Origin: Pilatotrama ljubarskyi
Taxonomy: Eukaryota > Basidiomycota > Agaricomycetes > Polyporales > Polyporaceae
Direction of reading: 5' to 3'
DNA length: 64,000 bases
Assembly: GCA_022385805.1 (NCBI GenBank)
Contig: MU277680.1
Span: 8,693 to 72,692, forward strand
Within the stretch, counting starts at the first letter, position 1. Each line of letters begins with the position of its first letter. The notes under the pieces were generated by a model. It was not told the DNA's origin and made no database searches. It worked only from the letters and a program-made list of their open reading frames with translations. A program made the position numbers and the translations under genes. This document shows positions 1 to 64,000 of the stretch, piece by piece.

Positions 1-638
1 ACTATGCACATACATATCTTGTTGAGACACCAAAGGGATTGTATTACATGCACCACCACCCGGGGGTGGGGCATGACTTTTGGCCGTCACTGTATATTCT
101 CCTCCCACTATCCAGTGAGCGTTGGTGGCATGTAGCAAGGCCACCAGGGCCGACCACAGAAGGGGTGTTACCGTGTCAGACTCGGACTCGGACGCAGACG
201 CCGCGTAACTCGATATGCGCTGCGGATCCACATCAATCGTATGCCTGGATGATCTTCCCTTAGGGTGAGTAGGCATATGAGCACACAGTCCACATTCGTC
301 GCATACTGACTATGCACCATGTCGCCGTGTTCAGGATTGTCAGGAAACTACCCTGACGCCTCATGCTCATTAGTAGTACGCTCTATTCGGGAACATATGC
401 AGGAGAATCCACATTCGGCACGACCTGCATGTCGAAGCTGGTGAGTCTGCAACATATAAAAGCTGGGAGATGGGCTCTACGATGTGCAGCAACGCACAAC
501 TCGCTACGTCGCGCACCGCAAGTGTACCCCGCATCACTCGTAGAATCCTCTCGCCAACTCGATCCACCTCGCACCCTGCCCTTCGTCGTCCTTTCAGATC
601 ATCAAAACCTCCTACAAACTCTCTTCTCATCTATAGCT
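1..638. other. Window start, no gene seen
   Basis: I see no protein with family features or plausible splice chain here. A TATA-like TATAAAAG lies at 454-461, 185 bp upstream of the ATG at 639, and may belong to the promoter of that gene. Confidence 0.4.
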
Positions 639-1367
639 ATGAACACCGGCCAAGGCTACCCCGGACACCCTCAGTCCACCCTGCCAATGCCATCCCAATG
701 GCCTGCCGAAGTTTGGATGCGAGTCATGGCTCGTGTGGATTCCCTTGATACTCTCGTCGCGCTCACCCAGGCGAATGTCATGCCCAACGGGGCTTTCATC
801 CAGCAGAGCGTGCCAACGCGCATGGACGTTGTCGCTACCCATACAAACTATCAACACGGTGTTGCTACGCCTGGCGTTGTCCCCTCCCAGACCCCGCTCG
901 CCTACGTCCAAACACATCTGGAGGAGGTGCTCAGCTTTCTTCGCGATGACAACGTTCTTCGCTGCCTTTCGTCCTCCACGCGGCATCGCCGCTTCGCGGG
1001 CATCGTCCTCACTGCAGTGCACGAGCTGCTGGTGTTCAAGCATTGGATGAGGAATATCATGAACACCATAGCGTCAACTGGGACAGACGCGAACGCGTTG
1101 ACCTTTCAACAGGTGCAGGCGGCCATGCCCCCTGGCCAGAACGTCGGAATCCTCGCCCGCATACCGGACCATCGTAATGCGGTGAGAAGCATTGCGCGCC
1201 ACATCGCGGTGCCTGGCAATCGCTTCAACTTTCCGACACAAACGGCGGAGAGGGCTGCGGCCATGGCCATCGACGTCGTGCTGCCAGCGAACGGCTTCAG
1301 GCCTCCCAGAATCGACGCGAGCGCCAGAAGTCGCGCTCGGATCCTGGGCACCGACGAAGACCTGTAG
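639..1367 (+). CDS. Hypothetical single-exon protein, 242 aa
   Basis: I do not recognise this protein. It is an uninterrupted frame that is also open for 92 codons upstream. I start it at the internal ATG at 639 because the protein then begins MNTGQGYPGHPQ, a typical soluble N-terminus, while the upstream part reads like noncoding sequence; a TATAAAAG box lies at 454-461. There is no signal peptide or membrane segment. The middle (about residues 90-150) is rich in Leu, His and Arg and probably helical, and the C-terminus is basic (RPPRIDASARSRARILG). Absence of introns is unusual next to its multi-exon neighbours and could mark a young, retroposed or lineage-specific gene; a transposon-related origin is possible but not shown. 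Confidence 0.55.
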   Translation: MNTGQGYPGHPQSTLPMPSQWPAEVWMRVMARVDSLDTLVALTQANVMPNGAFIQQSVPTRMDVVATHTNYQHGVATPGVVPSQTPLAYVQTHLEEVLSFLRDDNVLRCLSSSTRHRRFAGIVLTAVHELLVFKHWMRNIMNTIASTGTDANALTFQQVQAAMPPGQNVGILARIPDHRNAVRSIARHIAVPGNRFNFPTQTAERAAAMAIDVVLPANGFRPPRIDASARSRARILGTDEDL

Positions 1368-2380
1368 GTTACAGTCGCTCGATGAGCTGCGGTGGCAGCC
1401 GGACCAGTCACCACGGTGCATAACGTGCATATGATGCCGTGCACTCATTGATCGTCTCCTGGCCTCAGTTTTCCCCGTTCCTATTACACCTATGCTTACC
1501 CTCTATGACTCCGTCTATCATGATTCCAGAGACTCCATCGGGACGCACTTCTTCCAGTGCTGTCGCGTTTGACTATACGATATCGCCCCTCTGCCGCGGG
1601 TGCGGATCCGGGCTCAGGCAGTGTGCTTCGGAGTACGTACTGTTTTCTCAGCCGTGGCTGCTCATCATGTCATTGGCATGTCAATCTGTTCTACCAATGC
1701 TACTCGTGTGCATAGTCTCCCTTGCCCCACAACTCGGATGTTCCCCAAGTCGCGCCGCGTAGATTGTGGGCCCCAGTGTACCATGGTTCCCTCGGGATAA
1801 CACATCCCGAGGGCGGATGTCAGCCTTGAGGTCAATGCACCGTCCTCGTCCCCCCTTTACACGCTGCAAGGCGACATTGCCCTTCCGCCGGACCACTTTC
1901 AAGAGTTCGGCGCCACGATCATCGAGGGATGTGCACGAACCATCTTGCACATAGTGGTGGCACTGGGGAATGACTGGCCTCATCAATGAGCATGCACCGG
2001 TGCACGTCCAGACAATCGACGCACATGAAGCTTGGGTGTCAACGTTGGGTCTACACTACGTCCGCCATCCGAGGCCAGCGACATTCTTCTCATCTATGCG
2101 CGGTTCGGTCTATTCCCGGAGCGTGCTACGACAACGCGCGCCATGCATGTCATCACTCAGTCCCTGATGCACGACAGATCCGCATTCTGGCGCGATTGGG
2201 TAAGATTTCCTTGCAGCTTCCGACATTCCTGGCAAGCAAACAAAGTCACAAGCGCACAAAACTCTACAATGCGTACGGAATGTTACATATCACTTGAAGC
2301 ATTTAGAAATAGGGGGGTAGGCGCATGGTCAACTGCCTGTTTCCTGCGACAAAGAGCAGCCTGGTTTAATCGACTGGAGC
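1368..2380. other. Intergenic, no gene seen
   Basis: About 1 kb between the orphan gene and the 3' end of the WW-domain gene. Short frames exist on both strands but none joins into a spliced protein that I can support. Confidence 0.4.
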
Positions 2381-3327
2381 TCACGTCCGCAGCCATGCAG
2401 TTTTGGCAAGTTTCTTCTGCCTCTTCTGCTCCTTGAAACGTTCCTATCCACATCGGTTAGTCTACGGTCTTGGCTGAGACTATTCGAGGCTCTCACCAAG
2501 TCCTTCTTCGTTGGTCTTTTCCGCTTTCTACTCTCTTCCTCCTGCGCCTCTTGGAGCTTTCGCATCTCGACCTCACGCTCCCACGCGTTCACGTCGAAGT
2601 AAAACTCGCTCATCCGCTTCGCCCGCTCGTATTCGGACAAGTGCGTCGGGTCGCGCGCGTCCGGACGCGCGAACGCCCCAGTCCTTGCGTTGAACTTTGC
2701 CGTGTACGTGAACGCGCCTGGCCCCGTGCCTCCCGCAAGGAGGGATGGATCAAGATGCGCAAGGGCGGGGTCGATCCCTTGTGCGACTGCTGCTGCGTAG
2801 ATGTCCGCCGCTGTTGAGGGGGCTGACGCGGGCGCGCCCGGGGACGTTTGCCGCGTGGCTGACGACGAGGAGCCGGCCGTGCTCGCGCCCGAGGGACCGG
2901 CTTCGGCGTTCGGTTCTCGCTGGAGCGGGTTCACCCAAGTCGTCTCGTGCGTGACCGAGTTGTAGAAGTAGTACGCGTTGTGTGCGGGCGACCAGACGGC
3001 TTGCCAGGTGCCGGCTGTGCCTGTTGCGATCGGGGCGGGCGAGGAGGCTGCCGAGGTCCCAGGTGCGCCAGCGTGAGATGCGGAAGCAGGGTTCGCGGCT
3101 GAAGCAGAGGCAGAGGCGGAGGGAGAGACAGATGGGGAGGTGGACGTCGCACGAGAACCAGACGGGGAAGCGTCGTCACCGCTCCCCCGAGCCTCAGAGT
3201 TCGCCCGAGACGTATCGAAAGCGTCTTGAGCAGGCTGAGATTCCTCCCGAGCAAGAGTGTGCTCGGTGTGCTCGTCGTGCGAGGCTTCGGGGGCAGCGTC
3301 GGCGGCGGGGGACGATGGGCGGGACAT
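2381..3327 (-). CDS. WW-domain protein, 297 aa
   Basis: Two exons: 3327-2497 and 2443-2381, joined across a 53-nt intron (2444-2496). The start at 3327 follows a good CACC context. Residues about 1-100 are Ser/Ala/Pro-rich and probably disordered. A WW domain spans about 106-136, with the two signature tryptophans at about W108 and W131 and the tyrosine pair in NAYYFYN between them; WW domains bind proline-rich ligands. After a second low-complexity stretch comes a charged region (SEYERAKRMSEFYFDV then a Glu/Arg/Lys-rich helix). The spliced C-terminus reads DLERFKEQKRQKKLAKTAWL, a basic tail I associate with fungal WW proteins of nuclear/RNA-processing type; that role is inference. It is divergently arranged with the universal stress protein gene, 437 bp apart. 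Confidence 0.82.
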
Positions 3328-3764
3328 GGTGGAGGACAAGTTGAGAGATTCAAACTCCGCTGCGACGCACCGAGTGTGTCCGGAATCGGCAGGCGGGCGG
3401 TGGTCCTGGCCCGGCCAGGCTGCCCCGCTCCTCACCGCAGACGACGACCACCCCTGCTCTCACACAGAAAGGCAAACCATTCTCAGAGGTCTGTCCAGCG
3501 TACAGGCCATACATGTTATAAAGACGAGCGTGCTGACGCCCTCTGCTCAATGTCTCAATAGCACCGGTGCCATCCACTACCCCATAGCCCTGCACGCGTC
3601 GCACTCGCGCTCGACACACTGCACGACAGGCATCTCATATACTCCAGTCGCAAGGATACAATCAGAGCGTCTGTTTCGTTTGCTCTTGAAACTGCAGATA
3701 GACCCAGACAGTCGCCGCATCAGAACAGCCCAATTGCTCACTCGGACGCGCTCGCAGATCCACT
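3328..3764. promoter_or_regulatory. Divergent intergenic promoter region
   Basis: The 437 bp separate the start codons of the WW-domain gene (minus) and the universal stress protein gene (plus) and must hold both promoters. A TATAAAGA sequence lies at 3517-3524. No other element can be supported by eye. Confidence 0.45.
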
Positions 3765-5001
3765 ATGACTTCCCCGGACCGTCCGCACTACATCCCTCTA
3801 CCCCCGCCTCTGCGCTCGGCGATGAAACACTCTTCATCGCGGCCCACAACGCCCAACGCAGGACCCTCCACGTCCCCGAACCTGCGCACGTCTCCCTTAT
3901 CTCCCCAATCGTCCACCGTGCCGCTCGCCTCGCCAGCTCCCTCTACGTCCACACTGCCGATGTCTGCTACGTCCACCGCACTTCCTACCCCGTCCTCGCA
4001 GTTCAGCACCCAGAACACCAATGCGACGTCGTCAGCTGTGACCGTGGGTTCTCCCAATACGCCCGCCTCGCCGCTCATAGCCGCCCAGGGATACACCCCC
4101 AAGGTCTCGTTCGACACGTTGGAGAACCCGCAGGCAAGCATGTTCTCGTATACGCTGCACGTACAGAGCGAGGGGTACACGCGGACACGAAGTACGCGCG
4201 TCTTCCTGTGCGCCTCAAGCCCGGACGAAAGTGGCCGCCAGGCGCTCGACTGGTGTCTCGAGAGTCTCGTGCAGGACGGCGATGAGCTCGTCGTGTTTCG
4301 CGGAGTGGATCCCGACGACTTCGGTAGGCGTTCGGGCACAGGTGTGTGTATGCGTTCCGTGCTCATCCCGATGCCTAGCGGAGAACGATCATGACCAGTA
4401 CCGGGAGGACGCGCGCGATCTCATGCGCCAGATACAAGAGAAATGCGTCGAGTACGATCCTGACCGCAAGCTCTCTATTATTGTCGAATACATTGCCGGC
4501 AAGGTGACACAGACGATCGACCGGTTAATCGCTCTCTACCGTCCCGACTCCGTCGTGGTGGGCACGCGCGGGCAGCGGAGCGTCATGCAGGCCTGGGCAG
4601 GTGCCTTCGGAGCACCGGGCGTAGGAAGCGTATCGAAGTACGTCCTCTATCTGCCTTCATCTGGCCGAATCGTTGTGAACTGATCACTTGCTCGACCGTG
4701 AGCAGATACTGCCTGAGCCACTCACCCGTACCGGTGATCGTTGTCCGTCCCGAGAGCAAAGTACGAAAGACGATGGCCAAACGACGTGCGAATCCGAAAC
4801 GTGGACAACATTTTGACGAGTGCGTGAACCGTTCTTCACGTCATCTATCTCGTTCCGCCCGAGACCATTACCCCGCCCGCGCTGCTATGAGGCGTGGCGC
4901 AACTTCCTTGCATTACTGACATACCCTTCTTCAGGCTCACGAAGACGAAGACGAACAATGGCCCGCTCTCCGTTCCGATGTTCTCCACGCTGACGCGATG
5001 A
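3765..5001 (+). CDS. Universal stress protein (UspA-fold), 332 aa
   Basis: Four exons: 3765-4323, 4379-4637, 4706-4819, 4935-5001; phases agree throughout. Residues 1-140 are Ser/Thr/Pro-rich and probably disordered. The UspA fold starts at about residue 144 (TRVFLCASSPDESGRQALDW) and continues through the helix DARDLMRQIQEKC to the nucleotide-binding segment VVGTRG ... GSVSKYCL and the last strand PVPVIVVRP. In ATP-binding family members the spacing between GxxG and GS is 9 residues; here it is 17 (an extra QAWAGAFG-like stretch), so nucleotide binding may be altered. The C-terminal tail is basic. Fungal members are cytoplasmic stress-related proteins of mostly unknown detail. A sequencing or splice alternative for the extra residues is possible but the frame is continuous. 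Confidence 0.88.
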
Positions 5002-5785
5002 GGGGCACATCGTCTTGTGCTACGAGACCGTCGAACTGCAAGGTCCCGTCAGTCGAGCTCGTTCATTAACTAGGGCTTACAGCCCACCGTCTTTGCACTG
5101 TCTTCTTCACGGTTCTCCGCCGCACTGGTGGGTCTGCAACATGATAGAGAGCCCCATCGCACTCCCTCCGCTCGACATGGCTTCGTCTCTGGACGCGAAG
5201 GCGAGGAGCGACGCGACTTCCCGGTATTTATGGGCTAATTGAGTATGGGGAAGTATAACGGACAATGCCGCTCGATAGCGACCACTTTTTGTACCATTCA
5301 CTTCGCAATGTATGAAGGCACAGATCTCCCAGCTCAGTTATCTAGAAAGAACCAGTGAAGCTGCCAGGACCTGGACAATGAAGCTCGAGCAAAGATGTCA
5401 CGCGGCAGACTCCAGCTGCCTCAGATTCTTCCACGGTAACATCCTGTAGGATGTCAGAAGCTATAATACTAGATACTTTGCCGTGGGTACCGTATGCACG
5501 ACAAACATCCCTAGGATGTCAGAAGCTATAATACTAGATACTTTGCGGTGGGTACCGTATGCACGACAAACATCCCCATATTCCAAGGCCTTTGACAGCG
5601 TCACATTCCGGGATCTGCTTTGCCACATTAAAAGATCATTTCGTTGATGGCCTGTTCGACACGGAATCAAAAGGGGGCAGCGCATTCCACGACACTGTCC
5701 CAGGTTCTGGAATCTGTGCACTTTTGTCGGGATGAATGTAGTGGTTTCCGCATGCATGTGCCATGGTCGAGCAAAAATGTTGGCT
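5002..5785. other. Intergenic region with tandem duplication
   Basis: No gene seen. The notable content is a 65-bp direct tandem duplication at about 5447-5575, described separately. Confidence 0.4.
5447..5575. repeat. Two-copy 65-bp tandem repeat
   Basis: The unit beginning AGGATGTCAGAAGC occurs at 5448 and again at 5513, and CTATAATACTAGATAC at 5461 and 5526, a period of exactly 65 bp. The copies differ by one base (TTTGCCGTG versus TTTGCGGTG), so the duplication is recent. It lies about 210 bp from tRNA-Gly. Confidence 0.9.
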
Positions 5786-5855
5786 GCACTAAGGGGGAAT
5801 CGAACCCCCGGCGGGTCGATGGCAACGACCCAGGTTACCACTACCCCATTAGTGC
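5786..5855 (-). tRNA. tRNA-Gly (anticodon GCC)
   Basis: Read on the minus strand, the 70-nt sequence folds as a cloverleaf: acceptor stem GCACTAA/TTAGTGC, D-arm with GTAGTGGTAACC, anticodon stem GGTCG/CGACC around the loop TTGCCAT (anticodon GCC), and T-arm GGGGG-TTCGATT-CCCCC. No intron. A and B box-like sequences (TGGTAACC region and GGTTCGATTCC) are intact. Confidence 0.95.
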
Positions 5856-5979
5856 GATGACGGACTTCGTTTGTCAAGCATACTAGATTGAACCGCTCAT
5901 CTGGTCTTCATCCGGAGTGATCGACTTGTGCTAACTTCTCTATTCCGTCTCTGCAGCCTCCTCACACTTCCTCCTCATC

Positions 5980-7709
5980 ATGGCCGCCTCAAAATCGTCA
6001 GTTGCGGCCTCTACATCTGCGCCGTCCACCTCTGCCAAGAAGGCTGCCTCATCTGTCGGTGCGCCGGCGCAGCGCAACCAGAGCAGCCGGAAGGGCAAGC
6101 GCGCCTGGCGGAAAAATGTCGACATCGAACCTGTCGAGGAGGGTCTCGAGGGCTTGCGTGCGGAGGAGCGGGTAACCGGGTATGTATCACCATCGTGAAT
6201 TTGACGAGCTTCCGGGTTTCTGACGACGTCTGGGACGTAGTACCTTCCTGCAGAACAAGAAGGACGAGGAGCTTTTCCAGGTCGACGTGAAGGGCGACGA
6301 TGCAGGTATGCTGTCCCGCAGCCCCTTTCTCGCAGGATAGCGCGTTCTGACAAGTCTGTGTCTCAAATGTCATCCAGTTCGCAAGACGCTGCCCAAGTTC
6401 TCCGAGCGAGTCCTTACCTCAACGAAAATACTCTCCGAACGCTCCGCCGTACCGGCTGTGTTCTCCCGCACAACTGCTTCGTCAAAAGCGGAGAAGCGCA
6501 AAGCAGTATCTCACGATGACAAGAGTCGTCTCCTTCGGATGAGCAAGCGCATGCGGAAAGGGCCGTTTAACGCGTATGTCGACCCGAATCAGGTTGGGGA
6601 GGGAAGCGCCATGCTCGAGCTCAGCGAGGCGGCGAAGAAGGCGGGAGAGTACGACGTCTGGGCGGAAGACGTCCCGGAGAAGCCGAAAGTCAAGGTACGT
6701 GCGACACGGCACAGGCGGAATATCTGGAGCTCAACACTATCTCCCTCATTCGAATCAGGCTCCTCAGACAGAGAATCCCCGGTCACATATTGCTCTCCCG
6801 GCTGTACCGTCACCTCATGAGGGCCAGTCGTACAATCCGCCACTCACAGCGCACCAGCAACTTCTGCGGGCCGCGCATGAGAAGGAGGAGCAGAAACTCA
6901 AGGGTGCCGCAGAGCTGGAGGCGCTAAAGGCACAGCTCGAGAAGGCGCGGAAGGTAGCGGCGGCAGAGGCTGCTGCGGCGCAGGGTGTCGCTCCTGGCAT
7001 GAAGGTCGATGAGGCGGCGGAGGGGCAGGCGGATGAGGCTGAGGGAGCGGAGGGCTCTGAACCATTGCCTCCTAAGAAGATGCCGGCGAGGAAAACGAAG
7101 CAGCAAAGGCGCAAGGCTGAACGTCTGCGAGCTGAGGTCAGTCATCCTACATCCGCCCCTTTCCTGTTAATCTGACATTTTCGTACGGTAGAAACGGGCA
7201 CTCGCGGAGAAGGCCGCGCGCAAGCGTATGCTGGCGACCGTGGACTCCGCAAAGGCACTGCGCAAGGCAATCGCGCGCAATTTGGCGACGCGCGAGCGGC
7301 TCCGTGCGCAGAGACAAGCAGCCCTACAGGAGAAGCTCAGACAGGGCTTGGCCGGGCAGCGGATCGGCAAGCATGTCGTCCCCGAAGGCGAAATCGACGT
7401 GCAACTTGGCGAGGAGCTGAGCGAGAGTTTGCGCGGGTTGAAGGTACGCACTGGTCTACCTAGTTGGTCTCCGAGGTGTTCACTCATGGCCGGCCGCTAG
7501 CCCGAGGGCAATCTGTTCCGGGACAGATTCATCAACATGCAGCATCGTGCGCTCATCGAGCCGCATGCGCCCAACCCGTGCGTCTTGAGGAGCTCTCCGC
7601 TGGATTCGAATAGTATTGACGCAATTCTTTATATAGGGCGAAGAAACCGAGGCGCAAGACAAAAGAGTACGAGAAGCACTCCTACAAGCGGTTTGACCGG
7701 GACTTCTGA
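5980..7709 (+). CDS. NOP53: Ribosome biogenesis protein Nop53 family, 453 aa
   Basis: Seven exons: 5980-6179, 6241-6305, 6378-6694, 6759-7136, 7192-7443, 7501-7577, 7637-7709; all phases close. Nop53 (human GLTSCR2/PICT1) acts in the nucleolus in 60S subunit assembly and recruits the exosome helicase to pre-5.8S rRNA. The N-terminus has the family's RKGKRAWRKNVDIEPVEEGL, followed by the segment QNKKDEELFQVD, the central RSHIALPAVPSPHEGQSYNP (family motif for the conserved PxxPHxGxSYNP core), a long Lys/Glu/Ala-rich coiled coil, and the C-terminal block RDRFINMQHRALIEPHAP with a basic tail KPRRKTKEYEKHSYKRF. Length is in the family range. The gene starts about 125 bp from tRNA-Gly. Confidence 0.92.
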
Positions 7710-9528
7710 GGAGCTCCCTGCATGCCGCTACGCGCTCGTACTGTCCTTTTTCCCATACCACGGTGTTATCAATCTGGGCTTTTCGGGTTGACAAGAAACC
7801 GTGGGTCCCTGCTGGCTCGTGGTTGAAGGCAATTCACACATACTCCATTTGCACGATTTGCCGGGTTATCGTTGCAGTAGGCCGTTATTGCCATTGGCAT
7901 GGCACATTCTAGCTGCGCTCTGCACGAGGCACTTTGCATTCTAAACGATGCTCGACCCTGGGGAGCACGAACCTTGCGTCCCAGCTCCGCTCGGAGACTT
8001 CTAGCCATCCCAGGAATATCAAAAGAAACAAAATATATTGGATGGAGCTTCTGCACGGTGAGCTACAGCAGGAGATGCCGTCGTGGTGAATTGCATCGAA
8101 GTCCCGGCCTACTGGTGATGCACCGCCCCTCCTCGGGTCCACGGTCATAAGTCGCGAATGACTAGCAAAGATGCCGGTGACAATAAGTACACATCTTCTC
8201 ACCGCAAACGTCGCGCTACGGATACACGGTAGATGCGGCCTTCCTACGGATGACGCAGCCGCAGAATTGCAGGCTTCCTTGGGCTTCCCAAGGCCTGTCT
8301 AGTGTGGGACTCAGGAGCAAGGGAGGCCGCAGGCATCGTTCATCCACGGAGGTTATAAAGGGCAAAGGGTCACCGGTCACGATGTCTGTGCGTCGCGGGA
8401 GGCAAAGCGGGGTTCGATACTCGGATTTTCAGATGGTGGCGTTGAGGACGACAGGGGAACGCATGGTCGACGAGGGACCCTGGACGGCAGAAGGCGTCGA
8501 CTACCCGAGCATGCTCGTACAGTATGTGGCGCGCACGCAGACCACCCCTTTGCGGACGAAGAGCTCGCACATTGTCCGAAGAACGACCGGCGTACCTACT
8601 GTCAACTGCGCCACCGTCTCCGCCTCCAATAAGTAGTACCATACACACGCGACCTCGTTCGAGTCGAGTGCTGATGGAGCCGAAGCTATGGGAAGCACCA
8701 ATGCTGCCGCACTATCGCCCGATAGCGATGATTCGCGGTGGCGGCATCTCACAGGGAGAGACTATGGATGGACAAGACGACTTCCAGACAGCAAGGTTGA
8801 AGAGCGGAAGTCAGTCCGATGGCAGGGTGTCCCACTATCGGCAATGTGGGGTGGTGCGCGTTGACCGGAGGATTGCATAAGTCCAAGAAGCCTCCCAAAG
8901 CCGCCTCCTGAAGAGAAGGTAGAGGACCAAAGGTACGGAATGTTGGTCATAGCAAGCAGAAAGCGCATGAGGAGATACTCCATGTATTTTTGACCTGTAG
9001 AAAGATCAAATTCCGAGAATTTAGCGGAACTCTGGCAGGATACCTCAGACATCTGGTTGGACGGTGGACCTGGGTAAGTGCGCTGAGGGCGACATGACGT
9101 TCAGTATGATGTCTAAATTAGGCAGGAGGCACGCTGCCCAGCGGCTGATCGGCAGATGCCGAGAACTGTGCAGTACCACTCAGCCACCCGCTCTCCTTCT
9201 AAGGAAGTATACTCAGCAGCGGCGGCCCATAGCAAGCTCAAGATCAAGGTAGGTCGAAGTTATGCTCCTTCGTTGAACGACTACATGCTGAGATCCTACG
9301 CTTCAGGCAGTCTCCCTTGAAGCTACCAATTGTGAGTTTTCGCTCATCTCTAGGCCTCCCGAGCGACCCGGAGTAGGAGGGAGTGGTACTTGGACAAGAA
9401 TCTTGGACAGAGCGGAGGATCTGGGTAGAGGCTGCTTTGGGAAGGACAGGGGATCCGGGTCGCATCGAAGTGCCAGAAGGCAGGTTCACGCAGAGCATAT
9501 GCTGAACGTATGACCTTGCAGCCCAGCA
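7710..9528. other. Intergenic, no gene seen
   Basis: About 1.8 kb. Several short frames exist on both strands (for example 8250-8636 plus), but none has family features or a consistent splice chain. The last part upstream of 9529 ends in a CAG and may hold a 5'UTR intron of the eL34 gene, as is common for ribosomal protein genes. Confidence 0.35.
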
Positions 9529-9983
9529 ATGGCCCAACGCGTCACTCTCCGCAAGCGCAACCCCTACAACACCACTTCCAACCGCCGTCGGGTTGTGAAG
9601 ACGCCGGGTGGCAAGCTCGTCTACCACCACATCAAAAAGCTTGCTTCCGCGCCCAAGTGCGGAGACTGCGGCATTGCGCTCCCTGGCGTATGTCTCTTTG
9701 ATCGCCCCAGACGCAAGCAGGAAGTTGAGTTGCGTTCTATAGGTCCCCGCCCTCCGTCCCCGTCAGTACGCTACCATCTCGAAGACGAAGAAGACCGTCC
9801 GCCGGGCGTACGGTGGCTCACGATGCGGAGACTGTGTCAAGACCCGGTGCGTTCACTGTTTTTAGTTCTCCTTTCAGGTCTTTTGGCTCATTAAAACATA
9901 GCATCCTCCGGGCATTCCTTGTTGAGGAGGCGAAGATCGTCAAGAAGGTGATCAAGTCGCAGGAGAAGGCCGGCCGCAAGTAA
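9529..9983 (+). CDS. RPL34: 60S ribosomal protein eL34, 114 aa
   Basis: Three exons: 9529-9687, 9743-9846, 9902-9983. The start MAQRVTLRKRNPYNTTSN is typical of eL34. The protein is strongly basic, has the paired-cysteine zinc-ribbon motif (APKCGDCG near residues 42-48 and SRCGDCVKT near 83-90), and ends in the helix FLVEEAKIVKKVIKSQEK. Length matches eukaryotic eL34 (110-120 aa). It is a structural component of the large ribosomal subunit. Both introns are 55 nt. Confidence 0.96.
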
Positions 9984-10525
9984 ACATTTGGAGTGTCTCT
10001 GCGTGGTTCTGTATTCTCTTATGTTACGCGGACGGGGCAGGCGGGGCTGCCCCGCCTGCGACTTATCCTACCTCATCCTGCCACGACGCCATGCCATTGC
10101 TCGCTTTCCCTCATGCATGTGTACTGCTTACTGTCGCAACAAAACATGACCGATGAGGTCGGTATGCGGTCTCCACTTCACGTGCCTTCGGTTTGTCTCC
10201 GTGAATGAGCTCGGTAGGATGGCCAGCATGTAATAAGTAAGCGTTTAGCGTCAGGCGCCTACGACGATTTGCTCTGGAAATGCAGTGGGCGGAGCCTGAG
10301 TCCCTTCGGTCTGAACCTCTCTGAATGGTCGTCCTATCATTTGCATCTAGTTATGTTCCAATCTCTAATGTCAGAGTGTTCGTAGCCCATCCCATGGTAT
10401 CCTGATCACTTGATGGTCTGCAACTGCCTGTCAAACGCCATGAATTGGACGGCGGGCGGTTAGCAAGAGGCTCATCGTCCGATTCTTCCGCCTTCCCCCG
10501 TGCTGTTTCTTCTAGACATACCACT
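9984..10525. other. Intergenic, no gene seen
   Basis: About 540 bp holding the eL34 3' region and the promoter of the HAD phosphatase. No gene is supported. Confidence 0.4.
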
Positions 10526-11794
10526 ATGGCCACCCGTTTGAATACTCGCGAGGACTACGCCGACTTGCTGGACAAGTACGACACCTGGCTATTTGACTGC
10601 GACGGCGTGCTGTGGCAAGGGGACAAACTGATCGATGGGGCGACCGAGGTCCTCCAGCTTCTCAGGCATCACAGTGCGTACTCCAGGGCCGTTCCTTGAT
10701 CTGACCTACCGCTCACATTGACCTCGGGAACTTGCATCGTACTGCTACCGTGCGCCTATGGAAATAAGAGAAGTCCGTGCTGTTCGTGACGAACAATGCG
10801 ACGAAGTCGCGCGTGAACTACAAGAAGAAATTCGACTCGCTCGGCGTCGAGGCGCACGTTGTACGTCTGACCTTTCGCATCGAGCACGGACGGTACGCTC
10901 GAACAGCCAGGCTTACATACGCACGTAGGATGAGATCTATGGGTCGGCCTACGCTTCCGCGGTCTACATATCCTCCGTGATGAAGATGCCCAAGGACAAG
11001 AAGGTCTACGTGATCGGCATGGCCGGACTCGAAGAGGAACTCCGCGAGGAGGGCATTTCTTTCATAGGCGGCACGGTCAGCTCACCCTCCTCACCCTGCG
11101 TCCACCATGTAGTTCGTACTGACCGTACCCACGTGTCTCGACAACAGGCCCCGGAGGACAACACGCTCGCTCCGTTCTCGCTCGCAAACTGGGCGCCGGA
11201 CCCAACTGTGGGCGCCGTCCTCTGCGGTCTGGACACGTCCATCAACTATACGAAGCTCTCCAAGGCGTTCAACTACATCCTTCGCAACGAAGGGTGCGCG
11301 TTCCTCGCGACGAACGAAGATAGCACGTATCCTACCGCGGAGGGACTCCTCCCTGGAGCGGGTTCAATCAGCGCCCCGCTGCGCTACGCCCTTGGTCGTG
11401 ACCCCGTCGCGATCGGGAAGCCCAAGAGCACGATGCTGGATTGTATACGGGCAAAGTGCGTGATGATGCCCTCTGCGCTGCCTAATGATGGCGTAGTAGA
11501 CACTGATGTGGCCCGGATGATATCGCAGACACGACTTCGATCCGAAGAGAACGATCATGGTCGGAGACAGGCTCAACACCGACATTGAATTCGGCAAGGC
11601 AGGGGGCCTGGCGACGCTCCTCGTTCTCACAGGTGCGTCTCATTGGTAATTTGGGTCCGCGGCATCAGATTCACCGGGCGGACTTCCTGCCAGGTATCAC
11701 GAAGGAGAGCGAGTTGTCAGGCCCTGATGCTTCTCCGACCGTTCCGGACTACGTCACGAACTCCATCGGCGACCTGCGCGCGCTCAACACCTGA
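10526..11794 (+). CDS. PHO13-type HAD phosphatase, 299 aa
   Basis: Six exons: 10526-10673, 10769-10860, 10929-11075, 11148-11455, 11529-11632, 11694-11794; phases close. Family: p-nitrophenyl/2-phosphoglycolate phosphatase (yeast Pho13, human PGP), a cytosolic HAD enzyme that destroys toxic side products of glycolysis and pentose metabolism. HAD motifs: [11 protein letters not shown] with nucleophile Asp24 and acid/base Asp26, [21 protein letters not shown] (the lysine), [12 protein letters not shown] (metal-binding Asp). The capping domain carries the VGAVLCGLD and [11 protein letters not shown] segments typical of the subfamily. I start at the ATG of [11 protein letters not shown]; the frame is open upstream but reads like noncoding sequence. 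It is convergent with GPI11, with 116 bp between stop codons. Confidence 0.95.
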
Positions 11795-11910
11795 CTGGTT
11801 GTTGGATTATCTTGGCAGAATAGAGGAATAATATAGAAGTAGGCGTATGAGGAGAGTAGACGTGTTCTTTACCAGGTAGAATCCATAGAACGGATGCGGA
11901 TACAGGGGTT

Positions 11911-13100
11911 TTAAGATTGCTTGGTTTTGCCTGCCTGCGCCTGCGCTTGCTGCGCGTCCCGGTCTACCTGCGCGAACGCGTACGTCGCGCTGACCAGGAG
12001 GGCGACGAGCGAACCGACGATGTACCCGCCCACTGCGCCGAATGCCGGTGTTAACGGCCACGCCTGCGTTGCAACGTGAGTACCACAATGTCAGCTTATT
12101 TCCGCGTACACGAGGACAGAAGCGAGCGGCGCACCTGCCACGGACGTTCCCAGTCGAGCCCGATGGGAATCGCGCCCGCCCAGCTGCCTATCACCGCGCC
12201 AACGGCGGGAAAGACCAGGGCTCTTTCTATCGGGTTGCGCGGTCTGCGGGGAAGCAATGGGCGTGAGCAGTCGCCAGTCTCGAGCGAACGGGAATACATA
12301 CGAGAGCTCCGCGAAGAGGCGGACCCAGGTGAACCAAGACACCAGCGATGGACTGTCGGAGCCCAAGGAAGGCGGACCGAGCGTGTAAGCCGGAGGTAGG
12401 ACGGTCAGGGTGGCTAGCAGGAGGCTCATAACGTATGTCTGAAACACCTGACTGACGGGGGTTCTCAGTATGGCGCGGTCCTCGAGATGGTCCGAGTGTA
12501 CACACCTTATCAATGGCGCTCCGAACAGGACTGTCATGCAGTGAAACAGAGCTGACGCGGCAAGAGTCAGTGCCGCCGCCTTAACGAGAGCCTAGGGAAC
12601 AGTGATCGTTAGAGGCAGGCATAATGTCAATACATGTACCGCGTATGTACCGCGACCCGCTGGTTGCCCGAGTCTCTTCTCTCGAGCTTTTGCTTTGCGA
12701 CCTCGGCGCTGTCAGGAGGTGCACCATCCTTTCTGCCTGATTGACCGCGAAGCTCCCAGGACCATGTGTTGACCCAACTCGCCCACCAGCTCTGCAAGAT
12801 GAACGCGCCCGCGCACATCCAAGCCACCGTGCGCGCTGGATTCTCCGTGAGCAGTTCTACCACATCCCGCCGCGGCCGTTCTTCCGCATATTCTGAGGAT
12901 ATGGGGAATCCTTTCGATAGCAGAGAGACGGGGGTTGTTGGCAGTAGGAGTGCGCTGAATGCTAGGAGGGAGGTGTGCACGCCGACTATGGAGGTGTACC
13001 GCGCGAATGGAAAGAACGAGACAGGCTCGAGCGACGCCTCGGGTTGCGTACTAGTAGAGATTGCCTGTGTTGTGACCGCTTTTGTTTTCCGAGAAGGCAT
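11911..13100 (-). CDS. GPI11: GPI-anchor biosynthesis protein Gpi11/PIG-F family, 315 aa
   Basis: Five exons: 13100-12651, 12591-12506, 12451-12302, 12243-12135, 12063-11911. PIG-F/Gpi11 is a multi-pass ER membrane protein that supports the ethanolamine-phosphate transferases of GPI assembly. Signature pieces are FHCMTVLFGAP in the middle and AIPIGLDWERPWQAWPLTP near the C-terminus, the family's most conserved block. Hydrophobic helices: about 35-55, 100-120, 150-175, 180-205, 230-250 and 275-295. The acceptor at 12452 was chosen over one 10 nt upstream because it keeps the family spacing between GAP and QT; this is the least certain junction. A charged loop (EERPRRDVVELL) follows the first helix. 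Confidence 0.9.
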
Positions 13101-14732
13101 CCTGGCTCGTGTACGACTCAAGCCTGGATCGGAGTGAACGAGAGGGTTGAGAAGGGTACCTATGTGAGTGTTGTAACACTGTTGTAACACACCGACGGAA
13201 GTCGCGGACTTGCGGCTCGCGGCGCCGCAGCGTCTGGCCAGCGCGCATCTCTCTTTCATACCACGGCCACCAGCATCGACGAGCTGCTCAGCTCACCACT
13301 GAGCACGCCCGAGTGGCCGAAGGCCATCCACATCCTACAGCTATGAGAGTCTCATGAATCCGGGAAATTCCCCGCATGGTGAGTGCAATGACATATGCTG
13401 TGTACAGGGACGTCCATCCCTCCAGCGTCCGTGAGTACGCTGGCCATGCAACGCGATGGGCATATATGAGCACAGATCGATACGGCTGCACTTGGTGAGA
13501 GCTTATCTTGACTGAACTCGGGACTACTGATCCCCATCTGCGCAGCAACTCCTTCTAGTCCACCACAGACGTAGTCTTTTCAGTCTTGCAGAAGCTTGAG
13601 CTCTTCACACGCATGTGCATATGATCAGGCCTGCATTGCCTGATACTGTGAGAATATAACCCTGTCCACAGAATTACCATGAAGTGTGAGTTCCAATCGC
13701 TTCGCCTTCTTGCTAGTCTGTTACTCGCTGATCGTCCCGCAGGCCGAAGCCATTCGTGACTATCATGCATCTGTCATGGGCTATTGTATCCCCGGGCGCA
13801 CAGGGAACTCTTCCTTCACACCGATAGCACAGTGTCGGCGTCAGCGGCCTAGCTGACCGAGGCTCAGCGCAGGCTTCCGCGGTGAGTAGACTCACTGCCA
13901 ATCCCTAGACGTTGACTTACCTTCTGGAGTTCTGCGCAATGGCTATAGCAGTTGGCGCACCATCGCCGTTCTGATACCGCCCAATGTAAGTCTGGCAGCA
14001 CATGCCGGCGCTGGAGTGCGAAGATCCCTAGGTGCGTGCTCATGCATTCCTCGGCGTCCGTCGTGCGCTATCCCTGGCATGCGCAGATACCAGGGAGGGC
14101 GCATCTCGAAGACCTGTCTGCCTCGAGGCACGCGTCTTGCCGCATGACCCACAAATCTTCAACTTTGCCCATTCTCTAGGTCAGCTGCCGAGCGCTCCGT
14201 TGTGACCTCGGAGGTCCCTTATTTGCCGTTTTTTCGTGCGGCAGAACACAAGCTTACATGCTGGATGACGGTTTTTTGGGACTGTCTTGCTCCTCCGCGC
14301 ATCTTCTGGGTTGACGGCGAAGCGTCAGGCTCGTGCCGCTTCCCGAGCTGCGTGGAAAGCACGTTCATTCGAGGCCCCTCTATCTCCTTTGGTGAGGATC
14401 CCGGTGCTCGTCATGCCTCTGAGCTCTAAAAGGAGCTTCAAAGACATCACGCTCATGACAGCGTAAAAGCGCTGGCGCGAATGGACATGATGCAAGCATA
14501 GTCGATCGGCAATTGAATCACCTCCGTGCAATCTCAAACCGAGGGTTTGCCCCAAAGTTGACGTTATCACACAAGCACCTGTTTGTAAATGGTATGTAAA
14601 AGGCGAAGCAGCACTCGTTCTGAATGATTTCTCCGGATGTCCCTGGCATTGGAATTCTCGAAAACATATGTATAGCCCTTGTCTATCACCGGGGGCTGTT
14701 GCGACCTACGTTGACCTGTGCGTGTACTAGTC
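13101..14732. other. Intergenic, no gene seen
   Basis: About 1.6 kb without a coherent spliced protein on either strand. It is one of the gene-poor patches in the 13-26 kb part of the window. Confidence 0.35.
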
Positions 14733-16826
14733 CTAGGTCCCCTTGTAGTTGAGGTGATACGCTTCTGCTTGATCCCAGGAACTGAAGCGCAGGCGAAAGC
14801 CCACGTCGTCCCACCTGATGGGAAGGACTTGCTCCGCGTACTGGCCAGCAGTTCTCAGCCTATCCAACCTTTCGGCCTCCTGTTCGTCCTCTTCGTAGAA
14901 CTCCTGGAGCCCAAGGTCGTCGACATGCGCTAGCTGCGCCTCACCCTGGAGGAATTCCAGCACATGCATCGACGTCTGGAACATCTGCTCCATGAGGCCT
15001 TTCAGGCCAGTAGCGAGCGTCACCTTGGCCGTTGTTCGAGCATCCACTGGCATCGCTGATAGGAACGACCCATCCTGTGACGCCCGATAGACAGTGGGAT
15101 ACTGCGCCTCGCACGCACGCAGGTGTGCTAACGCACCAGCCGCAGGCGCGGAGGTCGCCGGCATCGCTGGCGCTGGCGCCCGCGCCCGCAGCGATTGGCT
15201 AGCCGTTAATGCGACAGCGTCAAACTCGCCCAGCCTTTCTGCGTCGTTCGCCTGTCATGTCGCCGAAACGGTGGCCGATTAGGCAAATGCTCGAATTTGT
15301 GGGGGGTTTGTGGAGAAGTAGCTCACACTTTGTAGGTTCGCTACCAAGATGGCAGACTGGAGCTTGTGCAGGTTGAAGTAGGCAGTGGTCGCCTGAATGG
15401 CTTCGTCCGCGAGCCGCTTCGATGGCGCGTTGAACGCCTCCCAGGCTCTGATGAACGGATTGCTATTGCTAGGCTTTCTTCCGCACGCTTCGGAGAGCTA
15501 ACGCCACATGTCAGCTCCAAACCTTTTCTTTCCTGCGGCGGCTACAGACTGACCTCCTTGTAGCACAGCGTGATGCAAGTGGCATCAGCCTCTGCACAGA
15601 TGGCCGCGTGAACGAGACCCGACACCAGAGTGAGGTTCGTCTGGACGTGGTGCTTGCCCTCTAGGGTCCGTGCCGCCTGGACGCCTGCCTCCGTGGCCGG
15701 AATCTGATGGTCTGCGTCAGCTTCTGACGTTCGGGAGCGGCAGGAAAGATCAGTGGAGGGCTCTCACCGTAACCACGATGCGACTCCGACCATACCCCTT
15801 CTCCGCAAATAGTCTAACCAGGCGAAGCGCGTGCTTGACCATCGCCGTGGTGCTATCGTGGAGCCTCGGGTCGACGAACGTGTAGTGTGGCCCGTCCACT
15901 CGGTCGAGCATCGATACGCCGAGTTCGACGAGCTGAATAGCCAGTAAGTCACCAGTTGCGCTACGTACAGTCGGCACTCACATAGTAGTGCATAGCGGAA
16001 CTGAGGATACTTGCGAGATCCCATTCTCCGCCGGGCCTATCGAATACGAGGATAGACGTTCAACCGTCATAACAGCTTGGGAGTTCCGTGCTGCACGTAC
16101 CTCTCCTCGATGGCCCTCTTCGTTGCCACCCAGGCGTGGTATGCCGTGTCAGGCGTCAACAGTCCCTCGCGCAGCATACTGGGCGTTACCATACTCCCGT
16201 TGAACGGCAGAGTTCCGAGCACTGGACACAACGGGAAACATCATTGTCAATGCTCACCGCCGGAGTACCATGGCAGCCGAATGGAAGAGCGAAAAATTGC
16301 TCCGGTACTCACGCTCGTAGTCTAAGGTTTCAGCGATCACTGCCTTACGCTTGGCTTGCAGCATGCGCCACAGTGGCGGGGAGCTCGCGACTACGGACTT
16401 CTTCCGCTCGTCCTTGAGCTTCGTCTGCGTTGTACTGGGCCTCGGCCTGGCTCTTCTCCCAAGGACGGACGTACTGCTAGGCTTGCTCGGCGATCCGGGC
16501 GCATTCAGAAGTTGATACGCGATGTCTGCGAATCCGGCGTGGGTAGCGGTGAGTACGGGCGGGGCGAGTCCGCTGCTGGTCGGGAACGGTATGGAAGACT
16601 TCTCCGCGCGCCGCCAGGACTTCCCGCCCCGCAGGTAGACCTTCGATTCGTTGTGGCCGACGGTTGTCAGGGTCTTGCTCGATCCCGGCTGCGACGCTGT
16701 CGGGATCCTAGAGCTTCCATTCTCGACGTGGGCGTCCGCCCTACGCTTGCCCCGCAGGGTGGCGACTGGCATTGCCGGCGTCGGCGGCGCGAATTCGTCG
16801 GGTGGCGATGGAGAGCGCTGGTACAT
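14733..16826 (-). CDS. Transaldolase-like protein lacking the Schiff-base lysine, 564 aa
   Basis: Seven exons: 16826-16313, 16221-16101, 16036-15982, 15932-15768, 15703-15554, 15497-15327, 15251-14733; all phases close. Residues 1-170 are low-complexity and basic. Residues about 172-430 resemble the transaldolase TIM barrel: LLGTLPFNGSMVTPSML where enzymes have the TTNPSL motif, MLDRVDGPHYTFVDPRL, then RIVVTIPATEAGVQAARTL and QTNLTLVSGLVHAAICAEA. In transaldolases the strand before IPxTxEG carries the lysine that forms the Schiff base (V-K-I-P-A-T); here that position (about residue 285) is threonine, and the TTNPS motif is also lost. I infer a barrel without aldolase chemistry. The C-terminal part (YPTVYRASQDGSF, then an acidic EFYEEDEQEAERLDRL helix) is outside the normal enzyme. 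It could bind a sugar phosphate or be structural. Confidence 0.75.
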
Positions 16827-19373
16827 GGTCGACGTTCACGTTGAAATGCTGCCGCGTCCAGAGCAGACCATGTTCTTTGTGTGGCTAGGTGGTCGTTGGC
16901 GCAGAATACCCGTTTTGGATGACAATCGCACGGCAGTCAGACGCTGCCAAACACGAAAGGCGGGCTAGCCACTTTGTCGCCGCTTTGGTGACAATGCTCG
17001 TACGCTGTTCCTGCAAGATCCGTGTTATTGTCGCTATTGAACCGCTACCTGGCATATAGGCTTGTCTTCGTTTCCTTCCTCAACTGGTGGTACTAGGATA
17101 CTGTATTGTGAGTAGGATATTGTAGTCGCGGTACCTCTCATGCTGCCTCTACCACAATGCGCCAGAAGTACAGAAAGAACGCCTGAAACGCCGGGCTGTT
17201 GGTTCCATTTGCTACTTGCCGCTCCCACACGCGCATCAGATTTTGTAGCGCCACGGAGAACGATCAGCGGTGCAATCCCCTTTCACAACGCTACTATACA
17301 GCCCGCGAGCTACTCACGTGCTCTCATTTCGCTCCTCAGTTTGGTACCCTTCCCGCCTCATATCCGCTTCACAGGAGCCGTTGGTAGGTCATTCAAGCTC
17401 TATCTCAGTGGACCTACAGCGGCTGGAAGCACGGAGCCGCTCGGCGGATGGCTCCGTTCGAAACTCTCGCACAGAAGAAGTGCCATGAGGCCCTGTCAGC
17501 CTAAAGCAGAACGGCGACTTGCTCAGGCGGCCTATCCGGACCTGACCGTGGAAAGACTATCGGACAGACCGCCTCTCTTCCTTAAGCTCCGAGGTCCCAG
17601 GCTAGGCGCGCCATCGCGAAGGGCTACTGCATGGTGGCCGAGCGCGGCTCGGCTGTGCGGTCCTGAGGGTGTCATCTCACATGACGTGGTTCGTTACCCG
17701 GTGCAGCCCAAGATTTCTCGATGTAATGCAGGAGCAAGTATGGACACGTTGCTGAGGAGCGATCAGTGTCGACACCAACGTCAGAGGGGGATAGCTTGGT
17801 GCGTGTCCATTGCACTTACGCGTCCAAGACGTACTGCTGTCCGGATTTTCCCTGCCGCCTGGGGCTGTTCAGACACTACGACGCAGGATGCATATCTGCA
17901 GGCTTGCAAGGATACCAAGAAGTCCAGTGCATCTCTCAGGACAGTTAGGCTGAGAATGTGGGCAACGCTCCGGCGCGACTGTCAGCCGGCAATCACGCCG
18001 CGGGGGTCGTAGCCATTTGCAAAGGAGTACCTCCCTGGAGGAATGAGTTAACGATCCAGGTTCCTCACGCTATCAGGATCCGCAGGGACAGGCATCGGAA
18101 GGCAGAAAGCTGCTATGAAATCGAACATTATGATACACGAAGGCGACGGTGCAGGTGAGCGAGCAAGAATTACTACAGCACCGGGCCATCATAGCAAGCA
18201 GAAGCGTGCGGTCACAGATTCTAGTCTAGCAGCGCCATCCGCAGGAGGGACATTCGTGCCTTCGGAGAATGTATCGGTGAGCGCGCTGGGTCTGTACCGA
18301 AGGTCAGGGCTGATGTCCTGTGAGTCCCGCCCCGGCCGGCCGGGTCGGAAGGCGCGAACCCCGCAGGAGAACTGGCCTAGTAACAACGTAGAGAGGGACG
18401 TGGTGAAATAGATGGGCGACGGAGCGTTCAACGTGACGTGCGTCGGGTGGCCGACGGGTGGAATTAGCTCTGCGCAGAATTTTCTGGGCTTCATGTGCCT
18501 AAGAAGGCAACCGACTCTATGGACACCGTTCCCGCCAGCTAGCTCGCGGCCGTCAGGAACGCCTAGTTGCATCCACCATGTAAGCAATCGCAAGCAGTCA
18601 AAAAATTCCTCTCGTCCCGTGGCCTTCGTGCATCCATCGCATTTAGCTCGCACCGGCTCGGGTACCCCGGCAAAGCTGCATGCGAGATCATTCTGTCGCG
18701 GATGAGCGACATTGCTTGTGGCTGGCCGACAGGGCGTACCCGCCGCCTAGGCAAGAATAGGCTCGGGAAGGGCCGTAAATACAATGCCAGCCGCGCCAAA
18801 GGGCGCCGCTGACTTCGCGCGGTGGGTGAAATGGGGTCGCTATACTTGGCTTGGGGGCGCCCTCGCCTGCAAGAGAGAGCCACTCTGGAGCGTTCGCCAT
18901 CCACGCTCTGCGATGTGGACGTCGGGCGGTCCGACTGCACGGGCAGAAGCACGAAGCGGCCTGCGCGGAGCAGAGATCAATCAAACTCTGGGCATCTTCG
19001 TGTCCTATCGAGGCTAAGAGGCGGAGAATATCAGACGGCGTTTCGAGCTTGGGAACGGCGTGCGGGACATTGGGAAACAGCATCACCGAAGGCGGCGGCG
19101 GCACAGAAGCCTGCGCGCGATTTCAACGGCTTCGACGGAGAGCTGTGGTCAACAGCCGTCAGGAAGCCAGATCCCAGTGATTCCGAGAATCGTACATTCG
19201 CCATCCGCGATGCCGGGCATTACCGGGGTCAGACACGTATTAGGTCGAGCAGCAACGAAGTAGACAGCGCAAAAGCGAGAGAGCAGCAGCGGGAGAGCAT
19301 ACAACAAGAGATACAAACGCGACGTGTCACCCGGACTACAAATCGATCGGACCGCAACAAACTTCATCGAGCT
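16827..19373. other. Gene-poor region, nothing confidently coding
   Basis: About 2.5 kb. A long plus-strand frame (17140-18012) and minus-strand frames near 18189-18653 and 18688-19104 exist. The last contains one stretch that reads like a helical-repeat protein (LETPSDILRLLASIGHEDA, about 18930-19060 minus), but I could not join it into a gene. It may be a decayed gene. Confidence 0.35.
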
Positions 19374-20697
19374 TCAACGTTCTGACGAATACTGCCAGTG
19401 TGCGACGGCCGGCTGCTGGCCTCCCTGATTGTGCTGGACGGACGAGGGGTAGTGGCTACTAGCATGGGTAGTAGTAGAATGATGGTCCGAATGCTGCCGC
19501 GCGGCGGCCGATCAACGTACTGAGCGTGGCGAGACAAGACCAAACTCACGGAATAATGCTGTTCATCTTCTATCTTCACAAGTTCGTACTGAGATGCGGA
19601 TTGAGAGAATGGAGGTAGAGGAGCATGACCGTATGAGGACGATAGAGTTCGCTGATGGGCGTTAGGCAATGAGGAGGGCGCGTACTCGGATGGCTGTGGG
19701 TGGGAAAAACAATGCCGTCACTAGGATCCCGAGCTCTCAATACGCGCAGTTCTGCTGGGGAGCACAACTGGCAGAGACGGAGAGAACACTCGCCGAGAAC
19801 GAGGGACTCGACGTCGTGCTCGACGTCGGGGTCTCGGGTACCGAGTAGCCAGACACGCCGTAAGACTGGTAAAAGGACGCGGAGCTCGGTCGCGACGAGT
19901 AGCCATATGAAGCTGAACTGTGTGGAGTGTTTTGCGAGGAGTATGGGCTCGCTACAGCGGGTATCGTTAGTGGAGGCGGTGGGCTGTGCGTCTGTGGTCT
20001 GCGCATCAGCAGCAGCGCTAGAGCCAGGATGTGCCGACCTACCACGTAGAGGCCATTGGCGTCTGAAGTCCTACGGCGCTTGGGTTCGCGGTCTAAACGA
20101 TGGTCCTCCATGGCAGGGTATGACTCGCGTCGCATGTCGGGTCGCAGTTGAGCATTCTTCATCTCCAGTTGTCGCCGCAGCTCCTGGACTTCACGGTGCA
20201 GCATCTCATTCTCTTGCTCTAATTCGCGTATGCGTATCAGCGGCGGAGGAATGGCGGCGACCTGATCTGGAGTCAGGGCCAGGACAGACTGCAGCTTGGT
20301 GACCGTCTGTTCGAGCTGTTCGGGAGGAATGAGCGGCCAGTTGGGAGAACTCTGCGACATGACGGGATCTCTCACTTGTTCGATGTACGCCTTTCGCTTG
20401 GCGCGATGGCGTGCCTGCGCTATAGAGAGAATCGGTGACTGAAGGCTAGAGTGCAGCGGGCAAGCTACCTTTGGCATTTCGCGACCGTTCAGGACGGTCA
20501 GACGGTCCTGCTGGTTGGTCGGAAGAACTATCGCGCTGAGATTCAGGTAGAGAAGACATAGGCGTCATGTCACGTAAGGGCAAGGGGAGCGAAGGCGATC
20601 GGGGTTGGAAACCGGCGAGAGGATCAGTTGAACGCTTATATGGCGTAGGAGGATTGTCGTAGCCGCCGGCGAGGAGACTAGGAACCATCCGAGCCAT
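19374..20697 (-). CDS. bZIP-like transcription factor, about 354 aa
   Basis: Exons: 20697-20469, 20419-20376, 20315 to about 19788, 19693-19550, 19493-19374. The 44-nt second exon completes the basic region: RSRNAKAQARHRAKRKAYIE, the bZIP N-x-x-A-Q-x-R-x-R pattern that contacts DNA. It runs straight into a heptad helix (QLEQTVTKLQ), then about 20 residues rich in Pro/Ile (TPDQVAAIPPPLIR), then a second helix (IRELEQENEMLHREVQELRR). The dimerisation coil is therefore interrupted. A basic stretch DREPKRRRTSD follows and the C-terminal half is Ser/Tyr/His/Gln-rich, like an activation domain. The donor of the third intron (around 19787) is uncertain, and a 51-nt in-frame segment after LYV may be an optional intron. 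The start MARMVPSLLAGG is the first good ATG. Confidence 0.78.
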
Positions 20698-23600
20698 TCG
20701 CCCTTTATCCCGGGGGAGTCCACCATTTCCGGGCAAGGCATGGACCCTGGACGAAGGCCCACCACGGGCATGACGAGCGCGAAAATGCGGAATTTCCGGG
20801 CCAAGCGCCCCCCTTGTGGAAGGTGGCGAGCTCCAGCACACAGCATTGCACTGATCTCCCCGTGGCCACCTGGCTCATGTTCGCCGGGAGACCGTTTCAG
20901 AGCCGCGAAGCTGTTGAAACAATTGGTCCCGCCCAACCATGCTGCGCAAAAGTCGGGAATTTGCGCGCCGCCCATCATCTTCTTATTGCTCGGAAAATAA
21001 TGGTGATGAAATGGCAAAGATCTGAAAAGAATAGCGACCGTGGAAATCTTGTGCAGGGTCGCGAGGGTGTGAGAGTGTTCAGCGCTCTCGTCCGCCCGCC
21101 TGTCCGTACTCCGCGATGCCCCCCGGCCACGAGTTGCTTATCGTCACTGCGCTCTTGGCTGCAACCTTGTTCTGAGTCTTCTGCACGGCTGCGAAGACAA
21201 AACCTTCAATGCTCGTCTTGCCTAGCCGTTTTCTTCGAACTTGCGAGATGCGGTGGGCTATTGGCTGTGGTGGAGCGGTAACTCTGCAAACATGGCAGGT
21301 GCGAACCACAGACCCTGTCCGGATCGCAACGTGCCTGAACGCGGAGTTTGCCGAGCGCCCACCGCTGCGTCGTCTCCATGTCCACAAATCCACGGGGAAA
21401 CCTTTGCCTGCCCCATTCGAGCACAGCGCCCTCAATGCCCCGTAATTGTACACGTTGCACGCCTGCAGCTGAAGAGCAGCTGCTTTGTCTGGACGGTTCG
21501 CTCAAAGTGCGGCTTTCGCTAGGCGACACCGGGGTCCAACAATATCGTGCTGGACTTCTTTGTTATCACCTAGCTCTGATACCCTGCGAGACTTTGGGTA
21601 AACTCACGCAGGGTCGTCTAGGGCATCATGTGAGTCGCTCCTTTCTTTGGGTCCTTGCATTCTCGATAAGTCATAGAGAGGGTGTCATCGAGGACGGGGC
21701 TCCCAACCGTGGCGCGCGTCTTCATGGTCGTCTTTCAGACACTCTCAATGTCCGTACGTGATGTTGCACCCCCGAATCATGATCCAACCGTTCTCTTTGA
21801 GATACGCTGATAGCGAGATCCAGGCTTGTTCAGCAACCACCGCCGGAGCTCGAGACCTCCGCTATTTGTTCCACAACAATGCAGGACGGGTTTCTCCAGG
21901 GCCCGGTGAGAGACAAGTCTAGCATGAGCCAGACTCGCAAGTTCCCGATGCAGTGGCGGACGGGACTGCGGCACGCACACAGCTTGCGGCCCGTGCCTAC
22001 ACGATCCACGATGCTCGTCGAGTTCAAACGCAACACTGTGAAGCTGTTCGGCATTCGTGGACGTCGTGAAGCGTCGACTCGCGACGAATCCCACGATGTA
22101 GGGAACAGGAGTACTCGGAGCCTTGTCAGCCCTATGCGCGTGCTAAGAAGTGCCCGCGCTTCTCGCGCGGGATGGGTGATTCGCGTCCGGGACATCTCAA
22201 CGTGAGTGGTTGCGATCGCGCGAGGACGATCATGATGATGGGTCATGAGCGGGGACCGCCATCGTTTGGGCATTCCGTTGATGGGCGTCGAGCCGTTGTG
22301 CACGCAGGACCTTCGGATGCCGGGACGAGAGGAAAGGCTTTGCTGCCGAGTTCGCCGTCACCCATGGAGTGGCTTCCGCGAGAACCGGTCCTGCTGTGCC
22401 TGCTCTTAACTTGTGCGGAGGTGCGTCATCGCCAATCCTTCGAGCCTTCGACAATGCAGCGCCAGCCAGCTTCCTTGGTTCGTGGGGAACGGGCGCCATC
22501 GCCGTATTCCCCCGCGCGGGCAGCGTTTCGCAGGCTAGGCGGATAGTGTTCTTCGCCGACGACACCGCTTGGTCATCTTTCTTCCCTTCCTCTTGACCGC
22601 CGACATCGCCACTTCTTGGTAGGCCTCGTAGAAGGAAGAGGCGTCGCGAAGAATGCACGAGCGATTTTAATGACTAACTAATTTGCGTTGTTCAGTGCAC
22701 ACGGGCAGGGGAAGAGGACTGAGGGCAACCTAGCACCATTCAGTACTCAGCGGCCTACAACTCACGCCCCAGATCCTCTCGCTACGAACCCCTCGACAAG
22801 GATGCGCGTCGCGCCTTGTACGTCTTTCCTCGCGTGGTAGAGTCGAGCCCCGTGCCGCGCACGCGTGACCGCAAGCGGTTTCGCCGTAGGCAAAGCCACG
22901 CGTTGTTACGTACGCCACGCACACTGCTGCAGCCCCGCGAGCTAGAGTCCAGATCGAGGAGCGCGAACCCAAAGTGATAGCATAGCACTAATAAGTAGTG
23001 CAGGCCGCATCGACATCGGCGATCGACCATCTGGCGGGGTGCATCTGGTGTCGCCGCCGATTGGCACCCGCATGCCGTACACCCTTACGTGCGCGCGTTC
23101 GGTATGGAAGCCCATACAAGCTCACACACTGCACCGCTCATTGGTGGCCGGTAACATGCCATGCCGAGAGTAAGTAGCCGTCGGGAATCGTGCGGAGGAA
23201 GTTTGGAAGGCCGCGAGGAGACGAGTCTCCAGTTTCTGGGTGATTACACCTCGAGGGCGTCGCCTTCGCTGCTGATGATTGATCTAGTCGAGTCTTCTGT
23301 GCGGAATCTCTATGAAGTGCGCATGGCTGCTTACATTGTATATAAGACATGACTATAGGCAGAAAGCGATATGCGAGCAGGACTGCTTGGAGTGCAGCGC
23401 GAAGCCTCATATGTAATATGTTATGATCCAGCAGCGATCCACCTCATCTCGGCCACTCGGCATCCTGGAAGAGACCTGGCGGATCGTCATCGCCTGGTAC
23501 AGCGGCGTTGGGAGTGGCTGGATGCAACGTCTATCAATACACACGCTTGATGTCCTCAGGAGGCGCAAGGGCGACTATTCAGGCATCGGAGGAAGCCCAT

Positions 23601-23830
23601 GGGCAGCGCAGGCACAGCCGCAACTTGAAGCTTTGAAGGAGCAGAACCTGTTCATTCCCCGGTGGGTGAGAATGCGATGTGTCACACGATGTTAGTCTGT
23701 CGGACTGTATGTCATCCTCTGCTCTAGAACTGGCCTGTGTCCTGGTTATGAAAGGAGAAGATCAAAATGGCCTATGCGTGTGGATGAAGTCGAATGCTAG
23801 TGACACAGGAAGGCCTGGCAGCCGTACCCA
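20698..23830. other. Gene-poor region, nothing confidently coding
   Basis: About 3.1 kb. Frames of 100-160 codons occur on both strands (for example 21206-21529 and 21777-22303 minus) but none shows a family motif, and frames overlap in all phases. I record no gene. Decayed genes or mobile-element remnants cannot be excluded. Confidence 0.35.
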
Positions 23831-24884
23831 TTAATTATTCTGACGGACAGGATCTCGAACCATGCACCACAGCGGGAAGCCCGCCGAGTCCCGGGAAGTG
23901 AAGTTCTTGACCGCGCGATGCGAGAAGCCCGATTTCCTGAACCACTGCACCTGCACGCGGACACGCCATCAACAAACGCAAGCACGGACGATGGAAGAAC
24001 GCTGTCGCGCTCGACGAACAAGATTCGGGCTCTTGACGTCCGCCGTGACGCACTTCTCGCCAGCATCTGCCTGCCAAATACCGAAAGGGGGCGATCAGCG
24101 CGGTCGCTTTGGCTCCAGCGAATGCCATAAACCTGCTCGCAGACGGACCCTAGCAACGCCCGTCCTATGCCCCTCCGTTGACACTCAGGGTCAACGGCCA
24201 AGAGCTTGAGGTTCCACGCGTCTCGACGGCCCCGCTGCCCGCCGGGCAAGGCGAGTCTGTACAGCTCCTCGTACGTCGGTATGTACTGTTGTTGCACGAG
24301 GTGACCGGGGCATCAGTGGCTCCGGCGCGCATCGTCGAGTGTATGTGTGGGCGTACGTGATATGTGAACCATTCGTCTAGATATGACGACAGGTCTTTCG
24401 TAAAGTCATCTTGGTCGCTAGATCGCGATATGTCAGTCGGCACCTGTGGGCGCGCGATCGTGGCTAAGCGGTCGAGATAGGGGTGGACCTACTAGAAAGC
24501 CCAATCTGCGCCAGGCGCAATTGAGGCGGCTACGCCGTATGCTTTGCCATCCACGAGCCCGACATATACTTCGCCATGCGCCAGGCACGCCCGTAGCGTC
24601 CTCCGGAAAATGTCACGTTGAACACGCGTGGAGCCGCCGCTAAACGATGCCATCCCCACGTCTGGCGTAACAGCGATCAGCGTATACAGGGGCGGCTCGG
24701 CTCCGGAGAACGATCGGATGAACACTCACCATCCCTGAACGCGTTGAACAGGATCTGTACGGCTCGTTCGATCTCCTCGTCTGCAAGGACGTCTGTCAAC
24801 CGCGCAGTTGCGCCAAACAGCGGGATAACGGCGGCACGACGTACCTGTAGGATCTGCCAAGCGACGTACGGTGACCGAGACCAT
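23831..24884 (-). CDS. GNAT-family N-acetyltransferase, 218 aa
   Basis: Seven short exons, none obvious from long frames: 24884-24845, 24792-24730, 24661-24493, 24417-24357, 24285-24133, 24070-24020, 23950-23831; every phase closes. The start MVSVTVRRLADPTD and the helix EEIERAVQILFNAF are typical of this fold. Motif A, which binds acetyl-CoA pyrophosphate, is LKLLAVDPECQRRGIGRALL (R-R-G-I-G-R-A). Further pieces are GEVYVGLVDGKAYGVAASIA (strands 2-3), the aromatic DEWFTYH, and the C-terminal VQWFRKSGFSHRAVKNFT (motif B, Y/F-x-x-x-G-F). Substrate unknown; similar fungal proteins act on small molecules. Donors at two introns (GTTTAT, GTTCGT) are weak, so an alternative splice there is possible. 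Confidence 0.85.
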
Positions 24885-26507
24885 GCTGCTGTATCCGACG
24901 GACGGTGAACCAGGTGCTCACCCGCAGCGCGCGGAGGAGAGCAGCAGTACTTATACCGCCGCGAGAAAGGCTGCAGCATGTCCGAGTCCGGCTCTGGCAC
25001 CCCGATGGTCGAACCGCGGACCCCGAGGATCACCGTCCGCATCGATACCGTGCGCCCCTGTGCGCACCCTCGCGGCCTGCAAAAAGGCAGGCGGTCGAAG
25101 CACACGCGCCACGCAGCCGCGACGTCCACCCCGCCCGCACTACGTCGGTAGAATGCTCCCCAGACTGGGCCGCTTGCTCTTACGGAAATGATCGCGTTCT
25201 TCGGGCTCGAGCGGGGCCCCTCTTGACATTTGCGTCTGTTCTATCGCCGCGCGGCGACTCGGGTACGTAGTAGTTCAGTAAGCAAGGTGGAGGAGAGGTC
25301 GGAACGGGCGAGCGAAACCGAGCCTCATGACCCTCGTGCAGCATGTTAGGGCTTGCAGGATGCTCTGCGCACGACTGAACTGTAAGAGCTCGGTCAGCGA
25401 TTGAACGGACGCCTTGTAATATCGATAGCACATACCGGGGCCGCCAATCTCTCGGCGGGTCGCCAGGTGTGGAGTGCATTAAACCATGTTCGCGAGTCCG
25501 CGCGCAGACAAGGTTCATGGCAGCCCGCGCCGAGCTGCGCGCAGTGCAACCGGCGGGCAGCATTATCCCACCGCGAGCCTCGCCTTGTGCAGCTGGTCAC
25601 GCCGGGCGCACAGAGAATAGCACGCTACCATTGCAGCAGCCGGACAGAGCATCAGGCCGGGACGGAAGGGAAGGTGGAAGCCACCCGGAGATGGACTCGG
25701 AAGCAGCGCAATGCATTGGCACGACAGACACACCTCCGGCCCCAACACTCTTCACCAGGCCCGGGTGTACTTCATACAACTAGGCTCTAGCATCTGAGCT
25801 AGCGTCACGGAACGTACGTTCTTCGCGTCAATCCCCTCTCAACGCTTCATTTTGGCGTCCAGGGCGCTCCGAGACGCAGCGTGGCGCGAGCAATCCGTCT
25901 GGAGGTTCCAAGACGATGCAGGGCTGCCACGTCCGAGTCTCGCGCAGAGATAGTAGTAGTGCACCGATTGGGCCGTCTACACGGCGTAATGGCAACCCAA
26001 TCCGAGGCATTGGCCAGCCTCGGTGTGAGAACACCCTCGCACGCTGCTCTCGGATGCTGACCCGGCTCTTGAACCGTCCATCGTCAAGAATATTTGCCGG
26101 CGCGCAAGAATAAACGCGTGGGTCATACGCACGTCGGACCATGTCCTGGTCTTGATCACCTGCTACCGCACCAGACGAGCACGGAGTTAACACCATGACG
26201 TATCCGTCATCGCAGTACGTACCGCGTCTCGCCTAGAAGACATTTCGAACGAGTGGACGTCCCCGCGGACGGCTTTGACACTGGCAGTCAGTGGTCGTAA
26301 GCATCCGACGTACTACACCGCTCCGTTCGGCGTAGTATCTGAGTGCACATGGAAAAGGTCAGGGTCTGAAGAACGCGACCGGTACTCGAGCCGTCCAGAA
26401 CTAACTCACTTTCCATCTCGGACTCCGAGGCGGCGAGTATCGGTGCGCCACAATCGTCCTAACTCGTCCAGGTTCAGTCTTGGCGCCTCCGCCCTTTCAA
26501 TTACCGC
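24885..26507. other. Gene-poor region left of the transposon
   Basis: About 1.6 kb up to the target-site duplication of the CACTA element. Short frames occur (for example 25828-26196 minus) but I could not build a gene. Nothing is supported. Confidence 0.35.
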
Positions 26508-26510
26508 AAT
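26508..26510. repeat. Left 3-bp target-site duplication AAT
   Basis: AAT immediately precedes the CACTG terminus and is matched by AAT at 38952-38954 directly after the opposite terminus. A 3-bp duplication is what CACTA (En/Spm) elements make. Confidence 0.8.
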
Positions 26511-26534
26511 CACTGCAAAACCGCCAAAATATCC
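26511..26534 (+). repeat. Left terminal inverted repeat of CACTA element
   Basis: Starts CACTGCAAAACCGCCAAAAT, then ATCC; the right end reads the same for 20 bases, then GTCC. One mismatch in 24. Confidence 0.9.
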
Positions 26535-26996
26535 CGGGCGAGATATGGGGCGGAAACACTCCCTTTCTAGAGTATCTCCGGCGATCGAATATGTAGACGA
26601 TTTTATCGATCCAAGATTCTAGTTCACACCCGAACTTTTGGCTTCGGAGCCGGATGTGCTGTCTATCCGGGCGGCTGGATACATTGGAACACGTGTATAT
26701 CCGCCGCCGGAACTGCTGTGATAGTCTAAGTTCCGTACTTTGACTTTATTGACTGTCTAATCCATCCTGTCCGGATATAATGCCTGCCCGCCCCAAATAT
26801 GTACAGGTATCACTTCCGATATGGTCTGTCTTCGTCGAATATTCGCTCATTATAATCGGAGTATGGTCAAAGTATATTGCTCGAAGCGACCTATCCGCTA
26901 CCCGTGGCAGGCACCTAGTACCTCGCCCAGGGTGCGCAAATTTCCCTTCGCTCCCTTCATATTTCCTCGCCTCTGCTACGCTAGAGCACGTCCCCG
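26535..26996. repeat. Left subterminal region with short repeated motifs
   Basis: Contains repeated CCGG-centred motifs: TATCTCCGGCG at 26573, TTCGGAGCCGG near 26643, TATCCGGGCGG at 26664, ATATCCGCCGCCGG near 26697 and TCCGGATATA near 26770. Related copies lie at the right end. In CACTA elements such subterminal motifs are bound by the element's own DNA-binding protein. The promoter of the first gene must also lie here. Confidence 0.6.
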
Positions 26997-29290
26997 ATGG
27001 AAGGAAGGCCGCAGGAGGGACCCCCAGCCCTACCGGGGCAGCAAGCATCGCCGCTTGCCCCAGGGATGGGTGAGCTACATGCTGGGTTTCATGGTGAGGA
27101 CGGTCGCAGTGTCGCGCAGAGAGGAGTACTCACGGAGACCCCTATTAGGCGGTGCAACCTTCGCACAGCACGACACTGTGCACTATGCAAGTACTCCAGC
27201 AGCTATTCCACAAGTCAATAGCACCGCACCACAGGTTTCGCCGGCAACACCTCAATGCGTCGATCCCTCGCTCTCGTCAACCTCTACAGCATCGTTTCAG
27301 CCACACACGTCGAGCGGAACAACTGGGTCAGCTCACCTATCGTACCTTCCACCCCACCCGCCCAACGGGAGCATGTACAGCGGCCCTCCTCTCCACGAAA
27401 ATCCCAGGGGCTTCGCCTCGCTGCCTGCCTCCCCATCACCTCATCCGCATGCTCACAGCACCATGGGCTCGTACGGTACTCCGGCTATGCGTCCACCAGA
27501 TAACTACCGGAGCCATGGTGCGTCTCCCTCTGTCCATGGCAATGGTCAGTGTACGACTGGCAGCGTGCCGTCGCCGACGCCTCAGCCCCGCATGGATGCC
27601 AGTCCGTACAGCCTTGCGCCGGGCCCGCAGGTTCCACGAACGCCATCACAACAAGCTGCTCTCTTCGACGCTCCGAATGACTCCTGGACGGCTACGGTGC
27701 GCTTCCTCGGTCAGCAATCTTCCAACCTCCTGGTGCGGCTCGAGAAGGTCGAAGCGAAGGAAGCCGAAATGGTCGTCAGCCTCAAATACCTGCAACAACA
27801 AAACCAAGACCTTACCGCTCGTCTTCTGGCACTTGAGGCTCTCCAGCCGTCGAAGACCCGGGAGGAGGGCTGGACGACGTTGAGAGTCAAAGCGAAGGAG
27901 CATGGAGTGCTGAAGGCGAGCATGAACGATCTCTTTACGCTGACAGCACTGACCTTGTACGTACAGAACAAGATCCACCAAATGGCTTGGTCCATGATGG
28001 GCTTGAAGGATAAGCGCGGCACGACGGAAAGGAGCGCGGAGATTATCGCCCAGCATCATCCGCTTGTGGACGGCCAAGCCTTCGTCACGCTTGAGGATGG
28101 CACCCGCGAATGGCATCCGGCTTGGACTGAGCCTATGAACAGCCCTCTGAACAAGAAGTTCATCGTCGCCATTGCCGAGCAGGTGTATAATAATGAAAAG
28201 GTGAGCCTTTTCCACCGCTAGTATGCAATGCATGTGAATGTCACTGACCTCCCGTGGCAGGCTCATCGCGAACAGGCCAATGCCAATGCTCCCCCTGGCA
28301 TCCCAGATGGGTCTTTTAGCCTGGATATTGCCAAGGCCCTCGCGCAGCAGTACATCGCCGACCTGGCCGTACAGTATAAGGAACAACAGACAGCAACAGG
28401 GCGTGAGAAGGCTTCGCTCAAGAGGAAGAGGGGCAAGGAAAGGAGCGTACGTGGAACTGTGCGTTACTCCTCCTGATATTACCCACCTGTCTGCGTGCTA
28501 AATCATGTGGAGGTCATCAGAAAGCTCTCAATCGTCGCCGTATGGCTACGCTCACCGAGGACATGCACGGGTGGGAGGGTGCAGTAGGTATGGTGGGCAC
28601 TGATTTCTGTTCCTCGGAACATACGTTCGACGAGGAGAACGCGAGCGATGACAGCAAGCAACGGCGCATCAAGCAAGGATGTGGGGTCGGGGGCCGAGTG
28701 GTGAACGCACGTACATGGCGCAGGAAGGCAGTGAGTTAGCTTGGTAATCATCTTATCATGTTGCAGGAACTCACCATTCAAAGTACGTGCGGTTTCTGCG
28801 GTACCTCGACCACTTGCTTGACCTGGAAGCGCGTGGTCGTCTGACGTCACTGCCTGCCTTCGTGCAGCTCAAGAGCGCTATCACACAGTCGAACCTGGCT
28901 CTGCAGCAGGGTGTCGAAGGCCAGCCACCTGCAAAGAAGGTTAAGCTTGACGACGACACCCTCAAGGACCTCATTCGACAGGGTAAGGGCGGGGGAAAGC
29001 GGCCGAAGGGCGCTTTCCATGCAGCATACACGAAAGGTAACCCTCGTGCGCCCGTCAGCAAGCTCCTGCCCACGGAAGGCATGGTGAGGAAGAGTTGGAT
29101 AGAAGAGCGTCGCGTGAAGGGGGAATCAGAAATCGCCATGAGGAAGGACCCTGATTTCTGGCGTACCTGCAAAATCACCGATGACATGCTTCAGCCTCAC
29201 GATGTCGCACTGCTTGCAGAGGTACCGGATGATAGTGAAGAGGAGTGCAATGATGGGCAGACAAACGATGGGCAGGAACAAGAGGAGTAG
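26997..29290 (+). CDS. Transposon-encoded coiled-coil protein of unknown function, 686 aa
   Basis: Five exons: 26997-27125, 27169-28200, 28261-28446, 28521-28710, 28767-29290; the 43-nt first intron and all phases close. I do not recognise the family. Residues 1-220 are Pro/Ser/His-rich and probably disordered. A coiled coil lies at about 228-268 (LVRLEKVEAKEAEMV, LQQQNQDLTARLLALEAL). Next is a well-ordered block, about 298-387 (TLYVQNKIHQMAWSMMGLKD; GTREWHPAWTEPMNSPLNK). A basic stretch SLKRKRGKERS (about 440) looks like a nuclear signal. The last exon has HHSKYVRFLRYLDHLLDLEA, a basic/Gly patch GKGGGKRPKGAFHAAYTKGN, RKSWIEERRVKGES and an acidic tail DDSEEECNDG. By position inside a CACTA element it could play the part of TnpA, the helper that binds subterminal repeats; this is inference only. 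Confidence 0.82.
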
Positions 29291-29410
29291 TTATCAGCGA
29301 TGTAGCAAAAGTACAGTCCTAGACTCGAGTACAGTGTGAGCATGCGTAGCTACCGATGTCAAAGACGATGCATTCACACGCACCTGCAATCTCTTCGCCT
29401 TCAGTCTCTG

Positions 29411-32400
29411 CTATCCAAGGTGTCGCGTCGACTGAAGCAGGCGACCCAGTCGTGTTGGCCCGACGGTTAGGATCGGGCCTCCCAGCAGTGGAACAGACGT
29501 ACATGGTCAAGTGGGATGGTGGCCCAAACCTTACTGCCGTCGCTCCCTGGACGTGATTGCACGGTCACAGACTTGCGCCCAAGATATCCCTTGATGGTTG
29601 GCAGCGGGATTACCGTATCACGGAGATTTTCGGCTAGGTACTCTTCCAAATACCAGAGACGAACGTCTAAAGCGGCGCTGTATTGGACAGTTATCACCCA
29701 GCGACGTACACAGGGTGTGCGTCAGACACTCACAAGTCTGTCCATATGTGGTCCTGCCCTTGATCCCATGGCTTCAGCCATCGAACACGCGCGAGCCACA
29801 ACGGAGGGTACCGATCATCTTGCTGGAATTGAAAGATCTCTATCAGTTCTCCGCATTCCACCGTAGTTACCGACCCTGTAGTGACGAAGACCTCGATGAG
29901 GGACGAGTGCTTGGTGTTCGATTCTGCTGAAGCGTAGTACTTCCGGCCCTCAATTACGACATGTTCGAAAAATGTAGCTGTATCAGCCATGGGCACACTA
30001 TGAAGCGGCGGCGCATGGTTGAGCATGGAATGTAAACCCCATGAGGGGTACTGGAGGTTGAGATGTCGAAGAGTGGCGCGGTATGTATCTGAACCCATGC
30101 GACGTATCTGCGAACGAGCACCCATAGTATAGGTTGCGGCATGAGACCAGTGCCATGGGTGAGCTAGCCGTCCACGCTCTTCGGTCAGTGCTCAGACGAT
30201 CATCCCAACGATCGGACTCACCATTTACAAGGTCGCTGTCAGTGCTCTCTGCCCAGGATGCTAGTCCGGCAACAGTACCTCGACCGTCTTGTGTTGCTTT
30301 GAGAAGAGCGCTCCCTAAACGTTGCACTATGGGAACATCTGACATGTTATGTGCAGCAAATGCGACCTGTATGGAGGCAAGTCAGAAAGGGGCCCAGAGA
30401 CGACCGGCAGGGCTCTGGATACTATACCATGCGGGAGGACATCGTTGTCCTGTGGAATTCAGCAAAAAAGGTCGACTCCAACTCGCCATCCCCACGGTTG
30501 TTCGTGTTGTACGACTTGAGGACCTTGTTCAGTCTCTCGAAAAGAAAGCTCCAGAAATCGTGCAGTGGACCGAACTTGAGAGCAGTGTCTGGGACGTGCG
30601 TTGCATAGTGGTGGTTCGGGCGGATGGCAGACGGACCATAGAGCTCACAGAACTATGAGCATCATGATGCATGGATGAACGACTTGACCCAGCTTACCCG
30701 GATGAGCTCGCGTCCATACTCACGAAGAAGTACATCAGCGCGCGCTATGTCGCCCACCGTGATGTAGTCATTGGTGAGTAAACGCAGGGCCTCCGAAAGC
30801 TTGAGGAAATTCTTGGGATCATCAGGATGCAATGTGTATAGCTGCTCGCCTCGCTGGACGTCAGGGAGAGTCGAGGAAGATGCTGGTGCCGGCAGATTCG
30901 TGTCCATCGCAGGCTGGGAGAGATCTTGTGCCGAGGCGGGTCCTGCAGGGGTGAGTGCAGATGCACTGCTGCCAGGACTCGCCGGGTCTACAAGTCTCAT
31001 ATCTATACAAAACAATCCTTAGTAAGTACTTACGGCCCAACGCTGACCGGAAACGGAAGCAAACCGTCTGGTTTCTCTGCTGCTGGCCGCTTGCGTTTGC
31101 GGGTTGATGCTGGGTTCGCAGCGGAGCTGGCTGCTTTGGCAGCCGCTTGTTCAGCCTTCTTACGTGCTCGTTCCTTGGCTGCCTCGCGGCGCTGACATGC
31201 CTTACGTGCTTCCTCCTGCGCTATGCGAGTTATGCGATCATTCAGCAGCTTGCTTGGGTCAGGCGGAAGGCAAGTGCGCCACAGCTCAGGAATCTATGAA
31301 GAGTATCAAGAACGTCCACATCCCGTTGCCAATGTAATGGTGCATATGCATGCTCACGAGGATGGGTCCTTGAGTGATGGCTAGCAAGCGCCACTGATCT
31401 GCAGTCAACGACCCACCCGCAGGAGTTCCAATATCTTTAGGCAGTCGTCCTGCAGACATCGGTAGAACAAACTGTCAAAAGAATATGATGATTAGCATTC
31501 AATTCACATATAGCAGGCGGGTAGTCGGAAGGCAGAACAAACGTCTTGCAGCATCTCATGTAACTTGCGAAGCTCATGGTTCTCCCGGAGTATCCCCATC
31601 TGCACCCATATGTGATAGAAGTGCGTCTTCACGAGGCCTAGAAGTTCGTGTTCAGTGACGAATGCAAGTCATGATGGAAGCGGACAAGATCGACTTGCGA
31701 GCACAGGAGTCACTCCTCGGCATGTGAGCTCACTCACCAAGAAATAGGTTGTGCATTGGGTCAATGACAATTTGTTCCACGATGTTGAAGTATGGGAGAC
31801 GGGAGAGCTCAGTATACCTTGTCGCATGCTCCTTCACGAAGCGATCCTTCTTTGCCTGAGTGTCGAGGCGCGCATACCTTGCACCTAAGGCACGGTGCTC
31901 TTCATCAGTACGTTCCGCGAAAGCTGGGCGTACAGAACAACTCAGTACCAAGTTGAATACCAGCAATACAGATGAGAGTACGTACCGCCCCGAATGAAAG
32001 CCTCGGGAGTCGCTTTATCCTCCTGCTTGATGCGATCCTGAGTGCAGAAAAACGTGTGGCTGTGCGAACCAAAGCCCCCAATCTTGTGTGCCGCAGGCTT
32101 ATCACACACTACAGCCATCAGGATCACACGGACAAGACGTCCTGGATATAATCAGTCGAAGGATGTGTTCAGTACCGACACAGTCATCATGCATGTAGCA
32201 AGATGATTACTTACCTTCTGGACAGGATGGTGTCCGGACTACGATTCCATCACGCCACAATCGCAAGAGATCGCTCACAATAGGATGTATGAAGCGTTGG
32301 AGTTCATCTCCGCTTTGTTCTTTTGGCCCGGGTAAGATGCTGGTGAGCAGCAAATTGGCGGTTCGGTAGCGGAAGGCCGGTGGCAAGTTCGCGATTGCAA

Positions 32401-34115
32401 AGGAGGTTGGACATGACGAGTGAGAGGGCGCGATGTTAGACACGAGGTATGAGAACCTGGAGGGTTAACAATGAGCTCCAGGGACAGTGGTTGTGTGTCA
32501 ACGTACTCACCAGTCAGCTGCCCATTGCAGACCGATGCGCAACTCGCCGCGCGGACCGTGAGCATGCTGAGGTCCATCATTTTCGAAGAATCGACGTCCA
32601 TCAGGAGCCAGCAAGGTGCGCACCACAGATCCGTCAAAGATGTCGCGCAACACCCCATCCTGGCGTTTGCGTGTGCGCCATTCATCCAGGAGTGATTCCA
32701 TGCCTTCGATTTGAAGGAGCCGCTCGATCTGCTCCGAGAGTGACAAGTACGGGTATCTGATTACAGGGACCCGAGTGCCGTCGCTACGAGGTTTGGTCCC
32801 TTTGAATAGGGGATGTTGGCAGAGGATGCAGAGCGGTGGGGTCTCACGGTGATTGGGGTATACTTCTTTGCAACCGCCGCAAACAGCGAGGGATTGGTAA
32901 GGTACATCGAGACCCATGAGGGTGTTCACCTTCTTGAGAGTCAGGAATGGTGCGGGAGATCCTGGACAAACCAGCGCGAGGACGACAGAGAAGGCGAGTA
33001 GGAGAACGTTTGCGGCAGCAACAGGGAGTGCAAACTGTAAATGGAGCCAAGGAACGATGGTGTAGATGCAGAGGAGATGGAGAGGCACTTCATGAAGGTT
33101 TGGAAACGCCACGTCGCGTGCAGACTGGACTGCGATGAAGGCATCTGGCTGCGTGTTGTGCCATGGTTGATTGCGCATGAGCGCATCCCACCGGTCCGCG
33201 ATCATGTTCTCAAGACCTGTATGCGTAGCTCGTGTCATTTACGACTCTAGAGGGATACTAATCAGGGAACATACCAGGTGCAGCACCTGCAAGACCAGGG
33301 CAGACTTCCGCCTGGCTCAGAGGCGTCCCGCTGATAGCTTGGACTTGTTCAACACCGGCCTGGGAGTTGACGGGCTGGGAATCCACCAATCCCTCGCCAA
33401 TCTCTGCAGACTCATCCTCCATTGGATCGCCATCGATCTCTGGTACTTCGCAACGCAGATCTGCAGCTCCAGAAATGGGTCCCAGCCTGGTGAACTCGAT
33501 TACTTCCTCGTCGTCAACGAGCTCTGGCATGCCATCATACTGCATATCCTGTAGCTGTCACATTAATAGGACCGGAGGAAAGAGCACAAAGACACTGACA
33601 TTCAGGTCGATCTCTTCAGCCAGTCCATGCCCCACCCGACCAGAATTGCTGAAACCAGGGAGGCTCGTATGCGCACGGTAGGATGTCAACGGAGTTGCTG
33701 CCCGGGCCATGGTCGCGTTGAGTCGCTCATGATGATCCACATATGCCAAAAGAACCTGCGGATTCTCAATGCCTTGCCCAAAGGTGGGAGCTTCGAGCTG
33801 CACATCGGAGGGAGACATAGTGCCGTGGTCGAGCATCTCCTGCTCAAGCGGGGTTGGCTGTAACCATGGTGTGCAGTCAACCTCAGACAGATCAGGAGCA
33901 AGAGGGATGTTGTCTGAATCCCTAGAGACATTCAAGAGCTTGCCTGTAGAGCTGATGGGCCTGAGATTGGACGGAGCACTAGATATGCCAGTCGATGTTA
34001 CGGAAGCAGATGAAGAGCGAATCATTGCGCTGATATGCAGGCGCCGTTTGTAAGGCAAGATTTCTAGGCCCTTGCAGGCTGGACAGGGACAGGAAACCAG
34101 ATTTTTCGCAGGCAT
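29411..34115 (-). CDS. CACTA/Plavaka-like transposase, about 1,271 aa
   Basis: Fifteen exons: 34115-33600, 33554-33275, 33216-32511, 32456-32215, 32141-31986, 31923-31738, 31637-31543, 31471-31358, 31293-31065, 31002-30698, 30643-30428, 30366-30222, 30163-29734, 29677-29503, 29431-29411; every phase closes without a stop. N-terminal Cys cluster CPCPACKG (C9, C11, C14) with later His resembles a zinc finger. RWDALMRNQPWHN follows, then a zinc-ribbon-like VCGGCKEVYPNH...CILCQHP. The catalytic-core region has HKIGGFGSHSHTFFCT, LPYFNIVEQIVIDPMHNLFLG (conserved Asp about 688, the D-x-x-H of Tnp2 proteins), and RPNHHYATHVPD with FLFERLNKVLKSYNTNN (about 953-1000). A basic helix RKKAEQAAAKAAKAASAA lies between. 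The C-terminal VVIEGRKYYASAESNTKHSS is a further conserved block of these proteins. It should cut the CACTG ends. The last exon is the least certain. Confidence 0.85.
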
Positions 34116-34853
34116 GACAGCATATAGGATGGCAGAAGACTCGAGGGCAAGGCGCAGCGAGGTACTTCATCGATCGTAGAGCGCGTTTGAACACGTGATC
34201 GCGATGGAGGCAGGGATCGAGCGCTTGCCTGTTTGGCCCACCTTCCGGGCTTGCGTCTGGCATAACTTTTGAGGCATAAGTTCCTAAGGTCTAGCAAACA
34301 GCATACGTACTCTTGTACAAGCACATAGTATATTAAAGCTGCTTTACCGATGTACAGGCTAAAGCCGAGGAATACAGAGCAGATTTTTTTCCGCAGGGGA
34401 GTGGCACAGAGTAGACGCCCGCGGACTTAGCACCGGGGTGAGCCTGCCATTTGCCGGAGAACCAGATTACCGCTGAGGCATAAGTTCCTAAGCTCCCATA
34501 TTTCGCATGAACGTAACCATAGATGTTTGTAATCCATAAAAGCAAAAATTCCGATGTACACGCGCTGATGAGTCGCTGCAGAGCAGCTCAAAGGTGTGAA
34601 CCCTACCGCCAGCTGAGTTAGGCGCCCAATAACCACGCGTGGTGCATGACGCGCCTAAGACGCGACCTGTCACGGTCGACGCGTCCGGCCGACGCGTCCC
34701 TCCAACGCGTTGCGCGATGCGTATCAGGGCATCACATGTGCGCGTTCTGTTTACACGATAGACTGGGCGCATGAATTCACACGCACTTCGTGTCTGACGC
34801 CTACCTCTCTGCAACACGAGACGTCTACCTCAGACTCGGGACCATCTACGAGG
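34116..34853. promoter_or_regulatory. Bidirectional promoter region inside the transposon
   Basis: 738 bp between the transposase start (minus, 34115) and the 714-aa gene start (plus, 34854). It contains the two-copy 204-bp repeat described separately, then a stretch with repeated ACGCGTC/GACGCGT words (about 34650-34715: GACGCGCC, AAGACGCGAC, GACGCGTCC, GACGCGTCCC, AACGCGTTGCGCG). These resemble binding-site clusters. Confidence 0.5.
34271..34678. repeat. Diverged 204-bp two-copy tandem repeat
   Basis: GAGGCATAAGTTCCTAAG occurs at 34271 and 34475. Downstream, CCGATGTACA sits at offset 76 in both copies (34347 and 34551) and CAGAGCAG at offset 104 in both (34375 and 34579). The spacing is preserved exactly while the sequence between has drifted, so the conserved words may be protein-binding sites. 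Confidence 0.8.
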
Positions 34854-37502
34854 ATGCCGGAGTATAGCGAGGTCCTCGCAAGTGTCCTCACCGTTCTGCG
34901 CTGGCTCCAGGCTATCCGCACAGCTCATTCCGATGCTGATCTTCCCATTCTATACCTCTGGACTGACGCTACGAAGAAGGAGAGTGACAAGGCCAAGCCT
35001 CGAACCTCGCGTGCCGCCCAGGGGCTGGTCTACCGCATGGATTCGTCGGCGTGCAGCAAGTTAATGCGTGGCTCCTCTGGTTCTCAACAGTACCTATGGC
35101 CCCGAGTGGACGGAGTCCCTCTCGACTCCATAGAGGGATTCACATTCAAGGGCATCGAAGCAACACCGCGTACCATTGTGCTCGACCTGGGGGTCATTTA
35201 CCTGCAGGTGGGTTTCCACCGAGGCTACATGCAATACGTCTGGCTTGCTCATGCACCCTGGGTAGTTGCGGCTCCACATTCACATGGTCAGTCAGGTCTA
35301 CACAAAGGCACAGTGGCACGACGAGATCGCGATGGTTGATGTGGATGTAAGTCACAACTTCTGGCCCTGTTGCAGTGTATACCGCCTGACATTCAGCCAC
35401 CTGGAGACCCGCAAATTCCGAGTTGGTCTCGGCCTCGAGATGGAAGAGTGGGTCATAGCATTCCTCACTGCTGACAACGTCTTCACAGTAAGCGATTGCC
35501 CTGCAATAACGTCGATCTATACTCTAATCCCTTGCCCCAGCCACACTGGGCACGCACCAAGGACGCATTGCCTGTCCACCATCCGGACGTGTACACGGAC
35601 TATTACCGCTTCCTCGAAGACGTGGCCGGACGTGTCCGGCAGCATCTACCTGAGCTTCGACCGACGGGACCCCCGTCTAGTGCGTCTGAGTCCGAGCCTG
35701 AGAAGAAGAAAAAGGAGAAGAAGAAGCCCAAGGTCGCGATGGAACATCTAGCCATTAATTGGGTACGCGACTCCGAGGGCATCGGAGGCGTAGGCGTGTA
35801 CATGAGCGAAGAAATCTTCTTCCTCGCAGGTGAGTGATGACTGCGCTTGAGTGTTGTTGCTAACGCTGACTTACAGTTTTCTTCAGGTCTCTCTGTCTTT
35901 CTGTCAGAAGAAGAGTTCTTCCGCTGCCCATCCCGTGTGGCCCGCTTCTGTGAAGCGTACTGGACGCTGGCAGAACGCGCTCACGCGGAGCTAAGGTGAG
36001 TGCTTCTCGTACAGTAGCCACCGTCTTCGAGGAATGTTGACGAGCGAGTGCTCAAACAGCACACTCTTGCAGCCTTGCTACGTGGGCTACGTCTTAGCTC
36101 CCACGAAGGAGCAGCGGTTGCGATACCGGGCATGGCTCAACGTACATGCCAAGATGCATGTTACCATGCCTGCCCGGATGAAGACGCTATGGGAGGACTA
36201 TTCTGTAAGCAACTCTGCTGGCTTGCTGTTAGTAGAGATCCCTTGAACTTACAAACACGTAGAACATCATAGCGCAGGCGTACGAGGACGGTAGCAGTGT
36301 TCGCCGCCTCCGAGATGCACGAAATATGTTGTATGACGTCTTCGAGCCTACCTATATCCGCTCTGCTCTAGAGAAACGTCTCAACCTGCGCCACCTGATT
36401 TTTGGTGAACCTCCACCCAACGGTCCCCTTGATCCGCTGACACAAGTGTATCAAGAAGCCGGTGAGTCCTCCGTGCTACAGCCCACCGACTGGCGTGACT
36501 CCACTGCAACCCAGGCAAATACGGTGCTGAAGCATGCCCAGGTCTCCTCCAGCGTCCTATGATGCCTACCAACCTGCGCCCTTCGTACTACGAACCAAAT
36601 CTCTTCCTCAACGCGGCCCAAATGCGCGATGTTCGACGCGTAAAGACAAATTTATTCCTATGCAGCGATGTCGTCTCCCAGAAGCCGCTCTGGACGATTC
36701 TCCCGCCATTCCCCGACCACTTTGTCTCCGATGACACGCAGTAATTCCTTGGTCTCCTTGCGTACCTTACACCAACAGCTGACGGTCCCTTACCTTTCGT
36801 AATCAGGCTGCTCCCGGAGGCGATCCATCCAGTGCGCCGTTACTTCTATGCAGCCTCTGAGAGTGAACGACGGACCGAAAGCTTCGAGTACATTGTCAAG
36901 CATACGAACAGTGTTGCCATTGGCCCCCTGGAGTACTGCGCCACCGGGCGGCGGCTGCACCGTGGAGGATGTGGCGCGCAGAACGTTATGTGAGTGCTTC
37001 CACTGGCGGCCGTCTCTGTAACCCATGTTCCGAGACGTTCATACTGTCCCGCAGTCTAGCGGTGTGCCGCGGGTCACCGATGATCCCAGAGTCCCTCTCC
37101 AACCGCTTGGAGGCTGGCATCCGACGGATCGCCGACGGTCGTCACAAGCCCGGGAAGCAAAAGAAAGCGCAGAACAAAGCGACCGGTCCAGGCGGTTGGG
37201 TATTGAAGGAAGGTCAACCGAAGCGTAAGCTAGCATGCTCGAAGAGGGAGCGCCGCTCGGAGACACCCACCGCAGACGTCGGCAGCCCTCTGCAAGACGT
37301 GTCATGCGAGACAAATGGGGATGTCCGCCCCAAGAAACGGAGACGTCGGGCTGATTTACAGGTCATCGAGGAGAGCCAGCAGATTCTAGTGCAAGACGTG
37401 TCATGCGAGACGAACGGGGATGTCCGCCCCAGGAAACGGAGACGTCGGGCTGGCTTACAGGTCATCGAGGACTCGGATAGCCAGCATATTCTGGTTATAT
37501 AG
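34854..37502 (+). CDS. Transposon-encoded protein of unknown function with duplicated basic tail, 714 aa
   Basis: Nine exons: 34854-35207, 35296-35487, 35541-35829, 35887-35995, 36060-36204, 36263-36461, 36515-36740, 36807-36989, 37055-37502; phases close. I do not recognise the family. No signal peptide or membrane helix. The N-terminal part (MPEYSEVLASVLTVLRWLQA; LYLWTDATKKESDK) looks globular, a Lys-rich linker (EPEKKKKEKKKPKV) lies near residue 220, and further blocks are FLSEEEFFRCPSRVARFCEA, PTYIRSALEKRLNLRHLIFG and NLFLNAAQMRDVRRVKTNLF. A Cys-containing segment (EYCATGRRLHRGGCGAQNV) near 565 could bind metal. The tail has two 33-residue copies of DVSCETNGDVRPKKRRRRA-LQVIE: basic nuclear-localisation clusters each followed by a short acidic-hydrophobic LQVIEE/LQVIED that resembles a SUMO-interacting motif (inference). 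An apparent 29-nt intron after 35346 was rejected because it breaks the frame. Confidence 0.82.
37293..37490 (+). repeat. In-frame 99-bp coding duplication
   Basis: CAAGACGTGTCATGCGAGAC starts at 37293 and again at 37392. The two 99-bp units differ at only a few bases and keep frame, giving two 33-residue protein repeats at the end of the 714-aa protein. Confidence 0.9.
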
Positions 37503-37536
37503 TGTTCTATGCTTATGTTCTATCGGCATACGTGTA

Positions 37537-38529
37537 TCATTCTGTGTATTTACGCTTCTCGGGAATCGACGGCCCATGTCGCACTCTCTTTGACCCATTA
37601 ATATCCCACGTCCCATTTTCCTCTTGGACAACCTTCAAGCGGTCAGGGCCACTGCGCTCATGTGTGCCTGCCTCAGGCTCCGACTGTTCGTCGTCTGCAT
37701 CAGAATCCAGGAAGCTGACAAGGTGACGAGCGGTGTCCTATGATAACGTCAGTATTAGTCCCGCAAGCATTCCATGTGCACACAATGATGCTTACATAGA
37801 AGTCCTGCGAGGAGAGATCCCGCAGCCGCTGTGAGTTGTTGGTTGCCGGTGTAGACTCCTTGATGGCGGGCACATCGACAGCTTGGACGGAGTGGGCCGA
37901 CGGCACTTGGGGGTGGCAGGATGAAGAGGGCGCGGCATGTGCGAGTCGGTTCTTGCGAGAGGGGCGCGCGCGACTTTCCGGGACGCTCGCACCTTCCCTC
38001 ACTACGCCAGTGCCTGAGCCTGCGAGACGGGAAAGTGATGTCGAGGACGGCCCGCCTTTTGGGTCGAGTGCTTGCCCCTTTGGCTGGGATGATGGCGGCG
38101 GTGGGGGGCGATTGAAAGACGAGCTCATGCTGACAGCAATGCCATGAATACGAGCACACGAGTCCAAAGAAAGACGTACAAAATAGCCTCGCGGTAGTGA
38201 GCCTTTTCCGTGAACAGTCTAGTAGTGGCAGTACACGGCGGTACTGGCGAGAAGTACTGTGGGGTACGTGACCCGGGCTCCGGCGTAAGTACCAACATCT
38301 GCAGAGATTTTCGGTGAGCCTCGTTCCACGTTTAACGTTCACAGTAGCGCCGAATGCTTACCAGCGACTTTCCCGGAGAGGGCAGCATGTCCGAATCCAA
38401 GAGGACACCCTGCGGGGAGCATCTCTGGGGATCGTAGGTTATGTTCACAACAGTGACATCGCCTGCAGAGACTTGTCGCTTGTTGAAGAATGGAGCTCCG
38501 TCGTAAAAGATGAACGAGTCTGGCGCCAT
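37537..38529 (-). CDS. Transposon-encoded protein of unknown function, 273 aa or longer
   Basis: Four exons: 38529-38362, 38298-38180, 38129-37796, 37737-37537; phases close. I do not recognise it. From the ATG at 38529 it reads MAPDSFIFYDGAPFFNKRQV, then VTVVNITYDPQRCSPQGVLL. The middle is Pro/Ser/Arg-rich and probably disordered (PPPPPSSQPKGQALDPKG). The C-terminal part has RHLVSFLDSDADDEQSEPEA and a basic end. A further upstream exon is possible, since the first exon's frame stays open upstream of the ATG and ATG codons occur near 38650. It converges with the 714-aa gene, whose stop is only 35 bp away, and is the last gene before the right terminus. Confidence 0.65.
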
Positions 38530-38927
38530 GATGATGTACGCGAGAGCGAGCAAGTGTGAAGAGGAAGTACTGCCTAAGCTTGGTGTTAACGTTAGCGTCG
38601 CTCAAGATCATCGACGTTTGCCGTAGCGCTTGGCCATGACTCTGCGTTGGCGAACATGAAAGATCCATTGTATGTTCCTGTCGCACTACAAGTGATTGGT
38701 ACAGGATCCAGCGTGTAGTCGCTATGCGGACATGTCAAGAATGCAGACTCGGGGCACGGAGGATGTGATGCAGATTCTCGCTGGGATCTGGAAAGGATAT
38801 ACTGCAGATCGTTATCATCTCCGGAGCCCAGGATCCGCGTGGAATCTGACCTGTCTCAACTCCGACGACTGCATCTCTCATCTCCGGATTCGCTGGAAGC
38901 ACGGTATCCCAGAGCATATCCGGCGCC
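38530..38927. repeat. Right subterminal region with short repeated motifs
   Basis: CCGG-centred motifs recur: ATCATCTCCGGAGC near 38815, CATCTCCGGATT at 38879 and TATCCGGCGCCGG at 38917. They match the motif class at the left end. Confidence 0.6.
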
Positions 38928-38951
38928 GGACATTTTGGCGGTTTTGCAGTG
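38928..38951 (-). repeat. Right terminal inverted repeat of CACTA element
   Basis: The minus strand reads CACTGCAAAACCGCCAAAAT then GTCC, identical to the left end over 20 bases. AAT follows at 38952-38954. Confidence 0.9.
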
Positions 38952-38954
38952 AAT
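38952..38954. repeat. Right 3-bp target-site duplication AAT
   Basis: Copy of the AAT at 26508-26510, directly outside the right terminal inverted repeat. Confidence 0.8.
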
Positions 38955-39444
38955 GCCGTAAGCCGCTACTCGACGCTTCCGAGACGCTACGGTCCTGACA
39001 CCACCACCACACCCCTGTCGCATGTCCGCGTCGCGCTCGCGGGGCCGAGGGCGGTCGGTCTTATGGACGATGGCAACATGATAGACAAGACGTGGGTGGG
39101 CATGATCTTATAAGTTTGATCGCACAAAGGCGCCTCCAGGACCGCCAGACAGCTCACTCCCAACTGCAAATCGGATTGCAGCAGCATACGGTAAACAATA
39201 AGTAATGGTACCGAATTCGAAAACGAAAGGACGCGTGCAAACGACTGGCGCAAGCTAACCGACTGACATGACGAAGGGGGAGGAGATTCGAGAGCGTGTT
39301 TGAGTCTTGCTGACTGCGCGCGCAGAAGAGCTTGTGCAGCGAGCGATGAGCAACGACGAATAGATCGTACAATCCAATAACAGCCTGATATGGTATCCGA
39401 TATCCACCACAAGCACCGTCCCCATTCCCGGCGGACGTGTGCGC
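38955..39444. other. Intergenic between transposon and noxA
   Basis: About 490 bp of 3' flank of noxA. No gene seen. Confidence 0.4.
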
Positions 39445-41600
39445 TCAGAAGTTCTCTGCAAGGGCAATGCAGATTCCAGTCAGCGATGACGAGCGTGACG
39501 ACAGAGATGATCCGGACAGACGCACCCTTGCCGAAGAAGAACTTGGTGCCCTTGGGCGAGGACCACTTGTTGCACTGGACGTGCAGCTGCTTCGAGAGGA
39601 CAGCGGGACCGCAGAAGAACTACACGTGGGGGACGCACGACAGTCAGCACACCGTTTCACATTGACACAAGCCGCCCCGGACCAGCGGCAGGCAAGGCAA
39701 GGATAAGTCAAGACAGGCACTCACCACACCGACATCGGTCTCCGGGTGCTTCTCCGCGATCGAGCTGAACACGCGGTCCCAGTTCGGGCGGCCAAAGTGC
39801 GTGGGCGCGCGCAGCGACGTGATGGCGTCCTTCTCGGCGCCGACGTCCTGGACGATGATGTTGTTCATGTCCTCCTCCTTGATCTTCGCGGTCAGGTAGA
39901 TGTTGATCTCGATCCGGTTCTGCGTGTCCTGCTCCTCGATCGCGTGCAGGAGCGAGTGGAACCACTCCGCCGAGCCGAAGTCGCGGATGACCCACGTGAA
40001 GTACACCTTGGAGAGGCGCGTCGGCTTGGACGAGTTGAAGTTGTTCATGCGGTACCAGATCGACTTCAGGATCGACGCGAACGGCGTCACACCGATACCG
40101 GCGCCGACGAGGAGGACGGTCTCGTAGTTCAGGAAGTCCTCAGACGCGGAGCCGAAGGGGCCGTCCACCATGACACGGGGGAGGACACGGTTGATCGGCG
40201 GGTTGGCGGCGGTACCGACGACCTTGCCACCGGCCTCGTCCTTCTCGCCCTTCTTCCTGTCAAAATCGCAACCGACGGCCTTGGCCAACGCGGACGTGAA
40301 GTCACCAACGACACGAATGTGCACGGAGATGTAATCCTCCTCAGGCGCGCTGTTGCCAGGTGAGCTATTGCTTGCAAGAGGGAAACCAAAGTCTGGCTTA
40401 CCTGGTGAGCGTGAAGGGGTGCCACTGGAAGTAGGAGATCTCAGGGCAGCAGATAAAAATGTACTGGCCAGCGCGGGTGGTCGTCTTCTCCTTCTTGATC
40501 TGGAGCTCCACGACGTTGGACGGGTGCTGAATGACCTTGGAGATGTAGGTGCGGTGGCGGGAGCGAACCTCACGAAGGATACGCTCGTAGATCCAGATCA
40601 CACCGCCAACGAGCCAGTAGCGCTACAAGCACTGTCAGTCATGATACCGGTTACGCGGGATGCCAGAGCTTACCCAGAAGACTCCGATAGTGTTGAAGGA
40701 GCAGTACGGAGGCCTGTCGGGCTGGATCATGCAGAACATGCCGTGGAGTTGCCAGTTGATGAAGAAGACAATGAAGAGGTGGTGCGAGTACCAGAACCAC
40801 TCGAAGCGGGCACGGCGGCGCTTCTCCATCGCGTACCAGACCATGATGCCGAGGGCGGCGGTCATGATCCAGCCGGTCACACCGGGGCCGGTTGCGAAGT
40901 TGGCCGCGAGGAAGGCGACGAAGCGTTGGCCGGCGGTCTTCGCGTCCTTGTCGGCGAACGCGAGCTCGGTGAAGTTGACCATGTGCGCGAGGATGTGAAT
41001 GACGGTGAAGACCACGATCGACCAGGCGACGGCCTTGTGGAAGGTGATGTTCTTGTCGAAGGGGATGAACGAGTTGAGCGGGGTCCGGCGGCAAAGGGAG
41101 ATGAAGTTGCGGCAGACGGGGAGCAGGATGAAAGCCACATCGACGTGCAGAACAAGGGCAGCAGTACGGGCAATCGCTGGCGTTATCGAGGTCAGAAGGA
41201 TAAGAAAGCACGAGAGCCACTGACACTCACGGAAGGTGACACCGAAGGTCTTACGGGCGGTGACGGAGTTGTCCTTGAGCTGGTAGTTCATGTAACCGAA
41301 GGCGATGACGAGGGCATGGAGGAAGATGAAGACGAAGAAGAACATGCGGCGTCCGCCCTCGTTGATCATCCAGTGCTTGTACCTCTCCATGAATGTCCTC
41401 GGGACGTAGGGGGCGACGGGGGCGGACGACGTGGTGTTCGTGCGCTGGAGGCCCTGGAGCCTGCGCCGCTCGGTCTTGTTGCGCTGGAGGTGGCTGGGCT
41501 GGGTGCCATTGATGACGATGTCGGGGTGCTGCTCGAGGGAGGGAATCTTGCCGTCCGAGAAATCCATGCTGGACTGTCGCCGTTTGTTGAAGGGCATCAT
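39445..41600 (-). CDS. noxA: NADPH oxidase NoxA, 607 aa
   Basis: Six exons: 41600-41231, 41176-40674, 40622-40402, 40349-39725, 39619-39526, 39455-39445; phases close, and the last exon is only 11 nt (ends KENF). NoxA moves electrons from cytosolic NADPH through FAD and two hemes to oxygen, making superoxide used in hyphal development. After a soluble N-terminus come about six membrane helices (FFFVFIFLHALVIAFGYM; SIVVFTVIHILAHMVNF; FEWFWYSHHLFIVFFINW) carrying the heme histidine pairs, then the FAD-binding HPFTLT motif, GPFGSASEDF, the NADPH-binding LVGAGIGVTPFASILKSIWY, and the C-terminal FFCGP and FFFGKENF typical of Nox enzymes. The N-terminus lacks EF-hands, as in NoxA/NoxB and unlike NoxC. 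An NoxB assignment is less likely because there is no N-terminal extension. Activation by NoxR and Rac is known for the family. Confidence 0.95.
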
Positions 41601-42355
41601 CTAGCGGTGGGTGTGTCGGCACGACGGGTGTCGCTGTCGGTCAGTCGGGACAAGAGCGAAGTCGACGTCCTGCGCAGAATGAGGGCCGGCCTGCAGCAAA
41701 GGACAGGAAGATGAAGAAAGAAAAGAAGAGGGAGCGGACGGGGAGGAGGTGGTGGTAGCGGAAGAGGCGTTATGTGACTGGCGGCGGCCCACGGCCAGGG
41801 CAACGGTGTGTGGACGGATTGGGACGGGCGACGGCCGGATTTATGTTGCTATGGAAAACAGCACACGTTATAAATTCGAACAGAGTGCTCCAGGCTCTCA
41901 AAACACTGCGCCGGTTCCAGGTTTATGCTCGCTCTCCCATCATCCCAGCCCATCCCTTCGCTACCGCCTCCGCACCACCCCAGCACCCACACCAGCCCTG
42001 CGACGCCCGCAAGCACGCCAGCCGCAGCACTCACGGCCTGCACATCTTGTCAGACAAGCCACCCAGGGCAGGGCGTATTTAGACACAACTCGCAGACACG
42101 GACGTCGCGTTGCGCGAAAAGGAGACGGCGATCATCGCGTTTCCTTCCCATCACAGCGTCCAGACGTGCCGAGTGGCAGCACTCGACCGCCGTCCGTTCG
42201 ACCTTTCCGCCGCCGTATCTTCAACGCCTCCTGCGCGCCAAGTGCAACAGCCATTCATCATTCATCTCTGAGATCATGATTCTAACGGTCAGCGCAGTCG
42301 TCCTCGACGTACAGCTTGTACAGTATCACGACAGCGACGCCCCGCAGACCGGACA
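41601..42355. promoter_or_regulatory. noxA upstream region
   Basis: About 750 bp between the noxA start and the 3' end of the GH28 gene. It must hold the noxA promoter and 5'UTR. C/A-rich stretches (CACCCCAGCACCCACACC near 41980) are visible but I identify no specific element. Confidence 0.4.
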
Positions 42356-44804
42356 TTACTCTGAGCTATCTGCCTCGCACGCTGTCCACGGAGTGCTTGT
42401 CAGTACACGGTGCCACGGCACGACAGAGTGACGGGCCAGCTCACCACCCGCAGGAAGCCCAGACGAGCTCGCGACGTTCACGCATCTGTACGCAGGCGTC
42501 TGATCCCGGGGCACCGCGACCCGAATCTCCTCGAATGAAACGTTCTCGCATGGTGCCGCAGAGCTGCACTCAAAGTCCACAACTGCCAGAGAGACGGAAC
42601 GTCATCAGTTCGCGTCCCGTCGCGCGGATGGAAGGATGAACTGAGGAGATCGCGACCAACTTGTGGCGTTCTGTGCAGTGCCCGACCAGTGCTCGAATGT
42701 AAGGTTCGCGAAGTGCAGTTTTGAAGGCGCGTCGCCCCTATTCAACGAACAATCAAAGTGGAAGATCAGCTCCGCCAGATGTGCGCATGCGCCGAGTACT
42801 GCATGCTCACGGATGCCCGAGATTCGTTTGGTACAGCTGGATGGGAGTCGTCACCTCGTCTAGCTTCACGTTGCGCACCACAACGCCAGAAACGCGGCCT
42901 GCCAGTGTCACGTCCAAGTCTCTTCTGAGTTCCGCATCCCCACAACCCTGTACGACACAAGTTACGTACCTCCGCCGGCTCCTCCTCCAGTAGGAGGGAA
43001 CCCGATCCTGGTGCCCGTCCACGACTTGAAGTACACCTTCCCGCAAATCAATCAACGCCCCGCCGCATCCACTGTCTATTTGAAACGAGCGACGTTACCC
43101 CATGCTCCATCAACGGTTGCACCTGAGGGTCGGGACGAATCAACTGCCGGGAACGAACATCAATGATAAAGATCGACCAGGTCCTTGCAGAGATGGGAGG
43201 TGTACCGTCAGGTCCTCGAGGACGACATTGCTAACATAGTCCGGCTGCATTAGGACTTGGTCAGTCTTCTGTGCGTTATGGTACCGCAGCTCATGGCCAC
43301 TCACGAGGTCGGCGTACTGTCCCAACGACCCAAACGCGACCCCAGTCCCGCCCGTGCACGTAATATTCTTCGCGAATATGTTCGTCGAGTTCTACACCTC
43401 CCCCATCGCCCAACGCCGAGCTCGTCAAAATCAACGCAATTGCCAATTCCAACAGGGAACGCGATCTCACCCCCTTAATCGCCAAGCAGTCGTCCCCAGA
43501 GGTGATCTGCGCGAGCGTGTACGCGCGCCCACAACCACAGCCCCGGTCAGCATACACTCCACACTCGCGCACTCTGCCCCCGGAAACGAGGCGTGGGAGC
43601 CTCGCCCCCAAGGGGGAACGGAGGGGACACGTACGTCGAAGTTGAGGAGGGTAACGTTCTCTGAACGGAAGGTGTCGATCCCTGGCGTGGGAGGACGCGT
43701 AAGTTCTCGAGTCCTCGATCGCTCGAACCGAGGAGCTCCCTTCCCGTCGAGCTCCTCAGTGCCTTGGAAGCTGGGAAAGCGAGGGCAAGAAGGAGCCTGG
43801 GAAGGAGCGGCTCACCATCCGTGTTCCACACGATGCTGGATGATTAAAGGTACAGTCAGCTCACGGAGGTCGTTATTTCGAGCGTGCACTGGAATGGACG
43901 AAGACGGCACCGAGCCTGACAACACTCAGCTCTCCACTGCCATCAGTAGTGTCCTCAGGCTCAGACACCTCGGTTTGGAAGAGCCGGCGACACGTCGCTC
44001 ACTCGCCCACTCATCACTCACTTCTGCCCAAAATACGTCTCGTCCGCGTTCGTCGCGTTGCAGCGCATCCCGTCATACAGCACGTCGCGCGAGTCCGCGA
44101 CCGCGTTGCACCAAAACGGCGGGGCTTCAATCCTGAAGTCTCTTACCGTCCCGCGCGTGACATTGGACAGCGTGAGCGCGACGGGCCGCCCGTCGCCGTC
44201 GAGGCGCGTCGCGTTGCCGTACCATGACCACCAGCGCTGGCCGTTCCCGACGATCCCGCCCGTGCGGTGCGCGTCGATGGTGAAGTCGTGCCCGGTGATG
44301 ACGAACCAGGAGGCTTGGCTCTGAATGAAGATGACGCGGTAGGTGTGCGCGGGGTCCATCCAGTACGGGAGGTCGAACACAAACTACGCCGGGAGCAGGG
44401 ACGTGTGTGAATGCGGATCGTAAACGATTCAAAAGGGAGGAGACAGACGTTGAGGAGGCCATGTAGCTCCACGCGGGAGTTCACTAAGTTCCACTGCATC
44501 TTTCTGCATCGCGAATCTATGAGCAGAAGCCCGACTGAGCATAGGAAGCTCCTTGCCTAGTGATGTTGTATTCTCCGGCTTCGAAAACGGTGGTTCCATG
44601 GTGTCCGCATTCGGTTATGGCCGCTTCAATCTGCATACATGCGCGCAGTCAGGCCGATACGGTCTGTAGCACTCCAGAAAGTACCGTACTCACCTGCGAT
44701 ACGTCACTTTTCCCATGTCCAAGAGGCTTCAGCGTGCAGGTCTTTGCAAGTGCCTGGGCTAAGAAGAGGCTGCTATATATCAGCGGTAAGAGAATCCAGC
44801 GCAT
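42356..44804 (-). CDS. Secreted glycoside hydrolase family 28 protein, about 454 aa
   Basis: Fourteen exons: 44804-44694, 44630-44557, 44503-44449, 44383-44022, 43835-43816, 43681-43635, 43506-43471, 43391-43305, 43268-43206, 43143-43123, 43036-42966, 42924-42811, 42737-42661, 42582-42356. GH28 enzymes hydrolyse pectin (polygalacturonan or rhamnogalacturonan) outside the cell. The start MRWILLPLIYSSLFLAQALA is a signal peptide. The beta-helix carries NIVWNTDGID (the NTD motif, Asp about 207) and SGDDCLAIKG (Asp pair about 228-229). Where polygalacturonases have GHG this protein has GGTGVAFGSLGQY, and RIK is replaced by YFK. Cys residues near the C-terminus are conserved. Exon 2 ends at a GC donor (AG|GCAAGG). 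Junctions around 43269-43304 (36 nt) and 42925-42965 (41 nt) are short and the C-terminus after GLPAG is uncertain, so a partly decayed gene is possible. Confidence 0.8.
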
Positions 44805-45856
44805 ATTGCCAGGCTCTCAGATGGCACGCAAGCCTTGCGCCCATCATCACCAGGTGCGGCCTCTTATACCAGCCATGGCGAGAAGCTATGTCATGGACGC
44901 TGCTCGCTGCCGTCATGGAGAGACATCCGAAGGTCAGAGGTGTACGGTCACGAGGGGGGCGGGCCGGTCCTGTACACTCGAAGGGTTGACGAGATGAATG
45001 ACCAGACGAGCGAGATCAGGAAGTTGTGTGGGCGAGATAGGGTGCATGACCATCTTCATTTGAAAACGGTGATAGCACGGACGCCGTACAGCCGTGGAGG
45101 CTTCGAAGCTCGGGGTGTGCATGAGCAACGAGCTATGTAGCCTCGGTTATTGTGTACGGAGATGAGTTATAGACGGGTTCGGGGGACTCACTATGCTTCC
45201 ATTAGTGTTAACTTGGCTTGTTGATGCGTCCTGGGTTTATGCACCATCCACACCAGCTCTACATTGTGGCAATAACTTTATGGCATCTCACATAGATGGC
45301 GGATGTTGTGTCTCCCCTGTCTTGCCTGCATGCTCGCGATACGTCTGTAGTGCTGAGAGTACTTTGTCAGAGTATAATATTACAATTCTCCTGTTCGGAG
45401 TCTAGCTACGCCGCATAGTGATGGGTGCAGACTAGCAAACATGGTCGCACACCGCAGAACAAGTTAGTAAGCGTTGTGCCACAGTTCTGACGAGCAGAAC
45501 CTGACGAACGAACTGCTCAGGATTGGTTCGGAGCGCCGGACCGGAGAGTCGGCGCCGAATGACGCTCGCCGTAAAGCTCTCTGAATCTCCGCCACTGGCC
45601 GTTCGCACAGCTGCCTGTGTTCCGACCTCGAACCCATCGTACACCATAGCGTCGAGACTGCTAGGGCGTTACCGGTGAGAATATCAGCGTGATTGGGTGC
45701 GTATATGCTTGTTATCGACCAAAGTGCCACACTGACGCATCATTATCTAGGAAGATAACGCCAGCGCGTGGTATTTCGGGCTCATTCTACCGCTCGTTCG
45801 TCCCACACAACTCATCGACCACCTCAGCGTCCAAGGACGCGTCGTCTTTGGTCAAA
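44805..45856. other. Divergent intergenic region
   Basis: About 1 kb between the GH28 gene (minus) and the ABC transporter (plus), holding both promoters. No gene or clear element seen. Confidence 0.4.
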
Positions 45857-48800
45857 ATGGCGATATGCGACGGCCAGAGTCTGTCCTCGCTCGCGGACGC
45901 GTGCGTGCGCGGTTTCTGGGCCGCGATCCTCCCGTTCGCCTTCGTCGGCCTCGTTCTAGTCTCTCTTATCCCGCCCGTCCGCGCACTGTTTCGTATGCTC
46001 AAGAAACCCTTCACCAACTTTCTACCCCTGCATGAAGCGGAAGCCTTGCTGTCTGGAGAGGATCAGGTCGAGGAAGAAGAGGAGAATGTAGTCCCACTCT
46101 GGCGTACGCTCGTTCTTTCCACCGTGTCGCTCATCGAGTCTGTGCTATGGGTCGGCGTTGGCTGCTATGGCCTTATCGTTAATCCCGAGGAAACTTGGAA
46201 TGGCCTAGCCGACTTTCTTGTAGCAGCAACCTGGTTCTATGCTGCATTGCGGCCTATAATTCGCCCCACGGCGACGGTTCCGTACGACCTCCTTGTGCTT
46301 TTCGGGCTGCACCTTGTCTTTGGCATTGTCACTTTTCTCGGGCATCTCTACGACCGCTACGTGTATGCTGCGCCATTGCCATCTCCCCTCCTGATGACGG
46401 TGTACATTGTCAATCTGGCCGCTGTCGCTGGCGTCTTCACGATGATCATGAACATGCCGCTCGCCATCCCGAGCAAACGCATCAAGAAAGAGGAAATTGT
46501 GAGTTTTTGACGCATTCTATGGCGCCGTGGGAGCATGTAATGAATGGCAAACCACCAGGGCAAGTCTGTCTCTCCCGAGGACTACACTACCGTGTGGGGC
46601 TGGGCGTCCTTCCGCTGGGTCATGCCGCTGCTCAACTATGGGACGTACAACACCTTGAATGAGACGGACGTCTGGTCGCTCAGTCCGACTATGCAGGCAC
46701 GCCCGCTGCACATCAAGTTCTCCCGCTCGACAGGGACGCTGCTCAAGCGCCTCTGGGCGGCCAACTCGCTCGACCTCATCCTCGACTTTGTCCTGACCTA
46801 CGTCAGTATCGTGTTCAACTACGCGGGCCCGTTCTTCTTGAAACGGATCCTCGACGCACTGGAGGTCGCCGGTCGGAACCCGGATAAGAGGGCGCTCGCG
46901 TTCGTGTATGCGTTCCTGGCTTTCGCCAGCTCTCTGTGCAAGGTACGCTCTGGCTGCCCTAGCTCACTTTGCGCGCTGTTTACTCATATGGTGTCAGTCA
47001 CAAGCGGATTTGCAACATTTGTGGCTCGGCCGTCGCGCTGCAACGCGCATCCGGAGCGAGCTCATGACCTCCATCTACGACAAAGCGCTGAAGCGCAAGG
47101 ATTTCTCGGGTATCGTGTCAAATAATGCGGACGAGAAGACCGCCAAGGGCCCTAACAAGAAGCCTGACCCGAAGGCGGACGACCCCAAGGCCGGGGCGGA
47201 CATTGGCAAGATCGTGAATTTGATGGCAGGCGACGCGAACCGCATCTCGATGATCATTTCGGGGATGTATTTCATTTATGGAGGTGCGTATATCGCATGC
47301 CACGCAGCCAGTACAGACACGACGCTGAGAGGTAATTGACAGCGCCCTTCGAGCTCGTCATCGCGAGTATCTTCTTGTATCAGTAAGCGGCCGCCATGTC
47401 ATCTCTGCGTGCATCGCTGACATCCCCGCGGCTGAAGGTTGCTGGGCTGGTCCGCCTTCGCGGGCTTCGTCGTCCTGCTCCTGAGCTGGCCCCTCAACAA
47501 CTACGTATCAAGACGCGCTGTGCGCATCCAGAAGGGCGTTTCGACTGCCCGCGACAAGCGCATGGGCGTGTTAAACGAGCTCATCGGTGCTGTATGTCAT
47601 CCCTCCCTCAACCCCCATGCACACATGCTTATTGCCAATACGCACTTCAGGTGAAATTCATCAAGTTCTTCGCATGGGAGGACCGCTGGATTCAGCGAGT
47701 GCTGGACGCGCGTGAAGTCGAGATGCAGTGGATGATCAAGTGTATGTCTCCACGACATGCCTTTGCGTTTGAGCGTCCATTGACGGGCGAGCGACCTGCA
47801 GCACGTATCAACTCGATTTGCTTCTCCCTCATCTGGACGTGTGCGCCGATCCTCGTCTCGGTCACTGCGTTCTTTGTGTACGTCGCGCAGGGTTACGAGC
47901 TATCCATCGGTACGGCCTTTACTGTAAGTTCTCGCGTCTTCTCTCGACGTGCTGGAGTATGCTCAGCGTATTGCGCCAGGCAATCGCGCTGTTCCAGATG
48001 GTCCGGGCCCCTCTGAACGTCATCCCGGCGTGGATTGTTCAGATCCTCCAGGTCAGTCATCTGTTCCATCACGTCTGAGAGCTTGACTTATACCAGATCA
48101 TAGTCCAAAGTTGCCCTCGACCGTATTGCGACCTACCTAGACGAAGAGGAGGTCGACGAGCAAGTCTCCACGCTCAAGAAGGGCCACGTCCCGCCCTCCG
48201 AAGAAAGCGACGAGGGCCTCGGGATCATCAATGGAACGTTCAAGTGGAATGAGGTCGAGGAAAAGAAAGAAGAGGACGACAAGGGCAAAGGCAAGGACGC
48301 CGCCAAGAAAGCTAACGGGTCCAATGGCGTGGACACGAACGGCTCTGAGGCGGGCCCGTCGGACGAGACGTCCACAATCGCGGACAGCGCGTCCGCCTTT
48401 GCGGCTGGGGCAGGCGACCATCGGTTCGAGCTGCGGGACATCACTGTCATGTTCCCCGAGGGCCAGCTGACGGTCGTCACCGGGCCCACGGCAAGCGGAA
48501 AGACCGCCCTGCTGATGGCGCTCCTTGGCGAGTTGACGAAGCTCGAAGGGCGCATATTGATGTCGAAGAATCCGTCGAAGGTCGATGAGCATGGGCTGTC
48601 CCATACGATCTCGTATGCGGCGCAGACGCCGTGGTTGAGGCACCAGTCTATCAAGGAGAATATATTGTTTGGGTACCCGTATGACGAGGAGAGGTACAAG
48701 GCGGTCGTGGAGTGCTGCGCACTGAAGCCGGATTTGGAGATACTCGAAGATGGGGATGCTACGGAGATTGGTGCACGGTGTGTAACCTCTACTTCACTCT

Positions 48801-51800
48801 GAGCGGCTGGAGGCTGCAGCTTTCTGCATACAGAGGAGTCAGTTTGTCTGGTGGTCAAAAGGCCCGGTAAGCACGGCTATGCGAATCTCATGCTGTTTCC
48901 TTCGAGCTAAATATATCATATACTAGCGTGGCACTTGCTCGAGCTGTTTATGCTGTGAGCTTGACGAGTCAATATCTATAGCTGCATACTGAAGCCTTTG
49001 ATATAGCCCAGCAAGTACGTGCTCCTCGACGATCCGCTGAGCGCGGTGGTATGTTTCGTCCCATTCTCGACGCATCCTAATACTGACTCGTTCTATAGGA
49101 CAGCCACACTGCTCACTTCCTGTACGAGAAGCTCTTCAGGGGCCCTCTGTTGGCTAACCGCACTGTTGTGAGTGTCCCTAATTTCAAGTACCCCATGACT
49201 CCGAATATAAATTCAATCCTCCCGCAGATCCTCGTCACGCACCACGTCGACCTGGTGCTGCCTGGCGCACATTACCTCGTACGCATGCTTGATGGCCGCA
49301 TCGACACGCAAGGCACTGTCAAGGATCTCCAAGCGAGAGGCATGCTTGGTGATATAGCACGCGTCGAGGAAATCGAAGCGCATAAGGAGGAGCAGGCAGT
49401 CGAAAACGCCAAGGTAGAGGAGAATCCTAATGCCGAGATCGACGCAGAGGCGACCGAGGCTACCGCTGCTGCACCGGGAGGAAAGAAAAAGCCCAGGAAG
49501 CTGATTGAGGAGGAGCATCGCGAGACAGGAAGCGTCAAGTGGCATATTTACAACACCTACCTCAAAGCCTCGTACGTTCTAGGTTCGCTATTGTCGGATT
49601 CATTACTGATCACTCTATAGATCGTACTGGACATGGGGCATCTTGTTCACGTTGATCATCTTGACGCAAGTTCTGGGCGTTGGTGAGAAGATCTGGATCA
49701 AGGTGCGCAATGTCTCATGGGCGACGTCGCTTCGGTATACCTGACCTACGTATGTGCTGCAGATATGGGGTGAAGCCTATGGCGACACTGCCGGGGCACC
49801 ACCTCCAACGCAGTTCACATACTCTTACAGGGCCTTCGCTGAACAGCAGCACGTCTTCGATGATGGCCTGTCACACCTCCACCACACGACAATGGCACAC
49901 CACCCTAGTCCCCCGTTCAGCATTGCGAAGATCAACTTCCCGCCTGCCCAGGAGCACCCTTACTTCTACATCGGCATATACGCTGCCATAGCGTTGTCGA
50001 CGGGACTTGTGAACATCGCCGGTGTGATCACCCAGTACACCGGCGCTCTGAGGGCTTCGAGGATCCTCTTTGAGAGGTTGTTGAGGACAGTTGTAAGGGC
50101 GACCATGCGGTGGCACGATGTGACGCCCCAGGGTCGCATGCTCAACCGCTTCAGCAAGGTTTGTTGTAGTAAAGCCCCAGCTCCGAGTCTCACCGATTAA
50201 CCATCTGTCTCGTAGGATGTTGAGACGGTCGACACGTCTCTTGCAAGTACCCTACAGTCCGTGAATCAATCGTTGGCCCTGTTCGCAGTGTCCATGATCA
50301 CCGTCATGTAAGAGACACTCGTTCTACCTCCCTTCGAGTGTCGTTGAACCATGCCCTCCACAGTGTCGTCTTCCCGCTGTTCGTTTTCCCGGCTGCGGTC
50401 CTGGGCTTCTTCTATCGCCGTGCCGCCATCGCCTATCTCAACACCGGTCGCGACATCCGGCGTATGGAGTCCAACACTCGCAGCCCGATCTTTGCCAACT
50501 TCAGCGAGCTGCTCGAGGGCATCGTCACTGTCCGCGCATTCGGCGCAGAGCAACGCTTCCTCGATGGCCTCTACAAGAAGATCGACCTTACGACGCAGAT
50601 GTGGTACACTTTCTGGATGACGAATCGCTGGCTTTTGCTCTTCTTCGACACCCTCGGTGCTACCGGTGTACTGGCGACGACGCTCTTCGCGCTGTCGGGC
50701 TACGTGGACGCAGGCATAGCCGGTGTGTGCATAACGTCGGCGATGTCATTTACCAATAGCGTGTACTGGGCGTGCCGTTTCTGGACTGCGCTGGAGCTCG
50801 ACCTCAAGTGAGCATCACCACTTACCCTCTCGAGCATTGACTGATATGATTCCATTAGCTCCGTCGAACGTGTCGTGGAGTACCTCGATCTCCCGCAGGA
50901 GCCACCAACGATCATCGAGTCCAACCGCCCACCAGCGTACTGGCCGTCATCAACGAGCCAGAACAAAGATCACTTGCTGGTGGTCGAGGACCTCGTCATC
51001 AGGTACGCGCCCGAGCTTCCCGCCGTCATTCACGGGATCTCGTTCTCCCTGAAGGCGAGGGAGCGTGTGGGCTTGCTTGGGCGAACCGGTAGTGGGAAGT
51101 CGACGCTCGCTATGAGTCTCTTGCGATTCGTAAGTATCAGCTACTTGGCCATGGGCACAACAGCGGGACTGACGGCTTGCTCAGGTTGATCCTAGCAACG
51201 GTCGTATAATCATTGACGGCATCGACATCACCACTATAGGACTGCACGATTTGCGTTCTCGCATTGTGAGTCGCGCACGTTCTGGTCGAGATGTTTACAT
51301 CGTATTCATTGTTCTCCTAGACCTTCATACCGCAGGTGCGTATATGAGTGTTCCCACCCCCAGCTGACCTAACACTCGATCCAGGATGCTACATTATTCT
51401 CCGGTACTCTGCGCGACAATCTCGACCCCTTCGGTACGTCATATAGTGCGCGTTCGTGGTGTGATGCACCTAATTGTCACGTCTTAGGCGAGCATACGGA
51501 CGCAGAGTGTCTGGACGTGCTGTACCGCGTGCAGATGCTCACCGACAGCCAAGCGACTTCCCAGCGCACATCCCGCGATGCCTCTCGCGCGGCGTCTATT
51601 CATGAAAACGAGCGCGAGGCAACCATTGCGTCTGTCTCGACTTCGCCCACGGAGACCGAGAGCAAGACGGTCATCACGCTCGATACGCAGGTTTCGCCTG
51701 GAGGGACAAACTTTTCCCAGGGCCAGCGACAGCTAATCGCAATGGCGCGAGCACTGCTCCGGCGCAGCGCGATCATCATTCTGGACGAGGCGACGAGCAG

Positions 51801-52138
51801 TATCGACTTCGCGACAGATGCCAAGATCCAGGCAACCATCCGCGAGGAGTTCGGTAATTCCCTGCTACTGACAGGTATGTCATACAACAGCTCGATGCGC
51901 CGCAGAAGTTAACGGCTCCTTGTCAGTCGCACATCGTCTACGGACAGTCATCGACTATGACCGGCTCATCGTCCTAGACAAGGGCGAGCTGGCTGAATTC
52001 GACACGCCGCTTAACCTGATCCTGAAGGAGGGTGGAATCTTCAGGAGTATGTGCCTGAAGAGCGGGACGTTCGCCGAACTGGAGGCAGCGGCGAAGGCGA
52101 AAGCTGAACGCGACAGCCAGGACGCCGCTCGTGAATGA
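45857..52138 (+). CDS. ABCC-type (MRP) ABC transporter, full length
   Basis: A gene of about 20 exons; first exon 45857-46498, second from 46559, last ending at the TGA at 52136. It pumps glutathione conjugates or other organic anions; fungal relatives (Ybt1/Bpt1/Ycf1 group) are often vacuolar. Order: N-terminal membrane domain TMD0 ([20 protein letters not shown] and later helices), TMD1 (from [37 protein letters not shown]), NBD1 with Walker [12 protein letters not shown], signature [16 protein letters not shown] and Walker [12 protein letters not shown], an acidic Lys/Glu linker, TMD2 ([18 protein letters not shown]), and NBD2 with [26 protein letters not shown] and [12 protein letters not shown], then the H-loop VAHRL. 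NBD1 has Asp after Walker B instead of Glu, the usual degenerate site of ABCC proteins. A long Ser/Glu insertion (about 51520-51670) sits in NBD2 before the signature. Confidence 0.92.
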
Positions 52139-53126
52139 TGTTAATCTACGAAACGCCGCCGGCCTGCACTGTCTACAAGTCGACTCTGATGCACTGTTTG
52201 CCAGGCTTGACGATACCCCCAATCTCCCATCAACCATATCGTTGTACCAGGGCCACTATAGGAACTTAAAGTGACTATCATATGCTGGACTTTGACGTAT
52301 TTTGACGAGTCCAGTTGAGAGTACGAAGTCCGGAGTCCAGGTAATAATGGTCTATAAATACGACGATTCGGAGCATGTATGCTCAGTCCATATAGCTGAT
52401 TCTGAGGTAATGTCACTATTGTCAGCGGAGTCTGCGGTAGTCTCTCCAGTGTTGGGGGAGTCTTCGGACTGTCTGCGCGGTTGTCCGGTCCGCCAGACCA
52501 CGCTGACGGTCTGCGTCTTCGTACGGTCATCGACTGCGACCAGCTGGTGATCCTCGACAAGGGCGAACTCGCAGAATTCGATACGCCACTGAATCTGATA
52601 CCGAAGGGGGTATCTTCAGGAACGTGTGCTTGAAGAGCAGAACGTCCGCAGAGTTGGAGGCTGTGGCCAAGGCGAAAGCTGAGCAGGACCGCAACAATTC
52701 GCCCCGCCTTTGGTCCGCATGAGATCGCGGCCGGGGCAATTGCGAGCGGTGAGAAGCTGTTGGTCCCAGGGGCGGCCTTGCACTCTTTGAAAACCCTTTG
52801 TGTGTTCTCAGAGGCTGAGGCTGGGCCGAGTCTTTCTTCGCGTTCTTGATGGGCGTACATGCCCACTGGACAGTATGAATACATGTACATCTCTACTTGC
52901 GACGTCTACTCATTCCGACTGAGCTGTCGAAGTCCGAGTCGTTATTGTCATACTGTAAGTACTGCCAGTGTAGTACTACCGACGTGGCCGGGCCCGCCTT
53001 CTGTATGGGCGCCTATTGGGACTCATGTCGCCCCGCGCGCGTCGCATGTCATTCCCCCCACCGCCTCTCCTCTAACTTCGCGTTGTACCTGCTGTCCTAA
53101 ACTCTGAATTTTTGCTATCTGGTACT
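52139..53126. other. Intergenic with decayed ABC fragment
   Basis: About 1 kb between the transporter and CSN1. It holds the pseudogene fragment listed separately; otherwise no gene is seen. Words such as GGAGTC and AGTCTTCGG recur around 52310-52480. Confidence 0.4.
52512..52722 (+). pseudogene. Duplicated, broken 3' end of the ABCC transporter
   Basis: This stretch repeats the end of the neighbouring transporter (51924-52138): [28 protein letters not shown] is recognisable in one frame, then IFRxxCLKSxTxAELEAxAKAKAE in another. Relative to the intact copy, bases are missing after CTGATACCGAAGGG (intact copy: CTGATCCTGAAGGAGGG), which shifts the frame. Many silent and missense differences show that the duplication is old. 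No Walker or signature motif is included, so it cannot function. Confidence 0.85.
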
Positions 53127-54993
53127 ATGGACGTTGACATTGTTGAAGAAGAGCAAACCCAATCTCAGCGGTTCAGTGTGAATGTGGCTGGAAAGCGACC
53201 ATCGAAGCTGCCGGTAGATGAGGCACACCCATTCGACCTCGAGGCGTATATCAGCAGCTACTCAGGTCCGTCGCGGCGGGCACTCGTTGTCGACCTCATG
53301 GCGACTGAAGGTTGGAGATTCAATGAACAGGACGAACCTATGTCGACCGACTACTACATATCATGTTCCTGTGCCCGACGCTTGCGCCACAGGCCCTGCA
53401 GCTCGCCGTCGCAGAGGCTCTGAAGGGCCGGGACACCAACCAGTACAAGGCGATCTTCATGGCATACGAGCGCGCGCATGCAGAAGCGAGCGACGAAGTT
53501 CCTGAGCTATCAGCGATCGCCACCCCGGACCAGCGATGGATAGAGGAGACGAACGCGAAGAACCTGGCGGAGCGGACAAAGCTGGAGGTCGAGCTGAAGA
53601 CATACTCGAGTAATATGATAAAGGAGAGCATACGGGTACGTTTGTTTCTTCCAGTGATTCAAAGGACTGGCAGGTTTAGACTGTCAGCAAGATGGCGCAT
53701 CGTGATCTGGGCGACTTCTTCCGTGCCGTGGGCGAGCACAACTCCGCATTGAAGCACTACACCAAGTCTCGAGAGTTCTGCACGACGAGCCAACACGTAC
53801 TCGACATGTGTATGTCCGTCATCGAGGTTCGTGCAGCCGCCTAGTACTACCGCAGCTAGCTTAGAACGAGCTATCGCCCGCAGCTCCTCATGGAACAACG
53901 CAACTACTCCCACATCGCCACATATGTCTTCAAAGCCGAGTCTGCCCTCGACTCCGCGTCCGCCGTCCGAGGACAGACCGGCCCAGAGGCACCAGCGGGT
54001 TCAGCACAGGCCAACAAGGAGAAGCGGAACGCGGAGCGCGAGAAGGTGCAGACGAAGCTCGACGTCGCCACTGCGCTCTCGCATCTCGGCCAGAGCAACT
54101 ACGAGAAGGCCGCACAGACCTTCCTGAAGGCAGGTCCTGTGAAGGGCTTGGAGGACTGGTCTGGCAAGGTGGCTTTTGCCTCTGCACTGGTCGTTGGAAG
54201 AGTTCTGATGATTTCCGCGCGACTAGCTGATTGCCCCTGGCGATATTGCAATCTACGCTACGCTGTGTGCACTTGCGACCTTCACCCGCCCCGCTATTCG
54301 CACCCACATTCTCGACAACGATAATTTCAGCATGTACATCGAGCAAGAGCCGTACATCCGCGAACTGCTCGAGTCCTACATGAACAACCGCTTCAAGAGC
54401 GTCCTCGAGATCCTCGAGCGCTACTCCGTGAGTCTCGCACTCGCACTCCGCTAGCATCGACCCGGCTTGGCTGACGCCACCATCCGTATAATAGACCCGC
54501 CACTACGTCGACATCCACCTATACCACCATGTCGTGAACCTGACGAACCTGATCCGGAGCAAAGCGCTCGTGCTCTACTTCCAACCATTCTCATCGATCA
54601 AGCTCGAGCGCATGGGCCAGGCGTTCGGCTGGTCCGTCGACGAGCTCGAGCAGCAGGTCGTCTCGCTCATCCAGTCCGGCGAGATCAAGGCGCGCGTCGA
54701 CAGGCAGAACAAAATCCTGAAGGCGAAGGAGACCGACCAGCGGGCGGCGCTCTTCGCGAAGGCGATCAAGTCTGGGCAGGACATGCAGGCTGCGAACCGC
54801 AAGCTCCTGCTCCGCATGCGGCTGTACGTGCCTCCTCCCTTCTCGTAGTCGTGGCAGAGTGGTCGGCTGAATCCCGTGACCGTGCAGGCAACAAGCCGAC
54901 CTCGTCGTGAAGCCGCCGAAAGGGCAGCAGCAGCAGCAAGCGTTCAACTACAGTTCCGGGAACCCGTCAGAGCTGCTCTCTGGCCAGTACTGA
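53127..54993 (+). CDS. CSN1: COP9 signalosome subunit 1, 499 aa
   Basis: Seven exons: 53127-53265, 53331-53635, 53692-53826, 53884-54168, 54227-54427, 54495-54823, 54888-54993; phases close. CSN1 is a scaffold subunit of the COP9 signalosome, which removes NEDD8 from cullins. The start [10 protein letters not shown] is followed by [20 protein letters not shown] (family YxGRTxIDRL), [19 protein letters not shown], a TPR-like helical region with [20 protein letters not shown] and [14 protein letters not shown], then the PCI winged-helix domain (about 350-460: [40 protein letters not shown]). The C-terminus is Gln-rich (KGQQQQQAF). The exon 1 donor inside TACTCAGGTCCG was chosen because it alone restores the GRT motif; the longer first frame is a read-through. 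Confidence 0.95.
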
Positions 54994-55418
54994 ACACATT
55001 CACTGGGTGTTGAGGTGGCCTTCCAGGGTTGGTCGTGCTGGTGGCTTGGCACCACGCCGCACGCGGATGTCTGCTGTAGTGGTCGTGGTCGAGAAGATGT
55101 TTTGAACCTTTGTAACAGTACCATAGCGCTTTGACTCGTGCATAGCTATCGCTTCAACCCTCACTTCCTGCTGCTGGTAAATCCGCCGGGAAAATGTGCG
55201 GACGCCGATGTACTTCAGCACGAAGCGCGGCCGACCTTGCGAACTTGACCCCTTCTCTCACCATGGACCGAGCGAACCACTGCATCTCATAACTCGACTC
55301 AGATAGTTCTTCGTACAGTGGATACCCGGACCCTCTTGTGTAGGCTTGATGCTGTACTAGGTGTGCCTTCGTCTTTGGGGGGGTGCAAAAACTGTATCTA
55401 GCTTACTTGGGATGAAGT
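54994..55418. other. Intergenic, no gene seen
   Basis: About 425 bp between CSN1 and tRNA-Ala. Nothing supported. Confidence 0.4.
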
Positions 55419-55489
55419 GGACATTCAGGGGATTGAACCCTGGACCTCACGCATGCGAAGCGTGCGCGCTACCACTGTGCCAAATGCCC
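55419..55489 (-). tRNA. tRNA-Ala (anticodon CGC), copy 1
   Basis: On the minus strand the 71-nt sequence folds with acceptor GGGCATT/AATGTCC (one G-U), D-arm GGCACAGTGGTAGCGC, anticodon stem CACGC/GCGTG around TTCGCAT (anticodon CGC, reads GCG), and T-arm CAGGG-TTCAATC-CCCTG. No intron. It differs from the copy at 56639 only at one acceptor-stem pair. Confidence 0.93.
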
Positions 55490-55581
55490 TGCCAAACCCA
55501 TCAAATGTCTTGATCCCAGAACGGATACAGTATACTACACAGAGGAGTACGGGCGTCGATGCTCTCCAATCTCGAGAGCAA

Positions 55582-56505
55582 TTACAGCTTTCCGCATCCG
55601 CCAATCCACACAGGAACAGCGGGCTTGCCATCCGCACCTCCCCCTACCTCGTCCAGCCGCAGGAGCACGTCGCAGCCGTCCTTGAGCTCGCCGAACACGA
55701 CGTACTTGCCGTTCATCTTCGCGAGCTTGCCCTCATCGCCGGTGAGCACGACGAAGAACTGCGACGAGTTCGTGTTCTTGCCCGAGTTCGCCATGGCGAG
55801 CGAGCCGCGCTGGACCTTTTTCTTGAGCCCAGCTTTGTCGTCGTTGAACTTCCCGCCGTAGATTGACTGCAAGGATCAGATCTCGAAGTGAGCATGATAC
55901 GTATGCCATCACGCGGACGAGCACGGGAACGCTGCACCTCTCCCCCGCTGCCGTCTCCTCGCGTGATGTCGCCGCCCTGCGCGACGAAGCCCTTGACGAT
56001 CCTGTGGATCGGGCAGCCGAGGTAGTGCAGCTTCTTGTTGGGCGCGTTCTTGCACATGCCTTTCTCGCCGGTGCACAGTGCGAGGAAGTTGGCGGTGGTC
56101 TTCGACAAGCCTTGGCTGTCGTCCAGCTCGAACACCAGCCGGCCGGCGAGCAGCGGCTCGGGGGGCGTGAAGCGCATCTCCAGGCTGCTCTGTTCGCAAT
56201 GTCACGCGCAGCGAACCACGTCGACGTCGAGCCCGCGGAGATACCGCCGACCGCGAATATAAGGAGCAAGCGCAGGAAGAGCAAGAGTCTCAGCGAGCAG
56301 ACGGCGAGCGAAGAGGGCGAGGATGTACGTCGAGTTCTCTCAGGATGTCTTGCTGCTCGTCCGAAAGCTCGGACGGGGTGGACGGGAGACCGTAGATTGC
56401 AGCGTTCTTCGCGAGCAGGGCCGCTGTCGCGTCGTATGCGGCTTGCGCAGCGTCATGCTCGGCCTTGTTGCCCATGCATATGTCGAGGTACGCGCGGGTC
56501 GCCAT
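55582..56505 (-). CDS. Cyclophilin-type peptidyl-prolyl isomerase with internal insert, 237 aa
   Basis: Three exons: 56505-56329, 56189-55938, 55866-55582; phases close. The first strand (MATRAYLDICMGNK) is followed not by the usual turn but by a helical stretch of about 60 residues (HDAAQAAYDATAALLAKNAA; TPSELSDEQQDILREL), and only then does the second strand come (LAGRLVFELDDSQGLSKTT). The rest is a standard cyclophilin: NFLALCTGEKG, HRIVKGFVAQGGDITRGDGS (catalytic Arg in the HRIVxxF motif, then Q), SLAMANSGKNTNSSQFFVVL, and YVVFGELKDG. It lacks the Trp of the cyclosporin-binding loop, where it has GELKDGCDVLL. Similar inserts occur in a subgroup of eukaryotic cyclophilins. Role in protein folding or splicing is unassigned; no targeting signal. 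The gene sits between two tRNA-Ala genes that point away from it. Confidence 0.92.
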
Positions 56506-56638
56506 CGGAGTGCTGGCCAAGGTACTGGTCACTTTGCAAGTCAATTCCAGCTTCAAGTGCTTGCAAAGGGTAAGTCCCGTATTCTCATGTAAGTGCAGTG
56601 CATCGATGTGGTATTCTGCGTCTTGCCAGAAGAAGCAT

Positions 56639-56709
56639 GGGCAATTGGCACAGTGGTAGCGCGCACGCTTCGCATGCGTGAGGTCCAGGGTTCAATCCCC
56701 TGATTGTCC
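56639..56709 (+). tRNA. tRNA-Ala (anticodon CGC), copy 2
   Basis: Same 71-nt cloverleaf as the copy at 55419-55489 but on the plus strand: acceptor GGGCAAT/ATTGTCC, anticodon CGC in the loop TTCGCAT, T-arm CAGGG-TTCAATC-CCCTG. Compared with copy 1, position 6 is A instead of T and its partner is T instead of A, so the pair is kept. Confidence 0.93.
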
Positions 56710-56950
56710 AGTAGGTTGGAGGAGTCGCTATTTTTCCCTCCTCTTCTGGTGCCTCCTTGGCTACTGTCTCTTAAGTTACCAGCCAAGGCGAGCAGAAGAC
56801 TGTACAAGGCTCAATGACAGGTTCGGAATCATTGATCGAGGCCGATCTCTTTTTTGGGATGCTCCTCCGACTAATATACAATTCTTACTCTCTCATGACT
56901 GCTCGCAAACTTCTTCTCCTTGGCGGAAGCACACACCCGCACCCTAATCC

Positions 56951-58583
56951 TCACTCGTCTGCGACAATGATGACGCTCTTGCCAAAGTTGCGGCCGCTCT
57001 GGACGTCCACGATCGCCTGCCCGGCGTTCTCGAGCCCGCGCACGGGGTGCTCCTTGTACTTGATCTCGCCGCTCGCGACGCGCTGCGGGAACGTCGCGTA
57101 GAACCAGTCCTCGTACTTGTGCCGGATGCTGCCGACGATGAAGCCGTTGAGCGTCAGCTCCTGCGAGACGATCTTCATGAGGTTCTTGACGTGGTAGGGG
57201 GTCGTCGTGTTGTACGCCGAGATCATGCCGCATTCCTACGAGCCACATCGGGGGATGGTGAGCGATGGGTACGGTGTGGAATGGATGGTGTGGGAACGGG
57301 GAACGTACGATGAAGCGCGCGTGCTTATCCGCGTACTCGAGTGCGGCCTCGAGTGTCTCGCCGCCGACGTTGTCCCAGTAACTGACGTCGCAAGTCAGTA
57401 AGTCAGATGCCCCGCGATACAGAAGAGACGGAAGTGACAGCGCACATGTTGATAGGGCCCTCCTTCTCGAGGACCTTGCGCGTGTTCACCGTCTTGTAGT
57501 TGAAGGCGACGTCCGCGCCGATGGACGACAGGAACGCGACCTTCTCGTCCGAGCCGGCAGAGGCGATGACCTTCAGGCCGTCGGCTTTCGCGAGCTGGAT
57601 CACAGTACTGCACGGTCTGTCAGTGACATTTCAGGCCGCACCGATGCAATGTACGCACGCTCCGACAGGACCTGCGAGCAGACAGTATCAGCGCCCGCCT
57701 CTCACCATACTCCAGACGACTCAGAGGTACTCACCTGCACCGGCGGTCACGAAAGCGACTTCGCCCTGAACGACAGAATGAGCTCACTCGCGCCGATAAC
57801 GTTGTTGCGCGCCGAATACTCACCTTCTTCGGGTGTGCGTACTCCTTCCAGCCATACACCGCCGTCTCACCTGGGACGCCGTCAGTATCTGAACGCATAC
57901 ACGTGACCTGCGACACCGAGGCGTACCTGGCATGCCGCATACACCGACGTATACGGACCAAGGCAGGCCTTCCTTGTTCTCGATGACCTTGAACTTCTTG
58001 GGGTCGTTCTCGATCACGTAGTGTTGGAAGTCTACAGAACGCAAAGCAGTGAGCTCGAGGAGTAGCCTGAGCCTCACAGGCCGAGTACGCTTACTGAAGA
58101 TGCCGTACAAGTGGTCTCCGGGCTTGAACGCCGAGTTCTCCGAGCGCACTACGACGCCGATGCCAAAGTTATACAACCTAACAGCAGCAGTAAGCAATTG
58201 CTCGTGGTTCCGGGTGTGAGCTGAGGAGGACATACGGCTCGCCGACGTAGAACGGAGGCTGCAAGCCACGTCAGGTCAGCATTTCCGGCGTTCACACGCG
58301 CGAACGGAAGAGAACATACGGAGTAGCTTTTGATGCTCGGATCGCGCATCTTACCGCGCAGGTAAGGGTCGACGGAGAGGACGAGGACCTTGACCAGGAA
58401 ACCGCCATTGAGCGGGACGGTTTCGGGGTCGATCGTCTGCGAGTCGTCGTAGATGGTGGTTTTGCCCGGCTCCGGGAAGCCTGAAGTGGATTGTGAGCTC
58501 GGAGGTCCTTCTGTCGATCCCTCGAACAGCTTACCGGTGGGAACCTCGTTGAAGAGGTAGCGTCCGTTCTTTACAGGAGCCAT
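56951..58583 (-). CDS. Zinc-free medium-chain reductase (alkenal/prostaglandin reductase type), 343 aa
   Basis: Eleven exons: 58583-58535, 58480-58320, 58258-58236, 58177-58095, 58031-57927, 57870-57824, 57765-57735, 57671-57659, 57607-57446, 57381-57309, 57235-56951; phases close, and exon 8 is only 13 nt. The family (leukotriene B4 12-hydroxydehydrogenase/2-alkenal reductase) reduces alpha,beta-unsaturated carbonyls with NADPH in the cytosol. Features: VLVLSVDPYLRGKMRD at the N-terminal domain, GVCGMPGETAVYGWKEYA, the nucleotide-binding turn VTAGAGPVGATVIQLAK, GLKVIASAGSDEKV (Ser/Lys positions that favour NADP), YWDNVGGETLEAAL, CGMISAYN and LTLNGFIVGS. Zinc-binding cysteines of alcohol dehydrogenases are absent. 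Length matches the family (about 345). Confidence 0.95.
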
Positions 58584-59625
58584 CGTGCTTCTCTTTGCGG
58601 TTAGCGTACGACTAGATTGCCTGTGGCGTGGAGGGACGATGATGTCGCGGGGAGATCGCTGCAAGAACGAGGGATCCAGCGGGCCCCTGCAGTATGCTTA
58701 TAAACCGGACCATCGTCGCGTCTATACAGGAACCTTCGACGCCGACTCCGTCGCCGAGCTCACAGAGCCTACTGGGTTCCGGCGGTGAGGTCATCGTGGG
58801 CAATCCGGAAGAACGGTTGCTGGACCAATCGCTGACTTACTCAGCATGGCAAGCCGCACGCACCGGCAACTCCGCCGCACTTCAACCGGTACTGCATGGT
58901 GCAGAATCATAGTCGCTCTCTTCGTACAGCCTCTCACATACTGCACGCCAGAAGATCACCACGTACATTGAGGATTATCGTGGGGATATGCGGGCATGCA
59001 GGAGCACATGACGGGACGCGTGTTCCTACGGTCGCCTGGGCGTCTACTGAACTCTCCCTTTGGCTGGTTGAGTATACTTGGCACCGTCTGTGGCTACGAG
59101 TTTCAAAAAAAATCTCAGAGGACGAGTTCCGGAGTACAGCATACGCATGCATACACAAACTCAAACAAGAGAAGGACTCATCCGAGTCCAGGTAACACCG
59201 AAGCGCTGTGGGCTGCTCACGCGCACAGAACCCTACGTTCTGACGATGATCATGTCGACGTGACCGTGTAGGTGGTTCAGTCCCATCTCACTCGGATGTA
59301 GGGGTGCACGACCGCTCTTCTGTATTGGTACATAATGTAAACAAGGAGGGTGACGAGGGGTGCGATAACGTTGTCGTGAGCAGACGCGATGCAGAACGAG
59401 CGCGAGAGGGGAGAGCATATGCGGATGGAAAGAGCGACAGCAGAAAACACAAACACAGAAACATACGAGAGGACAGCATGGACGTCGACAAGGTATCGGG
59501 TATCCGTTGTACCGACCGGCACGAACTCGCATCAGACCAAGGTCCGCACGAAGCATTGTGCCCGCACGGGGGAATAGTCGTCCACCCCTGCGCTCAGCGA
59601 TGACCGCGGGGGGCGGCGCCGACAT
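58584..59625. other. Intergenic, no gene seen
   Basis: About 1 kb between the reductase and the coiled-coil gene. Short frames on both strands lack support. Nothing recognised. Confidence 0.4.
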
Positions 59626-60716
59626 TCACTGGCCTATGCGGCGGGAAGAAGCGCCGGGGGTTGAGGGCTGGTAGACAGCCTGGTCCTCGACGTCGATCGC
59701 ATCGATGTTGCGCTGAAGCGCATCGAGTGCGGAGTCCTCTCTGGACCTGTTGTGCGTGAGCAAGTTGCGCAAACTCCGCGTCCCATCTGTCAAGTGCGCA
59801 ACGAACGACCGCCGGGTGCGGAGCGTCGGCGTAGACGCCGCAGCGGGGTGCGCAGCGGCGGGGACGGACAAGTAGGACGTCGACGCGGCGGCGGGGGGAA
59901 GGTGGGAGGTGGACGGGGAGGGGTGGACTGACAGCTGTGCGGCCGTCTGGGAGTAGGGGGAGTTGGGGGGGCTGTCCGTGAGAGTAACTCCTGGGAGGTT
60001 ACGGAGGATCTGGTCGAGTTTGTTGTCGACCGCCTTGAGCTTGTCGGCAAATAAATCAAATCGCTTCTCCAGCGTGGTAATGCGACCCCCCATGTCGGCG
60101 ATCTGAGCCTTCACCTCGTTGATGGAGTTGTCCGTCTGGGCGAACTTCGCGTTCATCCGCTTCTCCAGATCAGCCATACCGGTGTTCACCCCTGTGATCT
60201 TGGCATCAATCTTCTTGTCCACGCCGTTGACCGTCTCCTTCAAATCCTTGGACTGCGTAGTCAGGTCGTTGAGTCGCCTGTCCACACCCGAGATCTTGCC
60301 CGAGAGCTGCTTGTCCAGACTGCCCATGGCGGCGTTCATCTCCCGCATGCTCTTGGTGTGTCCTTCGACGGTGGTCTTGATGCTCGCCACACTCTCTTCC
60401 AGCTGCGCGACCTGCGCTTTGACACCGTCGACGCTAGCGTTCAAGACTCCGACGCTGGTGGTGGTATTCTCGTCGAGGCCTGTCACCCTACGATCAAGGC
60501 CCAAGAGCGTGTTATAGATCTCCCCGACACGTTCGTCAATGGACTGTTCGGACGGCCCAATACTCGCCGAGCGGCGATCGAGGGAGGAGCGCGAGGAGTC
60601 GCTCCCGCCGACGCCGAGGGCTCGGAGGCTCGGAGGGTGGGTGGAAGCTGCGACAATCGCGTCAGGATCCGAGCTCAGGAAGGCCGAACGACCAGGCGAT
60701 ACACACCAGTGGCCAT
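59626..60716 (-). CDS. Coiled-coil protein, 343 aa
   Basis: Two exons: 60716-60707 (10 nt, MAT and one base) and 60647-59626, joined over a 59-nt intron; the phase fits and gives MATASTHPPSLRALGVGGSD. Residues about 55-195 form a long heptad coil built from repeated T-x-V/L...K/D units (DGVKAQVAQLEESVASIKTT; RRLNDLTTQSKDLKETVNGV; MADLEKRMNAKFAQTDNSIN), like the rod of tropomyosin-like or phage-tail-like proteins. A Ser/Pro/Ala-rich linker follows, then a basic helix SFVAHLTDGTRSLRNLLTHN and a short acidic end. No signal or membrane segment. Function unknown; cytoskeletal or scaffold roles are guesses. Confidence 0.8.
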
Positions 60717-61570
60717 GTCAAAGGGCTTCGCGTTTAACGTCGAGCGGAAAGAGAGCTGTATGGAGACCGAGTGGGTGGGGGTAGCGAAGGAGAGAGAGGG
60801 GAGGGTGCGGAGGACGATGGGCCTCCTGGGGTCCCTTTTATCGATCTCGCCGGACCCTTTGGTTGTCTGATCCATCTTCGGCGGACAAAAGCGTCGATCT
60901 GCGCAGAGACAAAACGGGCTGGGTCGAGTCAGTGCAGGGAGAGGAGACTCAGGAAGGAAGGAGAGAACACGAGGCGAGGAAGACAACAGCCAGCACGACG
61001 CAAGGACGTCGCGAGGCTGCACCGCCACCTCCAACCTCTCTCACGGTCCGATCCCGGGTCCGGGTTCCGACGCGCCCCTCCCCCTCCTTTCGATAGAACA
61101 TCTCGAATGCACAGCCGTGTAGCAGCATGGGCGTTGCCACTGAGCTAGTTCAGGAAAGGCAGCCAATCCGTACAGTGCCTGATGGTCTTCTCGCCTTCTA
61201 CGCCTTGAGGCCGACTTTAGCGTGCTAGCCGAGACTTATCAAGGCTTCTACTGCCCACACATATCCTTCGCCCCATCGATCTCTTGGGCTTCATCGCAAA
61301 GGAAGTCTAAGACGACTCACGAGCACGTAGGCGCAGTAGCTACACCACCGCCTCCGACATGTGTTCATCTGATGTGAGAAACTCGGCCTCCGCTCGAGCT
61401 CCAGCAGGGCACACATCGATAGAAGTCCCAGAACAGTCCATTACCGTGAGGTCTATCATTTACTCTAATACCATAAACACACGAATATCCACATGATGGA
61501 CCCGCACATACGCCGCCATGCCAGCGACGCGCTGACCTCCACCGTCGTCAGGCTGCGCGAAGAGGCACGC
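60717..61570. other. Intergenic, no gene seen
   Basis: About 850 bp. It contains the promoter of the coiled-coil gene, with GATAAAAGGG on the minus strand near 60840 as a TATA-like sequence, and the 3' flank of the SGNH gene. No gene seen. Confidence 0.4.
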
Positions 61571-63936
61571 TCACGTCGAGAAGATGCCGATGATCTTGAA
61601 TGGTGGCACGTTCCGGTCGTCCTCCTCGCCCAGCAGCTGGCACTCGACATAATGCGTCCCCCTCGACACCCGATGGTCAATCATCTTCAACCTATACGCA
61701 CTCAGACGTCAGCAACCATGCACAGACCCACATCTCTCGGCGCCCGTGATAGGATGGGCACTCACGAAGGCATCGGCTCCCCGATCTCCGCCGCGTTCTC
61801 AATGACGACCGCGCCCGGGTAGTTGTCGTCCACCCAGCATTCGACCGCGCTCCCCTCGCCCACGCGCGACGCCGGCTCACGCACGTAGTACACGCCTACG
61901 TCCCCGGCGCCGACCTGGATGTTCACCCGGAACTTGCTCGTCGGCAGCGCCGAGTAGAAGTAGTGCGCGTGCGACGACAGCTCCGCCGACCCCGGCGGCG
62001 GGTGGTACGCTGCCCACCCGGACCCCGCGAACATCGACAGCGGGAGCGGGTTCACGAGGTCGTTCGCGGAGACGCAGTATGGCGCGACTTCTTCGAAGGG
62101 TGCGGCTTCGAGGTCCGCTGGTCGGCTGTTGATGCGCACTGGGGGGACGCGCAGCCGCGGATCTTGCGCTGCGAGGGCCGGGATGCGTCCTGCGGAGTCG
62201 CGGTCGGCGATGGGCGCGGGGTTCGCACCCCCCGCGCCTTCGCGGTCCTTGTTGTCCTCGGCTACTGCACCTGCGGCAGCACCCTTACGCTGCGCGACGC
62301 CTCCGAAGAGCCCCCGAGCGTCAGTAGGCTGCTTCGCCTGGCCATCAGCGTAGACTGGGGCGGCAGGAGAAGGGAGCGCCTCTGCGGAGTGTCCGGTGAT
62401 AGCGGCCCAGGCGTTGCAGATCTGCGACTGGAAGTAGGAGACGAGTACGTCCGCGATGACTTCGTGGCCCGCCGCATTGGCGAGGACGGGGTCGGTGAAG
62501 TACTTGTTGATGGAAGCGGGGTTTTCCATGTACTTCGGGTACAGTATGGGCTTCACGCTGTATTAAATATCAGCGTGATGCACAAACACTTGAAGATAGC
62601 GGCATATACCTGATGTGAGGCACGTCGTAGAAGTGCGACACGAGACTGTGCCAGTGGTCCGCACCTGCAAATCCTCTCGACTGGGCCACCTGCGGGCTGA
62701 AATGACCCAGGATGAGGACGGCCGGGGCATCGGGGCGGATCAGGATCGACCGGATGAGAAGCTCGAACTCGTCCATTGACGCTTCCATGCTGCGGCAAGT
62801 TCGCATGAGTTCGCGCATTTGCCGTTACGGGAACCGAATCGAAAGCTTACTTGGCGTCGTCAACGTCCAACTCGACGATCACCAGGTCCGTGATGTCAGG
62901 GATGTGGTGCGCGTTGCAGAAAGAGAAGTACGACGAGCTCGTGCGGCGCATTGCTCCGTTGGTGAGCTCGGACGCAGGGTGCGGGAATACGCCGTTCCAC
63001 CAGTTGAAGAACCGCGCCGGATAGCAGCTGGGCGCGAGCGGGTCGTCGCCTGCGCCGTGGCATGCGGATACTGCGAAACGACGTCAGCATGTGCGCTCTA
63101 TCGTCACATACAACGTTCAGATTCGTGGCTCGAGAGTGAGTGAACCCTTCGGAACCTAAAGCGATATGAAAGCAACGTAAGGCGGCTGGCGGCGGAGACG
63201 AGACGACCTGCGGTACGTCATTCCTCAGGTACCGTCCATGGGAAGCAAAGTTAAGGACTTGTGTGGGACGGTCACAACGGGAGCATCGCTCTATCACCTC
63301 CGGCCGGGAGCAGTGTGAAATGCGAGAAGATATGCCGCCGAACGCAGCATGCGGGCGACAGACAGCATCACTGTAGGACGCTGACCCGCGCCGCTATCAC
63401 GCCTGCTATCACCGTCCAGCCCGCCTGAGCAAGCTCGGGGGGACAAGCAGACAGATTGAATCTGCAGAGACGTGTTGCGTAATGTCATGCTCACCTGAAC
63501 CGCCAATGACACTGATGGTCACCGGAAGCCCTGAGAGGGCTTTGTGAATGACGCGCTGTATACGCGCACCGCTCCCCGTGTGGTAGCGGGTTTGGGAGAG
63601 GACAATGGGGTCGTACTTTGACGCAAGCGCGTCACCCGGACCCAATGCGGGGCAGAAAGGGAACGGGTTGGCGTCGTCAGAGATGTTGAGGTAGTTCTTG
63701 GGCTTGAGGTCGGCGTGGAGGAGACGATGTCGAGGATTAGACGTGTCCGAGGGCAGTATAGAGCGAGTGAAGAGGATAAGAGCGACGAAGGCGACGAGGA
63801 TGAGCCATATCCGGTTGGTGACCCCGAGGCTCTTCTGGTGCAGACGGGAGGGGGTCTTTTCGGAGTCTGCGCCCATGCGTGCGGGCGGCGGGGGAGCAGA
63901 GATGTGGGCGACTGCCTTGCCTGCGCGGCGCTGCAT
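61571..63936 (-). CDS. Membrane-anchored SGNH/GDSL-type hydrolase, about 584 aa
   Basis: Five exons: 63936-63495, 63070-62851, 62789-62610, 62557-61766, 61691-61571; phases close. Residues about 40-60 (IWLILVAFVALILFTRSI) form one membrane anchor near the N-terminus, so the rest should face the lumen or cell exterior (type II topology, inference). SGNH blocks: I VTISVIGGSVSACHGAGDDP (nucleophile Ser in GGS, spliced across the first intron), ELDVDDAN, GHFSPQVAQSRGF, and V DPVLANAAGHEVIADVLVSY with the catalytic Asp/His region. Conserved SCYPARFFNWWN and HFYDVPHI mark a fungal subfamily. A disordered insert follows, then a beta-rich C-terminal domain (HAHYFYSALPTSKFRVNIQV; GTHYVECQLLGEEDDRN). 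Substrate, probably a glycan ester, is unknown. The start could instead be the Met at 63876. The first intron is 424 nt, far longer than others here. Confidence 0.83.
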
Positions 63937-64000
63937 CCGCGAGCTGCTCACCGCAGACTGTAAGGAGGAGATGGTGGTGGTGGGAGGAGGAAGAGAAGGA
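63937..64000. promoter_or_regulatory. Window end, SGNH hydrolase upstream
   Basis: 64 bp of likely 5'UTR or promoter with a CT-rich tract on the minus strand, common just upstream of fungal start codons. Confidence 0.35.

Follow-up and report, generated by a model that had tools for sequence, protein, structure and literature searches.

Results

A four-gene element with matched ends

The window analysed here, a 64 kb stretch of the genome of the wood-decay polypore Pilatotrama ljubarskyi, contains a 12.4 kb segment (26511..38951) in which four genes lie between inverted ends. The left (26511..26534, plus strand) and right (38928..38951, minus strand) terminal repeats match over 24 bp with one mismatch (23/24), reading CACTG...CAGTG, and an imperfect inverted repeat extends to 37 bp at 86% identity. 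Comparison of the flanks identified a target site duplication, AAT, at 26508..26510 and 38952..38954. The only other inverted pair of 24-mers with at most one mismatch in the window is an inverted pair of tRNA-Ala genes. In a scan of positions 22000–43000 for inverted ends with a duplication around the genes, the element termini scored 33.5 and the next candidate, shifted forms aside, 18.5. The ten long frames scanned outside the element matched a WW domain and coiled-coil only. A first-pass annotation had described the repeats, the duplicated AAT, four genes alternating in strand (plus, minus, plus, minus) and, inside these ends, two genes beyond the minimal pair, all of which we find. It had also pointed to subterminal CCGG motifs at both ends; these are present (six in the left 450 bp and four in the right, 2.06 being expected per 450 bp), but the enrichment is weak and the repeated unit unconvincing, and we rejected their interpretation as a transposase-binding array. 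The element is only slightly depleted in CpG (0.92, versus 1.07 and 1.11), which does not support its heavy methylation.

Chains free of internal stops exist for all four genes, as had been claimed, with the 3’ ends of genes 1 and 2 approximate and gene 4 spliced by hand. A simple gene finder with no coding-length bonus recovered just the beginning of the transposase and, in place of genes 3 and 4, a single chain that was short and false. The complete transposase and gene 3 chains were obtained by rewarding length and forcing the start, and are supported by relatives. Indeed, the first 431 of the 452 residues of an annotated protein, P0003, are identical to our gene 3 model.

Related termini and evidence of movement

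The terminus occurs 15 times in the 33.1 Mb genome at up to three mismatches, while the reversed control gave no occurrence. Six copies, including that in the window, have two ends, and all six lie between exact 3-bp duplications that fit ANT. The termini do not occur alone at unrelated spacing: ten of the 13 outside the window copy form pairs at 1.3, 1.8 or 4.2 kb, with a separate 3-bp duplication for every pair, and the three unpaired ones abut a run of N, abut a contig end or are diverged. This supports the earlier proposal that the termini delimit one element. The family has moved, as a short copy on contig C42 is inserted in a common repeat whose uninterrupted copies have ACT only once and so represent the empty site.

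The short copies share about 145 bp (76–79%; some 144 bp in the window element, 26511..26654, plus strand) and 70 bp (84–86% over 69–70 bp; 38883..38951, minus strand) with the two ends of the window element and nothing more, so simple deletion of that element does not account for them. A genome search found neither an empty site for the window copy nor a second four-gene copy. The window copy is thus the only coding copy found, and the suggestion that it is recent and mobile now was not borne out; the C1 copy has an interior of 3283 N and the C79 copy stops at a contig end, which leaves room for a second coding copy.

Gene 2 encodes a Tnp2-type transposase

Gene 2 (29384..34115, minus strand) encodes a protein of ~1290 residues from a start codon at 34115, its last exon and stop lying approximately at 29.3–29.4 kb. 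The product matches PF02992 at 47.5 bits (cut-off 28.6), which together with the ends beginning CAC and the 3-bp duplication supports the assignment to the CACTA/EnSpm type with a Tnp2-type transposase. Candidate membership of Plavaka or KDZ was rejected on the unfitting ends and Pfam scores. The position of the C(2)C motif reads CxxD, as FCTQD in the window protein and FCT[KR]D in all four close paralogues; of the three remoter paralogues shown, two have CxxC and one CTAG. An H(3-4)H stretch, NHHYATH, is followed by FERL, which would supply the last acidic, catalytic residue. The L/V/I-D-x-L/M-H-x3-L-G motif is also present.

Across the genome PF02992 gave 29 exon-level matches, 23 of them above cut-off. 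The contigs that hold the closest paralogues (C140, C78, C32 and C86) carry none of the 15 termini. Around Tnp2 paralogues or gene 3 loci on C140, C78, C86, C54, C44, C57 and C40 (the scan left out C32 and C35) we found no convincing end pair. The best pair around the C140 Tnp2 gene (18 bp, 16 matching, with a 2-bp repeat; score 21.0) and that around the C40 genes (14 bp, CGC; score 18.5) did not stand out from the chance pairs of the window.

Gene 3 encodes a protein with a predicted Fpg/Nei-like fold

The transposase gene and gene 3 diverge from an intergenic centre of 738 bp (34116..34853) that holds two direct-repeat pairs 204 bp apart. The element had been pictured as a single module around one central promoter. 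Genes 1 and 4 begin close to opposite ends of the element and read towards its middle, so a promoter in the centre could drive the transposase and gene 3 alone.

Gene 3 (34854..37502, plus strand) has 10 exons and encodes 706 residues. Its product starts like the Fpg/Nei DNA glycosylases, and relatives, structure models and profile comparison point to their fold as well; any such activity is putative. The predicted fold extends along nearly the whole chain at ~14% identity in structural alignments, and the model of a relative, P0004, aligns through to the end of MutM chains. The 50 VIA matches listed are Fpg/Nei chains, with other folds still compatible. Mean pLDDT was 65.7 and 63.8 for the two models, and four of five runs of the second gave 34–44. 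Profile comparison of the family gave an hhalign probability of 12.7%, a margin of 1.0 above the best shuffle. None of the 13 A1 family members matched PF01149 or PF06831, three unrelated families being their only matches (E 0.12–0.18), and neither did the window protein; we therefore use the name Fpg/Nei-like and do not assign membership. Searches of gene 3 against NCBIfam glycosylases found no match, and those of its family against the sequences of solved structures gave one meaningless match (E 6.8).

The Met-Pro-Glu N-terminal start of Fpg/Nei enzymes has a catalytic role. Gene 3 begins MPEYSE, and ten of 15 sequences carry MPExxE (one of them behind MST), including two only 29–31% identical to the window protein; one other starts MPG and four start differently. 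Twelve of 13 sequences retain an H2TH-like stretch. Within that region the Asn of GxGN, invariant in five reference proteins, is Val in gene 3 (GVGVY). By eye, the alignment places Arg at the strand lysine and contains no conserved CxxC...CxxC finger or cysteine pairs. Together these differences suggest that activity may be altered or lost. The protein ends in a long, basic tail rich in lysine and arginine.

Relatives of gene 3 also occur away from Tnp2 genes. Its genomic paralogues on C57 and C40 each adjoin an rva_4 integrase-type gene, with no Tnp2 gene in the 10-kb stretches read, and in Trametes maxima a gene 3 relative and two Tnp2 relatives are on different contigs. These separate locations, and the finding of gene 1 nowhere else, weaken the idea of a conserved four-gene cassette.

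Genes 1 and 4

Gene 1 (27079..29290, plus strand; exons 27079–28200, 28261–28446, 28521–28710 and 28767–29290) was predicted by the gene finder to encode 673 residues, with two competing 3’ ends. It matched no family above cut-off and had no relatives in the genome or, for residues 200–673, among the best 7994 protein database candidates by shared words that were scored. Gene 4 (37537..38529, minus strand; exons 38529–38362, 38298–38180, 38129–37796 and 37737–37537) encodes 273 residues and was spliced with one alignment as guide; its N-terminal part is related to the same part of one transposase model from Trametes maxima, P0001. We also considered a TET/JBP gene in the element and rejected it, as none of the four proteins matched PF12851 at E ≤ 1. 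The host genome likewise had no TET/JBP match, a result that is uninformative as the control genomes had none either.

Discussion

The window element and its kin are a new fungal EnSpm/CACTA family. Our joint reading of the locus, to which we give a probability of roughly 0.78, is that 26511..38951 is a complete EnSpm/CACTA-type cut-and-paste DNA transposon whose Tnp2-type transposase moves both this copy and the short copies, and whose Fpg/Nei-like gene 3 product acts on the element’s own DNA. The transposase would bind the CACTG termini and the adjacent region, excise the element and insert it at ANT sites through cuts staggered by 3 bp, and the same protein would mobilise the 1.3–1.8 kb copies. 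Action on the element’s DNA is the most likely role for gene 3: its putative product may strip modified bases deposited by host silencing, or may process DNA at excision or insertion sites, and in these ways may aid movement or escape from silencing. Gene 1 could be a TnpA-like DNA-binding helper and gene 4, at a guess, a fast-evolving partner of the transposase.

Another Tnp2 protein might instead move, or have moved, both the short copies and the window copy, the latter being non-autonomous. The limited sequence shared with the short copies and the abundance of PF02992 matches fit this proposal, but the termini are missing from the contigs of the closest paralogues and the window transposase frame is open (with room for a second coding copy on C1 or C79), and we regard it as quite improbable. 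Doubts of a different kind concern gene 3. Its Fpg/Nei fold may be a DNA-binding scaffold only: with its active site altered, the protein would be a helper without catalysis, bending DNA or recognising ends or junctions as the element transposes. The Val and Arg replacements, the unconserved zinc-finger cysteines and the basic tail would all suit such a helper; however, retention of MPExxE even in two sequences of only 29–31% identity is hard to explain if the N-terminal residue is unused, and the H2TH-like stretch is kept as well, so that on balance this seems unlikely.

Gene 3 could also be passive cargo, acquired from another mobile element or from the host and with no role in the transposon, as its integrase-type neighbours on C57 and C40 and its separate contig in Trametes maxima might suggest. 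Against this, its frame is open across 10 exons and it diverges from the transposase over a short common upstream region, and since both genomic paralogues adjoin a mobile-element-type gene, the association with mobility is a repeated one; we find the cargo explanation doubtful. Returning to a gene 3 product that acts on element DNA, we tentatively propose, with less than even confidence, that at least two kinds of DNA transposon in Agaricomycetes, EnSpm and integrase-type, carry and exchange a divergent, previously unrecognised branch of Fpg/Nei glycosylases. The transposons would use it for base excision, to counter host DNA modification or to process DNA as they transpose, and alongside TET/JBP it would form a second class of DNA-modification enzymes borne by transposons.

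Transposon-borne enzymes with modified DNA as substrate bear on the escape of mobile DNA from silencing, and an Fpg/Nei-like transposon protein, if real, would offer a chemical route distinct from that of fungal TET/JBP genes. A literature search of titles and the starts of abstracts, with most subscription papers outside its scope, found no report of a transposon-borne Fpg/Nei-like gene. In the available part of Kojima (2025, PMC12730594), the sole DNA glycosylase passage concerns a host thymine DNA glycosylase.

The fungal EnSpm elements in that part of the text have CAC..GTG termini and a 3-bp duplication, and some carry an accessory TET/JBP dioxygenase gene. The window element shares their termini, duplication and transposase class and, with some, an accessory, here putatively DNA-modifying, gene; it differs in that the accessory gene is Fpg/Nei-like and in having CxxD for C(2)C, a motif reported there across the wider group, which we treat as typical and not defining. 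Plavaka, a fungal EnSpm relative, also has fungal hosts, and our transposase weakly matches PF18759 (E 0.019; 14.6 bits, cut-off 26.3), whereas Plavaka ends are given as TGT..ACA or CATCA..TGATG with 2- or 3-bp duplications (PMC12730594), in contrast to CACTG here. With the CACTA/TRC elements of animals and fungi, as seen in part of DeMarco et al. (2006, PMC1636069), it shares the Transposase_21 domain and the L/V/I-D-x-L/M-H-x3-L-G motif of animal TRC elements; a box common to animal and fungal elements is described there. Animal TRC ends begin CCC with 2-bp duplications, in contrast to CACTG and 3 bp, and the sections available describe no glycosylase-like gene. The VANDAL gene VANC (Hosaka et al. 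2017, PMC5735166, seen in part) likewise counters silencing from within a transposon, an analogy of possible function only, as VANC, which brings about loss of methylation in plants in a sequence-specific manner, is another kind of protein, in another kind of element. The gene 3 product itself resembles Fpg/MutM/Nei/NEIL glycosylases in its predicted fold, MPExxE start and H2TH-like stretch, and departs from them in its low identity, lack of Pfam-level similarity, replaced GxGN Asn, absence of visibly conserved zinc cysteines, basic tail and location in a transposon.

Termini and copies of the element

The window was placed on contig C11 of the 33.1 Mb, 173-contig assembly. The element opens with CACTG at 26511 and closes with CAGTG at 38951, its 24-bp termini pairing as inverted repeats that differ at one position; AAT flanks it at both sides, and the two ends stay similar over 37 bp (86%). 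When joined, the target of this copy is near-palindromic (TTACCGC AAT GCCGTAA, 26501-26510 and 38952-38961). Palindromy in the targets of the other copies is not clear by eye.

Searching the genome with the 20-bp terminus at ≤3 mismatches gave 15 sites, and 0 with the reversed control. These make up six two-ended copies and three single ends. Besides the window copy (12,441 bp, duplication AAT), two-ended copies lie on contigs C1 (4,211 bp, 3,283 of them N; ATT), C33 (1,772 bp; ACT), C36 (1,337 bp; AGT), C42 (1,328 bp; ACT) and C68 (1,336 bp; ATT). The 3-bp duplication is perfect in all six, that of C1 if three additional bases are counted into its right terminus. Single ends occur on C65, where the sequence runs into N, on C79, at the end of the contig, and on C24, in diverged form; the trinucleotides flanking these three are AGT, ATT and AGT. 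ANT is thereby found in 9/9 cases; it accounts for 4.0% of window trinucleotides.

We also joined both flanks of each two-ended copy, with one duplication removed, and compared the junctions with the genome. For C42, scoring covered 40 of the 52 candidates; of 41 matches listed, 12 were flanks of the six copies themselves and the rest, 29 as a lower bound, were copies of a ~270-bp repeat spanning the junction at 84-98% identity. In four repeat loci read closely, ACT occurs just once at the junction and the sequence continues there without a gap. Because the repeat is uninterrupted there, the proposal of the first-pass annotation that the termini delimit a mobile unit is borne out. The same genome search found no empty site for the window copy. 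The repeat targeted by the C42 copy is abundant, with 27 of the 29 listed copies 95-98% alike and two at 91% and 84%.

Where they align, the three 1.3 kb copies agree at 95-100% (C36 with C68 at 99.7-100%), suggesting fairly recent movement of the family. As they have only ~145 bp (76-79%) and 70 bp (84-86%) in common with the window element, sequence comparison makes them its relatives and not its deletion products.

Elsewhere in the window, a long inverted repeat at 55417-56711 is not a transposon; its arms are tRNA-Ala(CGC) genes, inverted and ~1.2 kb apart (55417-55489, minus; 56638-56711, plus).

Gene content and layout

Gene 2, on the minus strand from 34115 to ~29.3-29.4 kb, encodes a spliced transposase of ~1,290 residues that matches PF02992 at 47.5 bits (cut-off 28.6) and two Trametes maxima proteins (53% over 84% and 51% over 54% of its length). 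A histidine pair precedes its F-E-R stretch. PF02992 has 29 exon-level matches in the genome, 23 of them above the cut-off. By family resemblance and the target duplications, it is well supported that this Tnp2 would move the element by cut-and-paste at ANT sites.

Gene 4 (minus; exons 38529-38362, 38298-38180, 38129-37796 and 37737-37537; 273 residues) aligns to the N-terminus of P0001, a T. maxima Tnp2 relative, with a Smith-Waterman score of 115 (500 shuffles: mean 40, maximum 72) and a BLASTP E of 2e-9. Thus the T. maxima annotation seems to combine a relative of gene 4 with Tnp2 in one model; no such N-terminus was seen in P0002, another Tnp2 relative from that species. The gene 1 protein (27079-29290, plus; 673 residues) has a proline/serine-rich start and a weak coiled-coil-type match; neither the genome nor the protein-database candidates scored gave any relatives.

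Gene 1 converges with the transposase gene and gene 3 with gene 4, while a 738-bp centre separates the transposase gene from gene 3, the two pointing away from each other. One central promoter had been proposed for all four genes; the shared centre is able to serve only two of them. The centre holds two direct-repeat pairs 204 bp apart, one of which, TGAGGCATAAGTTCCTAAG(G/C)TC at 34270-34291 and 34474-34495 in the transposase-gene 3 interval, is a possible regulatory element.

Gene 3 and possible host methylation

The annotated P. ljubarskyi protein P0003, 452 residues long, agrees with the gene 3 product (34854..37502, plus) without a difference over the first 431. In the last gene 3 exon, an 82-bp direct repeat (94%; 37291-37372 and 37390-37471) duplicates part of the basic tail. 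The genome holds two paralogues, on C57 and C40, and after each, on the same strand, comes an integrase-core gene of the rva_4 type. This assignment comes from PF24764 in P0008, the single fused protein as which the C57 Fpg/Nei-like and integrase-type genes are annotated, and at C40 from similarity to P0008. In the stretches read at both loci, neither Tnp2 as the following gene nor a CACTG end was found. The T. maxima genes are on separate contigs, of 805,594 bases for the gene 3 relative and of 2,177,008 and 811,930 bases for the two Tnp2 relatives. Since its relatives sit beside an integrase-core gene or apart from Tnp2, gene 3 looks to have been passed between mobile elements.

We favour the reading that the gene 3 product probably acts on the element's own DNA, where it would remove modified bases or process DNA in excision and repair. 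Host C5 DNA methylase matches are present on C10, C32 and C9. CpG is slightly lower in the element than in its flanks (0.92 vs 1.07 and 1.11) and TpG/CpA slightly higher (1.18 vs 1.09 and 1.08), a weak shift compatible with past methylation.

Comparison with known systems

The gene 2 protein has an I-D-x-M-H-x3-L-G stretch similar to one reported for animal CACTA-type proteins (PMC1636069). Kojima 2025 (PMC12730594) describes a C(2)C motif throughout the whole group, whereas the gene 2 protein has CxxD at this motif (31986-32141), as do its four nearest paralogues (C140, C78, C32 and C86); of three remoter paralogues shown, two have CxxC and one CTAG. The spread of gene 3 resembles that of the TET/JBP genes, which section 4.1 of the same paper describes as passed between mobile elements.
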